Below, one piece after another: positions 1 to 60,914 of a stretch of 60,914 nt of DNA. The notes beneath the pieces were generated by a model. That model was not told the origin of the DNA. It was given only the letters and a program-made list of their open reading frames with translations, and ran no database searches. The stretch's first letter is position 1. Each line of letters starts with the position of its first letter. Origin of the DNA: a bacterium. Lineage in GTDB: Bacteria > ARS69. The translations under genes were made by a program, and so were the position numbers. Location: contig JALGZR010000041.1 in NCBI GenBank assembly GCA_025774805.1, positions 1-60,914 of the forward strand, given 5' to 3'.

Positions 1-306
1 GACGGCAAGTTCATCTGGCCGGGCTACGGAGAGAACAGCCGCGTTCTCAAGTGGGTCTTCGAACGCTGCGAGGGGACCGGCCAGGCCGTGGACACGCCCA
101 TCGGTCGGCTCCCGACCGTCGAAGCTCTGGATACGAACGGCCTCGATATCTCGGAGGCGAACCTCGAAGAACTCCTCCGCGTCGACGTCGAGGGCTGGAA
201 GTCCGAGATCCCGTCCATGAAGGAGCATTTCGCGAAATTCGGAGACAAGCTGCCCCAGGGTCTCAAGGACGAGCTCGCGGCTCTGGAGAAGCGACTGAAC
301 GGGTAG
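1..306 (+). CDS. pckG: Phosphoenolpyruvate carboxykinase (GTP), C-terminal end, partial
   Basis: The gene enters from the left edge in frame 1 and ends at TAG 304-306, leaving the last 101 residues. The enzyme converts oxaloacetate plus GTP to phosphoenolpyruvate in the cytosol, a gluconeogenic step. The fragment starts DGKFIWPGYGENSRVLKW, which matches the conserved C-terminal nucleotide-side segment (WPGFGENSRVLKW) of GTP-dependent PEPCK. The helical tail after it, ending in LEKRLNG, is also typical. Everything upstream, including the P-loop and metal site, lies outside the window. A strong hairpin follows 52 bp after the stop, so this is probably the last gene of its transcript. Confidence 0.9.
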   Translation, partial: DGKFIWPGYGENSRVLKWVFERCEGTGQAVDTPIGRLPTVEALDTNGLDISEANLEELLRVDVEGWKSEIPSMKEHFAKFGDKLPQGLKDELAALEKRLNG

Positions 307-358
307 CCTTCGGAATCGAAGAAGACGGGGCGCGGAACGGCCGCCCTGAGAAGTGCCG

Positions 359-384
359 GCGGGCGGGTCTTCGGACCCGCCCGC
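359..384 (+). terminator. Rho-independent-type hairpin after pckG
   Basis: An 11-bp perfect stem (GCGGGCGGGTC with its complement) closes a TTCG tetraloop. Only a weak T-rich stretch (TTCCGTT) follows. The position, 52 bp after the pckG stop, fits a transcription terminator. The short T tract leaves some doubt about intrinsic efficiency. Confidence 0.75.
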
Positions 385-506
385 TTCCGTTGGCGGGGGC
401 GGATGGCGTGGACAGGTCACCCGGCCTGAGTGTATCCACTCAGAACCCCACCACTATGTCAACGAATTGTCCGCACAAGATACTTTATCGTGAAGGCGGC
501 GATTCA

Positions 507-1112
507 TCAGATAAACAGGGTGACACCGCCCGTGACCTGGAATGATGCTCCATCCGTATCGAGATCGAAACCTTCGGTGGTCTCGTCCGACCATGCATTG
601 AGAATGAGTCGTCCTTCGCCACTCAGGCCCACACTATCTGATACGAGCACTTGCACTCCGATCTTCCCGAAGGCCGAGAGAGCTCCGATGCCGTCAGAAT
701 CCACACCCGTAAACGACTCCCCCGTACGAGTGTAGTCCCAAGCCAGAATCGAGAATCCGCCCCCTCCACCGAAGAACAACCGAGCTGGCGACTCGGGGGG
801 CATCAGGAAAAACCGCACCCCGCCGAGAAAGCTCAGGAATCCTGCATTGTTATAGACAAGTTCGGGAGCCCCGCCTACTGCATCCATCAGAAGGAAGGAA
901 ATATCACCCTCAATGGCAATATTGCCCTCCAGTTCGAAGCCCCCGCTTCCGCCGAAAATGATGCCTGTGCTGAAGGTGTCTCCAACGTCCCCACTGAATC
1001 CGCCACCACCGCCCCGCCCTTCAAAAAAGAGCCCGTCCGCAAACGCTGATGATGGGATTACGATGACCACAGTGACAAGAGCAAACAGGGCACAGCGTCT
1101 GATGTTCCTCAT
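507..1112 (-). CDS. Exported glycine-rich beta-barrel-like protein
   Basis: 201 residues. The N-terminus MRNIRRCALFALVTVVIVIP followed by SSAFA-DG is a clear Sec signal peptide with a signal peptidase I site near residue 25. The mature part alternates polar and hydrophobic residues, is rich in glycine (an RGGGGGF run near residue 33, FFGGGGGF near 115) and ends in ...GGVTLFI, with an aromatic near the C-terminus as in outer-membrane barrels. The family is not recognised. It is probably a small outer-membrane barrel, with no known activity. Base composition is less GC-rich than the rest of the window. The MITE-like element begins 52 bp upstream of its start, so its promoter is either between them or inside the element. 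Confidence 0.7.
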   Translation of the reverse strand: MRNIRRCALFALVTVVIVIPSSAFADGLFFEGRGGGGGFSGDVGDTFSTGIIFGGSGGFELEGNIAIEGDISFLLMDAVGGAPELVYNNAGFLSFLGGVRFFLMPPESPARLFFGGGGGFSILAWDYTRTGESFTGVDSDGIGALSAFGKIGVQVLVSDSVGLSGEGRLILNAWSDETTEGFDLDTDGASFQVTGGVTLFI

Positions 1113-1164
1113 GATCGACCCCTTGCGAATGAGGGTGAGACGAGCAATTCCCCAGATGTACGCC

Positions 1165-1348
1165 CTAGCCCGGACTATTCATGAAGGATCTGCTGCGATC
1201 GCGGAACCACGCCACCGGACGGGCGTCCTCGGGGTCCGTACCCTGCGACGTATGGCTGAAATACGCCTCGGGTCCAAACCCCTGCGGGTGCCCGTCCGGT
1301 GGGCGTCTCCGCGATCTCGCGACGATCTTCATGAATAGTCCGGGCTAG
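1165..1348. mobile_element. MITE-like 176-bp imperfect palindrome flanked by CTAG
   Basis: Positions 1169-1185 (CCCGGACTATTCATGAA) recur exactly as the reverse complement at 1328-1344. A second pair of arms lies inside: 1197-1224 and 1290-1316 share GCGGA and a nearly perfect ACCGGACGGGC block. The whole 176 bp could fold into one long hairpin. CTAG flanks both ends (1165-1168 and 1345-1348), as expected of a 4-bp target duplication, although CTAG is itself a palindrome and could be part of the repeat. No open frame in it looks real. The features fit a non-autonomous miniature element moved by a transposase elsewhere. The end sequence and 4-bp duplication recall IS1380-type elements from memory, but the family is unverified. 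Confidence 0.75.
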
Positions 1349-2208
1349 TAGGATTCCAGATCTACTCCGGAAAGGACATCTTCCCATCGTGATTCGTAGA
1401 TACGATCCACACTCGACAGGCTACCGTAGATCGATCCCGTGTACCAGCCCAGAGCGAAGATCGAGAACGTTGTGCCAAGGAAGTTCAGATCCCTGTCAAA
1501 TGCCTCGACTGCTCCAGCGATCAGAAGACCGTTTACGAGAAACGTCGCCAGGGCAGTCTGTCTCTTGCCTGCGACCAGATAGCCTGCTCCAGGTGCTAAA
1601 GCCAGCAAGCCGGCTGCCAGCTTCGAAGGCTTATCGATATCATCCGCATCCTCCAGGATGTTCTTGAACCGATCGACCCTACTGCATCCACTCGTACGGG
1701 CATCAACATCCCAGGCTCGCCGCGCCGAACCGACGTCCTTGCGGCTCAGATGCGAGAACCCAAGTAGCAGGACCGCTCGGCAACGCTCTTCGGAACGAAT
1801 CGTACTCGTATCAAGGGCCTCTAGTTCGCGAACGGCATCGTCGGCCCGTCCGAGTCGGATCAGAGAATCCGAAACTTCGAGAGTCGCAATCGTCCTGATG
1901 TCGGGAGATAGATCCATCGCTCTGACCTTCTCGCCCCACAGAATGGCTTCCTTCCACTTTTCTCCGCGGCGATGAACACGGACTACTCCGAGCGCCGCCC
2001 GATCACGCAGCTCGTGATTCTCTGCCAGATGCAGCACACGAAGGTACCAGGAAGCACTTCGATACAACTCACCCTGGTTCTCGAGCCACTCGGCGTGCCG
2101 ATACTCCTCGTTCAGGGTCATCTCATCGCCACCCGCTCCGGCCTCGACCGGCACTAGCGGGAGCGCATGCATGACGAGCGCAACCATCAGGCGTACGAGC
2201 ACACTCAC
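1345..2208 (-). CDS. Exported TPR-like protein with C-terminal hydrophobic DUF5683-like region
   Basis: 287 residues. A signal sequence (LMVALVMHALPLVPVEAGAG) is followed by helical TPR-like repeats (about residues 30-180). Then comes a hydrophobic segment starting LLALAPGAGYLVAGKR and containing FLVNGLLIAGAVEAF and FSIFALGWYTGSIYGS, probably two or three membrane-associated helices. Proteins of this shape often sit next to yidD-like genes, and here the start overlaps the stop of the YidD-like gene by ATGA (2205-2208), indicating translational coupling. The family suggests envelope assembly, but no enzymatic role is visible. The TAG stop codon lies inside the CTAG that borders the MITE-like element, so the element inserted exactly at the end of this gene. 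The reading frame is not shortened if CTAG was the target. Confidence 0.7.
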   Translation of the reverse strand: MSVLVRLMVALVMHALPLVPVEAGAGGDEMTLNEEYRHAEWLENQGELYRSASWYLRVLHLAENHELRDRAALGVVRVHRRGEKWKEAILWGEKVRAMDLSPDIRTIATLEVSDSLIRLGRADDAVRELEALDTSTIRSEERCRAVLLLGFSHLSRKDVGSARRAWDVDARTSGCSRVDRFKNILEDADDIDKPSKLAAGLLALAPGAGYLVAGKRQTALATFLVNGLLIAGAVEAFDRDLNFLGTTFSIFALGWYTGSIYGSLSSVDRIYESRWEDVLSGVDLESY

Positions 2209-2627
2209 CTGCTATCCCGCCGCGCCTGAGTGACAGGATCGTAGCGCAGGACCCGATTGCCAACGACCACGATCGGGTAGTGACATAGATCATGACCACA
2301 GCGGTTGAGACGATCCACCGTCATGAGAAATGCGACCGATGCCGATTTCCGTCTATACGCTTCCAGAGAGTAGTGGGAGCAACTCGGCGACATCGGACAG
2401 GGGTTACCCTTCGTTGGTCCTATAAATCTCTGGTATGCGTGAATCATCAAACGACTTGGTGACGTAGAATCGCTCGACCGATAACGCACGGTCTCGTTCT
2501 TCTCCAGTACAAAGGGATCGGTCTGTAAGCTCCAGGGACCACGGAGATCGACACCGGCCGCTCTTTGAGGCGCGCATGGACCCGCTACGAGAATCAAGAG
2601 AAGGGCAAGCACGTACAAGAACATCAC
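2205..2627 (-). CDS. yidD: YidD-like protein with N-terminal signal/anchor sequence
   Basis: 140 residues. The core IHAYQRFIGPTKGNPCPMSP continuing SCSHYSLEAY matches the YidD (DUF37) signature, in which a Y..F.SP....CR..PSCS.Y..EA motif carries conserved cysteines. Classical YidD is a roughly 70-90-residue amphipathic protein that helps YidC-dependent membrane insertion. This one is longer and starts with a hydrophobic stretch (MMFLYVLALLLILVAGPCAP) that looks like a signal or lipoprotein signal. It would therefore act on the periplasmic side, unlike the E. coli protein. It is coupled by 4-bp overlaps to the genes on both sides. The family assignment is fairly sure. The exported location is read from the sequence, and the role is inferred. 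Confidence 0.7.
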   Translation of the reverse strand: MMFLYVLALLLILVAGPCAPQRAAGVDLRGPWSLQTDPFVLEKNETVRYRSSDSTSPSRLMIHAYQRFIGPTKGNPCPMSPSCSHYSLEAYRRKSASVAFLMTVDRLNRCGHDLCHYPIVVVGNRVLRYDPVTQARRDSR

Positions 2628-3202
2628 CCAACCTGCTCCGATTGATCTGCCTTCGTCACATCAACCGAAACTCCGTTCACCACGAACGATGATACGATCG
2701 TCTTCTCTTCTACCTCTGCCTTCTTTCCTTTCAAGAAGATACCAAGACAGCACACCATCCCGGCCACGGCTGCAGATTCCTCGAAGTACTCTGCGCCTTG
2801 GATTCGGTGCTCCCCCTCCAGGAGCACAGCCGACCCATCTACGGCATTGCACCTTTGAGGACGAAGTACCAACAGGCCGGCCTTGCCAACAATTCCGGTG
2901 GAGACGGCCTCTTCAACGGATCCACTAGCCGGGGCCCCGCGCTTAATCACTACAAATCCTCGACTACGAACATCGAAGGCCACTCGTAGCAGTACTGACT
3001 CGCCCACCATTGCGGTTTCCGAGGATAGAGGTTGGGCGATTTCAAGGTACACGGGTGTTCCGCGGCCCAACGGAACCGGATCGCCGCGTGCGCTATATGC
3101 GACACCGACCGCAAGCAGCGACAGAACGGCGCACTCAATCCCCCTCCGCAATCGCCTCAACGCAATCAGCCTACGGACCAGGTTGGGTACGGTGGCCGAC
3201 AC
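2624..3202 (-). CDS. Exported protein of unknown function, paralogue 1 of a tandem pair
   Basis: 192 residues, starting at GTG 3202. An Arg-rich N-terminus precedes a hydrophobic stretch (ECAVLSLLAVGVAYSARG), then a domain beginning with PLGRGTPVYLEIAQPLSS. A second hydrophobic segment (AAVAGMVCCLGIFLKGKKAE) lies near residue 145. The neighbour upstream has the same order of blocks: a GTP[VI].L start, V.VIAQGA/VVIKRGA, A.SGSVEE-type loops, AVDG..., a CC-containing hydrophobic helix and a KG..AE tail. The two therefore arose by duplication. No catalytic motif is seen. The start directly abuts the paralogue's stop (3203), and the stop overlaps the YidD-like gene by ATGA, so all four genes form one operon. 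Confidence 0.65.
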   Translation of the reverse strand: MSATVPNLVRRLIALRRLRRGIECAVLSLLAVGVAYSARGDPVPLGRGTPVYLEIAQPLSSETAMVGESVLLRVAFDVRSRGFVVIKRGAPASGSVEEAVSTGIVGKAGLLVLRPQRCNAVDGSAVLLEGEHRIQGAEYFEESAAVAGMVCCLGIFLKGKKAEVEEKTIVSSFVVNGVSVDVTKADQSEQVG

Positions 3203-3853
3203 CTACGTCCCTACCGATACTGGCCCCACGACATTCCCGCGCACGGTCGAGCCGGCGGCGATCTCTGCAGGACCGCCCTTCTGAAGCAGCCCGAGGATAC
3301 AACATAGTAGCGTAATCACCAGGCTTGAAGTCTGCTTGTCCTCCCCCAGCACCTGCTTCTGACCTGTGAGAGCAATCGTCGTTCCGTCTACTGCCTGGAC
3401 ACTTCGGAGCACTACCCCGATGTGCGCTGGTTTGCCGATTGACCCCCGCCTCTTCGAGGTCACAACCTCAGCCTGGGCAGTGGCGCCTTGGGCGATCACG
3501 ACAACGCCACCGATCCTAAGATCGTTTACTACGTTCAGCATAATCGTCTGACCGACGACCGCGCTCACGGGACTGACCGAACTCTGGAAAGCAAGATCGA
3601 TGGGCGTACCGTTGGGGATCTCTACGGGTGCAGCAATCGCGACCGAAGGACCGATCACGGTGTTCAGCCAAAGAAGAGTCAGTGATAGCGCTGCTGTACG
3701 ACGATGGGAGGGTGCGAAAACCACAGGGGACCTCCGGTGTCTGATTCGCAAGCCAAACAAACCCGAGGAGGGCTCTTTGGACCGCGAACTGAACGGATTC
3801 GTGGATGTTAGCGCGGTGATCGGGATTAGCAAGTCTGAAACTCCGCCGGCCAT
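3203..3853 (-). CDS. Exported protein of unknown function, paralogue 2 of a tandem pair
   Basis: 216 residues as drawn. The first 45 residues look unlike a signal peptide, and the hydrophobic segment comes late (AALSLTLLWLNTVIGPSVAI, about residues 53-72), so the true start may be internal at a non-ATG codon. The body begins IPNGTPIDLAFQSSVSP and contains VVVIAQGATAQAEV, SVQAVDGTTIALTGQ and the hydrophobic helix SLVITLLCCILGLLQKGGPA. It is homologous along its length to the next gene (paralogue 1). It is the first gene of the leftward operon ending at 1345. No known domain is recognised. The repeated GTP[IV]-AVDG layout suggests a small beta domain followed by a membrane helix. Confidence 0.6.
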   Translation of the reverse strand: MAGGVSDLLIPITALTSTNPFSSRSKEPSSGLFGLRIRHRRSPVVFAPSHRRTAALSLTLLWLNTVIGPSVAIAAPVEIPNGTPIDLAFQSSVSPVSAVVGQTIMLNVVNDLRIGGVVVIAQGATAQAEVVTSKRRGSIGKPAHIGVVLRSVQAVDGTTIALTGQKQVLGEDKQTSSLVITLLCCILGLLQKGGPAEIAAGSTVRGNVVGPVSVGT

Positions 3854-4232
3854 TCCCTACCGAGAGATGCATGGCCAAGACTGGTTCCAGCAACGACTTA
3901 GGACTGATCTCGACTGTGAGGCCCGGGAGGGGAAGAAGCCGGCGACATCGGAGCACGCTCCAGAGCAGGTTGTCTGCAGGGTCCGGGAGGTGGAGAACTC
4001 GATCTCGCGCCCGGAGGGTCCCAGGACCCCGGGGATTCAAGCCAAGAGAGAACGTGTCTAAAGTTCCTCCTGGAGAATGGCCTCCATCGTCTCTCGGATC
4101 CGACCCCGGATCGTAAGAGCACCATGAAAGCGCGGGCCAGGCCACACACATCAATTTCCCTACGGTCTCGTCGAATTGAGGTACAATCCCAGCGGACGGT
4201 TGCCTGCGGCAATCGTAGACGCGAGATTCGTC
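3854..4232. other. Non-coding gap between divergent operons
   Basis: About 380 bp separate the leftward operon of small exported proteins from the rightward PDZ-barrel operon. It should hold both promoters. I see no open frame with a plausible signal, no RNA gene and no clear hairpin. An in-frame TTG at 4176 could extend the rightward gene by 19 residues but has no ribosome-binding site. Confidence 0.4.
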
Positions 4233-6476
4233 GTGACCAAGGTCTCCGGCAGCTCTCTCCGGATACGGGCTTGGCTCACCTTCTGCCTTGCGGCAGGTGT
4301 TTCGTCGGGTCCCTTCCCGCTTACCCCGGCACGCGCCGAGGCCTCGCAACCGTACCTCGGCCTCTTGGTCTCTCGTGTATCCATCACGCAGAGAATCGCC
4401 GCCGGGATGAGTTCCACGGACCCGGGAGTGCAGGTCGCTGGCGTGGATCCGGGATCTCCCGCGGACCGGGCTCGAGTCAAACGCACCGACATCGTTCTCC
4501 GAGCCAACGGGCAGATGATCCGCTCTCCCGAGGATCTCGATGCCGAGCTTGCCATGTTCGAGCCCGGGCAGAAGATTCGTCTTCTTCTGCGACGCGGTGA
4601 GGAGCAGCGGGAACTCGCCCTTCAGGTGGCCGAGGTCCCTGGGGGCTACCTCGGCTTCGCGGTTCGTCCTCTCTCCGAGCTCGAATCGCTCGATGTGGGG
4701 CTGCCTCCGGATCTCACGTCCGGCGGTGATCCCGCCGTCGTGAGCTGGGTGCAGCAGGATACTCCTCTGTCGCGCGTGCGGGGATTCGGCGAGAACGCCG
4801 TGATCATCGCGCTCAACGGTGAGCCCGTTCGTTGGGTGGAGGACTTTCGTCGCAAAGCCGACGAGGTCCGGCTCGGGGACGAGATCCTGATCCGCTACTA
4901 CCGAGAGGGACGCTATCGAGATCTCTCCATCGTGGCGCAGGCCCCACCCCGATGGTGGTCCGGGCTGCGCCTCGAGGAGCTTTCACCACTTCTCATCGAC
5001 ACTGAGTCCCTGTCCCCCGCGGAGGTCGAGGAGGGGGGGCTCTTCGTGCGGCGAGTCGAGGCGGACTCCCCCGGTGAGAAAGCCGGCTTGCGACGGGGAG
5101 ATCGGATCGTGGCTCTGGACGGAGCTGCGGTCTCCCGGCTCGACGAGTTCGAGCAGAAGTACGCCGCACTCGCCCACGGAGTGAGCGTTCCGCTGGGAGT
5201 GCGACGATCCGGCGGATCCCGCGAGACACTGATACTTCAGCGGGGGGCCCAGCTCGGCGCAACGAGGGAGAGACCCGAGACGGTGACGCCCTTCTCCTTT
5301 GCGCTCACACCGAGGCGATCACGGGGAGGCCGCCTCTGGGTGGCCCCTTTGGATGGTCCCACGATGCGCATTGGCCAGGTTCCCTTTCTCCTCCCCATCC
5401 CCTTGATCTGGACGAAGGTGACCGGACCTGTGTTCACCGGTCGAACGAGTTTTCACTGGGCGAGCGGAGAGTACGCGGCGGGGAGCGTCGTCGCTTCACC
5501 ACGGGCCGGCTCTATCGCGACGGTCAGCTGGGACTACTCCTACGGCACGTCCGACGCACGCTGGTACCACTCGGCAAACCTCGATCTGCGGGCCCCGGGG
5601 CTTCCTTCAGTGTCGTACGTAGACCGGCCGCGACCCTTCCATCGTGAGCAGATCTCGAATCTTCCGGAGACGTGGTTCCTGTCCGCGTTCTTCGGTGAGG
5701 ATCTGCTCCGCTACGTGGACATTCAAGGGTGGGCGGTCACCTGGGAGGCAATGGACCGACCGTCTCCGGGCCACGACGTGGCACTGGGATTCGAATTCTA
5801 TCGCGAGGAGCCCGTGGAGAACTCCTCCACGAAGAGCCTGTTCGGAAGGCGCGCTTTCTCGCAGAACCCATTCGACGAGATCGATGCCGGGCGCTCTCAC
5901 ACCGCCACGCTCACCTACTCGTTTGACAGAATCTGCTGGCGGTCATGGACCCGGAACCTGGTCACGGCGGAAGTCCGCGTGGCGGGAGGCGTGCTCGGCG
6001 GTGACCAGGAATTCGTCCGGTGGGAAGGGAACGCCACCCGCGCCGTGCGGCTTCTCCGGAGACTGTATGCCGACGCGCGGTTGCGCGCGGGCGCGGCCAC
6101 CGGCAGCCTGCCCTTTCAAGAGGAGTTCGCCGCCGGCGGCAAGGGAACGCTTCCCGGTTACCGGGATCACGAGTTCTCCGGCGATCGCACGGTCCTTCTG
6201 CAGTCGCGTGTCTCTTGGGTTCCCTTCGCTCAACCGGAGCAACCCGTCCAGTATCGACTCTTCGTCGGGCTCGACGCGGGCAATGCCTGGCGGGTCGACG
6301 ATGTCCCCAGCATCCCCCGCCTTCGAACGAGCTTCGCATTCGGACACGGGGTGTACATCCCGGCCAGATTCTGGATTCCCTTCCCAGTGGGCATCTCCAC
6401 ATCCTGGGCCGTCCCGCTCGACGACGATCGGGGCTGGCGGTTCCACCTCGACGTCCTGGGAGGTGCACCACGATGA
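4233..6476 (+). CDS. Triple-PDZ protein with Omp85/BamA-like C-terminal barrel
   Basis: 747 residues from GTG 4233, chosen because it gives a normal signal peptide (MTKVSGSSLRIRAWLTFCLA...PARA-EA); an in-frame TTG at 4176 is the alternative. Three PDZ-like domains follow, at about residues 40-130, 130-235 and 235-335. The best is the third (GLRRGDRIVALDGAAVSRLD). From about residue 355 the chain alternates like a beta-barrel and carries GGKGTLPGYRDHEFSGD, the RGY-type signature near the end of Omp85/surface-antigen barrels. No POTRA domain is recognised, so the PDZ domains occupy that place. It is probably an outer-membrane protein with a periplasmic peptide-binding arm. It overlaps the next gene by ATGA. 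Substrate and role are unknown. Confidence 0.75.
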   Translation: MTKVSGSSLRIRAWLTFCLAAGVSSGPFPLTPARAEASQPYLGLLVSRVSITQRIAAGMSSTDPGVQVAGVDPGSPADRARVKRTDIVLRANGQMIRSPEDLDAELAMFEPGQKIRLLLRRGEEQRELALQVAEVPGGYLGFAVRPLSELESLDVGLPPDLTSGGDPAVVSWVQQDTPLSRVRGFGENAVIIALNGEPVRWVEDFRRKADEVRLGDEILIRYYREGRYRDLSIVAQAPPRWWSGLRLEELSPLLIDTESLSPAEVEEGGLFVRRVEADSPGEKAGLRRGDRIVALDGAAVSRLDEFEQKYAALAHGVSVPLGVRRSGGSRETLILQRGAQLGATRERPETVTPFSFALTPRRSRGGRLWVAPLDGPTMRIGQVPFLLPIPLIWTKVTGPVFTGRTSFHWASGEYAAGSVVASPRAGSIATVSWDYSYGTSDARWYHSANLDLRAPGLPSVSYVDRPRPFHREQISNLPETWFLSAFFGEDLLRYVDIQGWAVTWEAMDRPSPGHDVALGFEFYREEPVENSSTKSLFGRRAFSQNPFDEIDAGRSHTATLTYSFDRICWRSWTRNLVTAEVRVAGGVLGGDQEFVRWEGNATRAVRLLRRLYADARLRAGAATGSLPFQEEFAAGGKGTLPGYRDHEFSGDRTVLLQSRVSWVPFAQPEQPVQYRLFVGLDAGNAWRVDDVPSIPRLRTSFAFGHGVYIPARFWIPFPVGISTSWAVPLDDDRGWRFHLDVLGGAPR

Positions 6477-7168
6477 GTGGACCGGGTCGCCGAGGACGGG
6501 TGGGCTATCGAGCCATCTTTCTCATCGTGGTCACGCTCGCGGTCGCGGGTCCCGTCCGGGGGCACGAACTCGATTCCCTGGACTGCCGCGTTGAGGACGG
6601 TGCGATGACGCTCGGGTTTCTCTTCCCCGTGGCCACCTTGCCGCTCGCGGAGCTGGAGAAGGTCCTCGAGGACCAGGGTCTGCTGGTCGAAGTGCGCGTA
6701 TCCATCGAGGTTCGCAAACAGGGCCGGTTCCTCAGCAGCACCTTCGTGATGACCACCAACGTCAGAACCCTTGCCTACAGTCGCTGGTACGACGAGTTCG
6801 TTCTGAACGAGAATGCGAAGGAAATCCTGACGAGTCGAAGCTACTACGGAGCCGTCGATTCCTTCCGCCGCTACGATGGTATCGAGGTCGCGGAGACGGG
6901 CATACTCGAGCCGGACGCCGACTACCGAATCATCGTGGACGTCAAGGGACGCCTCCGACTTCCGGAGGTCGGTGGGGCTGGGGAAAGCCTTTCACTCGCC
7001 GGACTGAGCCTTCCCCTGGAGCTGGCCGATCGACTGCGGAAAAAGAACGAGGTGTTCTCCATTCGTACCCAGTCGGAGAAGTTCTCGGGCCGTGACGTGC
7101 CCGCCCGGCTCTTCCTGGATATGCCGCAGTCCGGCTCGAATGAATCGCAGTCGAGGCCCCGATCGTGA
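6473..7168 (+). CDS. DUF4390-like exported protein
   Basis: 231 residues, starting at ATG 6473 inside the stop of the barrel gene, with a strong GGGAGGTG ribosome-binding site at about 6457. The signal peptide is AIFLIVVTLAVAGPVRG-HE. The mature part begins LDCRVEDGAMTLGFLFPVA and contains WYDEFVLNE. It has the general look of DUF4390 proteins, which are often encoded just before NtrY-like membrane sensor kinases. Here it precedes a HAMP-AAA-Ser/Thr kinase instead, overlapping it by GTGA. It is likely a periplasmic partner or ligand domain of that kinase. This is inference from gene order, and no enzymatic motif is visible. Confidence 0.6.
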   Translation: MSGPGRRGRVGYRAIFLIVVTLAVAGPVRGHELDSLDCRVEDGAMTLGFLFPVATLPLAELEKVLEDQGLLVEVRVSIEVRKQGRFLSSTFVMTTNVRTLAYSRWYDEFVLNENAKEILTSRSYYGAVDSFRRYDGIEVAETGILEPDADYRIIVDVKGRLRLPEVGGAGESLSLAGLSLPLELADRLRKKNEVFSIRTQSEKFSGRDVPARLFLDMPQSGSNESQSRPRS

Positions 7169-9753
7169 AGCTCCGGCTCAGGAGCCGCACCAAGTTCGAG
7201 CGGACTCTCTTCATCGGCATTCTCGTGATCGCTCTCACGGTGGCGACGGTGTCGATGCTTTCTCTCCTCATGACCCGACAGAAGTTCCAGGACTTGTTCC
7301 TGCGACTCTGGGAGTCTTCAGGCGCGAACGTGATCCGGGATGATCTCGCGTTCTTCGCTCGTCAACGCTTGGAGGACCTCGCGAAGGTGCAGGCCGAGGC
7401 AGTCGGCAGTTCGGCGAGCGGCTGCGAGTCGACCCGTCCGGAGGCAGCTCTCGACTGCATTGTGGCGGGTCTCGTCGACGGCGGCGGGATGCCGGAGGGA
7501 CTCACGCTCGACTACGTGGTCCTCTATCGCCGATCCGATGACGGGTGGGCGGTCCTCGGGCGACACGATGTCGCGGGAGGAGAGGCGGCTCCGCTCTCCG
7601 AGCATCCCGGTTCCCTTTCACCCGACGACATCGAGCAGTATCAACGCGAACGCATCCAGCCTACCCAGCGGAACGTCGGACACATCGTGAGCCTGACGTC
7701 CTGGGGGCAGAACTACCTCCTTACGGTCTCGGCCTCGACGGACAGCGTTCTCAGCGAACGATGGCGCCGTTCCCGAACCAACGTGGACCGACCGGCCTTC
7801 ACGGTCTTTTTCTCGGAGTTGATTTGGCGTCAAGGTGTCTGGCTCTTGCTGACTCTCGCGGCGATCGCCCTCCTCGCCGTCGTGGTGAGTCGGATTGTTT
7901 CGGCTCGAGTGAGCCGCCCTCTTGCGAATCTCGTGGGCACGATGGAGCGGGTCTCGGCCGGCGATCTCTCCTGCCGGGCTGAGAGCAGCTCCCAGGAGGA
8001 ATTCAGCCTCCTCGTCGCGTCCTTCAATTCGATGGTCACGAACATCGAGCAAGCCGCGGAGCATCGTCAGAAAGTCTCCCAGGAGCTTCTTCGGGATGCC
8101 ATCAAGCGCCTGGATGGTCCGCTCCTCGGCGAGAGCTCCGCGGTCCGCGATCTTCGGAAGGCGGTGGCGACCCACGCCGCGACTGACAAAACGGTCCTGC
8201 TCATCGGTGCTCCCGGTACCGGGAAGGAGGCGGTGGCTCGGGCGATTCACAGCGAATCCGAGCGAACGGAGGGAGCCTTCATCTACGTGAACTGCGCCCA
8301 GCTAACCTCCGAGAACGGCGGGTCGTTCCTCGGAACCGCCCGCGGTTACCTGGAGGAACAGGCGCGGCCCACGCCCGGGAGATTCGACCTCGCCGACGGC
8401 GGGACTCTCTATCTCGATGGCATCGATCACCTGGTCACCGCCGCGCAGTCGGAGGTTCTCACCGTGTTGAGTGCGTTCGATGCGCTGCGGTCAACGGGAG
8501 AGCAGCCCCACCCCGATGTGCGCGTGATCGCCACGTCCACGCGGGGGTCAGACGCTCCCCTCTCCGGCCGACTCGATCAAGAGCTCTACCGACACTTGCG
8601 GCGGAGACGACTCACGCTCCCCACACTCGTCGAGCGGGTGGAAGATCTCCCCGATCTGGTGGAGCATTTCGTGACGTTGTACGCCCGGCGAATCGGCAAA
8701 CCCGTGCAGCGTATCTCCGAGGAATCGATGGAGAAGCTCAAAGCCTACGAATGGCCGGGGAACATCCAGGAGCTCAGCAACGTGATCGAGCAAGCCGTCC
8801 TCACAGCTCGGGGACCCGTTGCGGAGATCAATGAGGCCGCACTGGACGAAGGGACTCCCTTGGGAAGCTACCGGCTCATCGAACGTTTAGGGGCGGGAGG
8901 CATGGGCGAGGTTTGGCGAGCCAAGCACCGGCTTCTGGCCAGGCTCGCTGCGGTGAAGCTCATCCGCGCGAGCGCGTTGGAGCATGCCGGAGATGACCAC
9001 CGTCTGCTCGAGCGCTTCCAGCGCGAGGCCGTGGCTACAGCAAACCTGAGGTCCCCGCACACCGTGCAGTTATTCGATTTCGGGATCAGCGCAACCGGTT
9101 CCTTTTACTACGTGATGGAACTCCTCGAGGGAATGGATCTCCAGACGATGGTGAAGCGATTCGGACCGCTCCCGTCAGAGAGGGTTGTCTCGTTTCTGCG
9201 TCAGGCCTGCCGTTCGTTGATCGAGGCACACGACGCCGGTCTTGTTCATCGGGACATCAAGCCTGCCAATCTGTATGTGTGCAGACTCGGGCCGGAAGTC
9301 GACTTCTTGAAAGTGCTGGATTTCGGCATGGTCAAGGCGATGGCGGCCGGCGACCAGACGCAACTCACGACGGAAGGAACCGCGCAAGGGACTCCGGCAT
9401 TCATGTCACCGGAGATGGCTCTCGGAGAATCGGAGGCGGATGGGCGGGTGGACATCTATTCGCTCGGGTGCGTCGCGTATTGGCTTCTCACGGGATCGCT
9501 GGTGTTTGAGGCCAATAGTGTCAGCCAGATGATGATGGATCACATCCAGACTCCACCGGTGCCACCATCACAAAGAGCAGAGCAGGAGATCCCCGAATCC
9601 CTTGAACGAATCGTCCTGTCCTGCCTCGAGAAGTCCAAGGAGGAGCGTCCACCGACAGCCTTGATTCTCTGGGAATCGCTCGGCTCGGTCGAGTTCCGGT
9701 CCCCCTGGACTCAGGAGCGGGCCGAGCATTGGTGGATGGTCCACAGAGGCTGA
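7165..9753 (+). CDS. Membrane HAMP - sigma54-activator-like AAA+ - Ser/Thr protein kinase fusion
   Basis: 862 residues from GTG 7165. Order: TM helix (about 15-37), extracytoplasmic domain (40-220), TM helix (222-247), HAMP (248-300), NtrC-like AAA+ domain (320-545), Ser/Thr kinase (565-840). The AAA+ part keeps Walker A GAPGTGKE (348-355), Walker B GGTLYLDGID (412-421) and WPGNIQEL. The sigma54-contacting GAFTGA loop is replaced by GYLEEQ, and no DNA-binding helix-turn-helix follows. The kinase is complete: GAGGMGEV (576-583), Lys598, HRDIKPAN (695-702), DFG (720-722). The protein should therefore sense through the membrane, perhaps oligomerise with ATP, and phosphorylate proteins. It is coupled to the DUF4390-like and PDZ-barrel genes. 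I know of no standard family with this architecture. Confidence 0.85.
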   Translation: MKLRLRSRTKFERTLFIGILVIALTVATVSMLSLLMTRQKFQDLFLRLWESSGANVIRDDLAFFARQRLEDLAKVQAEAVGSSASGCESTRPEAALDCIVAGLVDGGGMPEGLTLDYVVLYRRSDDGWAVLGRHDVAGGEAAPLSEHPGSLSPDDIEQYQRERIQPTQRNVGHIVSLTSWGQNYLLTVSASTDSVLSERWRRSRTNVDRPAFTVFFSELIWRQGVWLLLTLAAIALLAVVVSRIVSARVSRPLANLVGTMERVSAGDLSCRAESSSQEEFSLLVASFNSMVTNIEQAAEHRQKVSQELLRDAIKRLDGPLLGESSAVRDLRKAVATHAATDKTVLLIGAPGTGKEAVARAIHSESERTEGAFIYVNCAQLTSENGGSFLGTARGYLEEQARPTPGRFDLADGGTLYLDGIDHLVTAAQSEVLTVLSAFDALRSTGEQPHPDVRVIATSTRGSDAPLSGRLDQELYRHLRRRRLTLPTLVERVEDLPDLVEHFVTLYARRIGKPVQRISEESMEKLKAYEWPGNIQELSNVIEQAVLTARGPVAEINEAALDEGTPLGSYRLIERLGAGGMGEVWRAKHRLLARLAAVKLIRASALEHAGDDHRLLERFQREAVATANLRSPHTVQLFDFGISATGSFYYVMELLEGMDLQTMVKRFGPLPSERVVSFLRQACRSLIEAHDAGLVHRDIKPANLYVCRLGPEVDFLKVLDFGMVKAMAAGDQTQLTTEGTAQGTPAFMSPEMALGESEADGRVDIYSLGCVAYWLLTGSLVFEANSVSQMMMDHIQTPPVPPSQRAEQEIPESLERIVLSCLEKSKEERPPTALILWESLGSVEFRSPWTQERAEHWWMVHRG

Positions 9754-9935
9754 CCAGAGGGACGGTCGGAAGCGGCGGTGTGTCAATCGTTTGGGCGGGA
9801 AGTCGCGCGCCGTCAACAGGTTGGGGTTCTCGGCCCAATGGGGTTCGATTCCCGCCGCCTCCTGCCATCCCGGCCGGACCCCGCGGCCCGCACCGTCGCA
9901 GGCTCCTCGGCATCCCCGGACGTCCACCCGCCTTT
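9754..9935. other. Non-coding interval with a tRNA-like 3' fragment
   Basis: 182 bp between convergent genes. The stretch 9821-9867 resembles the end of a class II tRNA: a TTGGG/CCCAA pair, then GGTTCGATTCC and CGCCTCC-TGCCA. Only three T-stem pairs form, and no matching acceptor or anticodon arm is found upstream. It is at most a remnant. No other feature is seen. Confidence 0.3.
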
Positions 9936-10850
9936 CTAATCCGACAACACCGCCAGCACGTCCTGCAGCTTGGCCGTGGCGAGGCACACCCAGTTGTCGG
10001 CGGCTCCGTAATACATCCAGAGCTCGTCTCCGCGGAGCAGGAGCCCCGTAGGGAAGACGACGTTGGGCACGAGCCCCGAGACCTCGTAGGTCTCCCGCGC
10101 CTGGAAGAACCACCCGCTCGAGCGGGCGAGGAGCTTGTGGGGAACGTCCCGGTCCAGAAGGGCGAGACCCGCGCGGTAGACGAAGCCCCCGCCGTAAGCC
10201 TTCACGCCGTGGTAGATCAGGAGCCAGCCGTGATCGGTCAGGATGGGGGGCGGACCCGTACCGACCTTGACCGCGTCCCAGGCCGCGCCGCCCCCCTCGG
10301 GGAGGACGCAGTGCGGTTCGCCCCAGTGGGTCAGATCGGGGGAGTAGGCCGACCAGATGTGCTCGATTCCCCCCGCATCGGGGCGGTGAAGAACGGCCCA
10401 CTTTCCTTCGAATCGCTGAGGAAACAGGGCCGCATCCTTGTTGTTCGGGGAGAAGATGAGGCCGATGCGCTGCGCCGTGACCAGGTCCTCGCTGCGGGCC
10501 AGGGCCACGGCGCATCCGTACTGGGAGTAGGCCGTGTAGGTGATGTACCAGCGCCTCTCCTCGGCCAGGTACGTCACGCGGGGATCCTCGCACCCCCACT
10601 GCTCGTAGCGCCAGCGCCGTTGACCGTGGCGGAGGATCGGCTCGTCCTCGATCCTCCATCCGTCGACCCCGTTGCTGGAGCGGGCCACGAAGATGTCCGA
10701 GTAGCCATTCCGGTTCTCGACACGGAGCAGGAGGACTACGTCCTCCCCTTGCTCGGCGGCGCCCGGGTTCAGCACGGCGGCGGCGGGCACCGGCATGTTC
10801 CCGGGACGAATGATCGGATTGAGATCGGAACGGTGGAAGATCGTCTCCAT
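9936..10850 (-). CDS. GH130-family beta-mannoside phosphorylase/hydrolase (copy 1)
   Basis: 304 residues from ATG 10850. That start has GGAGG eight bases upstream; an in-frame ATG further up (10949) lacks homology. GH130 enzymes are five-bladed propellers that phosphorolyse or hydrolyse beta-mannosides, typically releasing mannose 1-phosphate in the cytoplasm. The family signatures are present: NPIIRPG at the start, WGCEDPRVTYL with the catalytic-site Asp, YSPDLTHWGE, WLLIYHGVKA and LWMYYGAADNWVCLA at the end. No signal peptide is seen. It is one of three GH130 genes within 6 kb, sharing the leftward strand with a GT4 gene. Substrate linkage (beta-1,2 or beta-1,4) cannot be read from sequence. 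Confidence 0.85.
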   Translation of the reverse strand: METIFHRSDLNPIIRPGNMPVPAAAVLNPGAAEQGEDVVLLLRVENRNGYSDIFVARSSNGVDGWRIEDEPILRHGQRRWRYEQWGCEDPRVTYLAEERRWYITYTAYSQYGCAVALARSEDLVTAQRIGLIFSPNNKDAALFPQRFEGKWAVLHRPDAGGIEHIWSAYSPDLTHWGEPHCVLPEGGGAAWDAVKVGTGPPPILTDHGWLLIYHGVKAYGGGFVYRAGLALLDRDVPHKLLARSSGWFFQARETYEVSGLVPNVVFPTGLLLRGDELWMYYGAADNWVCLATAKLQDVLAVLSD

Positions 10851-10992
10851 CGCGGCGGCCTCCGATGAGATCCGGTCCGGGGTCCCGCCCCCGTGAAGGA
10901 CGGGCACCCTGATCCGCGGGATTCTCGCCCGAGGGGCGATCCCTGACAAGTCGGAGGCCCCTGCCGCAGCAGAGGCGGGTGAGATCTGCGGG

Positions 10993-12216
10993 CTAGAACT
11001 CCAGCGGCAGCTCCACGCGCGCCCTGCTCTTCCTCGCCTGATTCGCCAGTTCGTACGCCTCGTTGTACTGGCCGGCGACGACGTCCCAGCTCACGACCTC
11101 GTCCAGGTAGCGCTTGAGGTTCTCGCCGAGCTGAAGGCGGAGGCTCTCGCGGGTGGCGAGGAGCAGCACTTTCTCCCGGAGCATCTTCCTGTTCGTGAAG
11201 AGAAGCCCGCCCGCGCTCTCGAGGGCCTGGGCGGTCAATCCCTCCAGAGGAGCGGTCGTGATGTACGGCTTGTTGAGGGCGATGATACGGGCGAGAGTTC
11301 CCGACTGGGTCTCGTCGGTGGAGGGCAGTACGACGAAGTCGCAGATCGCCATCATCTTGTAGTACGTATCTCCGCGCGGGACGAACTCGTGGTAGTGGGC
11401 GATGCCTTTCTTCTCGAGCCGAATGGTCTGCTCCACCCACGACTGGTAGTCGCCGACGTGGCTCGGGTCCCGAACCGTCCCGGCGGCCAGCAGATCCCAC
11501 TCCTGTCCCGTCTGACGATGGATCTCGTCGTGGATCTCCTCCCACATCGTGAGCAGGATGTCCCATCGCTTGTTCGACTGGATCCACCCGATCATGCCCA
11601 CGAGGTGCGGGGCCAGCCCGTGGTTCAGACCGAGCTCGGCGCGGAGGGCGGGGACCTCGTCCATTCCGTAGCGGCGATCGCTCCGCGCCCCGTGGGGGAC
11701 GACCATGATGTTCCGGGGGGTCCTCCAACCCATGCCCGAGAACGTCCAGTTCAATCGCCACTTCTGGTAATGGCACTTGAAGAGGACGACGCTGGCCCGC
11801 TCGCAGAGCTCGTAGATGAAGTGGGCCTCCTGATCGCGAAGCCGGCCGTGGACGGTGTGCGGCTCCACGACGGTGGGTCTCCCGGCAACGGCCTCCAGGA
11901 GGTTCAGGAAACCCCGGTTCGAATCGCCGACACTCCGCTCGTCGTGGACTTCGTAGAGCCCGTACTCGTGCTGGAGGTGGATCGCGTAGGGATCGATCTC
12001 CCGGATCTTGTCGGCCACCGGCTTCCACCAGTCGTGCCGGCGGTTGTCGATCAGCGGGAAGACGCCCTCGCCGCCGCCGTCGGTATGGCTGATGACCAGG
12101 ACATCGCGATCGGGGTTCGCCTTCTGGATGAACTCCCGGGCCTCCTCGCAGAACGTCGCGATCCCGCAGAGACGAGGAGGATAGGAGCTGACCATCACGA
12201 TGGGGGACTTGCTCAC
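10993..12216 (-). CDS. GT4-type glycosyltransferase (cluster copy 1)
   Basis: 407 residues from GTG 12216 (MSKSPIVMVSSYPPRLCGIA), where the conserved N-terminus begins; an in-frame ATG at 12330 would add 38 non-conserved residues. The fold is GT-B. The first domain carries SSYPPRLCGIATF and IHLQHEYGLYEVHDE. The second carries VGMIGWIQSNKRWDIL and the C-terminal nucleotide-sugar loop FVVLPSTDETQSGTLARIIA. Such GT4 enzymes retain anomeric configuration and use nucleotide sugars. The close sequence similarity of its IHLQHE segment to the CLQHEF of the third GT in this cluster indicates a shared subfamily. It lies 142 bp upstream of GH130 copy 1 on the same strand and is probably co-transcribed. 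Acceptor and donor are unknown, though neighbouring GH130 genes suggest mannose. Confidence 0.8.
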   Translation of the reverse strand: MSKSPIVMVSSYPPRLCGIATFCEEAREFIQKANPDRDVLVISHTDGGGEGVFPLIDNRRHDWWKPVADKIREIDPYAIHLQHEYGLYEVHDERSVGDSNRGFLNLLEAVAGRPTVVEPHTVHGRLRDQEAHFIYELCERASVVLFKCHYQKWRLNWTFSGMGWRTPRNIMVVPHGARSDRRYGMDEVPALRAELGLNHGLAPHLVGMIGWIQSNKRWDILLTMWEEIHDEIHRQTGQEWDLLAAGTVRDPSHVGDYQSWVEQTIRLEKKGIAHYHEFVPRGDTYYKMMAICDFVVLPSTDETQSGTLARIIALNKPYITTAPLEGLTAQALESAGGLLFTNRKMLREKVLLLATRESLRLQLGENLKRYLDEVVSWDVVAGQYNEAYELANQARKSRARVELPLEF

Positions 12217-12311
12217 GAGGCCGACCTCGGGGAGGCGGACCGACCCGAGGCGGGACGCGCTCGGAACGGGCCGGGTGCACGGAACAGGCTGTTTTTCAAT
12301 CCTTTCGGCCG

Positions 12312-12340
12312 TTGTCCAACGGGAGTTCACGGGTTATCTT
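12312..12340 (+). promoter_or_regulatory. Candidate sigma70-type promoter for GH130 copy 2
   Basis: TTGTCC (12312-12317) and TATCTT (12335-12340) are separated by 17 bp, and the GH130 start codon follows 59 bp later. The site lies in the short divergent region shared with GT4 copy 1. Confidence 0.45.
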
Positions 12341-12399
12341 CGCAGCGCGCTTCCCCCGTCACGATCGACAAAGCATGCCCGGATTCGGCGGAACTGTCC

Positions 12400-13335
12400 A
12401 TGGAAGAGCCCATCATCGAACGCTACCGGGGGAACCCGATCCTGACCCCCGACGACATCCCCTACCCGGTGGAGACCGTCCACAACGCGGCGGTCGTCCG
12501 ACACGAGGGGCGGTACGTCATGGTGTTCCGCGCGCACCGCCGGAACGGCCGTTCCATCCTGGGGCTCGCCGAGAGCGAGGACGGCTTCCGCTTCGATCCC
12601 CGTCCGGAGCCGTTCCTGCTGCCCGCGACCTCCGGCGAGTTCGCCGAGTACGAGGAGTACGGCGTGGAGGACCCGAGGGTGACCTGCGTCGAGGGGGAGC
12701 ACCTCATCACCTACAGCGCGTACTCCCGACACGGGGTGCGGATCGCGCTCGCCCGCACGCACGACTTCTCCCGGGTGGAGCGCGTCGCTCTCGTCTCCCA
12801 GGCGGACATGCGGAACGTCGTGCTCTTCCCCGAGAAGTTCGGCGATCGCTACGCGCGCCTCGACCGGCCGCACAGCGAGATCTCCCCCTGGTCGATCTGG
12901 ATCAGCTATTCCCCCGATCTCGTGCACTGGGGCGACTCGAAGGTCGTGATGAAGCCGGTGACATACCACTGGGACGAGTTGAAGATCGGGCCGGGCGCGC
13001 CCCCCATCCGGACGGAGCGGGGATGGCTGCACCTCTACCACGGCGTCTTCCCCACGATGAACGGAGCCGTCTATCGGCTCGGGGCGGCGCTCCACGACCT
13101 CGAGGATCCCGCGCGGGTGCTCGGCGTGCACGACGGCTGGATCCTCCAGCCCGTAGATCCTTGGGAGACGACGGGGTACGTGCCGAACGTCGTCTTCACC
13201 TGCGGTGCGGTTCCGGAGGAGGACGGGACCGTGAAGATCTACTGGGGCGGGGCCGACCGCGTCATGTGCGTGGGGACGGCATCGCTGGCGCGGCTCGTGG
13301 ATCTCTGCCTGGAGGAGGGGCGTCCGCCCTACTGA
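12400..13335 (+). CDS. GH130-family beta-mannoside phosphorylase/hydrolase (copy 2)
   Basis: 311 residues from ATG 12400, the first codon that gives the conserved GH130 opening IERYRGNPILTPDDIPYP. The open frame continues far upstream but only as antisense of the GT gene. Signatures: VFRAHRRNGRS, YGVEDPRVTCVEGEHLITY with the catalytic-site Asp, ISYSPDLVHWGD, GWLHLYHGVF and IYWGGADRVMCVGTA. No signal peptide, so it is cytoplasmic. It is the only gene of the cluster on the plus strand, and its last 74 bp overlap the 3' end of the opposite GT gene. The likely product of phosphorolysis would be mannose 1-phosphate (family knowledge). Confidence 0.85.
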   Translation: MEEPIIERYRGNPILTPDDIPYPVETVHNAAVVRHEGRYVMVFRAHRRNGRSILGLAESEDGFRFDPRPEPFLLPATSGEFAEYEEYGVEDPRVTCVEGEHLITYSAYSRHGVRIALARTHDFSRVERVALVSQADMRNVVLFPEKFGDRYARLDRPHSEISPWSIWISYSPDLVHWGDSKVVMKPVTYHWDELKIGPGAPPIRTERGWLHLYHGVFPTMNGAVYRLGAALHDLEDPARVLGVHDGWILQPVDPWETTGYVPNVVFTCGAVPEEDGTVKIYWGGADRVMCVGTASLARLVDLCLEEGRPPY

Positions 13336-14407
13336 GCGCGGCGTAGACCCTGGCATAGCCTTCCGCCATCGCGGATCTCGAGAACCGCTCCTCGGCGTTG
13401 CGGCGGCAGGAGCGGGGATCGATCTCCCCGATCCGGTCGACGGCCCGAACCGCGTCCTCGACCGAGTCCACCAGAAAGCCCGTCTCTCCCTCGCGGATGA
13501 TCTCGGGGAGCGCTCCCAGCCGCGTGGCGATCAGCGGAGTCCCGCTCGCCTGGGCCTCGACCGCCACGAGCCCGAACGGCTCGTGCCACGCGGACATGAG
13601 CACGACGGCCGCCGCCTTCCGGTAGAGCCTTCCGATCTCCGGCCGCGAGCACTTCCCCACGTACTCGATGGCGTCCTTCTCCAGGAACGGCTCCACGTGC
13701 TCCCGGAAGTAGTCCCGGTGCTGCTCTTCCGAGAGTCCCGCCACGATCAGGCGGCGCCCCGCCCGGCGCGCCACCTCGATCGCCTCCGCCGTGCCCTTCT
13801 CGGGGGCGAGGCGCCCGGCGAACAGCAGGTAGTCCTCCTTCTCCGGCTCGAAGGGGAAGTCCGCAAGACGGATTCCGTTGTGCACGGTCGCGACGTAGTT
13901 GAGCTCGGGGAGGAACCGTCTCTCGGCGTTGGAGAGTGTGACGAACGGGAGGTCGCGATGGGCGAGCAGCATGGGATGCGTGGCGCGAACCCACGCCGTG
14001 CCGTGGAGCGTGGTGACGAGCGGGCAGGGCAGGAATCGTGCGAAGGGCAGCGCGTGCACGTGGAGGTGGGAGTGGACGACGTCGAACGCTCCCGTGGCCG
14101 CCCTCTCCATGCAGATCCCGATGTGGTGCTCCTCCCACACGCGGGCATCGGGGGGACTCTCCCGCAGCCCGGTGACCGGGTCGAGGCCGGGGCGCCGGCT
14201 CCGCTCCGGCTCGGGCCAGCCCTCGAGCGCATGGGGGCAGGTCGCCACGAGCTCGGCCGAGGTCCGGCTCCCGCCGGCGGCGAACAGGGTGACGTCGTGG
14301 CCGAGGCGGACGAGCGCCTCGGTGAGATCGTGGACCACCTGTTCCCAGGGACCGTACCCGGTCGGCGGGACCGGCCAGCTGATCGGGGCGAGCATCGCGA
14401 TTCTCAT
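13262..14407 (-). CDS. GT4-type glycosyltransferase (cluster copy 2)
   Basis: 381 residues. Opening MRIAMLAPISWPVPPTGYGP with the glycine-rich GYGPWEQVV loop is typical of GT4 nucleotide-sugar transferases. The second domain has LLFAGRLAPEKGTAEAI and the donor-binding block MSAWHEPFGLVAVEAQASGTP (E-x7-E). It is likely cytoplasmic or membrane-peripheral. It lies 24 bp downstream of GH130 copy 3 and ends the five-gene leftward operon. Its 3' end overlaps the convergent GH130 copy 2 by 74 bp, with the overlap coding for the low-conservation tail ADAPPPGRDPRAAPA. It differs in sequence from the other two GTs of the cluster and may therefore use another acceptor. Confidence 0.85.
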   Translation of the reverse strand: MRIAMLAPISWPVPPTGYGPWEQVVHDLTEALVRLGHDVTLFAAGGSRTSAELVATCPHALEGWPEPERSRRPGLDPVTGLRESPPDARVWEEHHIGICMERAATGAFDVVHSHLHVHALPFARFLPCPLVTTLHGTAWVRATHPMLLAHRDLPFVTLSNAERRFLPELNYVATVHNGIRLADFPFEPEKEDYLLFAGRLAPEKGTAEAIEVARRAGRRLIVAGLSEEQHRDYFREHVEPFLEKDAIEYVGKCSRPEIGRLYRKAAAVVLMSAWHEPFGLVAVEAQASGTPLIATRLGALPEIIREGETGFLVDSVEDAVRAVDRIGEIDPRSCRRNAEERFSRSAMAEGYARVYAALSRADAPPPGRDPRAAPAMPSPRT

Positions 14408-14431
14408 GGTCCGGTCCTTCGGCCCGATCGC

Positions 14432-15451
14432 TCACTCGAGCGCGACGTCTCCCGGCTGCGAGTTGTCCCGAAGCCAGTCGAGGAGGCTGCGGACGCTCCC
14501 CTCGGCCAGCGCGACGCTCGTGTCCGCGGCCCCGTAGTAAAGGCGAAGCGTGTCGCCGTCCTCCCCGACGACGTGTCCGCAGGGGAACACGACGTCCCAG
14601 ACGTCGCCCATGCGTTCGTAATCGCGCTCCGGGCCGAAGATCCACTTCGTGCTGCGTCGAAGGCAACGAGAGGGGTCGTCGGAGTCCAGCAGCGCGAGAC
14701 CGATCCGGTAGAGGCATCCGGAGGCGGTCTCCCTCACGCCATGGTACATCATGAGCCAGCCCTCTTCGGTCTCGATCGGCGGCGGCGACAGCCCGATCTT
14801 GGTCGCGTCCCACCAGGGTCCGCGACGCGCGCGGAGCAAGACCCGGTGGTCCCCCCAATGCTTCAGGTCGGGCGAGTAGGAGATCCAGATGTTCGCGCCG
14901 GCCAGGGGGCCGACCGGACGATGGATCAGGGCCCAGCGCCCCCCGAACCTCCTTGGCAAGAGCGTCGCGTCCTTGTCCTCGGGGACCATGATGTTGCCGA
15001 TTCGCTCGAAGCGATCGAAGTCCTCGGTCAGAGCCAGGGAAACGCCCGGACCGGCGGGTGAGTAGCAGGTGTACGTCACCGAGTACTTTCCGACCTCGTC
15101 CAGCCGGACGACGCGGGGGTCTTCGATTCCCCAGGCCTCCTCGGGGTAATGCTCGGGATCGGGAGCCAGCGTCGGCTTCGGGTCGATCCGCCAGTCGCCG
15201 ACCCCGTCCTCCGATCGTGCTGCACAAAAGTGGGAGCGTCCCGAGTAGTCCTCCACGCGGCACAGCAGAAGGGTCTCTCCCGAGGCGAGACGCACCGCGC
15301 CCGCGTTGAAGACCGAGTTCGCGAAGTACGGCCAGTCCGCCGCCGTGAGCAACGGGTTGTCCGGATGGCGGGTGAGGAGGCGGCGGCGGCGATCGACGCG
15401 CACCCTTCCCTCGATGCCGGCCGCGCTCCGCGAAGACCCGGGCTCGCTCAT
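14432..15451 (-). CDS. GH130-family beta-mannoside phosphorylase/hydrolase (copy 3)
   Basis: 339 residues from ATG 15451, whose ATGA overlaps the stop of the upstream toroid gene. Signatures: RHPDNPLLTAADWPY, WGIEDPRVVRLDEVGKYSVT with the catalytic-site Asp, ISYSPDLKHWGDH, GWLMMYHGVRETASGCLYRI and RLYYGAADTSVALA. It is longer at the N-terminus than copies 1 and 2 by about 30 Arg-rich residues. No export signal is seen. Three different GH130 proteins in one cluster imply either several linkages or chain lengths of a mannoside, or division between synthesis and breakdown. GH130 reactions are reversible, so direction depends on phosphate and mannose 1-phosphate levels. Confidence 0.85.
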   Translation of the reverse strand: MSEPGSSRSAAGIEGRVRVDRRRRLLTRHPDNPLLTAADWPYFANSVFNAGAVRLASGETLLLCRVEDYSGRSHFCAARSEDGVGDWRIDPKPTLAPDPEHYPEEAWGIEDPRVVRLDEVGKYSVTYTCYSPAGPGVSLALTEDFDRFERIGNIMVPEDKDATLLPRRFGGRWALIHRPVGPLAGANIWISYSPDLKHWGDHRVLLRARRGPWWDATKIGLSPPPIETEEGWLMMYHGVRETASGCLYRIGLALLDSDDPSRCLRRSTKWIFGPERDYERMGDVWDVVFPCGHVVGEDGDTLRLYYGAADTSVALAEGSVRSLLDWLRDNSQPGDVALE

Positions 15452-16557
15452 CCGACGCTCGCCACGGTCGTCGGTTTCGAGGGGGCGGTGACGGGAGGCC
15501 GCTCCGAATGTCCGGCCTCGTTCATCTCGTGGAGAATCAGAACGGAGAGCAGCCAGGAGAGCGTGGACTCGGCGCCCTGATTCGCGTTGACCCCGGCCGG
15601 GGTGAGGCCGTCGCAGCAGGCGTGCGTCTCGGGGTCGATCAGGGGAAGGCCGTGCTCGTTCCGTCCGAGGAACCAGTCGAAGCTCCGCCGCATCTCCCAC
15701 AGCCAGTCCGGGTCTCCCGTCGCGAGGAATGCCGCCCGGCAGGCGCCGACGAGCGCGGCGGCCTCGAGGGGCTGCTGGTCGAATCTCGGTCGCCGGCCGC
15801 CCCGGCGCAGCCAGCCGTCGTTGCCGATGAACGAGAGGCACCCCTCGGGAGCGGTCTGGATGTCGAGCAGCCACCGGAGAAGGCGGACGCCCCGCGCCAC
15901 GAGATCCTCCCGGTCGAGGCGGTCCCCCGCGACAATCAGCGCCTCGGGAAGGCGGGCGTTGTCGTACGTGACGATGTCCTCGTACCAGGGCCAGCCGTCC
16001 GCGCCGGGGCACGGGAACTCGTCGGCAATGCCGTCCGCCAGGCGGCCGAGCAGCGATCGGATCTCCCCGTCGCGCCGGTGTCGGCGGAGCCACGCGTCCA
16101 GGGCCAGCACGGTGAACGCACGTCCCCGGATGCTCCGGATCGTCGGAAGCAGTTCTCGGGCGTCCCGGAATAGGCCCTCGGCGAGACGGAGCGAGACCCC
16201 GATCGGCCGTCGGGCGGTCAGTTCGCCCAGGGCCCAGATCGTCCGTCCCTGGCAGTCATCCCCGCCGTCGTCGTCCAGCCAGCGGCGATCGTAGGAGAGG
16301 AAGTTGCGGAACCGCCCCGTGGTCTCGCAACGGGCATGGATCAGAAACGCCAGATACGTCTGCAGAGCGGACGCGATCGGCTCGTCCTCGGACCGCTCCG
16401 ACATCACGACCGCGGCGATCAGGGCCCGGGCGTTGTCGTCCGTCGCGTAGCCGTGGCGGCGGTTCGGAGTCGAGTACGTGGCGTGCTGCAGGAGACCGAC
16501 GTCGTCGGTCATGAGCGCGAGATGGTCCCAGCGTGGCTCCGGTAGAGACTCCGGCAT
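15448..16557 (-). CDS. Alpha-toroid protein associated with GT4/GH130 clusters
   Basis: 369 residues from ATG 16557, which overlaps the upstream GT stop by ATGA; a longer open frame upstream is antisense or out of context. The N-terminus reads HATYSTPNRRHGYATDDNAR, a motif I associate with helical-toroid domains found next to, or fused to, GT4 enzymes. The rest shows regular paired helices with W-rich loops (GWPWYEDIVTYDNARLPEAL, NDGWLRRGG, FDQQPLEAAALV) like an (alpha/alpha)6 barrel of glycan-acting proteins. Catalytic acidic pairs cannot be assigned. The tight coupling to a GT4 gene before it and a GH130 gene after it implies a role in the same glycan. It is possibly a split version of a GT4-toroid fusion. 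Confidence 0.65.
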   Translation of the reverse strand: MPESLPEPRWDHLALMTDDVGLLQHATYSTPNRRHGYATDDNARALIAAVVMSERSEDEPIASALQTYLAFLIHARCETTGRFRNFLSYDRRWLDDDGGDDCQGRTIWALGELTARRPIGVSLRLAEGLFRDARELLPTIRSIRGRAFTVLALDAWLRRHRRDGEIRSLLGRLADGIADEFPCPGADGWPWYEDIVTYDNARLPEALIVAGDRLDREDLVARGVRLLRWLLDIQTAPEGCLSFIGNDGWLRRGGRRPRFDQQPLEAAALVGACRAAFLATGDPDWLWEMRRSFDWFLGRNEHGLPLIDPETHACCDGLTPAGVNANQGAESTLSWLLSVLILHEMNEAGHSERPPVTAPSKPTTVASVG

Positions 16558-17831
16558 CACGCCCCCGTGCCCGGAACGACCTCGAGCGTCTCGACGGTCT
16601 GGCCGCGACGGGCTTCCTGGAAGATGTCGACGTAGCGCCGGGCCACGGCCGACCAGATCATGGATCGTCCGTAGTCCCAAGCGGCCCTCCGGATCTCGGT
16701 TCTGTGATCGGGCCGGCCGAGAAGATCGCGCAGGTGTTCGGCCAGTGCGTCCACGTCGCCGAACTCCATGAGGCGGCCGCGCCCGTCGGCGAGGACCTCC
16801 TCCGCGTACCAGTAGGGCGTGGAGATCACGGCCCGTCCGGTGGCCGCCGCGTAGGCGAGCGTACCGGAGACGATCTGCTCCCGTTTCGCGTACGGAGTCA
16901 CGTAGATGTCGGTGGCCCGGAGGTAGTCGCAGAGGTCGTCGAGAGTCGCGTAGCGGTTGTGGAACTCGACATTGTCCTGGATGCCGTGGCGGAGGACGCG
17001 GGACTCGAGGGACAGACGGTAGGCCTCCCCCGAGCTTCGACGTACGAGCGGATGCGTGATCCCGAGCACCACGTAGGCGACCTCGGGGAACTCCGGCACC
17101 ACGTCCCGGAGGGCATCGATCATCATCTCGATGCCCTTGTCCGGGTTCAGCAACCCGAAGGTCAGGATGACCGGACGACCTTCCAGGCCGAAGCGCCTCT
17201 TGTACGGCTCCGTGTCGTCGAACGGCACGTCGGGGGCCCCGTGATGGACGACCCGCACCTTGCCCGGGGGCGTGTCATAGTGATCGATCACCATCTCCCG
17301 GGCCCGGCGCGACATCACCACCAGAGAGTGGCTGCGGCGCGCGAGCATCTCCAGGGTGGCCCGCTGGGCCGGCGTGGGCCGCGTCAGAACGGTGTGGAGC
17401 GTCGTAACGAGTGGCTCGTGCAGCGCGTCCACGAACTCCAGGAGATCGATTCCGTCCTCGCCGCCGAAAAGCCCGAACTCGTGCTGCAGACAGACGACCT
17501 CGGCATCGCTTCGGTTCAGGAAGTCGGCGGCGCGATGGTATTCCTCGATCCGATGCTGCCGGAACGAGAGGGCCACTTCCGGGCCGTAGTCGTAGGTGTT
17601 GTCCCCGTCGTTCACGGCGACGATCGAAACGTGATCCCCGGTCCCGATCGGTTGGTCGAGGTACTCGGCCACCGCCGTGGCCAGATCGTGCGTGAACGTG
17701 GCGATCCCGCAGCGGCGGGGGACGTACGAGCCGACAAAGGATATCCGGGGAGAGAGGAAATGCATCGAGGAAGAAGACACCGAGCCACCCCTTGGCTTGG
17801 ACCCATCCACACCCCTCATGCTCGGCAGCAT
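16557..17831 (-). CDS. GT4-type glycosyltransferase (cluster copy 3), first gene of the operon
   Basis: 424 residues from ATG 17831; ATG 17765 (MHFLSPRISFVGSYVPRRCG) is an equally plausible start, because conservation begins there. GT-B fold: SYVPRRCGIATFTHDLA and VVCLQHEFGLFGGEDGIDLL in the first domain, VILTFGLLNPDKGIEMMIDA and the donor loop TPYAKREQIVSGTLAYAAAT in the second. It belongs to the same subfamily as copy 1. It leads a five-gene operon (GT4, toroid, GH130, GT4). A 12-bp perfect palindrome lies only 12 bp upstream of the first ATG, suggesting repressor control of the cluster. Substrates are not deducible, and mannose is likely from context. Confidence 0.8.
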   Translation of the reverse strand: MLPSMRGVDGSKPRGGSVSSSSMHFLSPRISFVGSYVPRRCGIATFTHDLATAVAEYLDQPIGTGDHVSIVAVNDGDNTYDYGPEVALSFRQHRIEEYHRAADFLNRSDAEVVCLQHEFGLFGGEDGIDLLEFVDALHEPLVTTLHTVLTRPTPAQRATLEMLARRSHSLVVMSRRAREMVIDHYDTPPGKVRVVHHGAPDVPFDDTEPYKRRFGLEGRPVILTFGLLNPDKGIEMMIDALRDVVPEFPEVAYVVLGITHPLVRRSSGEAYRLSLESRVLRHGIQDNVEFHNRYATLDDLCDYLRATDIYVTPYAKREQIVSGTLAYAAATGRAVISTPYWYAEEVLADGRGRLMEFGDVDALAEHLRDLLGRPDHRTEIRRAAWDYGRSMIWSAVARRYVDIFQEARRGQTVETLEVVPGTGA

Positions 17832-17842
17832 TCCGAGTCATA

Positions 17843-17854
17843 ATTACCGGTAAT
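17843..17854. promoter_or_regulatory. Perfect 12-bp palindrome, candidate operator of the glycan operon
   Basis: ATTACCGGTAAT is its own reverse complement and lies immediately upstream of the leftward GT4 operon, where a -10 region would be expected. AT-rich sequence is rare in this neighbourhood, which supports a regulatory role. The binding protein is unknown. Confidence 0.4.
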
Positions 17855-17973
17855 CTGCAAACACCGGACAGCTCTTGCGAGTTCCGGCCACGGGCGTCCG
17901 CGTAAACCCCTGGGGAGTGGAAGCTTGTCTCAGGGGCCCGGACGGCGGTCCGAGCCCGCCTCTCCCCGCAAGA

Positions 17974-18003
17974 AAAGCCCCCCGCCTCGCGACGGGGGGC
18001 TTT
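17974..18003 (-). terminator. Rho-independent terminator after the small barrel gene
   Basis: An 11-bp perfect stem (AAAGCCCCCCG with its complement) encloses an 8-nt loop. On the minus strand it ends in CTTTTCTT. It starts 30 bp past the stop of the gene at 18033, and it can also act on the plus strand. Confidence 0.85.
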
Positions 18004-18032
18004 CTCGATCCCGGATGACCTGAACTGGAGCG

Positions 18033-18584
18033 CTACGGGTTCACCCAGAAGTTGATTCCGAGCTCGCCCACATTCCAGCCGTCCGATATGAAGTCAGTCG
18101 TGGAGTCCGCCCCCTCGAATCCGGTGTCCACGATCTCGACGGCAAGCCCGTGCTTGAAGTACATCGTGACGTGATCGCCCATGTCGAAGTGACCACCGAG
18201 GCTCACAGCGATGTGGAATTCCGTCATGCTGTCCCGGGCGGTCCCGCCGGCCGGGGGATCGGTGAAGCTCGTGGACTCGAAGAGAAGGCCGGGGAAGACC
18301 CCGAAGCCCCAGCTCTCACCGGACCAGATGTCGTACTCCAGGGCCCCGGCAACCGCGAAACGGGTCTTCTCGAGCACCGGGCCCCCGTCCTCGACATCGA
18401 ACGAATCGAAGCCCAGCCCCAAATGCAGGTTCGCCTCATCGGAGACTCCGTAGAAGATGCCGATCGGAGCCGAACGGTACAGGACCCCGAGGCCGAGCTC
18501 GCCGGCGTGCCCCGCGAAGGCCGCATTCGTGCTGAGGACGATCGCGACCAGAGCGGCGGCACCGATCAAGAAGGACTTGCGCAT
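18033..18584 (-). CDS. Small exported outer-membrane beta-barrel-like protein
   Basis: 183 residues from ATG 18584, with a strong GGAGGAGAAC ribosome-binding site; longer upstream in-frame sequence is not coding-like. Signal peptide MRKSFLIGAAALVAIVLSTN-AAFA. The mature chain shows short alternating strands (ELGLGVLYRSAPIGIFYGVS, NLHLGLGFDSF, FGVFPGLLF, FHIAVSLGGHF) and ends LGINFWVNP, close to the aromatic end of small porin-like barrels. An 8-strand barrel of the OmpX/OmpW size is likely. It is a single gene with its own terminator, lying downstream of, but separated by 400 bp from, the NtrC/kinase pair. Function unknown. Confidence 0.75.
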   Translation of the reverse strand: MRKSFLIGAAALVAIVLSTNAAFAGHAGELGLGVLYRSAPIGIFYGVSDEANLHLGLGFDSFDVEDGGPVLEKTRFAVAGALEYDIWSGESWGFGVFPGLLFESTSFTDPPAGGTARDSMTEFHIAVSLGGHFDMGDHVTMYFKHGLAVEIVDTGFEGADSTTDFISDGWNVGELGINFWVNP

Positions 18585-18992
18585 GGGTAGTTCTCCTCCG
18601 GTTAAACCGGCCCTCCGGATGAACCGGGGGGACCGCAGACTCTCCCTCTCGCTTCTCGAAGGGAGTTTCGACGCGCATCCATCCCCGGTCCGAGTGACTC
18701 TCCGACCTACGGACCACCACCGTCCGCATTCATCGGATGACAGTGTGCCGGGGACGGCGGGTCTCCATTCCCGCCGCCGGGGAGAATGGCCACATCGGGA
18801 GAATCTGTAAAGTCCTCCATTCGTTTTCACGCACCCAGTTACGATCGTTCGTTCGGAAAGGATCCGCGGGCACGTTTCCGTTGGCCGCGGTCCTTTCCGG
18901 GCGAATCGTCCTCGAGGGGAGGGCCGGCACCGGAGCACTCCGGGAAGAGCGCCGGCGAGGAATGGCAGCGCTCCAGGGTGTGGTGTCGGCGG
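18585..18992. other. Intergenic region upstream of the small barrel gene
   Basis: About 400 bp with no convincing open frame. It should carry the promoter of the leftward barrel gene and the 3' untranslated part of the NtrC-type regulator. I looked for a sigma54 GG-N10-GC site here, because of the neighbouring NtrC protein, and found none. Confidence 0.4.
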
Positions 18993-20363
18993 TCAGGAAT
19001 GCCTCGCGCGGGAGAGCTTGTAGCGACGGAGCTTGTTGTAGAGCGTGCGGAGGCTCACGCCGAGAACCGAGGCCGTCCTCTTCTTGTCGCCGCCGTGATG
19101 GTCGAGCGTCGCGAGAATGAGCCGGCGCTCGGACTCGTCGATGGAGGTGCCGATCTCGACCTGGACGGAGCCGGGCCCGTTTCGAGGAGCGGCGGCGGGA
19201 TCGGCGGGGGCTCCGGGGATCGGAACGTGTCGGGGCAGGATCTCCTCGCCCGAGAGGATGAACGCGCGCTCCACGGCGTTCTTGAGCTCGCGCACGTTGC
19301 CCGGCCAGCGATGGGTCCGGATGAGTGCCGTCGTCGCGGGCGCGAACCTCTTCGTCGTCCCCTCGCGACGATTCAGGTCGTCGAGGAATCGCCGGGCCAG
19401 AAGCTCGACGTCGCTTTCCCGCTCCCGGAGGGGGGGGATCTCGATGGGGAAGACCATCAGTCGGTAGAAGAGATCCTGCCGGAGCTGGCCGACGGCAACC
19501 GCCTCCTCGGGGGAACGGTTCGTGGCGGCGATGACTCGGACATCGACGTGGATCGAGCGCGTTCCCCCGACCCTCGTCAACTCGCCGGTCTCGAGGATTC
19601 GGAGAAGCTTGACCTGGAGCTCGAGCGGCATCTCCGTGATCTCGTCCAGGAACAGGGTGCCGCCGTCGGCCCGCTCGAACATGCCGGTGTGACGTCCCGA
19701 AGCTCCCGTGAAGCTCCCCCGCTCGTGACCGAAGATCTCGGACTCGATGAGATTGGCCGGAACGGCTCCGCAGTTGACGGGAAGGAACGGCTTTCGGGAG
19801 CGACGGCTGAGCTCGTGGATCGTGCGAGCGGCCAGGTCCTTCCCGGTCCCGGTCTCGCCCGTCAATAGCACCGTGATGTCCGTGGTCGAGACCTTTTCGA
19901 GCTGATCGAAGACGCCCTGCATTGCGGGTGACGCGCCGACGATGGAGCCGAATCGCCCGAGGATCCGCAGCTCGCCCCGCAACGTCTCGATCTCCTGTCT
20001 CAGATCGAAGTTGCGCTGGACGTTGAGCAGGACCTTGCGAAGGCGGGGAAGGTCGACCGGTTTGGTGAGGTAATCCACGGCGCCGCTGCGCATCGCCTCG
20101 ACCGCCGTGTCGATGGTGCCCTGTCCCGTCACGAACACGACCTCGGTGTCCCGGTGATCCCGGAGATCCTCGAGAAGATCGAGGCCGGTTCCGTCGGGAA
20201 GATGCAGATCGATGAGGACGAGATCGGGAATCGGTTCGAAGAGCTCGGAACGCGCCCCCCGGAGGGTCTCGGCCGTGCGGACCTCGAATCCTTCTCGCTC
20301 CACCACATCACGAAGGGCGCGCAGCGTCCCGGGGTCGTCGTCTACGAGCAGAGCGATGGACAT
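18993..20363 (-). CDS. NtrC-family sigma54-dependent response regulator
   Basis: 456 residues. Receiver domain (1-120) with acidic pocket VDDD (7-10) and phospho-acceptor Asp52 in LIDLHLPDG. AAA+ domain with Walker A GETGTGKD, sigma54 loop GSFTGA, Walker B GGTLFLDEITEM and WPGNVREL. C-terminal Fis-type helix-turn-helix (KKRTASVLGVSLRTLYNKLR). All parts are intact, so it should open sigma54 promoters when phosphorylated. The cognate kinase gene lies 9 bp upstream on the same strand. A good sigma54 promoter candidate sits about 1.1 kb away at 21441, in front of a DUF1328 gene, which makes that gene a likely target. The signal is unknown. Confidence 0.92.
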   Translation of the reverse strand: MSIALLVDDDPGTLRALRDVVEREGFEVRTAETLRGARSELFEPIPDLVLIDLHLPDGTGLDLLEDLRDHRDTEVVFVTGQGTIDTAVEAMRSGAVDYLTKPVDLPRLRKVLLNVQRNFDLRQEIETLRGELRILGRFGSIVGASPAMQGVFDQLEKVSTTDITVLLTGETGTGKDLAARTIHELSRRSRKPFLPVNCGAVPANLIESEIFGHERGSFTGASGRHTGMFERADGGTLFLDEITEMPLELQVKLLRILETGELTRVGGTRSIHVDVRVIAATNRSPEEAVAVGQLRQDLFYRLMVFPIEIPPLRERESDVELLARRFLDDLNRREGTTKRFAPATTALIRTHRWPGNVRELKNAVERAFILSGEEILPRHVPIPGAPADPAAAPRNGPGSVQVEIGTSIDESERRLILATLDHHGGDKKRTASVLGVSLRTLYNKLRRYKLSRARHS

Positions 20364-20372
20364 GGGACACCC

Positions 20373-21146
20373 TCAGGCCCTCGGGGAGAGCGGCAGGAAG
20401 ATCTCCACGATCGTGCCGCCGGACGGGAGCGGCTGCAGAGCGATTCGGCCGCCGTGCTCCTCGACGAGGTGCCGCGTGACGTGCAGTCCGATTCCGGAGT
20501 GGTCGTCGCGTGTGGTGAAGTGCGCATCGAAGATCTGGGGTGCGATGGACTCCGGGATCCCGGGGCCTTCGTCCTCGATGGAGACGACCGCCTGGCTCTT
20601 CTCGGTGTGGAGCTCGAGCCCGATCCGCCCTCCCTCCCGCGTGACCTCACACGCGTTCAGGAGGACGTTCAGGATCGCCTGGGCCAGTCGACTCCTCCGG
20701 CCCGTGACCACGACGGGGCCCGAAGGGAGCTCGCGCTCGATCCTCACTCCCCGAACGAGGGACTCGTGGCGGCACTCGTCGAGAAGATCGTGAACGAGAC
20801 GCACGAGGTCGTGCGGTTCGCGCGCCTCCGGCTCGAGACCCCGGATCGACAGGGCCGCGGGAAGCATCTCGTCCAGCCGTCGCAACTCCTTCCGGATTCG
20901 TTCGACGTGCTCGAGCCGTTCTTCCGCCCCCAGCCGCTCGTCTCGAAGGGAATGGGAGAGCAGGTCCAGCTCGAGATTGAGCGTGTTCAGCGGTCCGCGG
21001 AGTCGGTGGAGGGAGGCGCGCCACAGGACGGCTTGGGTGCGGGCGAGGTTCGCAACGCGAAGATCCTCATCGAGGCGATCCGCCGCGGTCCCCTTCCGGT
21101 CCCCTTCCGAGGTCTCCCGGCAGGTCTTCTTCCTCATCTCATCCAT
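20373..21146 (-). CDS. Soluble histidine kinase, partner of the NtrC-type regulator
   Basis: 257 residues, with no membrane helix and no PAS or GAF sensor domain visible. The dimerisation helix carries ASLHRLRGPLNTLNLEL, with His47 as the likely phospho-site; the residue after His is Arg instead of the usual Glu/Asp. The ATPase domain has the N box (NVLLNACEV), G1 (DEGPGIP) and G2 (GIGLHV). It closely resembles the catalytic half of NtrB/AtoS-type kinases. With no sensor of its own it may receive the signal from a separate protein. It is the first gene of a two-gene operon, and a 430-bp region upstream separates it from the divergent DUF1328 gene. Confidence 0.88.
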   Translation of the reverse strand: MDEMRKKTCRETSEGDRKGTAADRLDEDLRVANLARTQAVLWRASLHRLRGPLNTLNLELDLLSHSLRDERLGAEERLEHVERIRKELRRLDEMLPAALSIRGLEPEAREPHDLVRLVHDLLDECRHESLVRGVRIERELPSGPVVVTGRRSRLAQAILNVLLNACEVTREGGRIGLELHTEKSQAVVSIEDEGPGIPESIAPQIFDAHFTTRDDHSGIGLHVTRHLVEEHGGRIALQPLPSGGTIVEIFLPLSPRA

Positions 21147-21288
21147 GGCTCCACCCGGATCGCGGGAGGGAAGGGACGAGCCCTGCAGACCGACAAGAAC
21201 CGGGTTGGATCGGAAATCGGCGACGGGCGGACCCCCAGTCTATCTCCCCGCGGCCGGGATTCCGAGCGTGGACGGCCTCCCGATTGAA

Positions 21289-21343
21289 ATTCTTTCACTC
21301 CGACTCTTGCAGATTCTTCACTCTCGGGTCCGCATTCCTCACG
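21289..21343. repeat. Three spaced ATTCTTCACTC-like direct repeats
   Basis: ATTCTTTCACTC (21289), ATTCTTCACTC (21313) and ATTCCTCACGC (21333) recur at 24- and 20-bp intervals, about two DNA turns apart. They lie 100-150 bp upstream of the candidate sigma54 promoter, the usual place for enhancer-binding protein sites. The match is approximate. Confidence 0.35.
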
Positions 21344-21440
21344 CCCGGCCTCCCCTCGATCTACCCCCGCAAGCGCGGAACTCCTTACTGTGAAATCAGT
21401 TCCAAGACTCGGTCCGCAGATCCCGGGGGACGGGCCGGAC

Positions 21441-21455
21441 TGGCACGGCGCGTGC
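21441..21455 (+). promoter_or_regulatory. Candidate sigma54 promoter of the DUF1328 gene
   Basis: TGGCACGGCGCGTGC has the GG (-24) and GC (-12) pairs separated by exactly 10 bases, and a perfect TGGCAC -24 box. The -12 box is GTGC rather than TTGC. Transcription would start near 21467 and give a leader of about 110 nt before the DUF1328 start. An intact NtrC-type regulator is encoded nearby. Confidence 0.6.
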
Positions 21456-21577
21456 GACTGCTCTTTTCCGTGGGGGAGCGCGCCGTGGGCGGGCCCCCCG
21501 GCGACCATCGGAGGGCAGGGGAGAAGCCGCGTCGCCTGCCGGCCCGATGACGAGGACCTTCAGAGGGGAGAGGTCGC

Positions 21578-21847
21578 GTGATCCGTCCTGACTTCGAATG
21601 GTCCGAGCTGAGCACTCCTCCGATTCAGGTGGGCTCGATCACCCTGTCCTGGGCTGTCGCCTCCGCACTGGTCGCTCTCGGAGCGGAGGTCCTCGGCTTC
21701 TCCGGCGTCGCGGCGAAGGCGGGGAAACTCGCCCAGTATCTGCTCTATGTCTCGCTGGCCCTGGGTGCGGTATCCCTCTCGTTCGGTCTGAGTTTCCGGC
21801 GGACCGTCGGGCGGGCGAGGGTTCCCCGACCCCGTTCGACGCGCTGA
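21578..21847 (+). CDS. Small DUF1328 (UPF0391)-like membrane protein
   Basis: 89 residues from GTG 21578, preceded by an AGGGGAGAGG purine run. The segment LSWAVASALVALGAEVLGFS followed by GVAAKAGKLAQYLLYVSLAL has the DUF1328 pattern: a first helix, LGF-x-GVA, then K-x-x-x-x-LL and a second helix. The family consists of short two-helix inner-membrane proteins often induced by stress. The last 20 residues are Arg-rich and probably cytoplasmic. The candidate sigma54 promoter upstream suggests control by the adjacent two-component pair. It converges on the hybrid kinase gene with a 67-bp gap. Confidence 0.65.
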   Translation: MIRPDFEWSELSTPPIQVGSITLSWAVASALVALGAEVLGFSGVAAKAGKLAQYLLYVSLALGAVSLSFGLSFRRTVGRARVPRPRSTR

Positions 21848-21914
21848 GCCGAGCTTCCCGCTCCGGGCTTCCATCATCGATCGAAGACCCTGACCCGCGT
21901 CCGGCCGGTCCGTT

Positions 21915-24900
21915 TCAGCCTCGGGCCGGCCTCACCGGAACGGCGGCCAGCATCATCATCAGGCGATTCGTGTCGAGCGGCTTCGTCATGTGGTGGGTGA
22001 AGCCCGCCTCCCGCGCGGCGTGGATCGTGTCCTCGTCCCCGAACCCCGTCAGCGCGATGAGGTGGATCCCGCTCGTCACGGGGTGCTTTCCGAGCTCTCT
22101 CGCCACCTGAAAGCCGTCCATTCCGGGCAGCCCGATGTCGCAGATCAGGACGTCGGGACGGAAGCGTCGGGCGAGCTCGATCCCGGTCTGTCCGCGGTAG
22201 GCGACCTCGACCTCGTTTCCTGCGATGGCGAGCAGCCGTTTCAGCGAGTCTGCGGAGTCCCGGTGGTCGTCGATCACCAGGATGCGGCGCGGAGTCGTGC
22301 GCTCCGGGTGCACGTCCTCCTTCGCGACCTCGGGGGGCGATTGGAGAAGAGGCAGGCGGAGCACGACCTCCGACCCCCGATCGCGTCCCTCGCTGAATAC
22401 GTTGACGATGCCGCCCTGGGCCTCGATCAAACCCTTCACGATGGGAAGTCCGAGTCCGAGCCCACCGGTCTTCCGGTTCCGCGCGAGCTCCGTCTGCACG
22501 AACGGCTCGAACACGCGCTCGAGATCGTCGGGATCGATCCCGCAGCCCGAATCCTTGACGAGGAGAACGGCCTGGTCCTTCTCCTTGTCCCGCTTCAGGA
22601 GAATGCGGACCGTTCCTCCCGCGTCCGTGAATTTCCGGGCGTTCGTTAGGAGATTGGCCATCACCTGCCGCATGCGGTGGGAATCGGCTCGGACGTGAAG
22701 GGGTTCGGAGGGCCGCTCGAGGGTGAAATCGATGCCTGCCGCCTCGAGCTCGGTCCGCATCGACTCGACGACCTCGACAACGAGCCGGTTCAGCTCCACG
22801 GGCTCGGGACGAAGGGTGAGCTTCGAGCTCGCGATCTGCGAGATCTCGAGAAGATCGTCCACGAGGCGCGCGAATTGATCGACCTGCCGATCGATGATTC
22901 GGCGCATCTGCAGGTCGACCGACTCCTCGGCCGGTTCGCCGGAAGGGGAGTCCGGGTCGGTCCCGGCGTCCGAATCGCCATTCGACCGTGAGTCGTCGGG
23001 GGTCCGGCCTGCGTCGCCCCTCTTCTCGTCCGTAGCGGAGAGGACCTGCAGCGCCGTGCGAACAGACCCCAGCGGGTTCCGGAGCTCGTGCCCGAGCATG
23101 TGAATGAAGTTGTCCTTGGCCTCGCTGGTGGCCTTCGCCTCCGCGCTGGCGCGTCGCTCCGCCTCGTAGAGGCTGGCATTGTCCATGGCAATCGTCGCCT
23201 GCGCGGCGAGGCTGACGGCCATCTCCTCGTCGCGGTCGAGAAACGCGGCGGGTTCGGTGTGCCCGAACAGAAGTCCGCCCCAGATCCTGCCGGACCGGGA
23301 GGCGACGGGCACCGCCATGTAACTCCGAATCTCCTTCGCCCTTCTCGAGGGGTCGACCTCGGGGAGGTTCCTCCGGTACTCGGGATTCACCCGCACGTCC
23401 GGGATTCGAACGACCCCCTCCGTCCGAAGAATCGGCTCCAGAAGAACCGTCGTGTCGGGAAAGTCCTCGACGGTGATCGTGTTCATGAGCGGACCCGAGG
23501 TCGCGATCCGGGTCTCCGTGAGACCCGTCTCGCGGGTCAGCTCGTAGGCCAGGGCACCGAACTCGGCCCGGGTGAGCTCGGTCGCCGCGTCCGTGACCGC
23601 CTGGACGACCTTTTCCAAATTGAGCTCGGCGGACACCACCCGCCCGAGCGTCTGCGTCCGGCGCAGGGCGTCCTCCGTACGCCGCCGCTCGGTCACCTCG
23701 ATTCGCAGGTCCTTCATCGACTGCTCGAGCTCGAGGGTGCGGTCCTTGACCGCGTCTTCGAGACGGCGCGCCCGTCGGGCCGCGACGTCCCCGAAGTGAA
23801 CGGTGAGGGTCAGCAGGAGCGCGATGAGGAAGCTCACCACGAGAGCGAGCTCGGGGAGAGGAGTCACGAGGGCGGCGAGCAGCTCCCGCTTCGGCTGAAT
23901 GATCGCCTCCCAGGGGACCGGTCCCGGAACATCGATCGAGTCCCGGCGCAGCCATCGATCCTCGGAGTCGAAACGGTCGTCTCCGTCCCGGAAGATCTCC
24001 TTTCCCTGGCACAGGATGGTCAGCGAGTAACCATAGGACAGGTGAGAAGAGAGGCCGGAGAGCGCCAGGTCCGCGTTGAACACGCCGGAAAGAAAGGCCT
24101 CGGGGTGGTGGGGTGCGGCGAGCGGAATGATCACCCGGAAAGCGGTTGCCCCGTCCTCGAACGCGAATGGTCCCACGACCACCGGCAGGCCCGATCGCCG
24201 GGACAGCTCGAGCGCCTCCTCGCGAAGCTGCGCATTCTCGTCGGTCTCGGCGAGCCGACTCGGAACGGCATCCATCGCGGCGACGATGCGGGGCACGAAG
24301 TCCGCGTCGATCCACTCGATCATCTCGAAGCCCCGGAAGGCGCCCACCGTCACGCGGGCGTCCTCCTGCCAGTCCACCGGAGAGGACCACCCGACCGCCT
24401 TGCCGTGGCCCGCCAGCCGGGTGAGGGAGATGACGATCGCCTCCGTGCCCGTCTCCATCTGACGGCGAATGCCCTGCGACGTCGCGTCGGACAGGAGGCG
24501 GATGTTGTGCCGATTCTGGGATCTCAGCGCCTCCGAGAAGAGGAGGCCGGCCAGGGCCGCGACCGATCCGACGAGCACGGGGCGCCACCACGAACGGCTC
24601 AGACGAGTGGCGGACTCCCGCAGGAAGGCGTAGGCGACCAATCCCGTTCCGATGATCGTGAAGCCGAGTGACGAGTGGATCGCCATCCGGGTGTACCGGC
24701 CCCACCGAAACGCCTGGGTCACATCGACCGCGTAGCCCAGCAGCGCGACCGCGCCGAGAGCGACGACGCCCACGCCGAGGAGGGCGCCGGTGAACGCCGA
24801 ACGGCGCACGACGATGAGACCCGCGGCCAGCAGACCGAAGGCGATCGCCGTGTTCGGCGGCAACCGTCCGGGGAAGGGGCGGCGCCCGATTTCGAACAGA

Positions 24901-25208
24901 TGAAGTGGGGAGTCGTCGGGAAACAGGTACTGCCACAGCATGAGCAGGGAGAAGAACAGAACCGTCAGGGCGAGCGGGAGCGAAAAGCGCTTGCGGCCGT
25001 ACTGCAGCGCGACCAGTCCGACCCCGGAGAGGAGAAAGCCCAGAGCGGCGATCGGCTCCATCGCAGTGAGCCACGGGCGAACGCGGGTCCAAAACGTGCT
25101 TTGAGTCTGCCACCCGATGAGCACCGCCGCGCCCAGGAGGGCGGTCATCGTCCCGGAGATCAGGGGCGTGGCGCGGAAGACGGCGCGGAGGAGGCTGAGA
25201 CCGAGCAA
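21915..25208 (-). CDS. Hybrid sensor histidine kinase: seven-TM, CHASE-like, GAF, HisKA, ATPase, receiver
   Basis: About 1,097 residues if translation starts at TTG 25208, which has GAGGAA upstream; the frame is open much further, but only through the antisense side of the insertion sequence. Order: seven hydrophobic helices, a CHASE-like periplasmic domain (VGAFRGFEMIEWIDADFVPR), an eighth helix (LALVVSFLIALLLTLTVHFG), coiled coil, GAF domain, HisKA (FIHMLGHELRNPLGSVR), an acidic linker rich in D/S/P, ATPase (NLLTNARKF, KDSGCGID, GGLGLGL) and a C-terminal receiver (VLICDIGLPGMDGF). It is a complete hybrid kinase that would pass phosphate to an unlinked phosphotransfer protein. The signal is unknown. 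The insertion sequence ends about 110 bp upstream and may have changed its promoter. Confidence 0.88.
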   Translation of the reverse strand: MLGLSLLRAVFRATPLISGTMTALLGAAVLIGWQTQSTFWTRVRPWLTAMEPIAALGFLLSGVGLVALQYGRKRFSLPLALTVLFFSLLMLWQYLFPDDSPLHLFEIGRRPFPGRLPPNTAIAFGLLAAGLIVVRRSAFTGALLGVGVVALGAVALLGYAVDVTQAFRWGRYTRMAIHSSLGFTIIGTGLVAYAFLRESATRLSRSWWRPVLVGSVAALAGLLFSEALRSQNRHNIRLLSDATSQGIRRQMETGTEAIVISLTRLAGHGKAVGWSSPVDWQEDARVTVGAFRGFEMIEWIDADFVPRIVAAMDAVPSRLAETDENAQLREEALELSRRSGLPVVVGPFAFEDGATAFRVIIPLAAPHHPEAFLSGVFNADLALSGLSSHLSYGYSLTILCQGKEIFRDGDDRFDSEDRWLRRDSIDVPGPVPWEAIIQPKRELLAALVTPLPELALVVSFLIALLLTLTVHFGDVAARRARRLEDAVKDRTLELEQSMKDLRIEVTERRRTEDALRRTQTLGRVVSAELNLEKVVQAVTDAATELTRAEFGALAYELTRETGLTETRIATSGPLMNTITVEDFPDTTVLLEPILRTEGVVRIPDVRVNPEYRRNLPEVDPSRRAKEIRSYMAVPVASRSGRIWGGLLFGHTEPAAFLDRDEEMAVSLAAQATIAMDNASLYEAERRASAEAKATSEAKDNFIHMLGHELRNPLGSVRTALQVLSATDEKRGDAGRTPDDSRSNGDSDAGTDPDSPSGEPAEESVDLQMRRIIDRQVDQFARLVDDLLEISQIASSKLTLRPEPVELNRLVVEVVESMRTELEAAGIDFTLERPSEPLHVRADSHRMRQVMANLLTNARKFTDAGGTVRILLKRDKEKDQAVLLVKDSGCGIDPDDLERVFEPFVQTELARNRKTGGLGLGLPIVKGLIEAQGGIVNVFSEGRDRGSEVVLRLPLLQSPPEVAKEDVHPERTTPRRILVIDDHRDSADSLKRLLAIAGNEVEVAYRGQTGIELARRFRPDVLICDIGLPGMDGFQVARELGKHPVTSGIHLIALTGFGDEDTIHAAREAGFTHHMTKPLDTNRLMMMLAAVPVRPARG

Positions 25209-25393
25209 GGATTGTTCCTCGTGCGAGCGGATCTCGGGACGGCCGGTCGGGTGGGGGGGTAGGGACTCACCGGGAGGCGGTCGTCCGCCGGTCGAATCCC
25301 CGGAAACGAGAATTGTAAACCATCCGTTGTGCTTCGAAGAATGTGTTTTTGTCGGTCCGGTCAGCTCCCGTCCGCCGCCGGCGCGGCCCTTCC

Positions 25394-26520
25394 TCAGTCG
25401 GCGTAGGCGAGCCGGTGCCTCCTTCCCCGGGGGATGAGCCGGGTCACCACCTCCCGGCGGTAGTACTTCTCCAGACGGGCCGGTAGGACCACCCGCGATG
25501 GAAAGAGCCGCTCCCCCAGGATCTCCTTCACCGTCAGCGACCCCTCCACCAGGCCCAGCCGCTCCGCCGGCGTCCCCCCTCCCTTCCGCTCGCTCACCTG
25601 CTTTACGAAGTTCCGCCAGACCTGGAAGATCGCCAGCTTCTCCGCACCGTTCTGTCGACGCTTCGAGAACGCGATCGTCTCCCGCTTGTGGTTGCTGCTC
25701 GTGTGGCGGATCAGGAGATCCAACAGGTTCCCCGCAAACAGGGGGTTTTGGGGGTTCCGAGGCCTCTTGGAGGAGGTCAACCGGTGATCGACCCGCACCG
25801 AGGGCACCCGACGCCAGGCCCGGGGATACGCCCGATGCTCGTCGGTCCGGATCTCGAGACGGTCTCCCCGCCGGGGAATGAGCTCGATCAGCTCCGCCAC
25901 CTCCTTCTCGATCGACTTCGGATCGGGCCGCCCGTGCTCCCTTTCGATCTCCTCTCGCCGCCTTTTCTGAGCGGGGGTCATTCTCCCCTTCCTTCTGAGC
26001 TCGGAGTCGGTGAAGACGTAGAAGAAGTGGCTTTCGGTACCCACTGCGAGATGGAAGTGGCAGGGGTGGAACTGGCTGTACTCGAAGCTCTCGAATCCGT
26101 CGATCACCAAGGGCTCCTCGAGGAGGGCTTGGGGTCGATAGGTCTGCTGGAAGAGGAGACAGTGGCGGGCGAGCCTCTCGGTCTGTCTGAGGACGGTGGT
26201 GGGAGAGGTGCGCAGATCGGGTGCGATCTGGCGGTAGGCGGAGCAGGGGGTGCGATCTGGCGGTAGGCGGAGCAGGCGAGGATTCGGAGGAAGAGAGCGT
26301 GGAAGACGTCGGGGCGTTTGAGCCAGTAGGTGGGGGAGAAAGTCTGTGAACTGAAGGACGCTCGACAGTTAACGCAGAGATACCTCTGGACACGGAAGGG
26401 CGGGGAGAGTCGGGAGAAGAAGCCGATCTTCCGGAACTTCCATCCGGTGGATTCCCAATGGAATGGACAGGAGGGCCGGGGACAGAACGGGGGTCGGAAG
26501 GTGGACGAGGACCGTGCCAT
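25394..26520 (-). pseudogene. Zinc-ribbon transposase, frameshifted by a 29-bp tandem duplication
   Basis: The N-terminal part starts at ATG 26520 and has zinc-ribbon cysteines (CPRPSC, then CVNC), followed by SFSSQTFSPTYWLKRP and a helix-turn-helix (ILACSAYRQIAP). There a perfect 29-bp duplication shifts the frame, and reading ends at 26104. The rest is intact in another frame from VIDGFESFEYSQFHPCHF through TDSELRRKGRMTP, RTDEHRAYP and SNHKRETIAFSKRRQN to 25394. Removing one copy of the repeat restores a single frame of about 365 codons (APDLRTSPTTVLRQTERLAR across the join). The element is therefore immobile as it stands, unless the repeat deletes. The damage is recent, because nothing else is degraded. 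Confidence 0.85.
26219..26276. repeat. Perfect 29-bp tandem duplication inside the transposase gene
   Basis: GGGTGCGATCTGGCGGTAGG plus nine bases occurs at 26219-26247 and again, without a mismatch, at 26248-26276. Because 29 is not a multiple of 3 it breaks the reading frame. Confidence 0.95.
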
Positions 26521-26579
26521 GCCCACGATCCAGGCAAGATCCGTGCTAAACACATTCTTCGAAGCACAACGGGTGGGTA

Positions 26580-27302
26580 TCAGTGAGCGCGCGGTTCGGT
26601 CATACCACACTCGTAGGGGGTGCCCCGCTCGACCTCCGGTGAGCCGACGGATGTCCGGACGGAGCGGGGAAGCCCGTGCCGGACCGCCACGGTCTCGAAC
26701 AGATGGTCCAGCAGCCGTGCGACGTTCCGGAAGAGAGGCAGCGACGTCGTCTCCGCCAGCCGATCGCAGAATTTGGAGACCCACTCGCCGAGATGATCCC
26801 GGGCAAAAGCCGCCAGCGCATCCCGGGTGACGGTCTCGGCGTCCGGGTGCTTCGCCTCGTCCGATCGAGCCAGCATGACGAGCAGCATCGAGAGGAACTC
26901 GAGCTCGGTCACGATGTGGTCCGCCTTTTCCCCGGATTCCGGGGCGAGCTCGAAGCCGAACGCGCCGTAGAACCCGCAAAGGTCGGCGAGTATCGCTCCC
27001 TTGTCGCGACGGACATAGGCCGTTTCGTTCGGAGGACAGATGGAGCCGCCCTCGAAAAGCCGGGTCCGCTCGTCGGACCATGTCGATGGCTCGGTTTCCG
27101 CCGCGAGTTCCAGTGCGACCCGAAGCACCCGGCCCGCCTCGAGCGGCGTCTTCAAACCGGAGTGAAATGCGAGTTGATCGAGGTCGTCGGGTGCGATCGC
27201 CTCGAAGCCCTTCGGGCGCGGGGGAGAGAGCAGACGAGCCACCAGCAAGAGCGCGTCCGCCTGAGCGAGGCACTCCCTTCCCGGGATCCTCGCCGGGGTC
27301 AC
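26580..27302 (-). CDS. TorD/DmsD-family chaperone of the molybdoenzyme
   Basis: 240 residues from GTG 27302, which overlaps the stop of the gamma-subunit gene by GTGA. It is an all-helical protein with the TorD-like centre ERTRLFEGGSICPPNETAYV followed by DLCGFYGAFGFEL and DHIVTELEFLSMLLVMLARS. This is the same layout as chaperones (EbdD/NarJ type) that fold type II DMSO-reductase-family catalytic subunits and hold them back from Tat export until the cofactor is inserted. It is the fourth gene in the order catalytic, iron-sulfur, haem, chaperone. Its stop codon is 3 bp from the right end of the insertion sequence, so the last few residues (ECGMTEPRAH) may have been altered by the insertion. 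Confidence 0.8.
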   Translation of the reverse strand: MTPARIPGRECLAQADALLLVARLLSPPRPKGFEAIAPDDLDQLAFHSGLKTPLEAGRVLRVALELAAETEPSTWSDERTRLFEGGSICPPNETAYVRRDKGAILADLCGFYGAFGFELAPESGEKADHIVTELEFLSMLLVMLARSDEAKHPDAETVTRDALAAFARDHLGEWVSKFCDRLAETTSLPLFRNVARLLDHLFETVAVRHGLPRSVRTSVGSPEVERGTPYECGMTEPRAH

Positions 27303-28273
27303 GAGACGACTCCGAACGCCTGGACCACGAACTCGAACCAAAGAGACCAGTGCTTTCGGCCGCCGACGTTTCCCGAAGAGCCCTCCCACACGGCCACCGA
27401 CACGGTTCCACGCCCGCCGGGGACGAACTGGTAGTCGAGAGGATCCTCGGAGCGCAACGGCCGGGCAAAGACGACCCCCCACCGACCGTTCCTCCACCTA
27501 CCGCGACCCCGAGTGACGGAGTCCTTCTGGGGCGTCAGCGATCCGTAGCCCTCGGCAATCAGCTCCTCGACCGGCTCGCGCCGGTGGAAGTCCGCGAGCG
27601 GGTTCCCGGCCCGGTACGCCGGAAACCAGACGTGGGAAAGCGTGTCGGCAAACGCGGACGGCACGGGGTAGGGGAAATCGCCGTCGGCGAACCAGTACAG
27701 GTCGGTCCAGTAGTTCGGGTGCAGGTCCTGGACGTCCTGGAAGTGGTCATCGACGTCCTTTTGCCACACCCCCTTCCAGTGAAGGATCTGAACGCTCCTG
27801 CCCGTATCCCCCATCATGTAGGAGGCCTCCGCATGCAAGGGAAACTGTACGGCCGCCGCATCGGTGAAGCGCGCGGCATCCACGTTCATGTCCGGCGTCG
27901 CGTCCAGCCAGCTCAGGCGCCAGAGGATCGTCGTCCCGTCGGTCACCGCCTGTACCCGGACCTGATCGATTACCGGATTCTCCAGAACGGGCATTGCGAT
28001 GATCTGCGGGGTCACGGCCAGCGGCAGGGCGGGCCAGACGTCCCATTCCGGGGAGAATGGATCCAACGCGGGGAGGGGATCCGTGTGGACGACGTAGAGT
28101 ATCCCGTCGGCCGCGAGTTCCTCCGCCCGGCTCTGAGTGCGCGCGATCTCCTTCGCCTCCAGCGACGCGGTGAACATCCGATCCGCGAAGAACATCGCGA
28201 CTCCCACGACGATGACGCTGATCGCCATCATCGAGATGAAGAGCAAGACGTCGATGTCGTTGCGGGATCTCAT
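27299..28273 (-). CDS. Haem-b-binding gamma subunit (ethylbenzene dehydrogenase-related) of the molybdoenzyme
   Basis: 324 residues from ATG 28273, with GAGAGGA just upstream. The N-terminal helix VLLFISMMAISVIVVGVAMF is an uncleaved anchor, so the rest is periplasmic. The body begins ALDPFSPEWDVWPALPLAVT and has the beta-rich EB_dh (NarI-replacing) pattern with WRLSWLDATPDMN, HWKGVWQKDVDDHF and a C-terminal FEFVVQAF. In related complexes this subunit carries a haem b with Met/Lys axial ligands and passes electrons between the iron-sulfur subunit and a periplasmic cytochrome c. Candidate ligands cannot be fixed by eye. It lies 13 bp after the beta gene and overlaps the chaperone gene. Confidence 0.75.
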   Translation of the reverse strand: MRSRNDIDVLLFISMMAISVIVVGVAMFFADRMFTASLEAKEIARTQSRAEELAADGILYVVHTDPLPALDPFSPEWDVWPALPLAVTPQIIAMPVLENPVIDQVRVQAVTDGTTILWRLSWLDATPDMNVDAARFTDAAAVQFPLHAEASYMMGDTGRSVQILHWKGVWQKDVDDHFQDVQDLHPNYWTDLYWFADGDFPYPVPSAFADTLSHVWFPAYRAGNPLADFHRREPVEELIAEGYGSLTPQKDSVTRGRGRWRNGRWGVVFARPLRSEDPLDYQFVPGGRGTVSVAVWEGSSGNVGGRKHWSLWFEFVVQAFGVVS

Positions 28274-28286
28274 CTTCCTCTCCGTG

Positions 28287-29414
28287 TCAGGTGGTGTTGT
28301 GTCGGTACGCCCCGAACCGGTCGTCCCAGTGGCTTCGCACGTACGTGGGCTCCGTGAAGGGGACGCGCGCGACCTCTTCGCCGTCGACGTCCCAACCGAG
28401 AGCCAGGTCGTCCCGGACTTCGAACCTCGTGATGATCCGATCCGTCGCTCCGAAGAGCATGAGCGCACCGAGAAGCCGACGATCGTCCTTCAGGTTCCGG
28501 TACAGGCGTCTCGATGACTCGACCCCGGGGCCGAAGAGCTGCTCCAGGAACTCGCCGGGAACGTGGACCGGGGGGATGTAGTAGACGTTCGGGCCCGTGC
28601 CCGCCTGGGGTAGGAGCGGCAGCGCGAGTCGACGGATCTTCACGATGTAATCCAGCGGGTTGTCCGGGCGCGGATCACCGGCAGAAGTCAGGAATCCGTG
28701 CAGCCGGATCTTCCCGATGCACGATTCCACGCACAGCGCGACCTCTCCCGCCTCTACGCGGGGATAGCAGCCGATGCACTTCTCGCTGACCCGGCTGATC
28801 AGATTGAAGAAGACCTTCTTGTAGGGACAGGCGCGGATGCACTCCTGGTACCCGCGACACCGCTCCTGATCGACGAGAACGATGCCATCCTCACTCCTCT
28901 TGTAGATGGCCTTTCGGGGGCAGGAGGCGAGGCAGGCGGGATGATCGCAGTGGTTGCAGATGCGCGCCAGGTAGAACATCCACAGGGGGTGTACGCCGGA
29001 GAAGTGCTCTCCCAGGTTCACGGCGCCGGTGATGTCGTCCTCACCGAGGTTCGGTGCGGAGTAGTCGTCGACATCCGGACGGTGTCCGCGCGGCGGCTTC
29101 TTCTCGCCGTCGAGCTCGAATACGGTGGGAGTCCGCAGTCCGGTCCGGTCCCACTTCGCCGGCGGGGTCATCTCCATGAGCTTCATGTCCCACGCGAGCG
29201 GATATCCGCCGAACGGCTTGGTCTCGACGTTGTTCCAGAAGACCGTCTCCTGGCCCTTGCCGCTCGTCCAGCAGGTCTTGCAGGCCACGGTGCAGGTCTG
29301 ACACTCGATGCACTTGTTCGTGTCGAAGACGTACGCGACCTGCCGTTCCGGAGCCGGCGCGTCGAACGGGTACTCCATCTCGCGCCCGAGCTGCCAGTTG
29401 AATCGCTTCGGCAC
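28287..29414 (-). CDS. nxrB: Iron-sulfur beta subunit, NxrB/NarH-like
   Basis: 375 residues from GTG 29414 with GGAGG upstream. Four ferredoxin-type cysteine groups are visible: CIECQTCTVACKTC (35-48), CNHCDHPACLASCPRKAIY, CRGYQECIRACPYKK and CIGCYPRVEAGEVALCVESC. They would hold four clusters, as in NarH/NxrB. The opening NWQLGREMEYPF, the WNNVETKPFGGYP segment and PNVYYIPPVHVPGEFLEQLF resemble, from memory, periplasmic nitrite oxidoreductase beta subunits more than NarH. It moves electrons from the molybdenum subunit to the haem subunit. No signal peptide is present, so it would be exported piggy-back with the Tat-signalled alpha subunit. It is shorter than Nitrospira-type NxrB (about 430 residues). 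Confidence 0.85.
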   Translation of the reverse strand: MPKRFNWQLGREMEYPFDAPAPERQVAYVFDTNKCIECQTCTVACKTCWTSGKGQETVFWNNVETKPFGGYPLAWDMKLMEMTPPAKWDRTGLRTPTVFELDGEKKPPRGHRPDVDDYSAPNLGEDDITGAVNLGEHFSGVHPLWMFYLARICNHCDHPACLASCPRKAIYKRSEDGIVLVDQERCRGYQECIRACPYKKVFFNLISRVSEKCIGCYPRVEAGEVALCVESCIGKIRLHGFLTSAGDPRPDNPLDYIVKIRRLALPLLPQAGTGPNVYYIPPVHVPGEFLEQLFGPGVESSRRLYRNLKDDRRLLGALMLFGATDRIITRFEVRDDLALGWDVDGEEVARVPFTEPTYVRSHWDDRFGAYRHNTT

Positions 29415-29429
29415 GGTGGCGCCTCCTCT

Positions 29430-32400
29430 CTATGCGCGCTCCAGGAAATCGCCCCGGATGTACCGGAGCAGCGTCTCGCTCTCGTACGTCGGCCGCAGCC
29501 CCAGCCGCGCGGGGCGCCAGATCCCTTCGCCGGTCTCTCCGCCGGGCTCGGCCCAGACGATTCTCACGATCGACTCTCGGGGCGCGCCCGTTGGGCAGTG
29601 CACGTCGGGGACGAAGCCCTGGGTGATCTTCTGGCCCATGAGCCCCTTCACCGTCAGTGAGTCGGTCATCCACGTGGGCTTCAGCCAGCCCCGCGTGCAG
29701 CTCTGATGGCTGCCGGAGCGGAACAGGGACTGATATCCGGTGTCGGGAGACTTCGCCATGCCGTGGGCGTTCACCTCCGTTCCGCGAACCGAGCCGTACG
29801 TGGCGCCGTACATGTTGTGCCACATGCGCGTCACGCCTCGGGGGGTTCCCGGGTAGTACCGCGCCCTCGCCATCAGCCGGGCCACCTTGTACCACTCGGG
29901 GTTCTTCTTCCAGTCCCGGAAGGGGCGATCGTGGGGATCCGCGTCGATCCACACGTAGTCCCCGTCCTCGACGCCCAGCTCCTTCGCGTCCGCCGGATTC
30001 ACGTCCAGAAACATCTCGTTGATGAACGGTTTCCTCCTGTCCTCGCGATAGATGTCGCCGAACGGACCGAACCAGATCGCCACGATGTCCGTGTCCACGG
30101 CGGTCGTGTGGGCGCCGTGACGGTACTTCGGCGTGTGAAAGACGTATCGATAGCCGTCCTTCCAGAGCGGATGACGGCTCTCCAGAAGCTCGTCCACTCC
30201 GAGAATCACGTGTCGGGCCTGGCGCGCGTCGCCGCCGAGCTCCTCGCGGCCTACTCCGTAGTCCTCGGGAGTCTTCGGCCGCAGCAGCGGATGAGAGGCG
30301 TCGGCCACGATCACGTTCGGCTCGTGGAACGTGGAATCGATGGGCTCCCGGTGGACCACCACGTTCTCGCCGCTGTCGAGGAACTCCTGTTCTTCCCGGT
30401 AGAACTCGAGCCTCCCGGTCTTCGTATACCAGGGCTTGTCTTCATTGCCCTGTTCCCAGGCCCCGACCTTGGGGTAGGTGCGTGTCTCCAGGATTGCCGG
30501 GATTCCGTCGGCGGCCTTCCTCTCCAGGTCCTCGATCCTGTAACCCCGCGTCGCGTTGGAGTGATCGAGAATTCGCTGGATGTACGGCCGCATCCCGCCC
30601 TCGCTCAGGAACTTCCAGTAGCGCGAGTGGCGATCGTCTCCGCTCTCCCTTCCGACGGCCTCGCACAGTCCCGCGGCCACCTCCACGTCACTGCGCGTAT
30701 CGTGGATGCGCGGAAGATCCGTCGTGGGGAATGCGTAGAGGAAGGGATTCGTGACGCTGATGGTCATGTCCGGGTATCTCAGCTCCGCCCAGCTGTCGAC
30801 CGGGAAGACCACGTCCGAATACTCGCAGCTCGCCGTCCACCACCACTCGTTGATCGCGATGAACTCGACCTTCGGAAACGCGTTGACGATCGTGTCGTAG
30901 TGCCCCTTCGCGTTTCCGATCAGGGAATTGGAGTTCGAGACGTGGATCGCCTTCGAGGGCGTCGGTATGTGGGACCGGCCCGTGAGGACTTCGTCCCCCA
31001 CGCGTAGAATCGTGTCTCCGTGATTGAAGTAATGGACCGATTCGGCCTTCCAGTATTTCCGGGCGCGGGCGGGCTTTGCCGCTTCGAGCTCGGGGTCGAA
31101 GGGATCCTCGCCGATGTACTGCCCCAAACCGTTGAAGAAGCTCGCGCGATAGTTGCCCGCGTAGGAACCGATGTTCCCTCCGTAGTGGCCGATGTTTCGC
31201 GTCAGTGAAGCCACCAGGAAGGCGGCCCGGTCCTTCAAATCCCCGTTGAAGAACTGATTGGGTCCCATTCCCATCACGAAGAGCGTCTTCTCCGGATTCG
31301 CCGCAATCTGACGGGCCAACCCCCGGACGGCCGCGGCCTTCGTCCAGGTGATCTTCTCCACGTTGGCCGGAGTGTAGGTGCGGTCCAGCATCTCGCGGGT
31401 CACGTCGAAGACGGTCCGACACGTGACCGTATCCCCCCCGGCCAACCGGACCTCGACCGCCCCCTCCAGGCGGGGATCCACACCGAGGGCCCGGAAGTGC
31501 CGGCCCACCTGGTCGCGGCTCACGGCGACGGGGCGAGCGCGCTTCCGGTCCCAGATCACGTGATCGCCCCATTCCACGCGTTTCGACTCGGTCACGACCG
31601 GACCCGGCTGCTCGTGAATCGAAGGCCCCTTCCCCCCCGCGGGAACGATGACCGTGTTGTTCTCGAGCGTGGCCAGCGGGCGGCCGGCGAAGACCTCCGA
31701 CGCACGCAGGAGGCGGCCCGTGTCCATGCGGACGAGTAGAGGGAGGTCGGTGTGCCCCTTGACGTAGTCCGCGTCGTAGAGCCCCTCCGCGATCAGGACC
31801 TGCGCAATCCCGAGCGCCAGCGCGGGGGTCGTCCCGGGACGCACGACGATCACCTCGTCCCCCTTGCACGACGTGGCGCTGTATTCCGCCGCGATGACCA
31901 CCACCTTCGTGCCCTTCATCCGCGCCTCGGTCAGCCAGTGCGCATCGGGCATCTTCGTCGTGATCCAGTTCATTCCCCAGACGAGGGCGAGGTTCGCGTG
32001 CTCGACGTTGCAGAGGTCGAAGTCCACCGTCTGCTGGCCGGTGACCATGGGGTGTCCGGGGGGCAGATCCGTATGCCACGAATAGTTGTCCCAACCGCGG
32101 GCGCCGACGGAGCCTTCCCGCCCGCGGCCCCGGATCTTGTCGTCCAGGAGCGCCATGGCGTTGGCGATGCGGTACTGGGCGAAGATGCGGGTCATGCCGA
32201 GGGGCGGCATGCCTCCCCGAAACTTCAAGACCTGGGTTCCGGCTCCGCCCGTCGCATCGACCATGAGCGGATCGTATCCCTGGGCGAGCAGGCGCTTTCT
32301 TCCCTCCTCTCCGGAGTACGTTCGGGCGATGTCGACGATTGCCCGCCCGGAGAGAGCGAACGCCTCGTCCCATTCTACGGGGACCCAGGCGTCGTTCCCC

Positions 32401-32942
32401 CGCTGCAGATACTTGCGGTCGACCGCCCCGGTCGTGGGGTCCCGGGGCATGCCGTCCTCCACCCACTGCTTGAAGCCGCGGCGGGCGAGCGGCCGCTTGC
32501 ACCGTCGGTCCCCGTAGAAGCGGCGAACGAGCGCCAATCCCTTCTGACAGCAGCGAGGGTCCCAGCGCTGGCCCGCGCGGTTGCCGTGGAGATCGGTCGC
32601 CTTCTGGTATCCGTAGGAGGGGGCGATGCGAGTCACCACCCCGTTCTTCACGTACCCACGGAGAAGACAGTTGTGAGTGTCGTTCGGGGCGCAGAGGAAC
32701 GTGAAGGAGGAGTCGGACCGGTAGAGATCGCGGTAAACGCTCTCCCAGTCCCGGTTCGGGTAGTCGGTCAGCGGGTTGTGGACCTGGAGGGGTCGCAGGA
32801 ACTCGGCCGCGGCCGCCGCCTCCCGGGCCAGAAACACCGAGCCCGCTCCGGCGCCCGCCATTTGGAAGAGGAAGCGTCGTCGGGAGATCCCGTTTTCGTT
32901 GCGCTCGGAGCTCCCTCGAACGTCTCGGGCGCCGGATATCAT
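29430..32942 (-). CDS. nxrA: Molybdopterin catalytic alpha subunit, periplasmic NxrA/NarG-like (type II DMSO reductase family)
   Basis: 1,170 residues from ATG 32942, with AAGGAGG eight bases upstream. A twin-arginine signal ([20 protein letters not shown], residues 20-39) shows folded export. The N-terminal cluster motif is C84-APN-D88-THN-C92 with a further Cys131, so an Asp stands where the second Cys of the NarG-type motif usually is. [10 protein letters not shown] gives Asp292 as the likely molybdenum ligand. [25 protein letters not shown] and [13 protein letters not shown] match my memory of nitrite oxidoreductase alpha subunits. It may oxidise nitrite or reduce nitrate or another oxyanion; direction cannot be told from sequence. 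It heads the alpha-beta-gamma-chaperone operon behind an Rrf2 regulator. Confidence 0.85.
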
Positions 32943-33027
32943 CTCGGAACCTCCTTCGGTTCGACCTCTTGCACGACGGATGCCCTCGGTCGCGCCCGGG
33001 GCGCGAGCGTCCAGGGCCACGCCCCCG

Positions 33028-33426
33028 TCACGCGATCAAGTCGCCTATCCGAGTCTCGGACAGCATCTCCTCGTGGATCTCGCGGATTCGCTCCCAGTAG
33101 GGATGGAGTGGACAGGGATTCCGGGCATCGCAGTCCGACCGGCCAAGCAGGCAGTCCCGGGGATCCGCGCGGTTCGCGCCGTCGATCATCGTCACGATGT
33201 GCAGGATCGGACGCTTCAGCGCCTTGCGCCGCAGCTCGAAGCCACCGCCCCAGCCCTTCTCGGCGTCGACGATTCCCTGCTTGCGAAGCTGATTCAGGAT
33301 CTTCGAGAGGTAGTTGGAGGGCATGCCGGTCTCCCGCGCGATCTCGTCGACGGTCGTGCGGGTCCCGATCCTCGTCGCCAGGTAGCCCAGGGTTTGCAGG
33401 GCGTAGCGCGCCGTCTGACTGATCAT
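33028..33426 (-). CDS. Rrf2-family transcription regulator with three cysteines
   Basis: 132 residues. Winged-helix N-terminus (MISQTARYALQTLGYLATRI, TVDEIARETGMPSNYLSKIL) and Cys92, Cys99 and Cys105 in CLLGRSDCDARNPC. This is the iron-sulfur or redox-sensing pattern of Rrf2 proteins such as NsrR and IscR, with the common RDCLLGR/CPLH surroundings. NsrR-type members respond to nitric oxide, and others to cluster status or oxygen. It is the first gene before nxrA (85-bp gap, same strand), so it probably controls this operon and itself. A good -35/-10 pair lies 20 bp upstream of the start codon. Confidence 0.88.
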   Translation of the reverse strand: MISQTARYALQTLGYLATRIGTRTTVDEIARETGMPSNYLSKILNQLRKQGIVDAEKGWGGGFELRRKALKRPILHIVTMIDGANRADPRDCLLGRSDCDARNPCPLHPYWERIREIHEEMLSETRIGDLIA

Positions 33427-33445
33427 CTCATCCTCTCAACACATG

Positions 33446-33472
33446 AGTATATGATTTGAATCCCTCCGTCAA
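33446..33472 (-). promoter_or_regulatory. Candidate promoter of the Rrf2-nxr operon
   Basis: On the minus strand TTGACG (33472-33467) is followed after 15 bp by TATACT (33451-33446); shifting the -35 by one base gives 16 bp. The region is an AT-rich patch in otherwise GC-rich DNA. An Rrf2 protein acting here would overlap the -10 box. Confidence 0.5.
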
Positions 33473-33688
33473 GAACGGAATCGAGTCCCGACCGATGAGA
33501 ACCGGAGGGGTCCGCTTGACGGGAATCGGGGCTCCCCGGGGGGGGAGGAACGGGCCCACGCGACGAGAATCGTGGACTCCCGCCTGTGGTACGATTCTAA
33601 AAACTGCCTCCGACGGCTCCATCCGGCCCGCGCCTTCGGAAATCCCGTCTCGGGCCCCGTCCCGTCCTCCGGAATCGGAAGAGATCCC

Positions 33689-35374
33689 ATGCCCGCCTCC
33701 ACCTGCCCCGCGCGCCGTCGCAGCGCGCTCCGATCCGCCGCCCTCGCCCTGTCGTTTCTCGTTCTGCCGCTGTCGGGGACGTCCTCCGCCGCGGCGTGGG
33801 GCAACCTGCAGCTCAACCAAGACGCCACGACCGAGCTCCAGAACGAGGAGCAGATCGCGATCAACCCGACGGACCCCGACAACATGGTGGCGGTCTGGAG
33901 GGACTTCCGACTCGGATTCCGCCAGGTCGGCTGGGCCTACACGTTTGACGGGGGAGTGAGCTGGACCGAGGGGGGTCTGATCGACGAGCCGAACTACCCC
34001 TGGCAGAGCGATCCGGGAGTGACCGCCGACCGCGACGGGAACTTCTATGCCGTGCTCCTCTCCCTGGTGAGCACGTCGCAGCCGAACGGAATCTACGTGG
34101 TGAAGTCCACGGACGGGGGGATGAGCTGGGGCGCTCCTCTGGAGGTCGTGAACGGAGTGCCGGACGTCTTCGAGGACAAGGAGCTCCTCGCCTGCGATCG
34201 GACGGCCGGTCCGCACTCGGGCAACCTCTACGTGGCGTGGACCCGCTTCCCGAACGCGGGGAACCCGCAGATCGTCTTCCGCCGCTCCACCGACGGAGGA
34301 GCGGTCTGGAGCAGCACCCTCGACCTGACGGGAGGGGCGGCGCCCCTCGTCCAGTTTCCGATCCCCGTGATCGGGCGACAGGGAGAGGTGTACGTGGCCT
34401 GGTCCCGGCAGAACATCTTCTCCCAGATCAAGCTCAAGGTCTCGACGGACGGGGGAGTGACTTTCGGCTCCGGACGAACCGTGGTGAACACCCAGGGGGT
34501 TTTCCACTCACTGAACGGCGGCGTCGACGCCTACTCCTCGCCCCACATGGACGCCGACATCACCGACGGTCCCTTCTCGGGGCGTGTCTACGTGGCGTTC
34601 ATGGATCGAAGGAGCGGCTTGGGCGACTTCGATATCTGGGTCACGGCGAGCGACGACTCGGGCGCGACTTGGTCCGCACCGGTCAGGGTGAACGACGATG
34701 TCCCGGACAACGGCCGGGACCAGTTCCACCCCTGGCTGACGGTGGACAATCTCGGAATCGTGACGGTCGTCTATCTCGGACGGCGACACGATCCGGCGAA
34801 CCTGACCTACCACTGCATGCTGACCCAGTCCGCCGACGGCGGGATGACGTGGACTCCGAGCACCCGGGTCAGCACGGCACCCTCGGACCCCACGTTCGCG
34901 TTCTCTCCGCCGGACGGTCCCGCCGACGCGCCCGTCCGCGACGGGCTGCGGGCCGGGCTGATCGGCGAGTACATCGGAGTGGTCTCCTGGAGCGGACACC
35001 CGACCCCCGTCTGGACCGACATCCGGAATCTGCAACAGGACGTCTTCGCCGGCTACCGGCCGGGCGGGGTCGGGATCGATCCCACCTCGACGGTCCCGAT
35101 CGGGGCCGGCCTCGCCGTGGCCCCGAATCCCGTGCGTCCGGGGCGGGGGACCGTCGTTCGGGCCGACGGGTCGGGGGCGGCGACGCTGCGCATCTTCGAT
35201 CTCTCCGGACGGCTCGTACGCGAGCTGACCGGGTCGAGCTCGGCGGATGGCCCGGTCACGATTCGCTGGGACGGGAGCCGCGGCGACGGACGACCGGCGG
35301 CGGCCGGCGTCTACTTTCTGAGACTCGATCGAGGTTCGGGACGGCGGACGGGAAGGGTCGTCGTCGTTGAGTAG
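33689..35374 (+). CDS. Secreted BNR/sialidase-like repeat protein with FlgD/T9SS-type C-terminal domain
   Basis: 561 residues from ATG 33689, with GGAAGAGA upstream. Signal peptide SALRSAALALSFLVLPLSGT-SSAAA. The body repeats S-x-D-G-G-x-x-W Asp-box motifs (FDGGVSWTEG, STDGGMSWGAP, STDGGAVWSS, DDSGATWSAP, SADGGMTWTP), as in beta-propeller sialidase-like folds. Catalytic residues of true sialidases are not evident, so binding is as likely as cleavage. The end, LAVAPNPVRPGRGTVVR then LRIFDLSGRLVREL and GVYFLRLDRG, is a FlgD-Ig or type IX-sorting-like module common in secreted proteins of FCB-type bacteria. It is a single gene, converging with the transporter gene. Substrate unknown. Confidence 0.75.
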   Translation: MPASTCPARRRSALRSAALALSFLVLPLSGTSSAAAWGNLQLNQDATTELQNEEQIAINPTDPDNMVAVWRDFRLGFRQVGWAYTFDGGVSWTEGGLIDEPNYPWQSDPGVTADRDGNFYAVLLSLVSTSQPNGIYVVKSTDGGMSWGAPLEVVNGVPDVFEDKELLACDRTAGPHSGNLYVAWTRFPNAGNPQIVFRRSTDGGAVWSSTLDLTGGAAPLVQFPIPVIGRQGEVYVAWSRQNIFSQIKLKVSTDGGVTFGSGRTVVNTQGVFHSLNGGVDAYSSPHMDADITDGPFSGRVYVAFMDRRSGLGDFDIWVTASDDSGATWSAPVRVNDDVPDNGRDQFHPWLTVDNLGIVTVVYLGRRHDPANLTYHCMLTQSADGGMTWTPSTRVSTAPSDPTFAFSPPDGPADAPVRDGLRAGLIGEYIGVVSWSGHPTPVWTDIRNLQQDVFAGYRPGGVGIDPTSTVPIGAGLAVAPNPVRPGRGTVVRADGSGAATLRIFDLSGRLVRELTGSSSADGPVTIRWDGSRGDGRPAAAGVYFLRLDRGSGRRTGRVVVVE

Positions 35375-35381
35375 ACGGACG

Positions 35382-36812
35382 TCAGGCCCTTTCCCTTTCG
35401 TGAGTCGCGCGGACCCCATCGGGACGGCGGGAGCGCCGAGCTGCGGCGAGGTCTCTCTCGCGGAGGCTCTCGAGCGTTCCGCGGCTCCGGTGACGCAGCC
35501 ACCCGGCCTGAAAGCAGTAGCCCACGAACGTCGCGGCAAGCCCCACGTACAGCCCTGTGATCCCCCCGTGACCGATCCCGAGGGCCAGCACGGTGGCGCT
35601 CGTTCCGAGGTAGAGGGCGATGGCCTCGCTCACGCCCCGAGTGTGGTGGCTGTTCACGAGGATCCCCTGAAACCAGTGCTGGACGACGCTCATGCCCGGC
35701 ATGAGGACCGTGAGCCAGAGGCCGCGACCCGCCAGACCCGCCAGCTCCGGGGAGAGCCCGGAGACGACTCCGAACCAGAGCCACGAAAGGGGAGTGGCGG
35801 CCACCAGCGCGAGAAGAAGGGTGGTGGCGCCGGCCAGTAGAATCGTGAAGCGCAGAAGCGGCGCCACCGATCCGCGGCGATCGAGCAGCGCCACGACGAC
35901 CTCGTTGTAGGCGAAGCCGAGGCTGCGCAGCGTGAACGTGAGACCGCTGATGACCGGCCAGACGGCGAGCGACTCGATGGGGCGCGGCATCCGACTCATC
36001 GCCGCGCTCCCGATCGGCAGGGCGATGAGCGCGAACACCGACGTCAGCGCGAGCGGAGTGTAGAAACGGAAGAACCGGCGGGCCGTCAGGGGCTCCGCTT
36101 CCGGGTCCTCGGCGGGGAGCTCCCCCTCGAGGACGGGGCGGACGGCGAGCCCGACGAACACGGCTTCCACGATCACCCCGCTCATGATGGCCGCCGTGCC
36201 CACGACGATCCCGGGGACATTCCCCTTCACGAAGCCGGCCGCGAGGACCGAAACGTTCGTCGTGAGTCGAATGACCGTTCCCACGCCGACCGTCCGGGAT
36301 CGTCCGTAACGGATCAGGACGCCCTGCTGAAACCGGCGGTACGCGATGGACCAGGTCCAGAGCGTCATGATGAGCAGCCCGGTTCTTGCCGGACCTCGGA
36401 TCTCCATCGGGGCGCCGATCAACCTCCCCACGAAGAGATCGAAGAGCGGGGTGACCACGATCGCGAGATGAATCCCCGTGAGGACCGCGCCGGACGCCCA
36501 CATGAACCGGCGGAGCTTCCGGTAGGAGTCGCGGTCCCGGGAAAGGGCCGTGGATGCCGCCAGCAGCATGATGATGGGGGCTTCGATCAGAAGAGAGAGT
36601 GGAAAGACGATGCCGCCGTAGGCGGCGAGGCTGATCTCGGGCTCGGGGAGACGCGCCATCGTCGCGCTGACCGCGGGGAGCTCGAATCCCATCATCAGCC
36701 AGCTCGCGGCGAGCGGCCACCACGTGGAGTAGACCCGGCGCAGCGTGACCGGCCCGGCAGTCACGGCTGATTCACGAATCGAGCGGGGGACGGCATCCGG
36801 GGACGATACCAC
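35382..36812 (-). CDS. Polytopic membrane transporter, MATE/ANKH-like
   Basis: 476 residues from GTG 36812; GTG 36764 is an alternative start. About 12 membrane helices are visible. The first block reads WLMMGFELPAVSATMARLPE then AAYGGIVFPLSLLIEAPIIM, a signature I associate with ANKH-like members of the MOP/MATE superfamily. A long cytoplasmic loop (ELPAEDPEAEPLTARRFFRF) separates two homologous six-helix halves, as in MATE transporters. The human homologue exports small anions (ATP, citrate, pyrophosphate), but the bacterial substrates are unknown. It stands alone between convergent and divergent neighbours; only 65 bp separate it from the divergent Lon gene. Confidence 0.7.
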   Translation of the reverse strand: MVSSPDAVPRSIRESAVTAGPVTLRRVYSTWWPLAASWLMMGFELPAVSATMARLPEPEISLAAYGGIVFPLSLLIEAPIIMLLAASTALSRDRDSYRKLRRFMWASGAVLTGIHLAIVVTPLFDLFVGRLIGAPMEIRGPARTGLLIMTLWTWSIAYRRFQQGVLIRYGRSRTVGVGTVIRLTTNVSVLAAGFVKGNVPGIVVGTAAIMSGVIVEAVFVGLAVRPVLEGELPAEDPEAEPLTARRFFRFYTPLALTSVFALIALPIGSAAMSRMPRPIESLAVWPVISGLTFTLRSLGFAYNEVVVALLDRRGSVAPLLRFTILLAGATTLLLALVAATPLSWLWFGVVSGLSPELAGLAGRGLWLTVLMPGMSVVQHWFQGILVNSHHTRGVSEAIALYLGTSATVLALGIGHGGITGLYVGLAATFVGYCFQAGWLRHRSRGTLESLRERDLAAARRSRRPDGVRATHERERA

Positions 36813-36877
36813 GGACCGCCTCGCGTCGTGCTAGACTCCTCCCTCGCTGCTCGCTGGACGAGGCCCTGAGCGATCTC

Positions 36878-39235
36878 ATGGACAAGATCATCGACTGGCC
36901 CGAGGGTGACGTTTTCCACGAGGTGCCGCTGCTGCTCCTGAGGAGCACGGTGCTCTTTCCTCTCCAGGTCGCGTCGGTGCAGATCGCGACCAAGGCGAAC
37001 CTCCGGCTCCTGGAGGACCACGCCGACCCCCGAGCGATCGTCGGAGCCGGGGTGTTGGTGGACCCGGACGGGCCCGCCAACCGGCGCAATCTCGGCCCGA
37101 TCGCCGTGGCCTGCCGGATTCTGAACCGAATCGACATGGGCGGGGGCTCGGCCCAGGTCGTGTTGCAGGGGCTGCGGCGCATCCGGATCCGGGAAGTTGT
37201 CAGATCCCGACCCTACCTGCGGACCCGGGCCGAGGGGCTCGACGAGTCCGAAGGAGACCGTCCCGTGGGGCGGGAGCGCGTCACCCGGGTGGTCCGGCTG
37301 GTCCGGACCCTGGTCGAGACCGACGATCGCTACCCGGACGAGCTGGCCAAGGTGGTCGAGATGAACCACGAGAACGGATCCCGGTGCGCCGATCTCGTGG
37401 CCGATCTGATTCAGTTCGGATACGTGGAGAAGAGACAGCTCCTCGAGACCGAGGACGTCTCGGTGCGACTCGACCGGTTGGCGGAACTCGTCCAACGGGA
37501 GATCGCCCGCTCCAAGGTCGCCCGGGAGGTCCAGACGAAGACGGCGATCTCGATCGACCGCACCCGGCGGGAGTCTTTGCTTCGGGAGCAGCTCGAAATC
37601 ATCCGCCGCGAGCTGGAAGAGCTGGACCCGGCCGAGGCCGAGATCGCGGAGCTGGCCCGGAAGACGGAGGCGGCCCCCCTGCCGCCGATCGTGGCCGAAG
37701 AGGCGCGGCGCGAGGTGCAAAGGCTCCGCCACGGCCCCACCCGCCATCACGAGGGGTTCTCGATTCGCGCCTACGTCGACTGGGTCCTCTCGATGCCGTG
37801 GGAGGCGACGACGAAGGATCGACTCGATCTGCGGCGGGCACGAAGAATGGTGGACAAGCGCTATCTCGGTCTCGGGACGGCGAGGGACCGCCTCTTGGAG
37901 TTTCTCGCCGTCCGCAAGCTCGGGGGAAACGCGCGTCTTCCCCTTCTCGTCATTCTGGGACCGTCGGGGACCGGCCGGACGAGTCTCGCGAGCACGGTCG
38001 CCGAGGTGCTGGGCCGACGCTTCGTGCGCATCCCCATGCAGGGAATCCACGACGCGGCGGAGATCCGGGGGCATCGCCGTACCGCGGCCGCGGCGCGACC
38101 GGGGCGCGTTCTCGACGGCCTGCGCACGGCCGGCGTGCGGAATCCGGTCATCCTGATCGACCACCTCGATCGGCTCGAGGCCCGCATCGGCGAGCCGATG
38201 CATTCGCTGGTCGACGCGCTCCATCCCGAGCGCAACGGCCAGTTCCTCGATCACTACCTGGGAGTGCCGTTCGATCTGTCGGAGGTGCTGTTCGTCGTGA
38301 CGGCGAACGTGGAGGAGGAGATTCCCCGCGACCTCTGGTCCTTCATGCACACCATCGAGATGCCGGGATACACGGAGCCCGTCAAGCGGGCCATCGTGCG
38401 CGAGAGCCTGTGGCCCGAGCTCGTCGAGGGGCACGGCATCTCCCGGTTCGACGTTCGACTGACGAACACCGCCGTCACGCGGATCATCCGTCACTACACG
38501 AGGGAGGCCGGAGTCCGTGAGCTCAGGCTCCATCTCCGGACGATCTGCCGGCGGATCGCGGTTCAAGTGGCGGTGCGGGGGGGGCGCCGTCTGTCGATCG
38601 GAGTCCGAAACCTCGAGGAGTATCTGGGCAAGCCGCTCTATGTCGAAGACCCCACGGCGCGCGAGCCGAAGGTCGGCGCCGCGACCGGCCTGGCCTGGAC
38701 CGAGGCGGGAGGGGTGCTGCTTCCGATCGAGGCCCTGATCATGCCGGGGGAGGGATACGTGATGGTCACCGGGATGCTCGGTGAGGTCATGGAGGAGTCG
38801 GTGGAGGCCGCGCTCTCCTACGTGCGCTCGCGGGGCGCGGAACTGAAGATCCCGGCGGACACCCTCTACGAGAGGGACCTGCACATCCACTTCCCCGAGG
38901 GGGCGATCCCGAAGGACGGCCCCTCGGCGGGCATCGCCGCCGCCACCACGATCGCGTCGCTGCTCTCGGGCCGCCCCGTGCGTCACGACATCGCCATGAC
39001 CGGCGAGATCTCGCTGCAGGGCTGGGTGCTGCCGGTGGGCGGAATCCGCGAAAAGGTCCTCGCGGCGTACCGGGCCGGCATCAAACGCGTCATCCTTCCG
39101 AAGGGCAACGAGAGCGATCTCGACGACGTGCCCCGAGACGTCCGCGGGAAGATGCGGTTCGATCTGGTGGGGGACGTCGGCGAAGTCTTCGGCATCGCGC
39201 TGAAGAAGAAACCGGTGAGCCGGCCCGGGAAGTAG
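36878..39235 (+). CDS. Lon-family protease with degenerate ATPase motifs and intact Ser-Lys dyad
   Basis: 785 residues, the size of bacterial Lon. N-terminal LonN domain (PLLLLRSTVLFPLQVASVQI), coiled-coil arm (about 205-260), AAA+ region (350-560) and Lon protease domain (595-775). In the AAA+ part, Walker A is GPSGTGRTS with Arg367 for the essential Lys. Walker B is ILIDHLD (425-431) with His429 for Glu. The LRDRM arginine-finger segment is LWSFM (486-490). Sensor-1 Asn in VTANVE and the GVREL sensor-2 remain. The protease part keeps Ser683 (PKDGPSAG) and Lys726 (GGIREKVLAA). It should bind and cut peptides but probably cannot unfold substrates using ATP. It lies 8 bp before polB, in one transcript. 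Confidence 0.88.
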   Translation: MDKIIDWPEGDVFHEVPLLLLRSTVLFPLQVASVQIATKANLRLLEDHADPRAIVGAGVLVDPDGPANRRNLGPIAVACRILNRIDMGGGSAQVVLQGLRRIRIREVVRSRPYLRTRAEGLDESEGDRPVGRERVTRVVRLVRTLVETDDRYPDELAKVVEMNHENGSRCADLVADLIQFGYVEKRQLLETEDVSVRLDRLAELVQREIARSKVAREVQTKTAISIDRTRRESLLREQLEIIRRELEELDPAEAEIAELARKTEAAPLPPIVAEEARREVQRLRHGPTRHHEGFSIRAYVDWVLSMPWEATTKDRLDLRRARRMVDKRYLGLGTARDRLLEFLAVRKLGGNARLPLLVILGPSGTGRTSLASTVAEVLGRRFVRIPMQGIHDAAEIRGHRRTAAAARPGRVLDGLRTAGVRNPVILIDHLDRLEARIGEPMHSLVDALHPERNGQFLDHYLGVPFDLSEVLFVVTANVEEEIPRDLWSFMHTIEMPGYTEPVKRAIVRESLWPELVEGHGISRFDVRLTNTAVTRIIRHYTREAGVRELRLHLRTICRRIAVQVAVRGGRRLSIGVRNLEEYLGKPLYVEDPTAREPKVGAATGLAWTEAGGVLLPIEALIMPGEGYVMVTGMLGEVMEESVEAALSYVRSRGAELKIPADTLYERDLHIHFPEGAIPKDGPSAGIAAATTIASLLSGRPVRHDIAMTGEISLQGWVLPVGGIREKVLAAYRAGIKRVILPKGNESDLDDVPRDVRGKMRFDLVGDVGEVFGIALKKKPVSRPGK

Positions 39236-39243
39236 GATGCGCC

Positions 39244-41607
39244 GTGCCGATCGGATTCGTGCTCCAGCCCACCTACCGTATCGAGTCCGGACGCCCCGTC
39301 GTGCACCTCTGGGGGAAGCTCGAGGACGGGCGCTCGTTCCTGGTGCGCGACCGGCGGCAGGTGCCCCGTTTCTGGATCCGGAGCCGGGACGCGGAGGCGG
39401 CCCGAGAGCGGGGCGCGCGAATCGCTCCCGACGACCGGGAACGGGTCGACATGTCCGGGAATCCGGTCGTGCCGGTCGAGGTCGACGTTCCGCCCGATGT
39501 TCCGCCGGTTCGCGAGCGGCTGTCCGCCGCGGGAATCCCGACCTTCGAGGCGGACGTCCGCTTCGCGATCCGCTACCTCGTCGACCGGGGGGTTCGGGGC
39601 TCCTGCGAGATCGTGGGGGAGGAGCGGCCGGGCGAGGGGGTCGACGTCGTCTTCGAAGATCCCGAAGTGCGCGCTGCCGGCGGGACGCTGCGGCTTTCGG
39701 TTCTCTCGATCGACATCGAGACCGATCCGCGGGCGGAGCGACTGCTCTCGGTTGCGCTCGTGGGCGGCGGAGCGGACGAGGTGCTTCTCCTCGCGCCGCC
39801 CGACGAAGCCCCCCCGGAGGGATCGGTCGCCTGCGGTTCGGAGCGCGAGCTCCTGCAGCGCTTCGTGCAACGGGTCCGGGAGATCGACCCGGACGTTCTC
39901 ACCGGATGGAACCTGGTCGACTTCGACCTGACCGTGCTGGCCGACCTCGCGACGCGTCGTGGGGTCCGCCTCGCGATCGGACGCGGTCGGGAGCCGTTGC
40001 GCCTCCGGCCGTCCTCGTCGCCCCGCGTGCAACGGGAGGCTCAGGTTCCGGGCCGCGTCGTGCTCGACGGGATCGAGCTCGTGCGCGGAGCGTTTCTCCG
40101 GTACGAGAGCTTCTCCCTCGACTCCGTCTCCCGGGAGGTCCTCGGAGAGGCGAAGACGATGACCGGTCCCGGCCGGGCCGACGCGATCTTCGAGGCCTGG
40201 CGAACCGATCGCGCGCGATTCGTCGAATACAACCGGAACGACGCCCGGCTCGTCCTCGGCATTCTGGAGAAGCTCCGGCTCGTGGAGCTGGCCGTCGAGC
40301 GCAGCCTCCTGACCGGGCTCCCGCCGAACCGCGTGGCGGCGAGCGTCGCCTCGTTCGATTTCCTGTACCTGACCGAGCTCGGGAAGCGGGGCGTCGTGGC
40401 GCCGACCGCGGGAGAACCGGATCGCCCGATGCCGCAGACCGGCGGCACCGTGTTCGAACCGGAGTCGGGTCTCCACGAGAACGTGGTCGTTCTCGACTTC
40501 AAGAGCCTGTACCCGAGCATCATCCGCACGTTCAACATCGATCCGTGGGGACGCGCGCGCGAAGGGAGCGCCCGATCCGATGCGGTGCCGGAGGCCGACC
40601 CCGCCGTCGCCCCGGACGCCGAATCCGATCCGGTGGTCGCTCCGAACGGGGTCCGGTTCCGGCGCGAGCCGGGAATCCTGCCCGGCATCCTCGACGAGCT
40701 GTTCCCTCGGCGGGAGAAGGCGAAGTCGGGGGGCGACGACGTGGCGAGCCAGGCGATCAAGATCCTGATGAACTCGTTCTACGGCGTACTTGGTACGCCC
40801 GCCTGTCGTTTCGCGTCCCCCGATCTCGCGAACGCGATCACCGGCTTCGGGCGGACCCTCCTGGTCTGGTCCCGGGACCGGCTCGAGGCGAAGGGCTTTC
40901 GGGTGCTCTACGGCGACACGGACAGCCTCTTCGTGGATTCGGCGGCCGCGACCGCCGAGGAGGCGCGGCGGATCGGCGCACGGCTCGTCGCGGAGCTGAA
41001 CCGGGAGCTCGCCGTGCACGTGCGCGACACCTGGAGAGTGGAGAGCCGGCTGGAGCTCGAGTTCGAGACGCTGTACCGGAAGCTCCTGCTGCCCGAGATG
41101 CGGCACGGTGCCGGCGGCGCCCGGAAGCGGTACGCCGGGCTCGCGCAGATCGGCTCCGAATCGGTCGTCGTGTTCACGGGAATGGAGGTCGTGCGCCGCG
41201 ACTGGACAGAGCTCGCGAAGAGCGTGCAGCGGGAGCTCTATACCCGCCTGTTCACCGACCGGCCGGTGGAGGAGTACCTGCGGGACGTGGTCGCCCGCGT
41301 GCGTGCGGGCGAGCTGGACGATCTCCTCGTCTACCGCAAGGGGCTCCGCAAGAGACTGGAGGCCTACACCGCCTCGACACCGCCGCACGTCGCGGCCGCC
41401 CGCAAGATGAAGGGAAAACCCGGCTCCCTGATCGAGTACGTCATCACCGCGGACGGTCCCGAGCCGGTCGCGGAGCGAACGTCTCCGATCGATCGGGAGC
41501 ACTACGTCCAGAAGCAGGTGCGGCCGGTGGCGGAACCCGTCATCGCGATCCTCGAGCTGGACTTCGACGTGATCGTGGGGGACGATCGGCAGCTCGATCT
41601 GTTCTGA
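39244..41607 (+). CDS. polB: DNA polymerase II, family B
   Basis: 787 residues from GTG 39244, nearly the same length as E. coli Pol II (783). The 3'-5' exonuclease is intact: SIDIETDP (ExoI), TGWNLVDFDL (ExoII), YNRNDARL (ExoIII). Polymerase motifs: DFKSLYPSII (A), KILMNSFYGVLG (B), YGDTDSLF (C). The chain ends RQLDLF, a good sliding-clamp-binding motif of the QLxLF type at the very C-terminus. It is a replicative-restart or translesion DNA polymerase, induced by SOS in E. coli; no LexA site is obvious here. It follows the Lon-like gene by 8 bp with TAGGATG as a ribosome site, so both are probably made together. Confidence 0.95.
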   Translation: MPIGFVLQPTYRIESGRPVVHLWGKLEDGRSFLVRDRRQVPRFWIRSRDAEAARERGARIAPDDRERVDMSGNPVVPVEVDVPPDVPPVRERLSAAGIPTFEADVRFAIRYLVDRGVRGSCEIVGEERPGEGVDVVFEDPEVRAAGGTLRLSVLSIDIETDPRAERLLSVALVGGGADEVLLLAPPDEAPPEGSVACGSERELLQRFVQRVREIDPDVLTGWNLVDFDLTVLADLATRRGVRLAIGRGREPLRLRPSSSPRVQREAQVPGRVVLDGIELVRGAFLRYESFSLDSVSREVLGEAKTMTGPGRADAIFEAWRTDRARFVEYNRNDARLVLGILEKLRLVELAVERSLLTGLPPNRVAASVASFDFLYLTELGKRGVVAPTAGEPDRPMPQTGGTVFEPESGLHENVVVLDFKSLYPSIIRTFNIDPWGRAREGSARSDAVPEADPAVAPDAESDPVVAPNGVRFRREPGILPGILDELFPRREKAKSGGDDVASQAIKILMNSFYGVLGTPACRFASPDLANAITGFGRTLLVWSRDRLEAKGFRVLYGDTDSLFVDSAAATAEEARRIGARLVAELNRELAVHVRDTWRVESRLELEFETLYRKLLLPEMRHGAGGARKRYAGLAQIGSESVVVFTGMEVVRRDWTELAKSVQRELYTRLFTDRPVEEYLRDVVARVRAGELDDLLVYRKGLRKRLEAYTASTPPHVAAARKMKGKPGSLIEYVITADGPEPVAERTSPIDREHYVQKQVRPVAEPVIAILELDFDVIVGDDRQLDLF

Positions 41608-41777
41608 CCCGAATCGACGGCACGCGATGACCCCGGACCCGGAAACGCCCTCCGATCCCCCCGTCCCGAGCGTACCGGGCGACGAGGGGACCGCCGTCGC
41701 GCCCCGTTCCGGATCGGAACCGAAAGGCGTCGTGCCCCCCGCCTTCGACGCGGGCGACCGGACTCCGCGGCCCGGAC

Positions 41778-43142
41778 TCAGGGACTCGAGATGCCGGAGA
41801 GGCGCTGGCGATCCGGGGGCTCGGAGTTCTCGTAGGCGTGGAATTCCCCCTGGCCGTCGTGTCCGTACGCGACCCACTCCGAAGCGGTCAGGTTCGCATT
41901 CATCCAGCGGAAGTATCTCTCTTCCGGTCCGAAGTGGTAGACGTTGTGGTCGAACCGGTTGTTCTGATGAAGGAAGACCGCGTCGTCCACGGAGTCGTCG
42001 CGGGCCACCCCGGACACACCCTGGCCCATGCTGATCGTGTTGTGATGAACCCAGAGGTTCTGCAGGAGGTAAGGGCCGTCGGACCCCGCTCCGCGGTTCT
42101 GCTGGGTGCCCATGATCCCCTTTGCGTTTCCCGTGACCGTGTTTCCGTAGACCTCGACGTCCGGAGAGGAGATGACCACGATCCCCGCATTGTGATACCA
42201 ACCGGCGGTGGGGGCGAATCCGTTTCCCGACACCGTGTTGTTCCGAATGATCCCGCCGTAGGAGATCTCGTGGTAGATCCCCTGGTGCAGATTGTCGGTG
42301 ACGAGGTTCGCCTCGACGACGGCATCCACGTTGTCGATGTCGAGCCAGATCCCGGTGACGCCGTTGTGGTGAACGTGGTTGTTCCGGATCGTCACTTGTC
42401 GGCTGAACGTGATCTTGATGCCTCCGCACTCCGAGCTCGGCGTGCCGGGCATGTACTCGAGATCCGTGTTCTGATGGTCGATCTCGTTCCCCTGGATCAG
42501 GGCGAAGTCGCCCTGCCCCATGATCCCGGTCTGCCGATTGTGGTGAATGTGGTTGTTGAGGATACGCATCTCGTGCCCGAGGCGAACGCCTCCCTTGTTG
42601 GAGTGAATGTGGTTGTTCCGCACGACCCATCCCCGCGTGTCGACACCTCGCACCGCACCCCACTGGTCCGGTGAGTCGTAGCCCCGGATCTCCAGTCGCT
42701 CGATCCTGACGTCGTCGATGTCCCGCCTTCCGTAGAAGGCGAACGGCAGCTCGTCCCCTCCGTCCAGAACGGCGCCGGGCTCCCCCCGGAAGACATCGCC
42801 CGTCCGCGGTTCGATCCGCTGTCGGGAGTGAACGCCGGCCCGGATCAGGAACGCGGTTCCCGGAGGATGACCGTCGACGATCGACTGAATGTCCTGCCCC
42901 GGATCGATCGGAACGAACGTCTCGTCGGATGGGTCGAGGGTCCCGATGTCGTCGCCGTCTCCGGGGGTCTCCGAACCCGGGATTTCGAGGTTGGAGACCT
43001 CCGGGCCGGTGCGGTCGAACTCGCTCGAGCAGGCTCCGGGAGAGACGACCGCCGCGAAGAGGGCGAGGACGCCCAACCCCGTCCGTCGGCCGGCCGGCCC
43101 GTCGAGCATCGCTTCGAGAGGTGACATCAAGCTCTTTTTCAT
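41778..43142 (-). CDS. Secreted lipoprotein with right-handed parallel beta-helix
   Basis: 454 residues from ATG 43142. The N-terminal hydrophobic stretch LGVLALFAAVVSPGAC ends in a probable lipobox Cys at 38, and a Ser/Asp/Pro-rich linker follows. Then repeated coils rich in N-N-H-I-H and N-x-V (VVRNNHIHSNKGGVRLG, ILNNHIHHNRQTGI, IRNNHVHHNGVTGIWLD, VYGNTVTGNAKGI) run to about residue 370, a classic parallel beta-helix as in pectate lyase or NosD-like proteins. Catalytic residues cannot be assigned. It could be a polysaccharide lyase or epimerase, or an adhesin. It is a single leftward gene, divergent from the HMG-CoA cluster. Confidence 0.78.
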   Translation of the reverse strand: MKKSLMSPLEAMLDGPAGRRTGLGVLALFAAVVSPGACSSEFDRTGPEVSNLEIPGSETPGDGDDIGTLDPSDETFVPIDPGQDIQSIVDGHPPGTAFLIRAGVHSRQRIEPRTGDVFRGEPGAVLDGGDELPFAFYGRRDIDDVRIERLEIRGYDSPDQWGAVRGVDTRGWVVRNNHIHSNKGGVRLGHEMRILNNHIHHNRQTGIMGQGDFALIQGNEIDHQNTDLEYMPGTPSSECGGIKITFSRQVTIRNNHVHHNGVTGIWLDIDNVDAVVEANLVTDNLHQGIYHEISYGGIIRNNTVSGNGFAPTAGWYHNAGIVVISSPDVEVYGNTVTGNAKGIMGTQQNRGAGSDGPYLLQNLWVHHNTISMGQGVSGVARDDSVDDAVFLHQNNRFDHNVYHFGPEERYFRWMNANLTASEWVAYGHDGQGEFHAYENSEPPDRQRLSGISSP

Positions 43143-43350
43143 CTCGATCCTCTCCGGGCCCTCGCGGGACCGAGCCCTGATACGGGAACATGAAGTCGAG
43201 CGAACCCTTGCGAATTCGAGGCCAATCCGCTCACTCCCTTTCCTCGGACGAGAATCGCGAGGTTCCCTTCAGAAAACCGCTTTCGGTGGCATTCCTCGAA
43301 ACCGGTTGTCTCCGGGATCCCGCCCGCTGGAGAAAAAACTTCGCAGACTA

Positions 43351-43367
43351 TGTGCACAATTTGCACA
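43351..43367. promoter_or_regulatory. Inverted repeat TGTGCA-N5-TGCACA, candidate operator
   Basis: TGTGCA (43351-43356) and TGCACA (43362-43367) are perfect inverted arms around CAATT. The centre-to-centre spacing of 11 bp suits a dimeric repressor. It lies between the divergent beta-helix and HMG-CoA genes, about 95 bp upstream of the promoter candidate. Confidence 0.4.
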
Positions 43368-43459
43368 GTTGCCCATCCCGTTCTCCTCACCGGCGCGACG
43401 AGGCACCGCCTCGCGACGGCCTCCAGCCCGCTCTCGAGTCCCGTGCGTGCGGCCCGTCG

Positions 43460-43489
43460 TTGACAGATCCGGCCGGGGATCGGTAGGAT
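43460..43489 (+). promoter_or_regulatory. Candidate sigma70-type promoter of the HMG-CoA/carboxylase operon
   Basis: TTGACA (consensus -35, 43460-43465) and TAGGAT (43484-43489) are 18 bp apart. Transcription would begin near 43497, leaving a leader of about 180 nt before the first start codon. Confidence 0.5.
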
Positions 43490-43675
43490 CGCGGCTCTGT
43501 CGCCTGGCCGGTGGACCCGGGCCGAACGCGTGCTCCGTCACGGCAGCGGGCGCGGTCCGTATTCTGTCTACCGGCCGTCGATGTGTCTGGCCCGCAAGGA
43601 CTTCCGACTCCGAGCCGGCTCGAGGCGAGAACCGGTTCCGGGACTTTGGTCCGGGACGTCGAAAGGAGCACCAGC

Positions 43676-44728
43676 ATGACCGTAGGGATCGTCGGGTACG
43701 GCGCCTTCGTTCCCCGCCACCGGATCAAGGTGGAGGAGATCGCGAAGGTGTGGGGAGCCGATGCACCCAGCTACAAGAAGGGACTGGAGCTGAGGGAGAA
43801 GTCGGTGCCGGCGCCGGACGAGGACGTCATCACCATGTCGGTGGAGGCGGCCCGCAACGCCTTCGCCCGGAGCGGGGGAACGGATCCCCGGGACATCGGG
43901 GCGATCTACATCGGCTCGGAGTCGCATCCCTACGCCGTGAAGCCGTCCGGCACCGTTCTGGGGGAGGCCATCGGCGCCACGCCCCACGTCCACGTGGCCG
44001 ACTTCGAGTTCGCGTGCAAGGCGGGTTCCGAGGCGATGTTCGTGGTGGCCGGTCTGGTGGCGTCGGGGTACATCCCGTGCGGGCTCGCGATCGGCGCCGA
44101 CACCTCCCAGGGCGCTCCGGGCGACGCTCTCGAGTACTCGGCCGCGGCCGGATCGGCGGCGTTCATCATCGGCAGCGAGAACCTCGTGGCGACGATGGAC
44201 CACACGCACTCGTTCATGACCGACACGCCCGACTTCTGGCGGCGCGAGTACCAGCACTACCCACAGCACGGCGGTCGGTTCACGGGGATGCCCGCGTACT
44301 TCAAGCACGTCGAGGGCGCCTCCCGGGCCTTGCTGGAGAAGACCGGGACGAAGCCCTCCGACTTCGAATACGCCGTCTTCCATCAGCCGAACGGGAAGTT
44401 CCCGATGACGGTGGGGAAGAGGCTGGGGTTCAAGCGCGAGCAGATGGAGACCGGATGGCTCGTTCCCACGCTGGGCAACACGTACTCCGGAGCCTCCCCG
44501 ATCGGGCTCACCGCGATCCTGGACGTCGCCAAGCCCGGAGACCGGATCTTCATGTGCTCGTACGGCTCAGGGTCCGGGAGCGACGCGTTCATCTTCACGG
44601 TGACGGATCGGATCAAGGAGGTGCAGGGTCTCGCCGTCCGTACGCGCGAGATGCTGGATCACGACCAGGTCTACCTGGAGTACGGCGAGTACGCGAAGTT
44701 CCGCCACAAGATCCTGAAGGCGCAGTAG
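43676..44728 (+). CDS. Archaeal-type hydroxymethylglutaryl-CoA synthase
   Basis: 350 residues from ATG 43676, with AAAGGAG upstream. It condenses acetyl-CoA with acetoacetyl-CoA to HMG-CoA. Catalytic residues by position are Glu82 (YIGSESHPYAVKPS), Cys114 (DFEFACKAGSEAM) and His236 (AVFHQPNGKFP). The length and the FEFACKAG motif match the archaeal-type enzyme rather than bacterial MvaS (about 390 residues, different motif). In archaea this enzyme forms a complex with a thiolase and a DUF35 protein that channels acetoacetyl-CoA, and exactly those two genes follow here. It heads a seven-gene operon. It serves either the mevalonate route or the reversible interconversion with leucine-degradation intermediates. 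Confidence 0.88.
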   Translation: MTVGIVGYGAFVPRHRIKVEEIAKVWGADAPSYKKGLELREKSVPAPDEDVITMSVEAARNAFARSGGTDPRDIGAIYIGSESHPYAVKPSGTVLGEAIGATPHVHVADFEFACKAGSEAMFVVAGLVASGYIPCGLAIGADTSQGAPGDALEYSAAAGSAAFIIGSENLVATMDHTHSFMTDTPDFWRREYQHYPQHGGRFTGMPAYFKHVEGASRALLEKTGTKPSDFEYAVFHQPNGKFPMTVGKRLGFKREQMETGWLVPTLGNTYSGASPIGLTAILDVAKPGDRIFMCSYGSGSGSDAFIFTVTDRIKEVQGLAVRTREMLDHDQVYLEYGEYAKFRHKILKAQ

Positions 44729-44737
44729 GAGTTGACG

Positions 44738-45895
44738 ATGCGAGATGTCGCGATTATCGGCGTCGGACTGACGAAGTGCGGCGAGATCTGGGAGAAATCG
44801 CTGCGCGACCTCTACGTGGAGGCCGCGCTCGGAGCGATCAAGGACTCCGGAGTGGATCACGTCGACTCCATGTACGTGGGCTGCATGTCGAGCGGGCTCT
44901 TCGTGGGTCAGGAGCACCTCGGCGCGCTCATGGCGGACTACCTGGGCCAGTGCCCGATCCCGGCGACGCGGGTGGAGTCCGCCTGCGCTTCGGGGGGAAC
45001 GGCCATGCGGATGGGCGCCCTCGACGTGGCGAGCGGCCAGAGCGACGTCGTTCTGGTCGGCGGAGTCGAGAAGATGACGGACGTGGGCGGCGACGAGGCC
45101 ACCTACGCTCTGGCCACCGCGGCGGACCAGGAGTGGGAGGGATTCAACGGAGCCACGTTCCCCGGTCTCTACGCCATGATGGCGATCGCCCACATGCACC
45201 AGTACGGGACGACTTCGGAACAGCTGGCCGCCGTGGCGGTGAAGAACCACGACAACGGCTCCCGGAATCCGAACGCCCAGTTCCCGGCCAAGATCTCGGT
45301 CGACGCGGTGCTCAACTCGGTGATGGTGGCCGACCCTCTGCACATCCTGGACTGCTCTCCCATCACCGACGGAGCCGCGGCGGTGATTCTCTGCCCGGCG
45401 GACCGCGCGAAAGAGCTCACGAAAAAGACGCCCATCCGGATCCTCGGCGTCGGACACGCGAGCGACTCGATCGCGCTCCACTCTCGTAAGAACCTGGCCG
45501 TGCTCGACGGCGTCGCCCGGGCGGCGGACCTCGCGTACACGGCCGCCGGTAAGGGACCGAAGGACATCGACGTGTGCGAGGTCCACGACTGCTTCACGAT
45601 CGCCGAGATCATGGCGACCGAAGCGCTCGGCTTTTTCGAGCAGGGCAAGGGGGGACCCGGCGTCGAGGCGGGGGAGACCTCTCCGGGAGGGCGAATCCCG
45701 GTCAACCCGAGCGGGGGTCTGAAGTCGAAGGGCCATCCCGTCGGCGCCACCGGCGTGGCGCAGGTGATCGAGATCGTGGAGCAGCTCCGCGGCGAGGCGG
45801 GGGAGCGACAGGTGAAGAACGCCCGAGTGGGCATGACCCAGAACATGGGCGGTACCGGGGCGAGCTCGGTCGTCCACATCCTGGAGGCGATGTGA
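44738..45895 (+). CDS. Archaeal-type acetoacetyl-CoA thiolase (SCP-x-like)
   Basis: 385 residues from ATG 44738, with TAGGAG seven bases upstream. Reversible condensation of two acetyl-CoA to acetoacetyl-CoA. The nucleophile is Cys83 in ESACASGG, the other active-site motifs are VHDCF (HDCF block) and [14 protein letters not shown], and MGGTG stands in place of the usual CGGG/CxG end motif, as in SCP-x-type thiolases. The family partners with the HMG-CoA synthase upstream (9 bp away) and the DUF35 protein downstream (1 bp away). In the archaeal complex these share a CoA-binding site, so substrate channelling is expected here. Bacterial-type thiolases (AtoB) differ in the N-terminal motif. Confidence 0.88.
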
Positions 45896-45896
45896 C

Positions 45897-46295
45897 ATGC
45901 CGACGGCCCGAGGATGGAGGGAGTACCCCCAGCGCTATCGGTACGAGGCCGCGGTCTGCGCGAAGTGCAGCAAGTGGCATTTCCCCCCCCGACTCGTGTG
46001 CGACGAGTGCGGGGGCGAGAAGTTCGAGACCAAGACCATGGCGCGCACCGGGACGATCCTGACGTACACGGTCATCCGGGTGCCGCCCGCGCCCATGAAG
46101 GATCAGGCGCCGTACGCCCTGGCCGTGGTCCAGATGGACGACGGACCGCGACTCACCACCCAGGTCGCCGACTGGAAGGAGGGCGAGCTCGCGCCGGGAC
46201 AGAAGGTCCGGCTCGAGTTCCGCCGCATCACCAGCGACGGGGAGGCGGGGACGATCAACTACGGCTACAAGGCCGTGCCCGTTCGAGTGTCGTAG
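45897..46295 (+). CDS. DUF35 zinc-ribbon/OB-fold protein, scaffold of the thiolase-HMG-CoA synthase complex
   Basis: 132 residues from ATG 45897, one base after the thiolase stop. A rubredoxin-like zinc ribbon carries CAKC and CDEC (about residues 21-39), followed by an OB-fold that begins RTGTILTYTVIRVPPAPMKD, the normal acyl-CoA-binding layout of DUF35. In methanogen complexes this protein bridges thiolase and HMG-CoA synthase. The gene order here is identical (synthase, thiolase, DUF35). No enzymatic activity is expected. Confidence 0.88.
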   Translation: MPTARGWREYPQRYRYEAAVCAKCSKWHFPPRLVCDECGGEKFETKTMARTGTILTYTVIRVPPAPMKDQAPYALAVVQMDDGPRLTTQVADWKEGELAPGQKVRLEFRRITSDGEAGTINYGYKAVPVRVS

Positions 46296-46302
46296 GCTCG
46301 CC

Positions 46303-47097
46303 GTGACAGCGGAGCTCGACACCGTTCGAGTGGAGCGCGAGGAAACCGTCGCGCGGGTGGTCCTCGACCGCCCCGAGATCCGCAACGCATTCAACGAGAC
46401 GATGATCCGGGAGCTCCTTGAGGTCCTCGCGTCCCTGCGGGACGAGGGGGGCCTCCGTGTGCTCGTCCTCACCGGAGAGGGCAAGGCCTTCTGCGCGGGG
46501 GCGGATCTCCACTGGATGCGTAGCGTGGTCGACTACACGCGCGAGGAGAGCTACCGGGACTCCCTCAACCTCGCGCACCTCATGCGCGAGCTCTACACGT
46601 TTCCGAAGCCGGTCGTCGGACGGATCAACGGCTCCGCCATCGGTGGGGGCACCGGCCTCGTGGCCGCGTGCGACATCGCGCTGGCGGCCGAGGAGGCCGT
46701 GTTCAGCTTCTCGGAAGTGAAGATCGGGCTCGTGCCGGCCGTGATCTCGCCCTACGTCCTGCGAAGGGTGGGTGAGAGGTACGGCCGGGAGTATTTTTTG
46801 ACCGGGAAGCGGCTGTCGGCCCGGGAGGCGGAGGCCTGCGGGCTCGTCAACCGCGTGGTTCCGCGGGCGGACCTCGACGCCGAGGTGGACTCCTGCGTGG
46901 GGGACCTGGCGACCAGCGGGCCCCGGGCCCTGGCCGCCGCCAAGCACTTGGTGCGGACGGTCTCCGAGATGTCCCTGGACGAGGCCGGACCGGCCACGGC
47001 CGAGATGATCACCGAGCTGAGAATGAGCGAGGAAGGGCAGGAGGGGATGCGGGCCTTTCTGGAGCGGCGCCGGCCCGCCTGGCAGATCGAGGACTGA
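46303..47097 (+). CDS. Enoyl-CoA hydratase family, methylglutaconyl-CoA hydratase (LiuC)-like
   Basis: 264 residues from GTG 46303. Crotonase fold with oxyanion-hole segments GKAFCAGADLHWMR and INGSAIGGGTGLVAACDIAL. The stretch VKIGLVPAVISPYVLRRVGE then EYFLTGKRLSAREA is what I recall as characteristic of LiuC/AUH-type 3-methylglutaconyl-CoA hydratases. That enzyme interconverts 3-methylglutaconyl-CoA and HMG-CoA. In this operon it would connect the HMG-CoA synthase product with the biotin-dependent carboxylase encoded next. The assignment within the broad crotonase family is probable rather than certain. Confidence 0.78.
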   Translation: MTAELDTVRVEREETVARVVLDRPEIRNAFNETMIRELLEVLASLRDEGGLRVLVLTGEGKAFCAGADLHWMRSVVDYTREESYRDSLNLAHLMRELYTFPKPVVGRINGSAIGGGTGLVAACDIALAAEEAVFSFSEVKIGLVPAVISPYVLRRVGERYGREYFLTGKRLSAREAEACGLVNRVVPRADLDAEVDSCVGDLATSGPRALAAAKHLVRTVSEMSLDEAGPATAEMITELRMSEEGQEGMRAFLERRRPAWQIED

Positions 47098-47126
47098 GGC
47101 GCACGAGGCGGGAGCGCGGAGCCGAC

Positions 47127-48521
47127 GTGTTCAAGAGCATACTGATCGCCAATCGAGGGGAGATCGCGCTGCGCGTGATCCGTGCGTGTCGCGAGATGGG
47201 GATCGAGTCGGTGGCGGTCTACTCGACGGCCGACGCGGACGCCACGCCGGCCGAAGAGGCCGACCACGCCGTCTGCATCGGCGGGGCCAAGAGCGAGCAG
47301 AGCTATCTCAACATGGAGGCCATTCTCCAGGCCGCCGAGCAGTACCAAGTCAAGGCGATCCACCCAGGGTACGGCTTTCTGGCCGAGAACGCGCTCTTCG
47401 CCGAGCGGTGCCGCCAGCACAAGCTCACCTTCATCGGCCCGTCCGCGCACGTGATCCGTCTCATGGGGGACAAGGCCACGGCGCGACGCACCATGCGGGC
47501 CGCCGGGCTGCCGGTCGTTCCGGGCTCGGAGGGGGTCGTGGCTAATGCGGAAGCGGCGCTGTCTCTCGCGACGGAGACCGGATTTCCCGTGCTGCTCAAG
47601 GCCACGGCCGGGGGCGGCGGCAAGGGAATGCGCATCTGCCGCGACGAGGAGTCCCTGCGCACGAACTTCGAGCACGCCTCCCTGGAGGCGGAGAAGGCGT
47701 TCGGCAACGCCGGCCTCTATGTCGAGAGGTTCATCGAGCGCGGCCGGCACATCGAATTCCAGTTCCTCGCGGACAGCTTCGGCTCGGCGATCCACCTGGG
47801 CGAGCGAGAGTGCTCGGTCCAGCGAAGCCACCAGAAGCTCGTCGAGGAGTCGCCCTCGCCCGTCATCGACGCCGGGATCCGACACGACATGGGGGAAAAA
47901 GTCCGGGCGGCGGTTCGGGCCATCGGGTACGTCGGGGCCGGGACCATGGAGTTCCTGCGCGACGGGGAGGGCAACCTCTACTTCATGGAAGTGAACACGC
48001 GCCTCCAGGTGGAGCACCCGGTCACCGAGATGGTCACCGGGCACGATCTCGTCCGGGAGCAGATCCGGATCGCGGCGAATCACCCGCTCTCCATTCGACA
48101 GGAGGGTGTAGAGATCACGGGGCACGCCATCGAGTGCCGCGTCAACGCCGAGGACCCCTTCGACGACTTCCGCCCCTGTCCCGGGAAGGTCGAGACGTTC
48201 GAGCCTCCGGCCGAGGCAAGCGGAGTCGAGATCCGGGTGGATACGTACCTTCAGTCGGGCCGGCGCATTCCGTTCCACTACGACTCTCTGGTCTGCAAGC
48301 TGATTGCGTGCGGCGCGACCCGGGAGGAGACGCGTCTCGGAATGCTGGAAGCGCTGGGAAGGTTCCGCGTCGAGGGCATCAAGACGACCATCCCGATTCA
48401 CGAGAAGATCCTCGCGGATCCGCGCTTCGCCTCGGGAACCTACGACACCGCGCTCGTGGGGGAGCTGCTGGAAGAGAACGGGCGGGTGGGGGCGGCCGCC
48501 CCCGGGACGTCCGGGAGGTAG
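47127..48521 (+). CDS. Biotin carboxylase subunit of an acyl-CoA carboxylase
   Basis: 464 residues from GTG 47127. ATP-grasp biotin carboxylase: opening FKSILIANRGEIALRVIRAC, glycine-rich ATP loop KATAGGGGKGMRI, metal site MEVNTRLQVEHPVTE, and the HPGYGFLAENA segment. It carboxylates biotin on the carrier protein encoded two genes downstream. The length matches stand-alone AccC. The short tail (GRVGAAAPGTSGR) contains no biotinyl domain, unlike MccA/PccA, so the carrier is separate. Close linkage to a LiuC-like hydratase favours a methylcrotonyl-CoA-type carboxylase, but acetyl- or propionyl-CoA cannot be excluded. Confidence 0.9.
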   Translation: MFKSILIANRGEIALRVIRACREMGIESVAVYSTADADATPAEEADHAVCIGGAKSEQSYLNMEAILQAAEQYQVKAIHPGYGFLAENALFAERCRQHKLTFIGPSAHVIRLMGDKATARRTMRAAGLPVVPGSEGVVANAEAALSLATETGFPVLLKATAGGGGKGMRICRDEESLRTNFEHASLEAEKAFGNAGLYVERFIERGRHIEFQFLADSFGSAIHLGERECSVQRSHQKLVEESPSPVIDAGIRHDMGEKVRAAVRAIGYVGAGTMEFLRDGEGNLYFMEVNTRLQVEHPVTEMVTGHDLVREQIRIAANHPLSIRQEGVEITGHAIECRVNAEDPFDDFRPCPGKVETFEPPAEASGVEIRVDTYLQSGRRIPFHYDSLVCKLIACGATREETRLGMLEALGRFRVEGIKTTIPIHEKILADPRFASGTYDTALVGELLEENGRVGAAAPGTSGR

Positions 48522-48524
48522 ACG

Positions 48525-50270
48525 ATGGCGAAGGTGGTACTGCATCCCGTCGGGACCTCCGTGGACGAGGCGGCCGATCCGCACGACTACCGGAGCAATC
48601 TCGATCGCATGCACGACCTCAACCGTCAGCTCGACGAGCGGCGCGAGGAGGTCCGCCGCGGGTGGGGACCCAAGTACGTGGAACGGGTCCACGCCAAGGA
48701 GAAGATGACGACCTGGGAGCGGATCGAGGCGCTCAAGGACCCGGGATCGAAGATCTTCCCCATCGGAACGTTCGTGAACTGGGGGCTCGAGTTCGGCGAC
48801 GACGCGAAGCGCACCTCGCCGGCCGCGGGCGTGATCACGGCGTTCGTCCGCGTGGAGGGCCGCTACGCGGTGGTCATCGCCAACGACAACACGGTGGCGT
48901 CCGGGTCGTGGTGGCCGCGCACCCCGGAGAAGATCGAGCGCGCGCAGGAGGTGGCGCTCCGACTCAAGGTGCCGGTGGTCTACCTCGTCGACTGCTCCGG
49001 TCTCTTCCTGCCCGAGCAGTCGCACACGTTCCCCGGCAAGACGGGGGCGGGTCACATCTTCAAGATGAACTCGCTCCTCTCGGCCGAGCACGTACCGCAG
49101 ATCGCCGGCGTGTTCGGCGACTGTATCGCGGGCGGCGGGTACATGCCGATCATCTCGGACAAGGTCTACATGACGGAGCAGGCGTACATGGTGATCGCCG
49201 GAGCCGCTCTGGTCAAAGGGGGGAAGTCGCAGCACATCACCTCGCTCACGATCGGCGGTCCCGACGTCCACGTCCACGTCTCGAACTGCGCGGACGAGCG
49301 CGTTCCCGACGACATGGCGCTTCTTCTCAAGATCCGCCGGGAGATGTCGACGCTGCCGACCTCGGCCGTGGGCTACTACCGCTTCGGAGCCGATCCGGTC
49401 GAGCCCCGCTTTTCCGTCGGGGAGATCGACGGCCTCCTGCCCGTCAATCACCGGGTGGTCTACGACATCCGCCAGGTCATCGCCCGCATCGTGGACAGCT
49501 CGCTCTTCGGGGAGGTGCTCGGCCACACCGGCGCCGAGATGGTGACCGGGATCGCGCGGATCGGGGGGCTCTTCGTCGGCATCATCGCCAACAACCAGGA
49601 GCTCGAGCCGCACCCGCGGGTCAAGGGCGCGACGCGACCGGGCGGTCTTCTCTACCGGGAGGGGATCGCGAAGATCTCCACCTTCTCCCGCGCCTGCAAC
49701 GACGACGGCATTCCCATCCTCTGGCTGCAGGACATCTCCGGATTCGACATCGGGCCGGAGGCGGAGAAGGAGGGGCTTCTGGGCTACGGCTCGAATCTCA
49801 TCTATACGAACTCCACGAACGCCGTGCCCATGATCACGGTTCTACTGCGGAAGGCGTCGGGCGCCGGGTACTACGCGATGACCGGGCTGCCCTACGATCC
49901 CGTGGTGCAGCTCTCGACGCCGATCACGCGGCAGGCCGTCATGGAGGGGCGAACGCTCGCCATCGGCACGTTCAACGCGAAGCTCGACGACAACTTCCAG
50001 ATCATGACGAAGGATCCCGAGGAGCGGGCCAAGATCGAGGCGGGAATGAAGGCGGTCGAGGATCGCATCACCGGGGACATGGATCCCTACCGGGCCGCCC
50101 GCCAGATGGACACCGACGAGATCGTCGCCACGCACGAGCTGCGGGACTATCTGAGCGCCGTCGTCGAGATGTGCTACCAGAGCATCGGCTACCGGCGCGT
50201 CAAGAACCCGAGGATCTGGTCGGTCCACGATCTGAACGTGCTCACGGACTTCCTCGTCACCCAGGAGTAG
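48525..50270 (+). CDS. Carboxyltransferase subunit of acyl-CoA carboxylase (MccB / GcdA-like)
   Basis: 581 residues from ATG 48525. Two crotonase-like halves: the N-half with [20 protein letters not shown] and [20 protein letters not shown], the C-half with [20 protein letters not shown] and [20 protein letters not shown]. Length and both segments resemble the alpha subunit of glutaconyl-CoA decarboxylase (about 587 residues) as well as MccB-type carboxyltransferases. It moves the carboxyl group between biotin and an acyl-CoA, possibly 3-methylcrotonyl-CoA to 3-methylglutaconyl-CoA. Since no membrane decarboxylase beta subunit is encoded here and a biotin carboxylase is, the ATP-driven carboxylating direction is likelier. 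Spacing is 3 bp to the gene before and 4 bp to the gene after. Confidence 0.85.
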
Positions 50271-50274
50271 CCCC

Positions 50275-50880
50275 GTGCGCGACCGCACGCTCATCGCCCG
50301 CGTCGAAGAGGAGGACGCGAAAGAACCGACGATTCTGGTACGCTCTCCCGCGGTCGGAATCGTGGACCGGGTGCCGGCCCCCGGCTCCTACGTCGACCCG
50401 TCGCGCGGGTTCCTGACGCTGCGCATCCTGGGGCAGCGCCACTCCCTGCGCCTTCCCCGCGAGGTCCGGGGCTGGGTGACCGAGAGGATGATCGAGGACA
50501 CGTTCATCCCCATCGAGTTCGGGCAGCCCCTGATGCGTCTGAGCACCGCCCACGCCCCCGATGCCGTCTCGGAGTCCTCCGAGGACTCCCGCCCGGCCGG
50601 GACCGCGGGAACGGAGGAGGGACTCGTTCCGGTGACCGCCCCCTCGCAGGGCGTCTTCTACCGGCGGCCGAATCCGGAGACCCCCCCGTACGTCGAAGAG
50701 GGAAGCGAGGTCGGTTCGGGATCCGTCCTCGGGCTGGTGGAGGTCATGAAGTGTTTCCACCAGATCTCGTACGGCGGGCCCGGGCTGCCGGAGAAGGGCA
50801 CCGTGGCCCGCATCCTCGTCGAGGACAGCGCCGAAGTGGAGTTCGGCCAGGCGCTCTTCCTCATTCGGCCGGCGGGCTGA
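50275..50880 (+). CDS. Biotin carboxyl carrier protein with duplicated biotinyl-like domain
   Basis: 201 residues from GTG 50275. The C-terminal domain (about 120-200) has [16 protein letters not shown], with Lys159 as the biotinylated residue in the VMK motif. The N-terminal domain (about 20-90) has the same fold rhythm ([20 protein letters not shown] ... EFGQPLMRL), but its hairpin reads LGQRHSLRL and lacks the MK motif, so it should not carry biotin. A Ser/Asp/Pro-rich linker joins them. It carries CO2 between the biotin carboxylase and carboxyltransferase made from the two genes upstream. It closes the operon, and a terminator follows 23 bp later. Confidence 0.8.
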
Positions 50881-50903
50881 CGGCGTCCGGTCCCCGAATG
50901 AAT

Positions 50904-50935
50904 CGGGGTCCCACCGCACTCACGGTGGGACCCCG
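50904..50935. terminator. Bidirectional hairpin terminator between convergent genes
   Basis: A 13-bp perfect stem (CGGGGTCCCACCG with its complement) with a 6-nt loop. It stands between the end of the carboxylase operon and the end of the leftward lipoprotein gene. T tracts are weak on both strands. Confidence 0.8.
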
Positions 50936-50989
50936 TCTACGTGTTCAAAACATGCACCGCCGAGGCCGCGGCCTCGACGCGGTCGGACC

Positions 50990-52114
50990 CTACATGACCC
51001 GGCTGCAGTTCATTCCCCACACGCCGTGGAAGAAGCCGAGGCCGAGAGCGTTCGTGATCCACCGGCCTCTCAATTGCCCTTCGGCGACCCGATTCACGCC
51101 GATCCAATCGCCCCGGAACCACCCGCACTGCCGCGCGAGCTCGGGGGAGATCTCGGGACTCGGGCCGTACTCGCCTCGAAGAATGCCCCGGAAACGGCCG
51201 CCGAGGTCGACGTACTTCCCGAAGAAGACCCGCTCTCCCTCACTGTTCAACCCGAAGACACCCCGGAGATGACCGGCGGGCCGACCGCCGGCGCCGATCC
51301 ACACACCGTGGAACACCCCCAGCACGACTCTCCCGGCCTCGGCGTTCTCGAGCGCCGGATCGATCGAGAGGTCGGTCCTCGTCCAACGACCCATGAGCTG
51401 CCCGTGGGGACAGTCCGGCTCGACCGCGTGGCTGCCGATCGAGATGCCGTTCCCGCACTCGTCGACCCGCTCGAACATGTCGAGCGCCACGAGCTCTTCC
51501 AGCGTGAAGGTCCGACTGAACGGACCCGTTCTCAGCGTGAGGCTCGGCACCGCGGAGAGGGAGCCGTCTCCCACCGGCTCATCCGGGACGATGAGCCGGA
51601 CCTGAACACCATCCACGTGGGGGCAGGTGTTCGAGCTCCACTCGATGGTCGACCGATCCACCCGGACGAGCTGATCCCCGGGGTCGAACGCGATGACCCT
51701 CTCGACGAGGAGGACACCACCCTCCATGTGGAGGGCCCCGGCCCACATGGTAGGACAACAGGGCACTTCGCCGTCGCTCACGAAGGCGGCCTCGAGATTG
51801 CCCCAGACCGCGCGGAATCGAAACGTGCGGGCGGAGATGTCGGGGCGGAGCTCCGCCTCGACCGGCCCGTTCCCGTAGCCGTCGGTGACGGTCTCTTCGT
51901 TCAAGAAATCATCGAAGAGCTCGGGCTCTCCGAAGGCCGGCAGCTCGTCGGTGAGGGTGAATCCGCCGGTCGGTGAATCCAGGTCCGGCGCGAAGTCGGT
52001 CGGATCGTCCGACCCCGAGTCGGGCGCCGTCGGGGTGCGGTCTGCGAGCTGGCAATTCGAACCGAGCGCGAGGACCGCGATCAGGGAGCTGGCAAGGATG
52101 GCCTTCTTGGTCAT
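50990..52114 (-). CDS. Exported lipoprotein of unknown function with W/G-rich repeats
   Basis: 374 residues from ATG 52114, with AAAGGAG six bases upstream. Signal peptide MTKKAILASSLIAVLALGSNC gives a lipobox Cys at 21, followed by an acidic Asp/Ser/Pro linker. A middle domain contains paired cysteines (VPCCPTMW, SNTCPHV). The C-terminal third has at least four repeats of the form G-x-F-x-G-x-W (GVFHGVWIG, LRGVFGL, FRGILRGEYG, GWFRGDWIG, GFFHGVWGM). Their spacing of about 20-25 residues suggests a small beta-propeller or solenoid. The family is not recognised. It stands alone, convergent with the carboxylase operon. Confidence 0.7.
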   Translation of the reverse strand: MTKKAILASSLIAVLALGSNCQLADRTPTAPDSGSDDPTDFAPDLDSPTGGFTLTDELPAFGEPELFDDFLNEETVTDGYGNGPVEAELRPDISARTFRFRAVWGNLEAAFVSDGEVPCCPTMWAGALHMEGGVLLVERVIAFDPGDQLVRVDRSTIEWSSNTCPHVDGVQVRLIVPDEPVGDGSLSAVPSLTLRTGPFSRTFTLEELVALDMFERVDECGNGISIGSHAVEPDCPHGQLMGRWTRTDLSIDPALENAEAGRVVLGVFHGVWIGAGGRPAGHLRGVFGLNSEGERVFFGKYVDLGGRFRGILRGEYGPSPEISPELARQCGWFRGDWIGVNRVAEGQLRGRWITNALGLGFFHGVWGMNCSRVM

Positions 52115-52584
52115 GGCGTACTCCTTTCGTCCTTCCTGCCCCGGATGATCGGGTGACATCCGAGCCCCGTGGCCCTTGCGGAGGCGGGCCGCCTCGGGGG
52201 GAACCTCCCGGGTCGGAGGCTCTTCTTGGGACACTGGAGTGCAGAACGTGTGCCAAGTGGGGAGAGCGGAGCCCCGATCTGCCCATATCTGTGCAATCAA
52301 AGGAGTTGGACCCGACATCATCCGATCCGCGGCCACCGTGACGGTCGCGATGTGTCCCTGGGCGTACAGTCTACGAGGTGCAGGTGTTCACTCCCGTTCA
52401 CGGGACACCCGGAGTGACCCGTCCCGGATCGACCTCCCCATCGCTCGGGCGCCCCGGCCAGACAGACCCGGATCCGGAGGCGGAAGTGATAGAATCGAGT
52501 CCTCCCCCGCGTCGGCAGCACCCTTCGAGCCCTCGAGCCGGTGAGCGGCCCGCGTTTCTTCCCGTCAGGAAAGGCAGGTTCGTC
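52115..52584. other. 470-bp divergent intergenic region
   Basis: No gene is recognisable. A TAGAAT box near 52490 could be a -10 element for the rightward secreted-protein gene, but no matching -35 is found. AGGAAAGG upstream of 52585 serves as the ribosome-binding site. Confidence 0.4.
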
Positions 52585-55500
52585 ATGCGATGTCGCCCCC
52601 TCCCGCTACTCGCGGTCGTTGTCGGTGCTCTCACCGTGCTCGCGGTCGTGGGCGGCCGGCCCGACCTCGTCGAAACGGGTGAGTTCACGTTCGAACGCGT
52701 GGAACTGAGGGTGAACGACTTCACCGGCAGCCGCCAGGCGAACGTCGCGCTCGACATGGACGAGGCGGGGCGGATCGTCGCGACCTGGGACAGCCGTCGC
52801 CAGCAGTCGGGCACTTCCGGCATCTTTGCCCGCTGGATCGACCCGAGCGGGACCCTCCGGGGCCGGGAGGAGCAGGTGAACCTGGAGGTCCGCTCGATCC
52901 AGAGCCGACCGTCGGTCGCGCTCAGCGCCACCGGGGAGCCCTGGTTCGCGTGGACGTCCTACGGACAGGACGGAAGCCTCGGAGCCATCGTGGGCCGCGG
53001 CCGGGGGGACGAGTCGGTGGTGAACGACATGACGGCCGGAGACCAGATCGAGGTGTCGGCGGTCCGCCTGGCGGACGGCGGCTCGGTGGCCGCGTGGAGC
53101 ACTCCGGGTTCGGATCCCGAAGCGCGCCGGGTCGTCTACCGTCTCTTCGACGCCCAGGGCCACCCCCTCACGGACGAGCGCTCCGTCGCCGTCGCGCCCG
53201 GTCGGATCGATCGCCTGCCGACGAGCACCGCGGCGGGCAAGGGGTTCGTCACGGCCTGGGCCCGCTCTCTCCCTTCGGGCGACATCGAGGGCATCTTCGC
53301 GCGCCGCTTCGACCGCGAGGGGAATCCGCTCGGACCGGCGTTTCGGGTGAGCGAGTCGGCCGCCGACGCGGTGGAACCGTCGGTCGCCGCGGATTCCGAG
53401 GGGCGCTTCGTGGTGGCCTGGATGCGGCTCGATCCCGAGACCGACTACGACGTGATGATGCGGCTCTACGACGCGGAAGGCACGCCGGTGGGACCCGAGC
53501 GCCCGGCCTCGGCCGACCGAGCGGGCTGGCAGAGCGGGGCGGCCGTGGCCATGGCCCCCGGGGGTCGTTTCGCGATCGCCTGGAACTCGCTTCCGGCGCA
53601 CGGCCGGGACTCGGACATCTACGCTCGCATCTTCGCTCCCGACGGAACTCCGGTGACGGGGGACTTCCGGGTGAACGGGCAGACCCGGGGTGTGCAGATG
53701 CTGACCGCCGGCAGCGGGGCGCGCCGTCTGGCGATGGGCGCGGACGGAAGGCTCGCCGTGGGGTGGCAGGGGGACTCCGGCCGCGGGGACGAGACGGCCG
53801 CGAACGTCACGCTTCTCATCCCCAAGGCCGAAGGGATTCTCCACGATCTCGCCGCCGGGACGAGAGCCGGTCGGAACCGGCTCGCGGCGCTCTTCGAGCG
53901 AGAGGCCCCGCACCTCGACGCGACCGCCGCACCGCACGTTCCGCCGACGTTCGACCCGGACCTGGTCGAGATCCCGACCGAAACCGAACCGGTCGTCCAG
54001 GACGGACCCGACATCGGCTTCGTCGGCTTCGTCAGCACCGGCTGGACGCCCCCGGATCCGCACATGGCCGCGGGGCCGAACCACGTGATGCTGATCGTCA
54101 ACGGAGGAATCGCCGCCAAGCAGAAGGACGGAACGCTCGACTGGCAGGATGAGATCGAAGGCCCGGGCGGATTCTGGGGCGCACAGGGTGCAGGCGGGTT
54201 CGTCTTCGATCCGGAGGTGCTCTACGATCCTCTGGAGAATCGCTTCCTCGCGATGGCGAACGAGCGCACCTCCGGGCGCTCCTACTTCCTTCTCGCGATC
54301 TCCCGCACGAGCGATCCGAACGGCCCGTGGCACAAGTACCGCTTCGACGTGACGTCACTCGCCGGGGACAACATCGACTCCCCGAACATGGCCGTCGACG
54401 ACACGGCCATCTACCTCACGGCGGACTTCTTCGGTCCGGACAAGTATCTGATCTTCATCATCGACAAGTTTTCCGTGCTGAACGGGGGGACCGCCGTGAC
54501 GACGAGCTATCTGCACACCGGCACGCAGTCCTTCGGCATCCCCTCGATGTACACGACCGACGCGCCCCGCATGTACATGGTCGAGGGCTACGAGGGCGCG
54601 GTCGAGACGAAGATCCGCCTCTGGGCGATCAACGATCCCCTCGGGACCCCGAACCTCCAGTCGATCGAGCTCGACGTCGGCGCGTACGGTCCGCCCGTGT
54701 GGACGCGCTCGCGCGGGACCAGCACCCAGGTCATCACGTTCGAGGCGCGCTTCTGGAGCTGCATGTACCGGAACGGCTCGCTCTGGGCGTGCCATCACAT
54801 CTCCGACATGAACGGATCGGGTCCCGGTTGCGTGGCGCGGTGGTATGAGATCGAGATGAACGGCTGGCCGGTGTCGGGCACCCCGTCGATCGTACAGGAA
54901 GGCACGGTCAACCCGGGGAGCGACATCTACCTGAGCTTCAACTCGATCGGGGTGGACGACGGCGGAAACGCGATGATGGTCTTCGCCCGCTCCTCGACGA
55001 CGGAGTACTACTCGATCTCACGGACGTGGCGGTGGCCGACGGATCCCCCGGGCACGATGCGAGGCCCCGATTTCGTGAAGGAGAGCACGACCGCCTATCA
55101 CTCGGAGCGGTGGGGCGACTACAGCGCGGTGGTGCCCGATCCGGTAGAGCACGACCGCCTATCACTCGGAGCGGTGGGGCGACTACAGCGCGGTGGTGCC
55201 CGATCCGGTGCAGCCGAACGTCTTCTGGATGCACCACGAGTACGCCGTGTCCGGGAACTGGCGGAGCTGGGTGCAGAGTGAGGACGTGTCGAACCCCGTC
55301 GTCGACGTGCGTCCACGGACCGATCCGGAGGTCGTGAGCCTGACCATCGCCCCGAACCCGACGGCGGGACCGGCCCGGATTTCCTTCGACCTGGAGAGAG
55401 CGGGGGCGACCCGCGTGGAGATCTACGACGTGTCCGGGCGTCAGGTCCGCCGGTTGGATCTCGGTGCGCTCGAGCCTCGAACCCACCGGGTCGTCTGGGA

Positions 55501-55606
55501 CGGGCGCGACGCGAACGGAACGGTCGTGGCGGACGGCGTGTACCTGACACGCGTGGTCTCGGGCGGCGAGGTCGCGGGCCACGGCCGGGTGGTCGTCGTG
55601 CGGTGA
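52585..55606 (+). pseudogene. Large secreted beta-propeller-like protein, frameshifted by a 64-bp tandem duplication
   Basis: From ATG 52585 (AGGAAAGG upstream) one frame runs to 55281, and the natural end continues in another frame to 55606. The signal sequence is LLAVVVGALTVLAVVGG. Residues 40-400 repeat units such as GRIVATWDSRRQ...GIFARWIDPSG, like a propeller. The middle part contains TGWTPPDPHMAAGPNHVM. The separated tail holds VVSLTIAPNPTAGPARISF, VEIYDVSGRQVRRLD and DGVYLTRV, a FlgD/type IX-sorting-like module. Removing one copy of the duplication rejoins the frame (about 985 residues) through YSAVVPDPVQPNVFWMHHEY. As sequenced, the protein loses its secretion-type C-terminus and gains about 40 Arg-rich residues. 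It may be a real recent mutation or an assembly error. Confidence 0.85.
55082..55209. repeat. Perfect 64-bp tandem duplication inside the secreted-protein gene
   Basis: AGAGCACGACCGCCTATCAC and the next 44 bases occur at 55082-55145 and again, identically, at 55146-55209. Because 64 is 1 modulo 3, the duplication shifts the frame. Confidence 0.95.
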
Positions 55607-55683
55607 CCGGGGGGATCGTCGGTCCGATCGCGGGGCGGAGTCCGCCTCCGGCGTTCGATGGCGTTCGATCCGTTCCGAGACGC

Positions 55684-55722
55684 GGACTGTTCCGTCGGAC
55701 TGTTCCGCCGGACTATTCCGCC
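55684..55722. repeat. Three tandem 13-bp repeats spanning the stop codon of the ACT gene
   Basis: GGACTGTTCCGTC, GGACTGTTCCGCC and GGACTATTCCGCC follow one another without a gap. The third copy contains the stop codon (CTA at 55713-55715, TAG on the minus strand) of the leftward ACT-domain gene. Confidence 0.85.
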
Positions 55723-56252
55723 CCGAGCGGAAGTGACGGCCGGATCACGAGATCGAGATCCCGCTCCTGCTCGAGAATCCGGAGCTCGCGCCGGACTTCG
55801 GCGGCCGAAGTCGAAGGCGGAATCGTGATGTGTGCCCTCAGGCGAAACGTGTTCTCGCGGGACCAGGGAGCGGACGACGCGTCCGTCTCCATGTCCTCGA
55901 TGTTGACGTTGTGCTTCTTGAGGATCGCCGCCACCGCTCCGATTCCGGGAGCCCCCATGGAGTAACACTCGACGATCAGCGAGGAGCCCTCTCGCGAGGG
56001 CTGACGGCCACCGCTCTGCTTCAACTCCAGGTGGAATCCGAGGCCCGCGCCCAGCGCGTTGAGGTTCGTGTGCAGGTCGGCCACCCGACCCGCCTCTCCA
56101 CAGACTCGCATGATGATGGCGAATTGCCCTCCGAGGGTCGCCATCCGGCTCTCTTCGATTTCGACGCCGAGTCTCGCCAGTGCCGCGGAGAGATCGTCGG
56201 CGATTCCCACGCGGTCGCTTCCCAACGCTGACAAGATCGCGCATTCTTTCAT
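55713..56252 (-). CDS. Double ACT-domain protein, GcvR-like
   Basis: 179 residues from ATG 56252 (AAAGGA upstream). Two ACT domains: MKECAILSALGSDRVGIADD (1-75) and SLIVECYSMGAPGIGAVAAI (about 90-170), the layout of GcvR-type proteins. GcvR antagonises the glycine-cleavage activator GcvA; other double-ACT proteins sense amino acids in different pathways, and the target here is unknown. A longer form is possible: an in-frame GTG at 56360 has an AAGGAG site and would add 36 Arg-rich residues, but that site lies in a perfect hairpin (see 56364-56386). The last codons lie in three 13-bp repeats. Confidence 0.8.
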   Translation of the reverse strand: MKECAILSALGSDRVGIADDLSAALARLGVEIEESRMATLGGQFAIIMRVCGEAGRVADLHTNLNALGAGLGFHLELKQSGGRQPSREGSSLIVECYSMGAPGIGAVAAILKKHNVNIEDMETDASSAPWSRENTFRLRAHITIPPSTSAAEVRRELRILEQERDLDLVIRPSLPLGAE

Positions 56253-56363
56253 GAGCAATCCTTTCGCGGTTTCTCCCAGTAAATCGATTCCGAGCCGCCG
56301 TGTCCACCTCCGCGTCCGGGCGCGGGCCACGGCACGAGCGACGGTGCGAGGAAGGATCACAAG

Positions 56364-56386
56364 AACTCCTTGTTTGGCAAGGAGTT
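56364..56386 (-). promoter_or_regulatory. Hairpin covering an alternative ribosome-binding site of the ACT gene
   Basis: AACTCCTTG pairs perfectly with CAAGGAGTT (9 bp) across a 5-nt loop. On the minus strand the arm contains AAGGAG five bases before an in-frame GTG (56360). A second GC-rich hairpin (56387-56402) adjoins. The pair could be a leader-RNA switch or a simple stem. A terminator is less likely, because no T tract follows. Confidence 0.45.
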
Positions 56387-56519
56387 GCGGCCTCGGGGCC
56401 GCGCGTCCCGTCGGGGGGAGGCCGAGCGGTCGCGAGGGGCCTCGGGGCCTGGATCGGCTCATCATGCGTGGGTCCGCCTGCGTTAGAATGCTCCCTCCCG
56501 ATGCTCCGGAGGTGTTCCC

Positions 56520-57977
56520 GTGTCCGATCTCGCCTGGAGAGCGTGTCCCGTCGTCCTTCTCACCATCCTCGCGCTCGGGGCCTCGGCTCTGCCCTTCCCG
56601 GTCGCGGGGGAGGCCGACCCGCTGGAGGAGGTCTCCCGGGAGCTCGCGGACCGGGCCTTCCGGGAGGAGCGTTGGGGCGACGCCGCGCAGCTCTATCGCG
56701 CTCTCTACGAGCGGGATCCGGAGGACTGGGAGGCGGTGGCCCGCTGGGCTCTGTCGCTGCACCGGGCCGGCGAGTGGGAGAGGTCGATCGAAGCGCACCG
56801 CGAGGCCGCCCGGTTTCCGCAGGCGCGCCCGGCCGCGCTCTACAACATCGCGTGTGCCCGCGCCCGACTGGGACAGACGGACCGCGCTCTGAAGGACCTG
56901 CGCCTCGCCATCAGGGCCGGCTTCGACGATGCGGAGACGATCGGCGGAGACGAAGACCTCGCGGCGATCCGGGACGATCCGCGGTTCGGCCGGCTGCTCT
57001 GGGGAATCCGCGGAAGCAAGCACCCGCCGATCACGTTCGAGAACCTCGAGGACCGGATGGCCGTCGAGGCCCTGGAGGGTTTTTCGGGGTCCGTTCTCGT
57101 TCAGAGAGACGGTGAGGTGGTGCTGAGCCGGGGCTACGGGTGGGCCGATCGCGAGCATCGATACCCCAACGACGAGGACACGATCTACGCGATCGGGTCC
57201 ACTCCGATCGATTTCACGAAGGCCGGGATTCTCCTTCTCGCCCAGGAGGGCGGGCTCCGGCTCGACGATCCCCTCGCGCGGTGGATCGAGAACGTTCCCG
57301 AGGACAAGCGGGCGATCACGATCGAACACCTCATGACCGGCCGCTCGGGTCTCCGCGACTTCCATGACGTGCCCGGAGACCGCGATCCCGACCACGCGTG
57401 GATCGACCGGGACGAGGCGGTCCGGAGGGTCTTCGCCGGCGATCTCCTCTTCGAGCCGGGGACGAGCCGGCAGCACTCCCACTCGGCGTGGGTCCTGCTG
57501 GCCGCGGTGATCGAGATCGCGAGCGGCCGGACGTATCCCGAGTTCACGCGCGAACGTCTGTTCGAGCCCGCCGGCATGTCCGACACCCGGTTCTTCGGAG
57601 AGGAGTATCCGGAGGAGCGAATGGCGATCGGATACGGGAGCCGGTCCGACGGCGACGTCAACGCTCCCGCGTACTGGGGACCGACGTCCTGGCTGGTCAT
57701 GGGGAGCGGCGGGCAGGTCTCCACGGTACTCGACCTCCACCGCTGGAATCGGACCCTGCGGGGAGGGGAGATCCTCACGGGCGATTGGCTCGAACGCTAC
57801 TGGTCCCCGCCGGGCTCCCTGCTCAGCGGGGGAGACGCGTATGGCTACGAGATCCTCTACACCGAGGGGCCGGAAGACCTCTTCTTCCTCGTGAGCCACA
57901 CGATCACTCCGGAGAACCGCAGACAGTTCGAGCAATTGGGGCGCGACCTGGCCGATCTCGTCCTTCGGGCTCCGTGA
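56520..57977 (+). CDS. TPR protein fused to a beta-lactamase-fold domain with altered catalytic motifs
   Basis: 485 residues from GTG 56520. Signal peptide ACPVVLLTILALGASALPFP. Residues 35-160 form TPR-like helices (WGDAAQLYRALYERDPEDWE). Residues 185-485 have the class C beta-lactamase/serine-hydrolase fold: GFSGSVLVQRDGEVVLSRGY, LDDPLARWIENVP, ITIEHLMTGRSGLRDF, LFEPAGMSDTRFF. The SxxK motif reads S227-T-P-I230, so the general-base lysine is replaced. The usual Y-S-N motif reads H319-S-H321, and no KTG/HTG-type triad is seen. It may be a non-catalytic homologue or a clade with a different mechanism. It is periplasmic. It stands alone between divergent and same-strand neighbours. Confidence 0.75.
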   Translation: MSDLAWRACPVVLLTILALGASALPFPVAGEADPLEEVSRELADRAFREERWGDAAQLYRALYERDPEDWEAVARWALSLHRAGEWERSIEAHREAARFPQARPAALYNIACARARLGQTDRALKDLRLAIRAGFDDAETIGGDEDLAAIRDDPRFGRLLWGIRGSKHPPITFENLEDRMAVEALEGFSGSVLVQRDGEVVLSRGYGWADREHRYPNDEDTIYAIGSTPIDFTKAGILLLAQEGGLRLDDPLARWIENVPEDKRAITIEHLMTGRSGLRDFHDVPGDRDPDHAWIDRDEAVRRVFAGDLLFEPGTSRQHSHSAWVLLAAVIEIASGRTYPEFTRERLFEPAGMSDTRFFGEEYPEERMAIGYGSRSDGDVNAPAYWGPTSWLVMGSGGQVSTVLDLHRWNRTLRGGEILTGDWLERYWSPPGSLLSGGDAYGYEILYTEGPEDLFFLVSHTITPENRRQFEQLGRDLADLVLRAP

Positions 57978-58054
57978 TCCGGAGACGTCCCGGATCCATC
58001 CTGCGGACGCGATCCCTCATTCCCGCCTCCGGTCCAGAGGTGTAAGTTCACGGC

Positions 58055-59254
58055 ATGGACGCCACACGATTGCGAAGCCGCGGGGATCGCGAGCTTGCGG
58101 AGAAGCTGCTCGAAGAGCGGCTCGTGAAGCGAGTCATCACACATCTCGAGAAGGCGGAGGAGAAGTCGCCGGGAGGGGTCCGACGCCGGCTTCTCGCGAC
58201 GGCGCTGCGGGTCACCGAAGAGATGATGCCCGACGTGCACGAGGAGGTGCGCGAATGTCGCCAGCGTCTCTCGGTCGACACCCCGCTCGAGGTCTACGTC
58301 TATCCCGATGCCCGCTTCAACGCGGCGGCCGTGAAGCCGGAGGCCGGCCGGCTCTTCATACTCTTGTCCTCCGGCCTGCTGGAGGCGTTTCCGGTGTCCG
58401 AGCGCCGCTTCGTCATCGGGCACGAGCTCGGTCACCATCTGTTCGGTCACCACGAAATCCCGATCGGATACGTGCTGCAGGGGCGCGAGCGGCCCCGACC
58501 CGATCTCGCCCTGCGGCTCTTCGCCTGGTCCCGGTACGCCGAGATCTCCGCCGACCGGGCCGGTGCCCACTGCGTGGACGGTCCCGACGACGTCGCCCGC
58601 GCGCTCTTCCGGCTCGCCTCCGGACTCCGTCGTCCCCTGGAAGGCGTGCGCATCGAGGGTTTCGTCGCTCAGATCGACGAGCTCCGCCTGGAGCAAAGCG
58701 ATCCGGGCCAGGGAGCTCCGCAGGCGGACTGGTTTTCCACCCACCCGTTCAGCCCGCTCCGTCTCAAGGCGCTGAAGCTCTTCTTCGAATCGGATCTCGC
58801 GGATCCTTCGGGCTATCCGGCGGGGACGCTCGAGGCGCGCGTCCAAGAGCTGATGGCGCTGATGGAACCGAGCTACCTGGAGGAGAAGTCCGAGATGGCC
58901 GAGACCGCGCGCCGGCTGCTGTTCGCGGCCGCGATCACGGTCGCGGACGCGAGCGAGGAGATCTCCGAAGAGGAGACGAAGGCGTTCGAGGTGTTCTTCG
59001 GTGAGACATCGCTCGGCGAGGAGCTCGACATCGCGGCCATCAAGGAGTCGCTCGAGGCCCGGATCGCCGAGGCCAACGAACGGGTGCCCCACGCCCGTCG
59101 CATTCAAGTGCTCCGCGATCTCTGCGTCATCGCGCGCGCGGACGGCCACGTGTCCCCCGAGGAGCGAGTCGTGATCGAGAGGATCGCGAAGGGCCTCGAG
59201 GTGCCGGTCGAGATCGTCACCGAGACGCTCTGCGCCGAGTGCGATCTTGACTAG
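58055..59254 (+). CDS. Soluble M48-type metallopeptidase with TerB-like C-terminal domain
   Basis: 399 residues from ATG 58055. The zinc site is HELGH (His123, Glu124, His127) in FVIGHELGHHLFGHHE, with the third ligand Glu163 in YAEISADRAG, the M48 pattern. No membrane helix or signal peptide is present, so unlike HtpX it would work in the cytoplasm. The C-terminal 110 residues (LLFAAAITVADASEEISEEE ... VIARADGHVSPEERVVIERI) are helical with two acidic D-G/S-x-x-S-x-x-E segments, as in TerB domains of tellurite- and stress-related proteins. Substrate unknown. It may be a house-cleaning protease linked to metal or envelope stress. Confidence 0.78.
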   Translation: MDATRLRSRGDRELAEKLLEERLVKRVITHLEKAEEKSPGGVRRRLLATALRVTEEMMPDVHEEVRECRQRLSVDTPLEVYVYPDARFNAAAVKPEAGRLFILLSSGLLEAFPVSERRFVIGHELGHHLFGHHEIPIGYVLQGRERPRPDLALRLFAWSRYAEISADRAGAHCVDGPDDVARALFRLASGLRRPLEGVRIEGFVAQIDELRLEQSDPGQGAPQADWFSTHPFSPLRLKALKLFFESDLADPSGYPAGTLEARVQELMALMEPSYLEEKSEMAETARRLLFAAAITVADASEEISEEETKAFEVFFGETSLGEELDIAAIKESLEARIAEANERVPHARRIQVLRDLCVIARADGHVSPEERVVIERIAKGLEVPVEIVTETLCAECDLD

Positions 59255-59313
59255 CCTGCATCTCTCACCAGCCTCTGCTGCGGCAGCGGCCGGTCACAGA
59301 TGAAAGCTACCGC

Positions 59314-60561
59314 TCACTCGTATCGAAGCGCTTCGATGGGGTTCAGTCTCGACGCGCGGATCGCGGGCAATAGGCCGAAACAGATTCCGACGGCCGAGCA
59401 GAACACGAGTCCGATCACCGCCCACTCCATGGGCACGCGGACGTCGAAGGAAGTGAACAGCGTCACCACGTTTCCCAGAGCGAAGCCCGCCGCCACGCCG
59501 AAGATCCCCCCGATGTTGCAGAGAATCACCGCTTCCAGGAGGAACTGGAAGAGGACGTTCCGGGATTTCGCCCCCAGAGCCTTGCGCAGGCCGATCTCGC
59601 GTGTCCGCTCGGTCACGGACACGAGCATGATGTTCATGATGCCGACCCCGGCCACGACCAGGGCGATGATGCCGATCACGAATGCGGCGATCTTGACGCC
59701 CTGGGACATCTGGTTGAACTCGGTGATCAAGCTCTGGCTGCTGAAGAACTCGAAGTTGTCCTCCTCGTGCGCCTTCACGCCCCGGAAGCGCCGGAGCACC
59801 TGACGGGTTTCCTCGATCGCGTCGTGAAGGAGCTCCGGCTTCTTGGCGCGCACGGTGACGTTCACTGATCGGGAGAAGCCGTTCGGGTCCACCATACCGT
59901 AGGAGTGCAGATACGTCGTGATCGGGATCAGGACGTAGTTGTCGTAGTTCGAGTGGAACGCGGACTTCTTCTCGTCGAAGATCCCGACCACCTCGTACTC
60001 GCGACCGTCGATGCGGACGTCCTTGCCGACGGGGTCGACGAACGGGAAGAGCTTCTGCCCGATCGCCCAGCCGAGGACGGCCACCCGCCGCGCGGACTTC
60101 ACGTCCATCTGGGAAATGTTCCGGCCCAGCCCGACGTAGTGGGTGTTGTTCGGGGCGTACTCGGGCGTGCCCCCGCAGATGGTGACGTTCGGATTCGTCG
60201 CCTCGTCCCGGTACTCCACGACGAACCCGAAGTCCCACAGCTCCGAACCGACGAGATCGACCGTGTCGACCTGCTCGCGGATGACGTTGGCGTCCTCCAC
60301 GGTGACCGGGGGACGGCGCATGGCCCGGCGTCGTTCCAGGTCCGAGTTGAACCCGCCCGCCGGCCACTTCTGGACCTGGAAGGTCTGAGCGCCCAGGACG
60401 CTCATCTCGTTCTCCATGGTGGTCTGGACCACGGCGATCGCGGTCATGACGGCGATGATCGAGGCGACCCCCGCCACGATGCCGATCAGAGTCAGGGTTG
60501 CCCGCAGTCGATTGCCGTGAATCGATCCCAAGGACATGTGAAGGATGTCAAGGCCGCGCAT
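59314..60561 (-). CDS. MacB/FtsX-type ABC transporter permease
   Basis: 415 residues from ATG 60561 (GAGGAG upstream). Topology of MacB/LolC-like permeases: one N-terminal helix (RATLTLIGIVAGVASIIAVM), a large periplasmic MacB_PCD domain (about 50-285), then three helices around AAFVIGIIALVVAGVGIMNI, and the conserved SVTERTREIGLRKALGAKSR loop. It ends ASRLNPIEALRYE, the usual family ending. It has no ATP-binding domain, so the ATPase is a separate subunit, likely encoded upstream outside the window. It probably belongs with the next permease gene (23-bp gap). Cargo unknown: lipoproteins, peptides or drugs are typical for the family. Confidence 0.9.
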   Translation of the reverse strand: MRGLDILHMSLGSIHGNRLRATLTLIGIVAGVASIIAVMTAIAVVQTTMENEMSVLGAQTFQVQKWPAGGFNSDLERRRAMRRPPVTVEDANVIREQVDTVDLVGSELWDFGFVVEYRDEATNPNVTICGGTPEYAPNNTHYVGLGRNISQMDVKSARRVAVLGWAIGQKLFPFVDPVGKDVRIDGREYEVVGIFDEKKSAFHSNYDNYVLIPITTYLHSYGMVDPNGFSRSVNVTVRAKKPELLHDAIEETRQVLRRFRGVKAHEEDNFEFFSSQSLITEFNQMSQGVKIAAFVIGIIALVVAGVGIMNIMLVSVTERTREIGLRKALGAKSRNVLFQFLLEAVILCNIGGIFGVAAGFALGNVVTLFTSFDVRVPMEWAVIGLVFCSAVGICFGLLPAIRASRLNPIEALRYE

Positions 60562-60584
60562 CGACTCCTCCGTCGGCAGGCGAG

Positions 60585-60914
60585 CTACTCATGGCGAAGC
60601 GCCTCGATCGGGTCGAGCCGGGCGCCGCGGTAGGCGGGGGCGACGCCGGCCACGAGTCCGACGATCAGGGAGATCAGTACCGCGGCGATCAGAATGGGCG
60701 GGGAGACGCTCGCCGGCATCACCGCCGCATTGATGATCGCGGTGACAATCGAAGCGAGAACGATGCCGACCGCGCCGCCCAGCAGGCAGATGGCCGAGGA
60801 CTCGAAGATGAACTGGAACAGGATATTCCGGCGCCGGGCCCCGATCGCCTTCCGAACGCCGATCTCCCTCGTGCGCTCCGTGACCGAGACGAACATGATG
60901 TTCATCACCCCCAC
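60585..60914 (-). CDS. MacB/FtsX-type ABC transporter permease, C-terminal part (truncated by window edge)
   Basis: The last 109 residues are visible, beginning in the loop GVMNIMFVSVTERTREIGVR and ending ARLDPIEALRHE. Two or three helices are present (FIFESSAICLLGGAVGIVLA, ILIAAVLISLIVGLVAGVAP). It is homologous to the permease downstream, with the same loop and ending, so the pair looks like the two halves of a heterodimeric transporter or a duplication. The start and the periplasmic domain lie beyond position 60914. Confidence 0.88.
   Translation of the reverse strand: MGVMNIMFVSVTERTREIGVRKAIGARRRNILFQFIFESSAICLLGGAVGIVLASIVTAIINAAVMPASVSPPILIAAVLISLIVGLVAGVAPAYRGARLDPIEALRHE

Follow-up and report, generated by a model that had tools for sequence, protein, structure and literature searches.

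One open reading frame in the window (the whole 60,914-nucleotide stretch of DNA analysed here) encodes a LonA paralogue with a degenerate AAA+ ATPase and an intact protease centre, which is under purifying selection and coexists with a separate canonical LonA in the same genome. We put a probability of roughly 55% on the reading that this protein has given up the unfolding and translocation driven by ATP hydrolysis while its Ser-Lys protease would still work, likely as a hexamer with a static AAA+ gate that cuts peptides or unfolded chains without ATP hydrolysis, a reading that leans on analogy with characterised Lons.

The frame is open over its whole length and its stop codon lies within the coordinates given in Table 1. 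The product scores 678.5 bits against the curated model TIGR00763, above its cut-off of 608.05, and matches PF02190, PF00004, PF22667 and PF05362, all above the Pfam cut-offs, so that an N-domain, AAA+ module, lid and S16 protease domain are read in a single chain. Solved LonA chains (e.g. 6u5z, 7p6u) align to it end to end and, together with the TIGR00763 match, bear out the full-length frame of 785 residues reported in the original prediction. Published LonA criteria (PMC9569914) comprise a proline before the catalytic serine, 42 residues between this serine and the catalytic lysine, and 60 residues between the Walker A lysine position and the Walker B aspartate; the window protein displays Pro682-Ser683, 42 residues from Ser683 to Lys726 and 60 from R367 to D428, and is on these sequence criteria a LonA paralogue. 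It shares with LonA (TIGR00763; E. coli and mitochondrial Lon) the domain order, the type of protease centre, these spacings and a whole-length alignment at ~38–40% identity, but the set typical of a canonical ATP-dependent LonA (Walker A Lys, Walker B Glu, Arg finger) reads R367, H429 and F489, and the pore-loop Tyr is replaced as well. The LonBA protein of Bacillus subtilis (PMC9569914) likewise has an A-type protease centre, but differs in its 82 residues between Walker Lys and Asp (60 in the window protein), its membrane-type N-terminal part where the window protein has a LonA N-domain, and its ATPase. Membership in LonC was rejected given the PF02190 match at residues 15–207, the proline at 682 before the serine, and the lack of any insertion after Lys726 in the alignment to LonA chains.

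Table 1. Features of the degenerate LonA gene, with coordinates in the window
Feature	Coordinates	Strand	Basis
LonA paralogue, degenerate AAA+ ATPase and intact protease centre, 785 aa	36878..39235	+	Frame, profile and Pfam matches, LonA chain alignment
N-terminal substrate-binding domain (LON_substr_bdg, residues 15-207), kept	36920..37498	+	Pfam PF02190
Walker A GPSGTGRTS, Lys to Arg367 (codon 37976-37978)	37958..37984	+	Alignment; common to all four orthologues
Pore-loop 1 segment TAAAARPG, canonical Tyr to Ala403	38081..38104	+	Alignment; Tyr absent in 4/4 orthologues
Walker B VILIDHLD, Asp428 kept, Glu to His429 (codon 38162-38164)	38147..38170	+	Alignment; His only in window and G004
Sensor-1 Asn477, kept	38306..38308	+	Alignment
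Arg-finger segment LWSFM, finger Arg to Phe489	38333..38347	+	Alignment; Arg absent in 4/4 orthologues (F, F, V, L)
Sensor-2 Arg547, kept	38516..38518	+	Alignment
Lon_C protease domain (residues 574-776), intact; Ser683 (38924-38926), Lys726 (39053-39055)	38597..39205	+	Pfam and alignment

The original prediction had described the loss of the Walker A lysine, the Walker B glutamate and the arginine finger next to an intact Ser683/Lys726 centre with its surrounding protease motifs, and each of these points held when the protein was aligned to canonical LonAs, which carry the expected ATPase residues at the same columns and nearly all of whose conserved protease positions are kept. Beyond these losses, the pore-loop-1 tyrosine is missing and the region of pore loop 2 is shortened by one residue; in human LONP1, the corresponding tyrosine grips the substrate, and mutating it slows casein degradation (PMC8163871). 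It is conceivable that the window protein is still a slow ATPase and an ATP-dependent protease in which Arg367 stands in for the lysine and other residues for the glutamate and the finger, as the sensor-1, sensor-2 and Walker B Asp residues are kept and two orthologues (G060 and G139, see below) retain the Walker B glutamate. We consider this improbable, however, given that the glutamate, the finger arginine and the pore-loop tyrosine are missing as well, and that the identical Lys-to-Arg change in human Lon, the laboratory mutant K529R, reportedly leaves ATP binding in place and abolishes hydrolysis (PMC5998145), even though this mutant is an engineered single change with Walker B and finger intact.

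Four orthologues of this type were identified in two phyla, including the window protein itself, to which the three relatives are 64–76% identical. The gene of G004, a genome from another genus of the window's family, is split across two contigs (64% and 74% identical to the window Lon) and displays the motifs GPPGTGRTS, LIDHID and LLPFV. The second, from a Candidatus Krumholzibacteriia MAG (G060, locus L044, JAOTUR010000029.1), reads GPPGTGRTS, LIDEID and LWDVL, and the third, from the same phylum (G139), GPPGTGRTS, LIDEID and LLDLM. The Lys-to-Arg replacement and the losses of the arginine finger and of the pore-loop-1 tyrosine are thus common to all four, while the Walker B Glu-to-His change is limited to the window's phylum (five genomes sampled), so that decay proceeded in steps and not all at once. 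The proposal that all three ATPase determinants went together in a concerted loss is therefore accurate for the window protein, and across the clade for the lysine and the finger, but not for the glutamate, still present in two of the four orthologues. The clade of homologues with shared losses that it had anticipated does exist, and no close homologue with the normal Lys, Glu and Arg set was found. Such proteins are rare: across 386 genomes, a spacing-exact pattern for a LonA with a Walker A arginine, for which the window protein served as positive control, picked out a Lon in just two, the window genome (G000) and G004, and in 80 genomes from the G060 phylum it did so in G060 and G139 alone. 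The other matches, in G181 and G121, do not read as Lon.

A sequencing error or an isolated mutant is ruled out by these orthologues, which carry the same losses. The related notion of a decaying pseudogene or an assembly error could draw on the metagenome-like state of the assembly (284 contigs, 5% contamination), yet it is refuted by the same losses in three independent genomes, by the full-length open frame and by dN/dS values (Nei-Gojobori) of 0.12 for the G060–G139 pair and 0.23 for window–G004, which are approximate because dS is close to saturation; we regard it as having almost no chance of being right.

The strength of this selection differs between domains. Among canonical paralogues in the window's family, no domain is better conserved than the AAA+ core (86–92% identity, dN 0.05–0.09). 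In the window clade, by contrast, this core has 66–79% identity and a dN of 0.14–0.25, and it is the protease domain that is most conserved (78–82% identity), with a dN similar to that of the canonical paralogues. Taking as reference the positions invariant among 15 canonical LonAs (99 in the AAA+ core and 57 in the protease domain), 23 of the 99 are altered in all four orthologues and 52 unchanged, compared to 2 altered in all four and 53 kept in all four among the 57. Read from these substitution patterns, constraint on the AAA+ motor is relaxed without the motor being abandoned, and the protease is fully constrained. The retained sensor-1 Asn, sensor-2 Arg and Walker B Asp, along with the 52 unchanged AAA+ positions, suggest that the ring still has some role. 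Conversely, the standing of the protease domain as the most conserved part suggests that cutting is what selection maintains, which speaks against a mainly binding or chaperone protein with only incidental proteolysis; retention of the N-domain and of the overall architecture would fit such a protein, which we nonetheless judge very unlikely.

A canonical LonA is encoded elsewhere in the window genome, on contig C82 (motifs GPPGVGKTS, LLDEVD and LRDRM), so that the search for a second canonical lon suggested by the original prediction succeeded, and all 10 degenerate-Lon genomes examined carry one to three full-motif LonAs. This raises the question of whether the window protein could be a subunit of mixed hexamers, contributing protease sites and substrate binding to rings in which the canonical LonA hydrolyses ATP, and thereby tuning the rate or specificity of Lon. 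Consistent coexistence and the retention of half of the invariant AAA+ positions are compatible with such an arrangement; however, canonical Lon is widespread anyway, so that its presence in these genomes is not very informative by itself, the window genome's two Lons are only 38% identical and their genes are unlinked, and the loss of the finger and that of the pore loop would each weaken a mixed ring. We thus see mixed hexamers as a rather unlikely alternative that still deserves consideration.

Under the preferred reading of a protease uncoupled from ATP hydrolysis, the window protein would form the hexameric chamber typical of Lon, with the AAA+ ring acting as a static gate, perhaps nucleotide-binding or set by nucleotide. 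The retained N-domain may partly select substrates, namely peptides and already unfolded chains, which would diffuse in and be cut without ATP hydrolysis, powered work being left to the separate canonical LonA. The absence of ATPase activity, the hexamer, the peptidase activity and the class of substrates are all features that we infer for this protein, with human Lon K529R and LonC (MtaLonC, TTC1975) as precedents. In MtaLonC, too, a protease of the Lon type follows a degenerate AAA+-like module from which no ATP hydrolysis is expected, and it coexists with a LonA in Meiothermus taiwanensis as the window Lon does with its canonical LonA; MtaLonC assembles into hexamers, binds nucleotide, lacks ATPase activity, and without ATP degrades unfolded substrates and not folded ones (PMC3391209). 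Unlike the window protein with its LonA N-domain and Pro682, however, LonC lacks the LonA N-domain, has an aspartate before the catalytic serine and contains LonC-specific insertions, so the similar mode of working would be an analogy and not a matter of descent. The chief obstacle to this reading is that E. coli LonA cuts peptide only when ATP is present (PMC3391209), which implies that the window protease would have to be pre-activated, or else switched on by nucleotide binding or by a partner. Since Asp428, Asn477 and Arg547 are kept, nucleotide may still bind, as reported for human K529R. Hence, from the original proposal of an ATP-independent or regulatory Lon maintained by selection, selection on an intact frame and a conserved clade stand, while ATP independence is the part we infer and nucleotide is possibly bound. 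An AlphaFold prediction on four sequences (mean pLDDT 52, pTM 0.30) was unusable as a model.

The search with the window protein also recovered a locus (L012 of genome G013) from another phylum. Of 132 genomes searched in that phylum, 118 contained a match with an E-value of 1e-178 or lower, which is not a count of degenerate Lons as the lower-scoring matches include canonical LonAs and not all were read; in each of the best 20 loci, which were read, the AAA+ is degenerate and the protease centre intact. In this second group, Walker B DE is changed to ED, DD, EP, EQ or EG, the sensor-1 Asn is lost, the sensor-2 Arg is usually lost, and the Walker A Lys is mostly kept. Its loci, L076–L095 and L114 in the G013 phylum, are LonAs with an intact protease centre. 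When a profile of both groups was run against 193 genomes from many families, the loci read were all full-motif LonAs apart from those of G000, G013 and G241, the last from the same phylum as G013, with more diverged degenerate Lons possibly escaping detection. In phylogenetic trees, the four window-type proteins form one clade (100) and the second group another (99–100). Quick trees united both groups with SH-aLRT values of 99 on all columns and 91 without AAA+ columns, but in a careful tree without AAA+ columns the values for this union were 82/43; the trees are compatible with one origin or with two, and the union could reflect long-branch attraction.

Loss of ATPase activity among Lons has already been described for the LonB-like LonC, and a literature search conducted mostly outside of subscription journals found no report of a natural ATPase-dead LonA. 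We tentatively propose, at a little under even odds, that ATPase-degenerate LonAs constitute a recurring selected class found in at least three bacterial phyla, with one ancient origin or two separate ones. Members of this class would persist alongside canonical LonA, either fuel-free or in mixed rings, masked by the label of ATP-dependent Lon, the plain name that the curated TIGR00763 model gives to such proteins. A motor-less LonA whose N-domain and protease are under selection offers a natural test of the non-ATPase roles of the AAA+ ring, including gating, protease activation and assembly with partners. Elsewhere among the Lon loci, L072 (G027:C3:245500-249000) is a Lon without N-domain in which, as read by eye, an apparent response-regulator receiver stretch is inserted before Walker A.

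The genomic context of the gene is not conserved. In the window, polB (DNA polymerase II, family B; 39244-41607, + strand) starts 8 bases past the lon stop, and the two genes are probably co-transcribed; the loci of G004, G060 and G139 have other neighbours and no linkage to polB, so that context gives no function. No Rfam match was found in the window. Several other open reading frames display unusual or composite architectures. An 862-residue frame of the window (7165-9753, +) joins a HAMP domain, a sigma-54 activator AAA+ with lid and a C-terminal Ser/Thr protein kinase domain, an unusual combination, and a 766-residue frame (4176-6476, +) contains three PDZ stretches along with a weak match to a ShlB/Omp85 barrel. 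At the Krumholzibacteriia locus, a 747-residue frame (L044:10075-12318, - strand) combines Fer4_19, CDGSH, Rieske and glutamate synthase domains.
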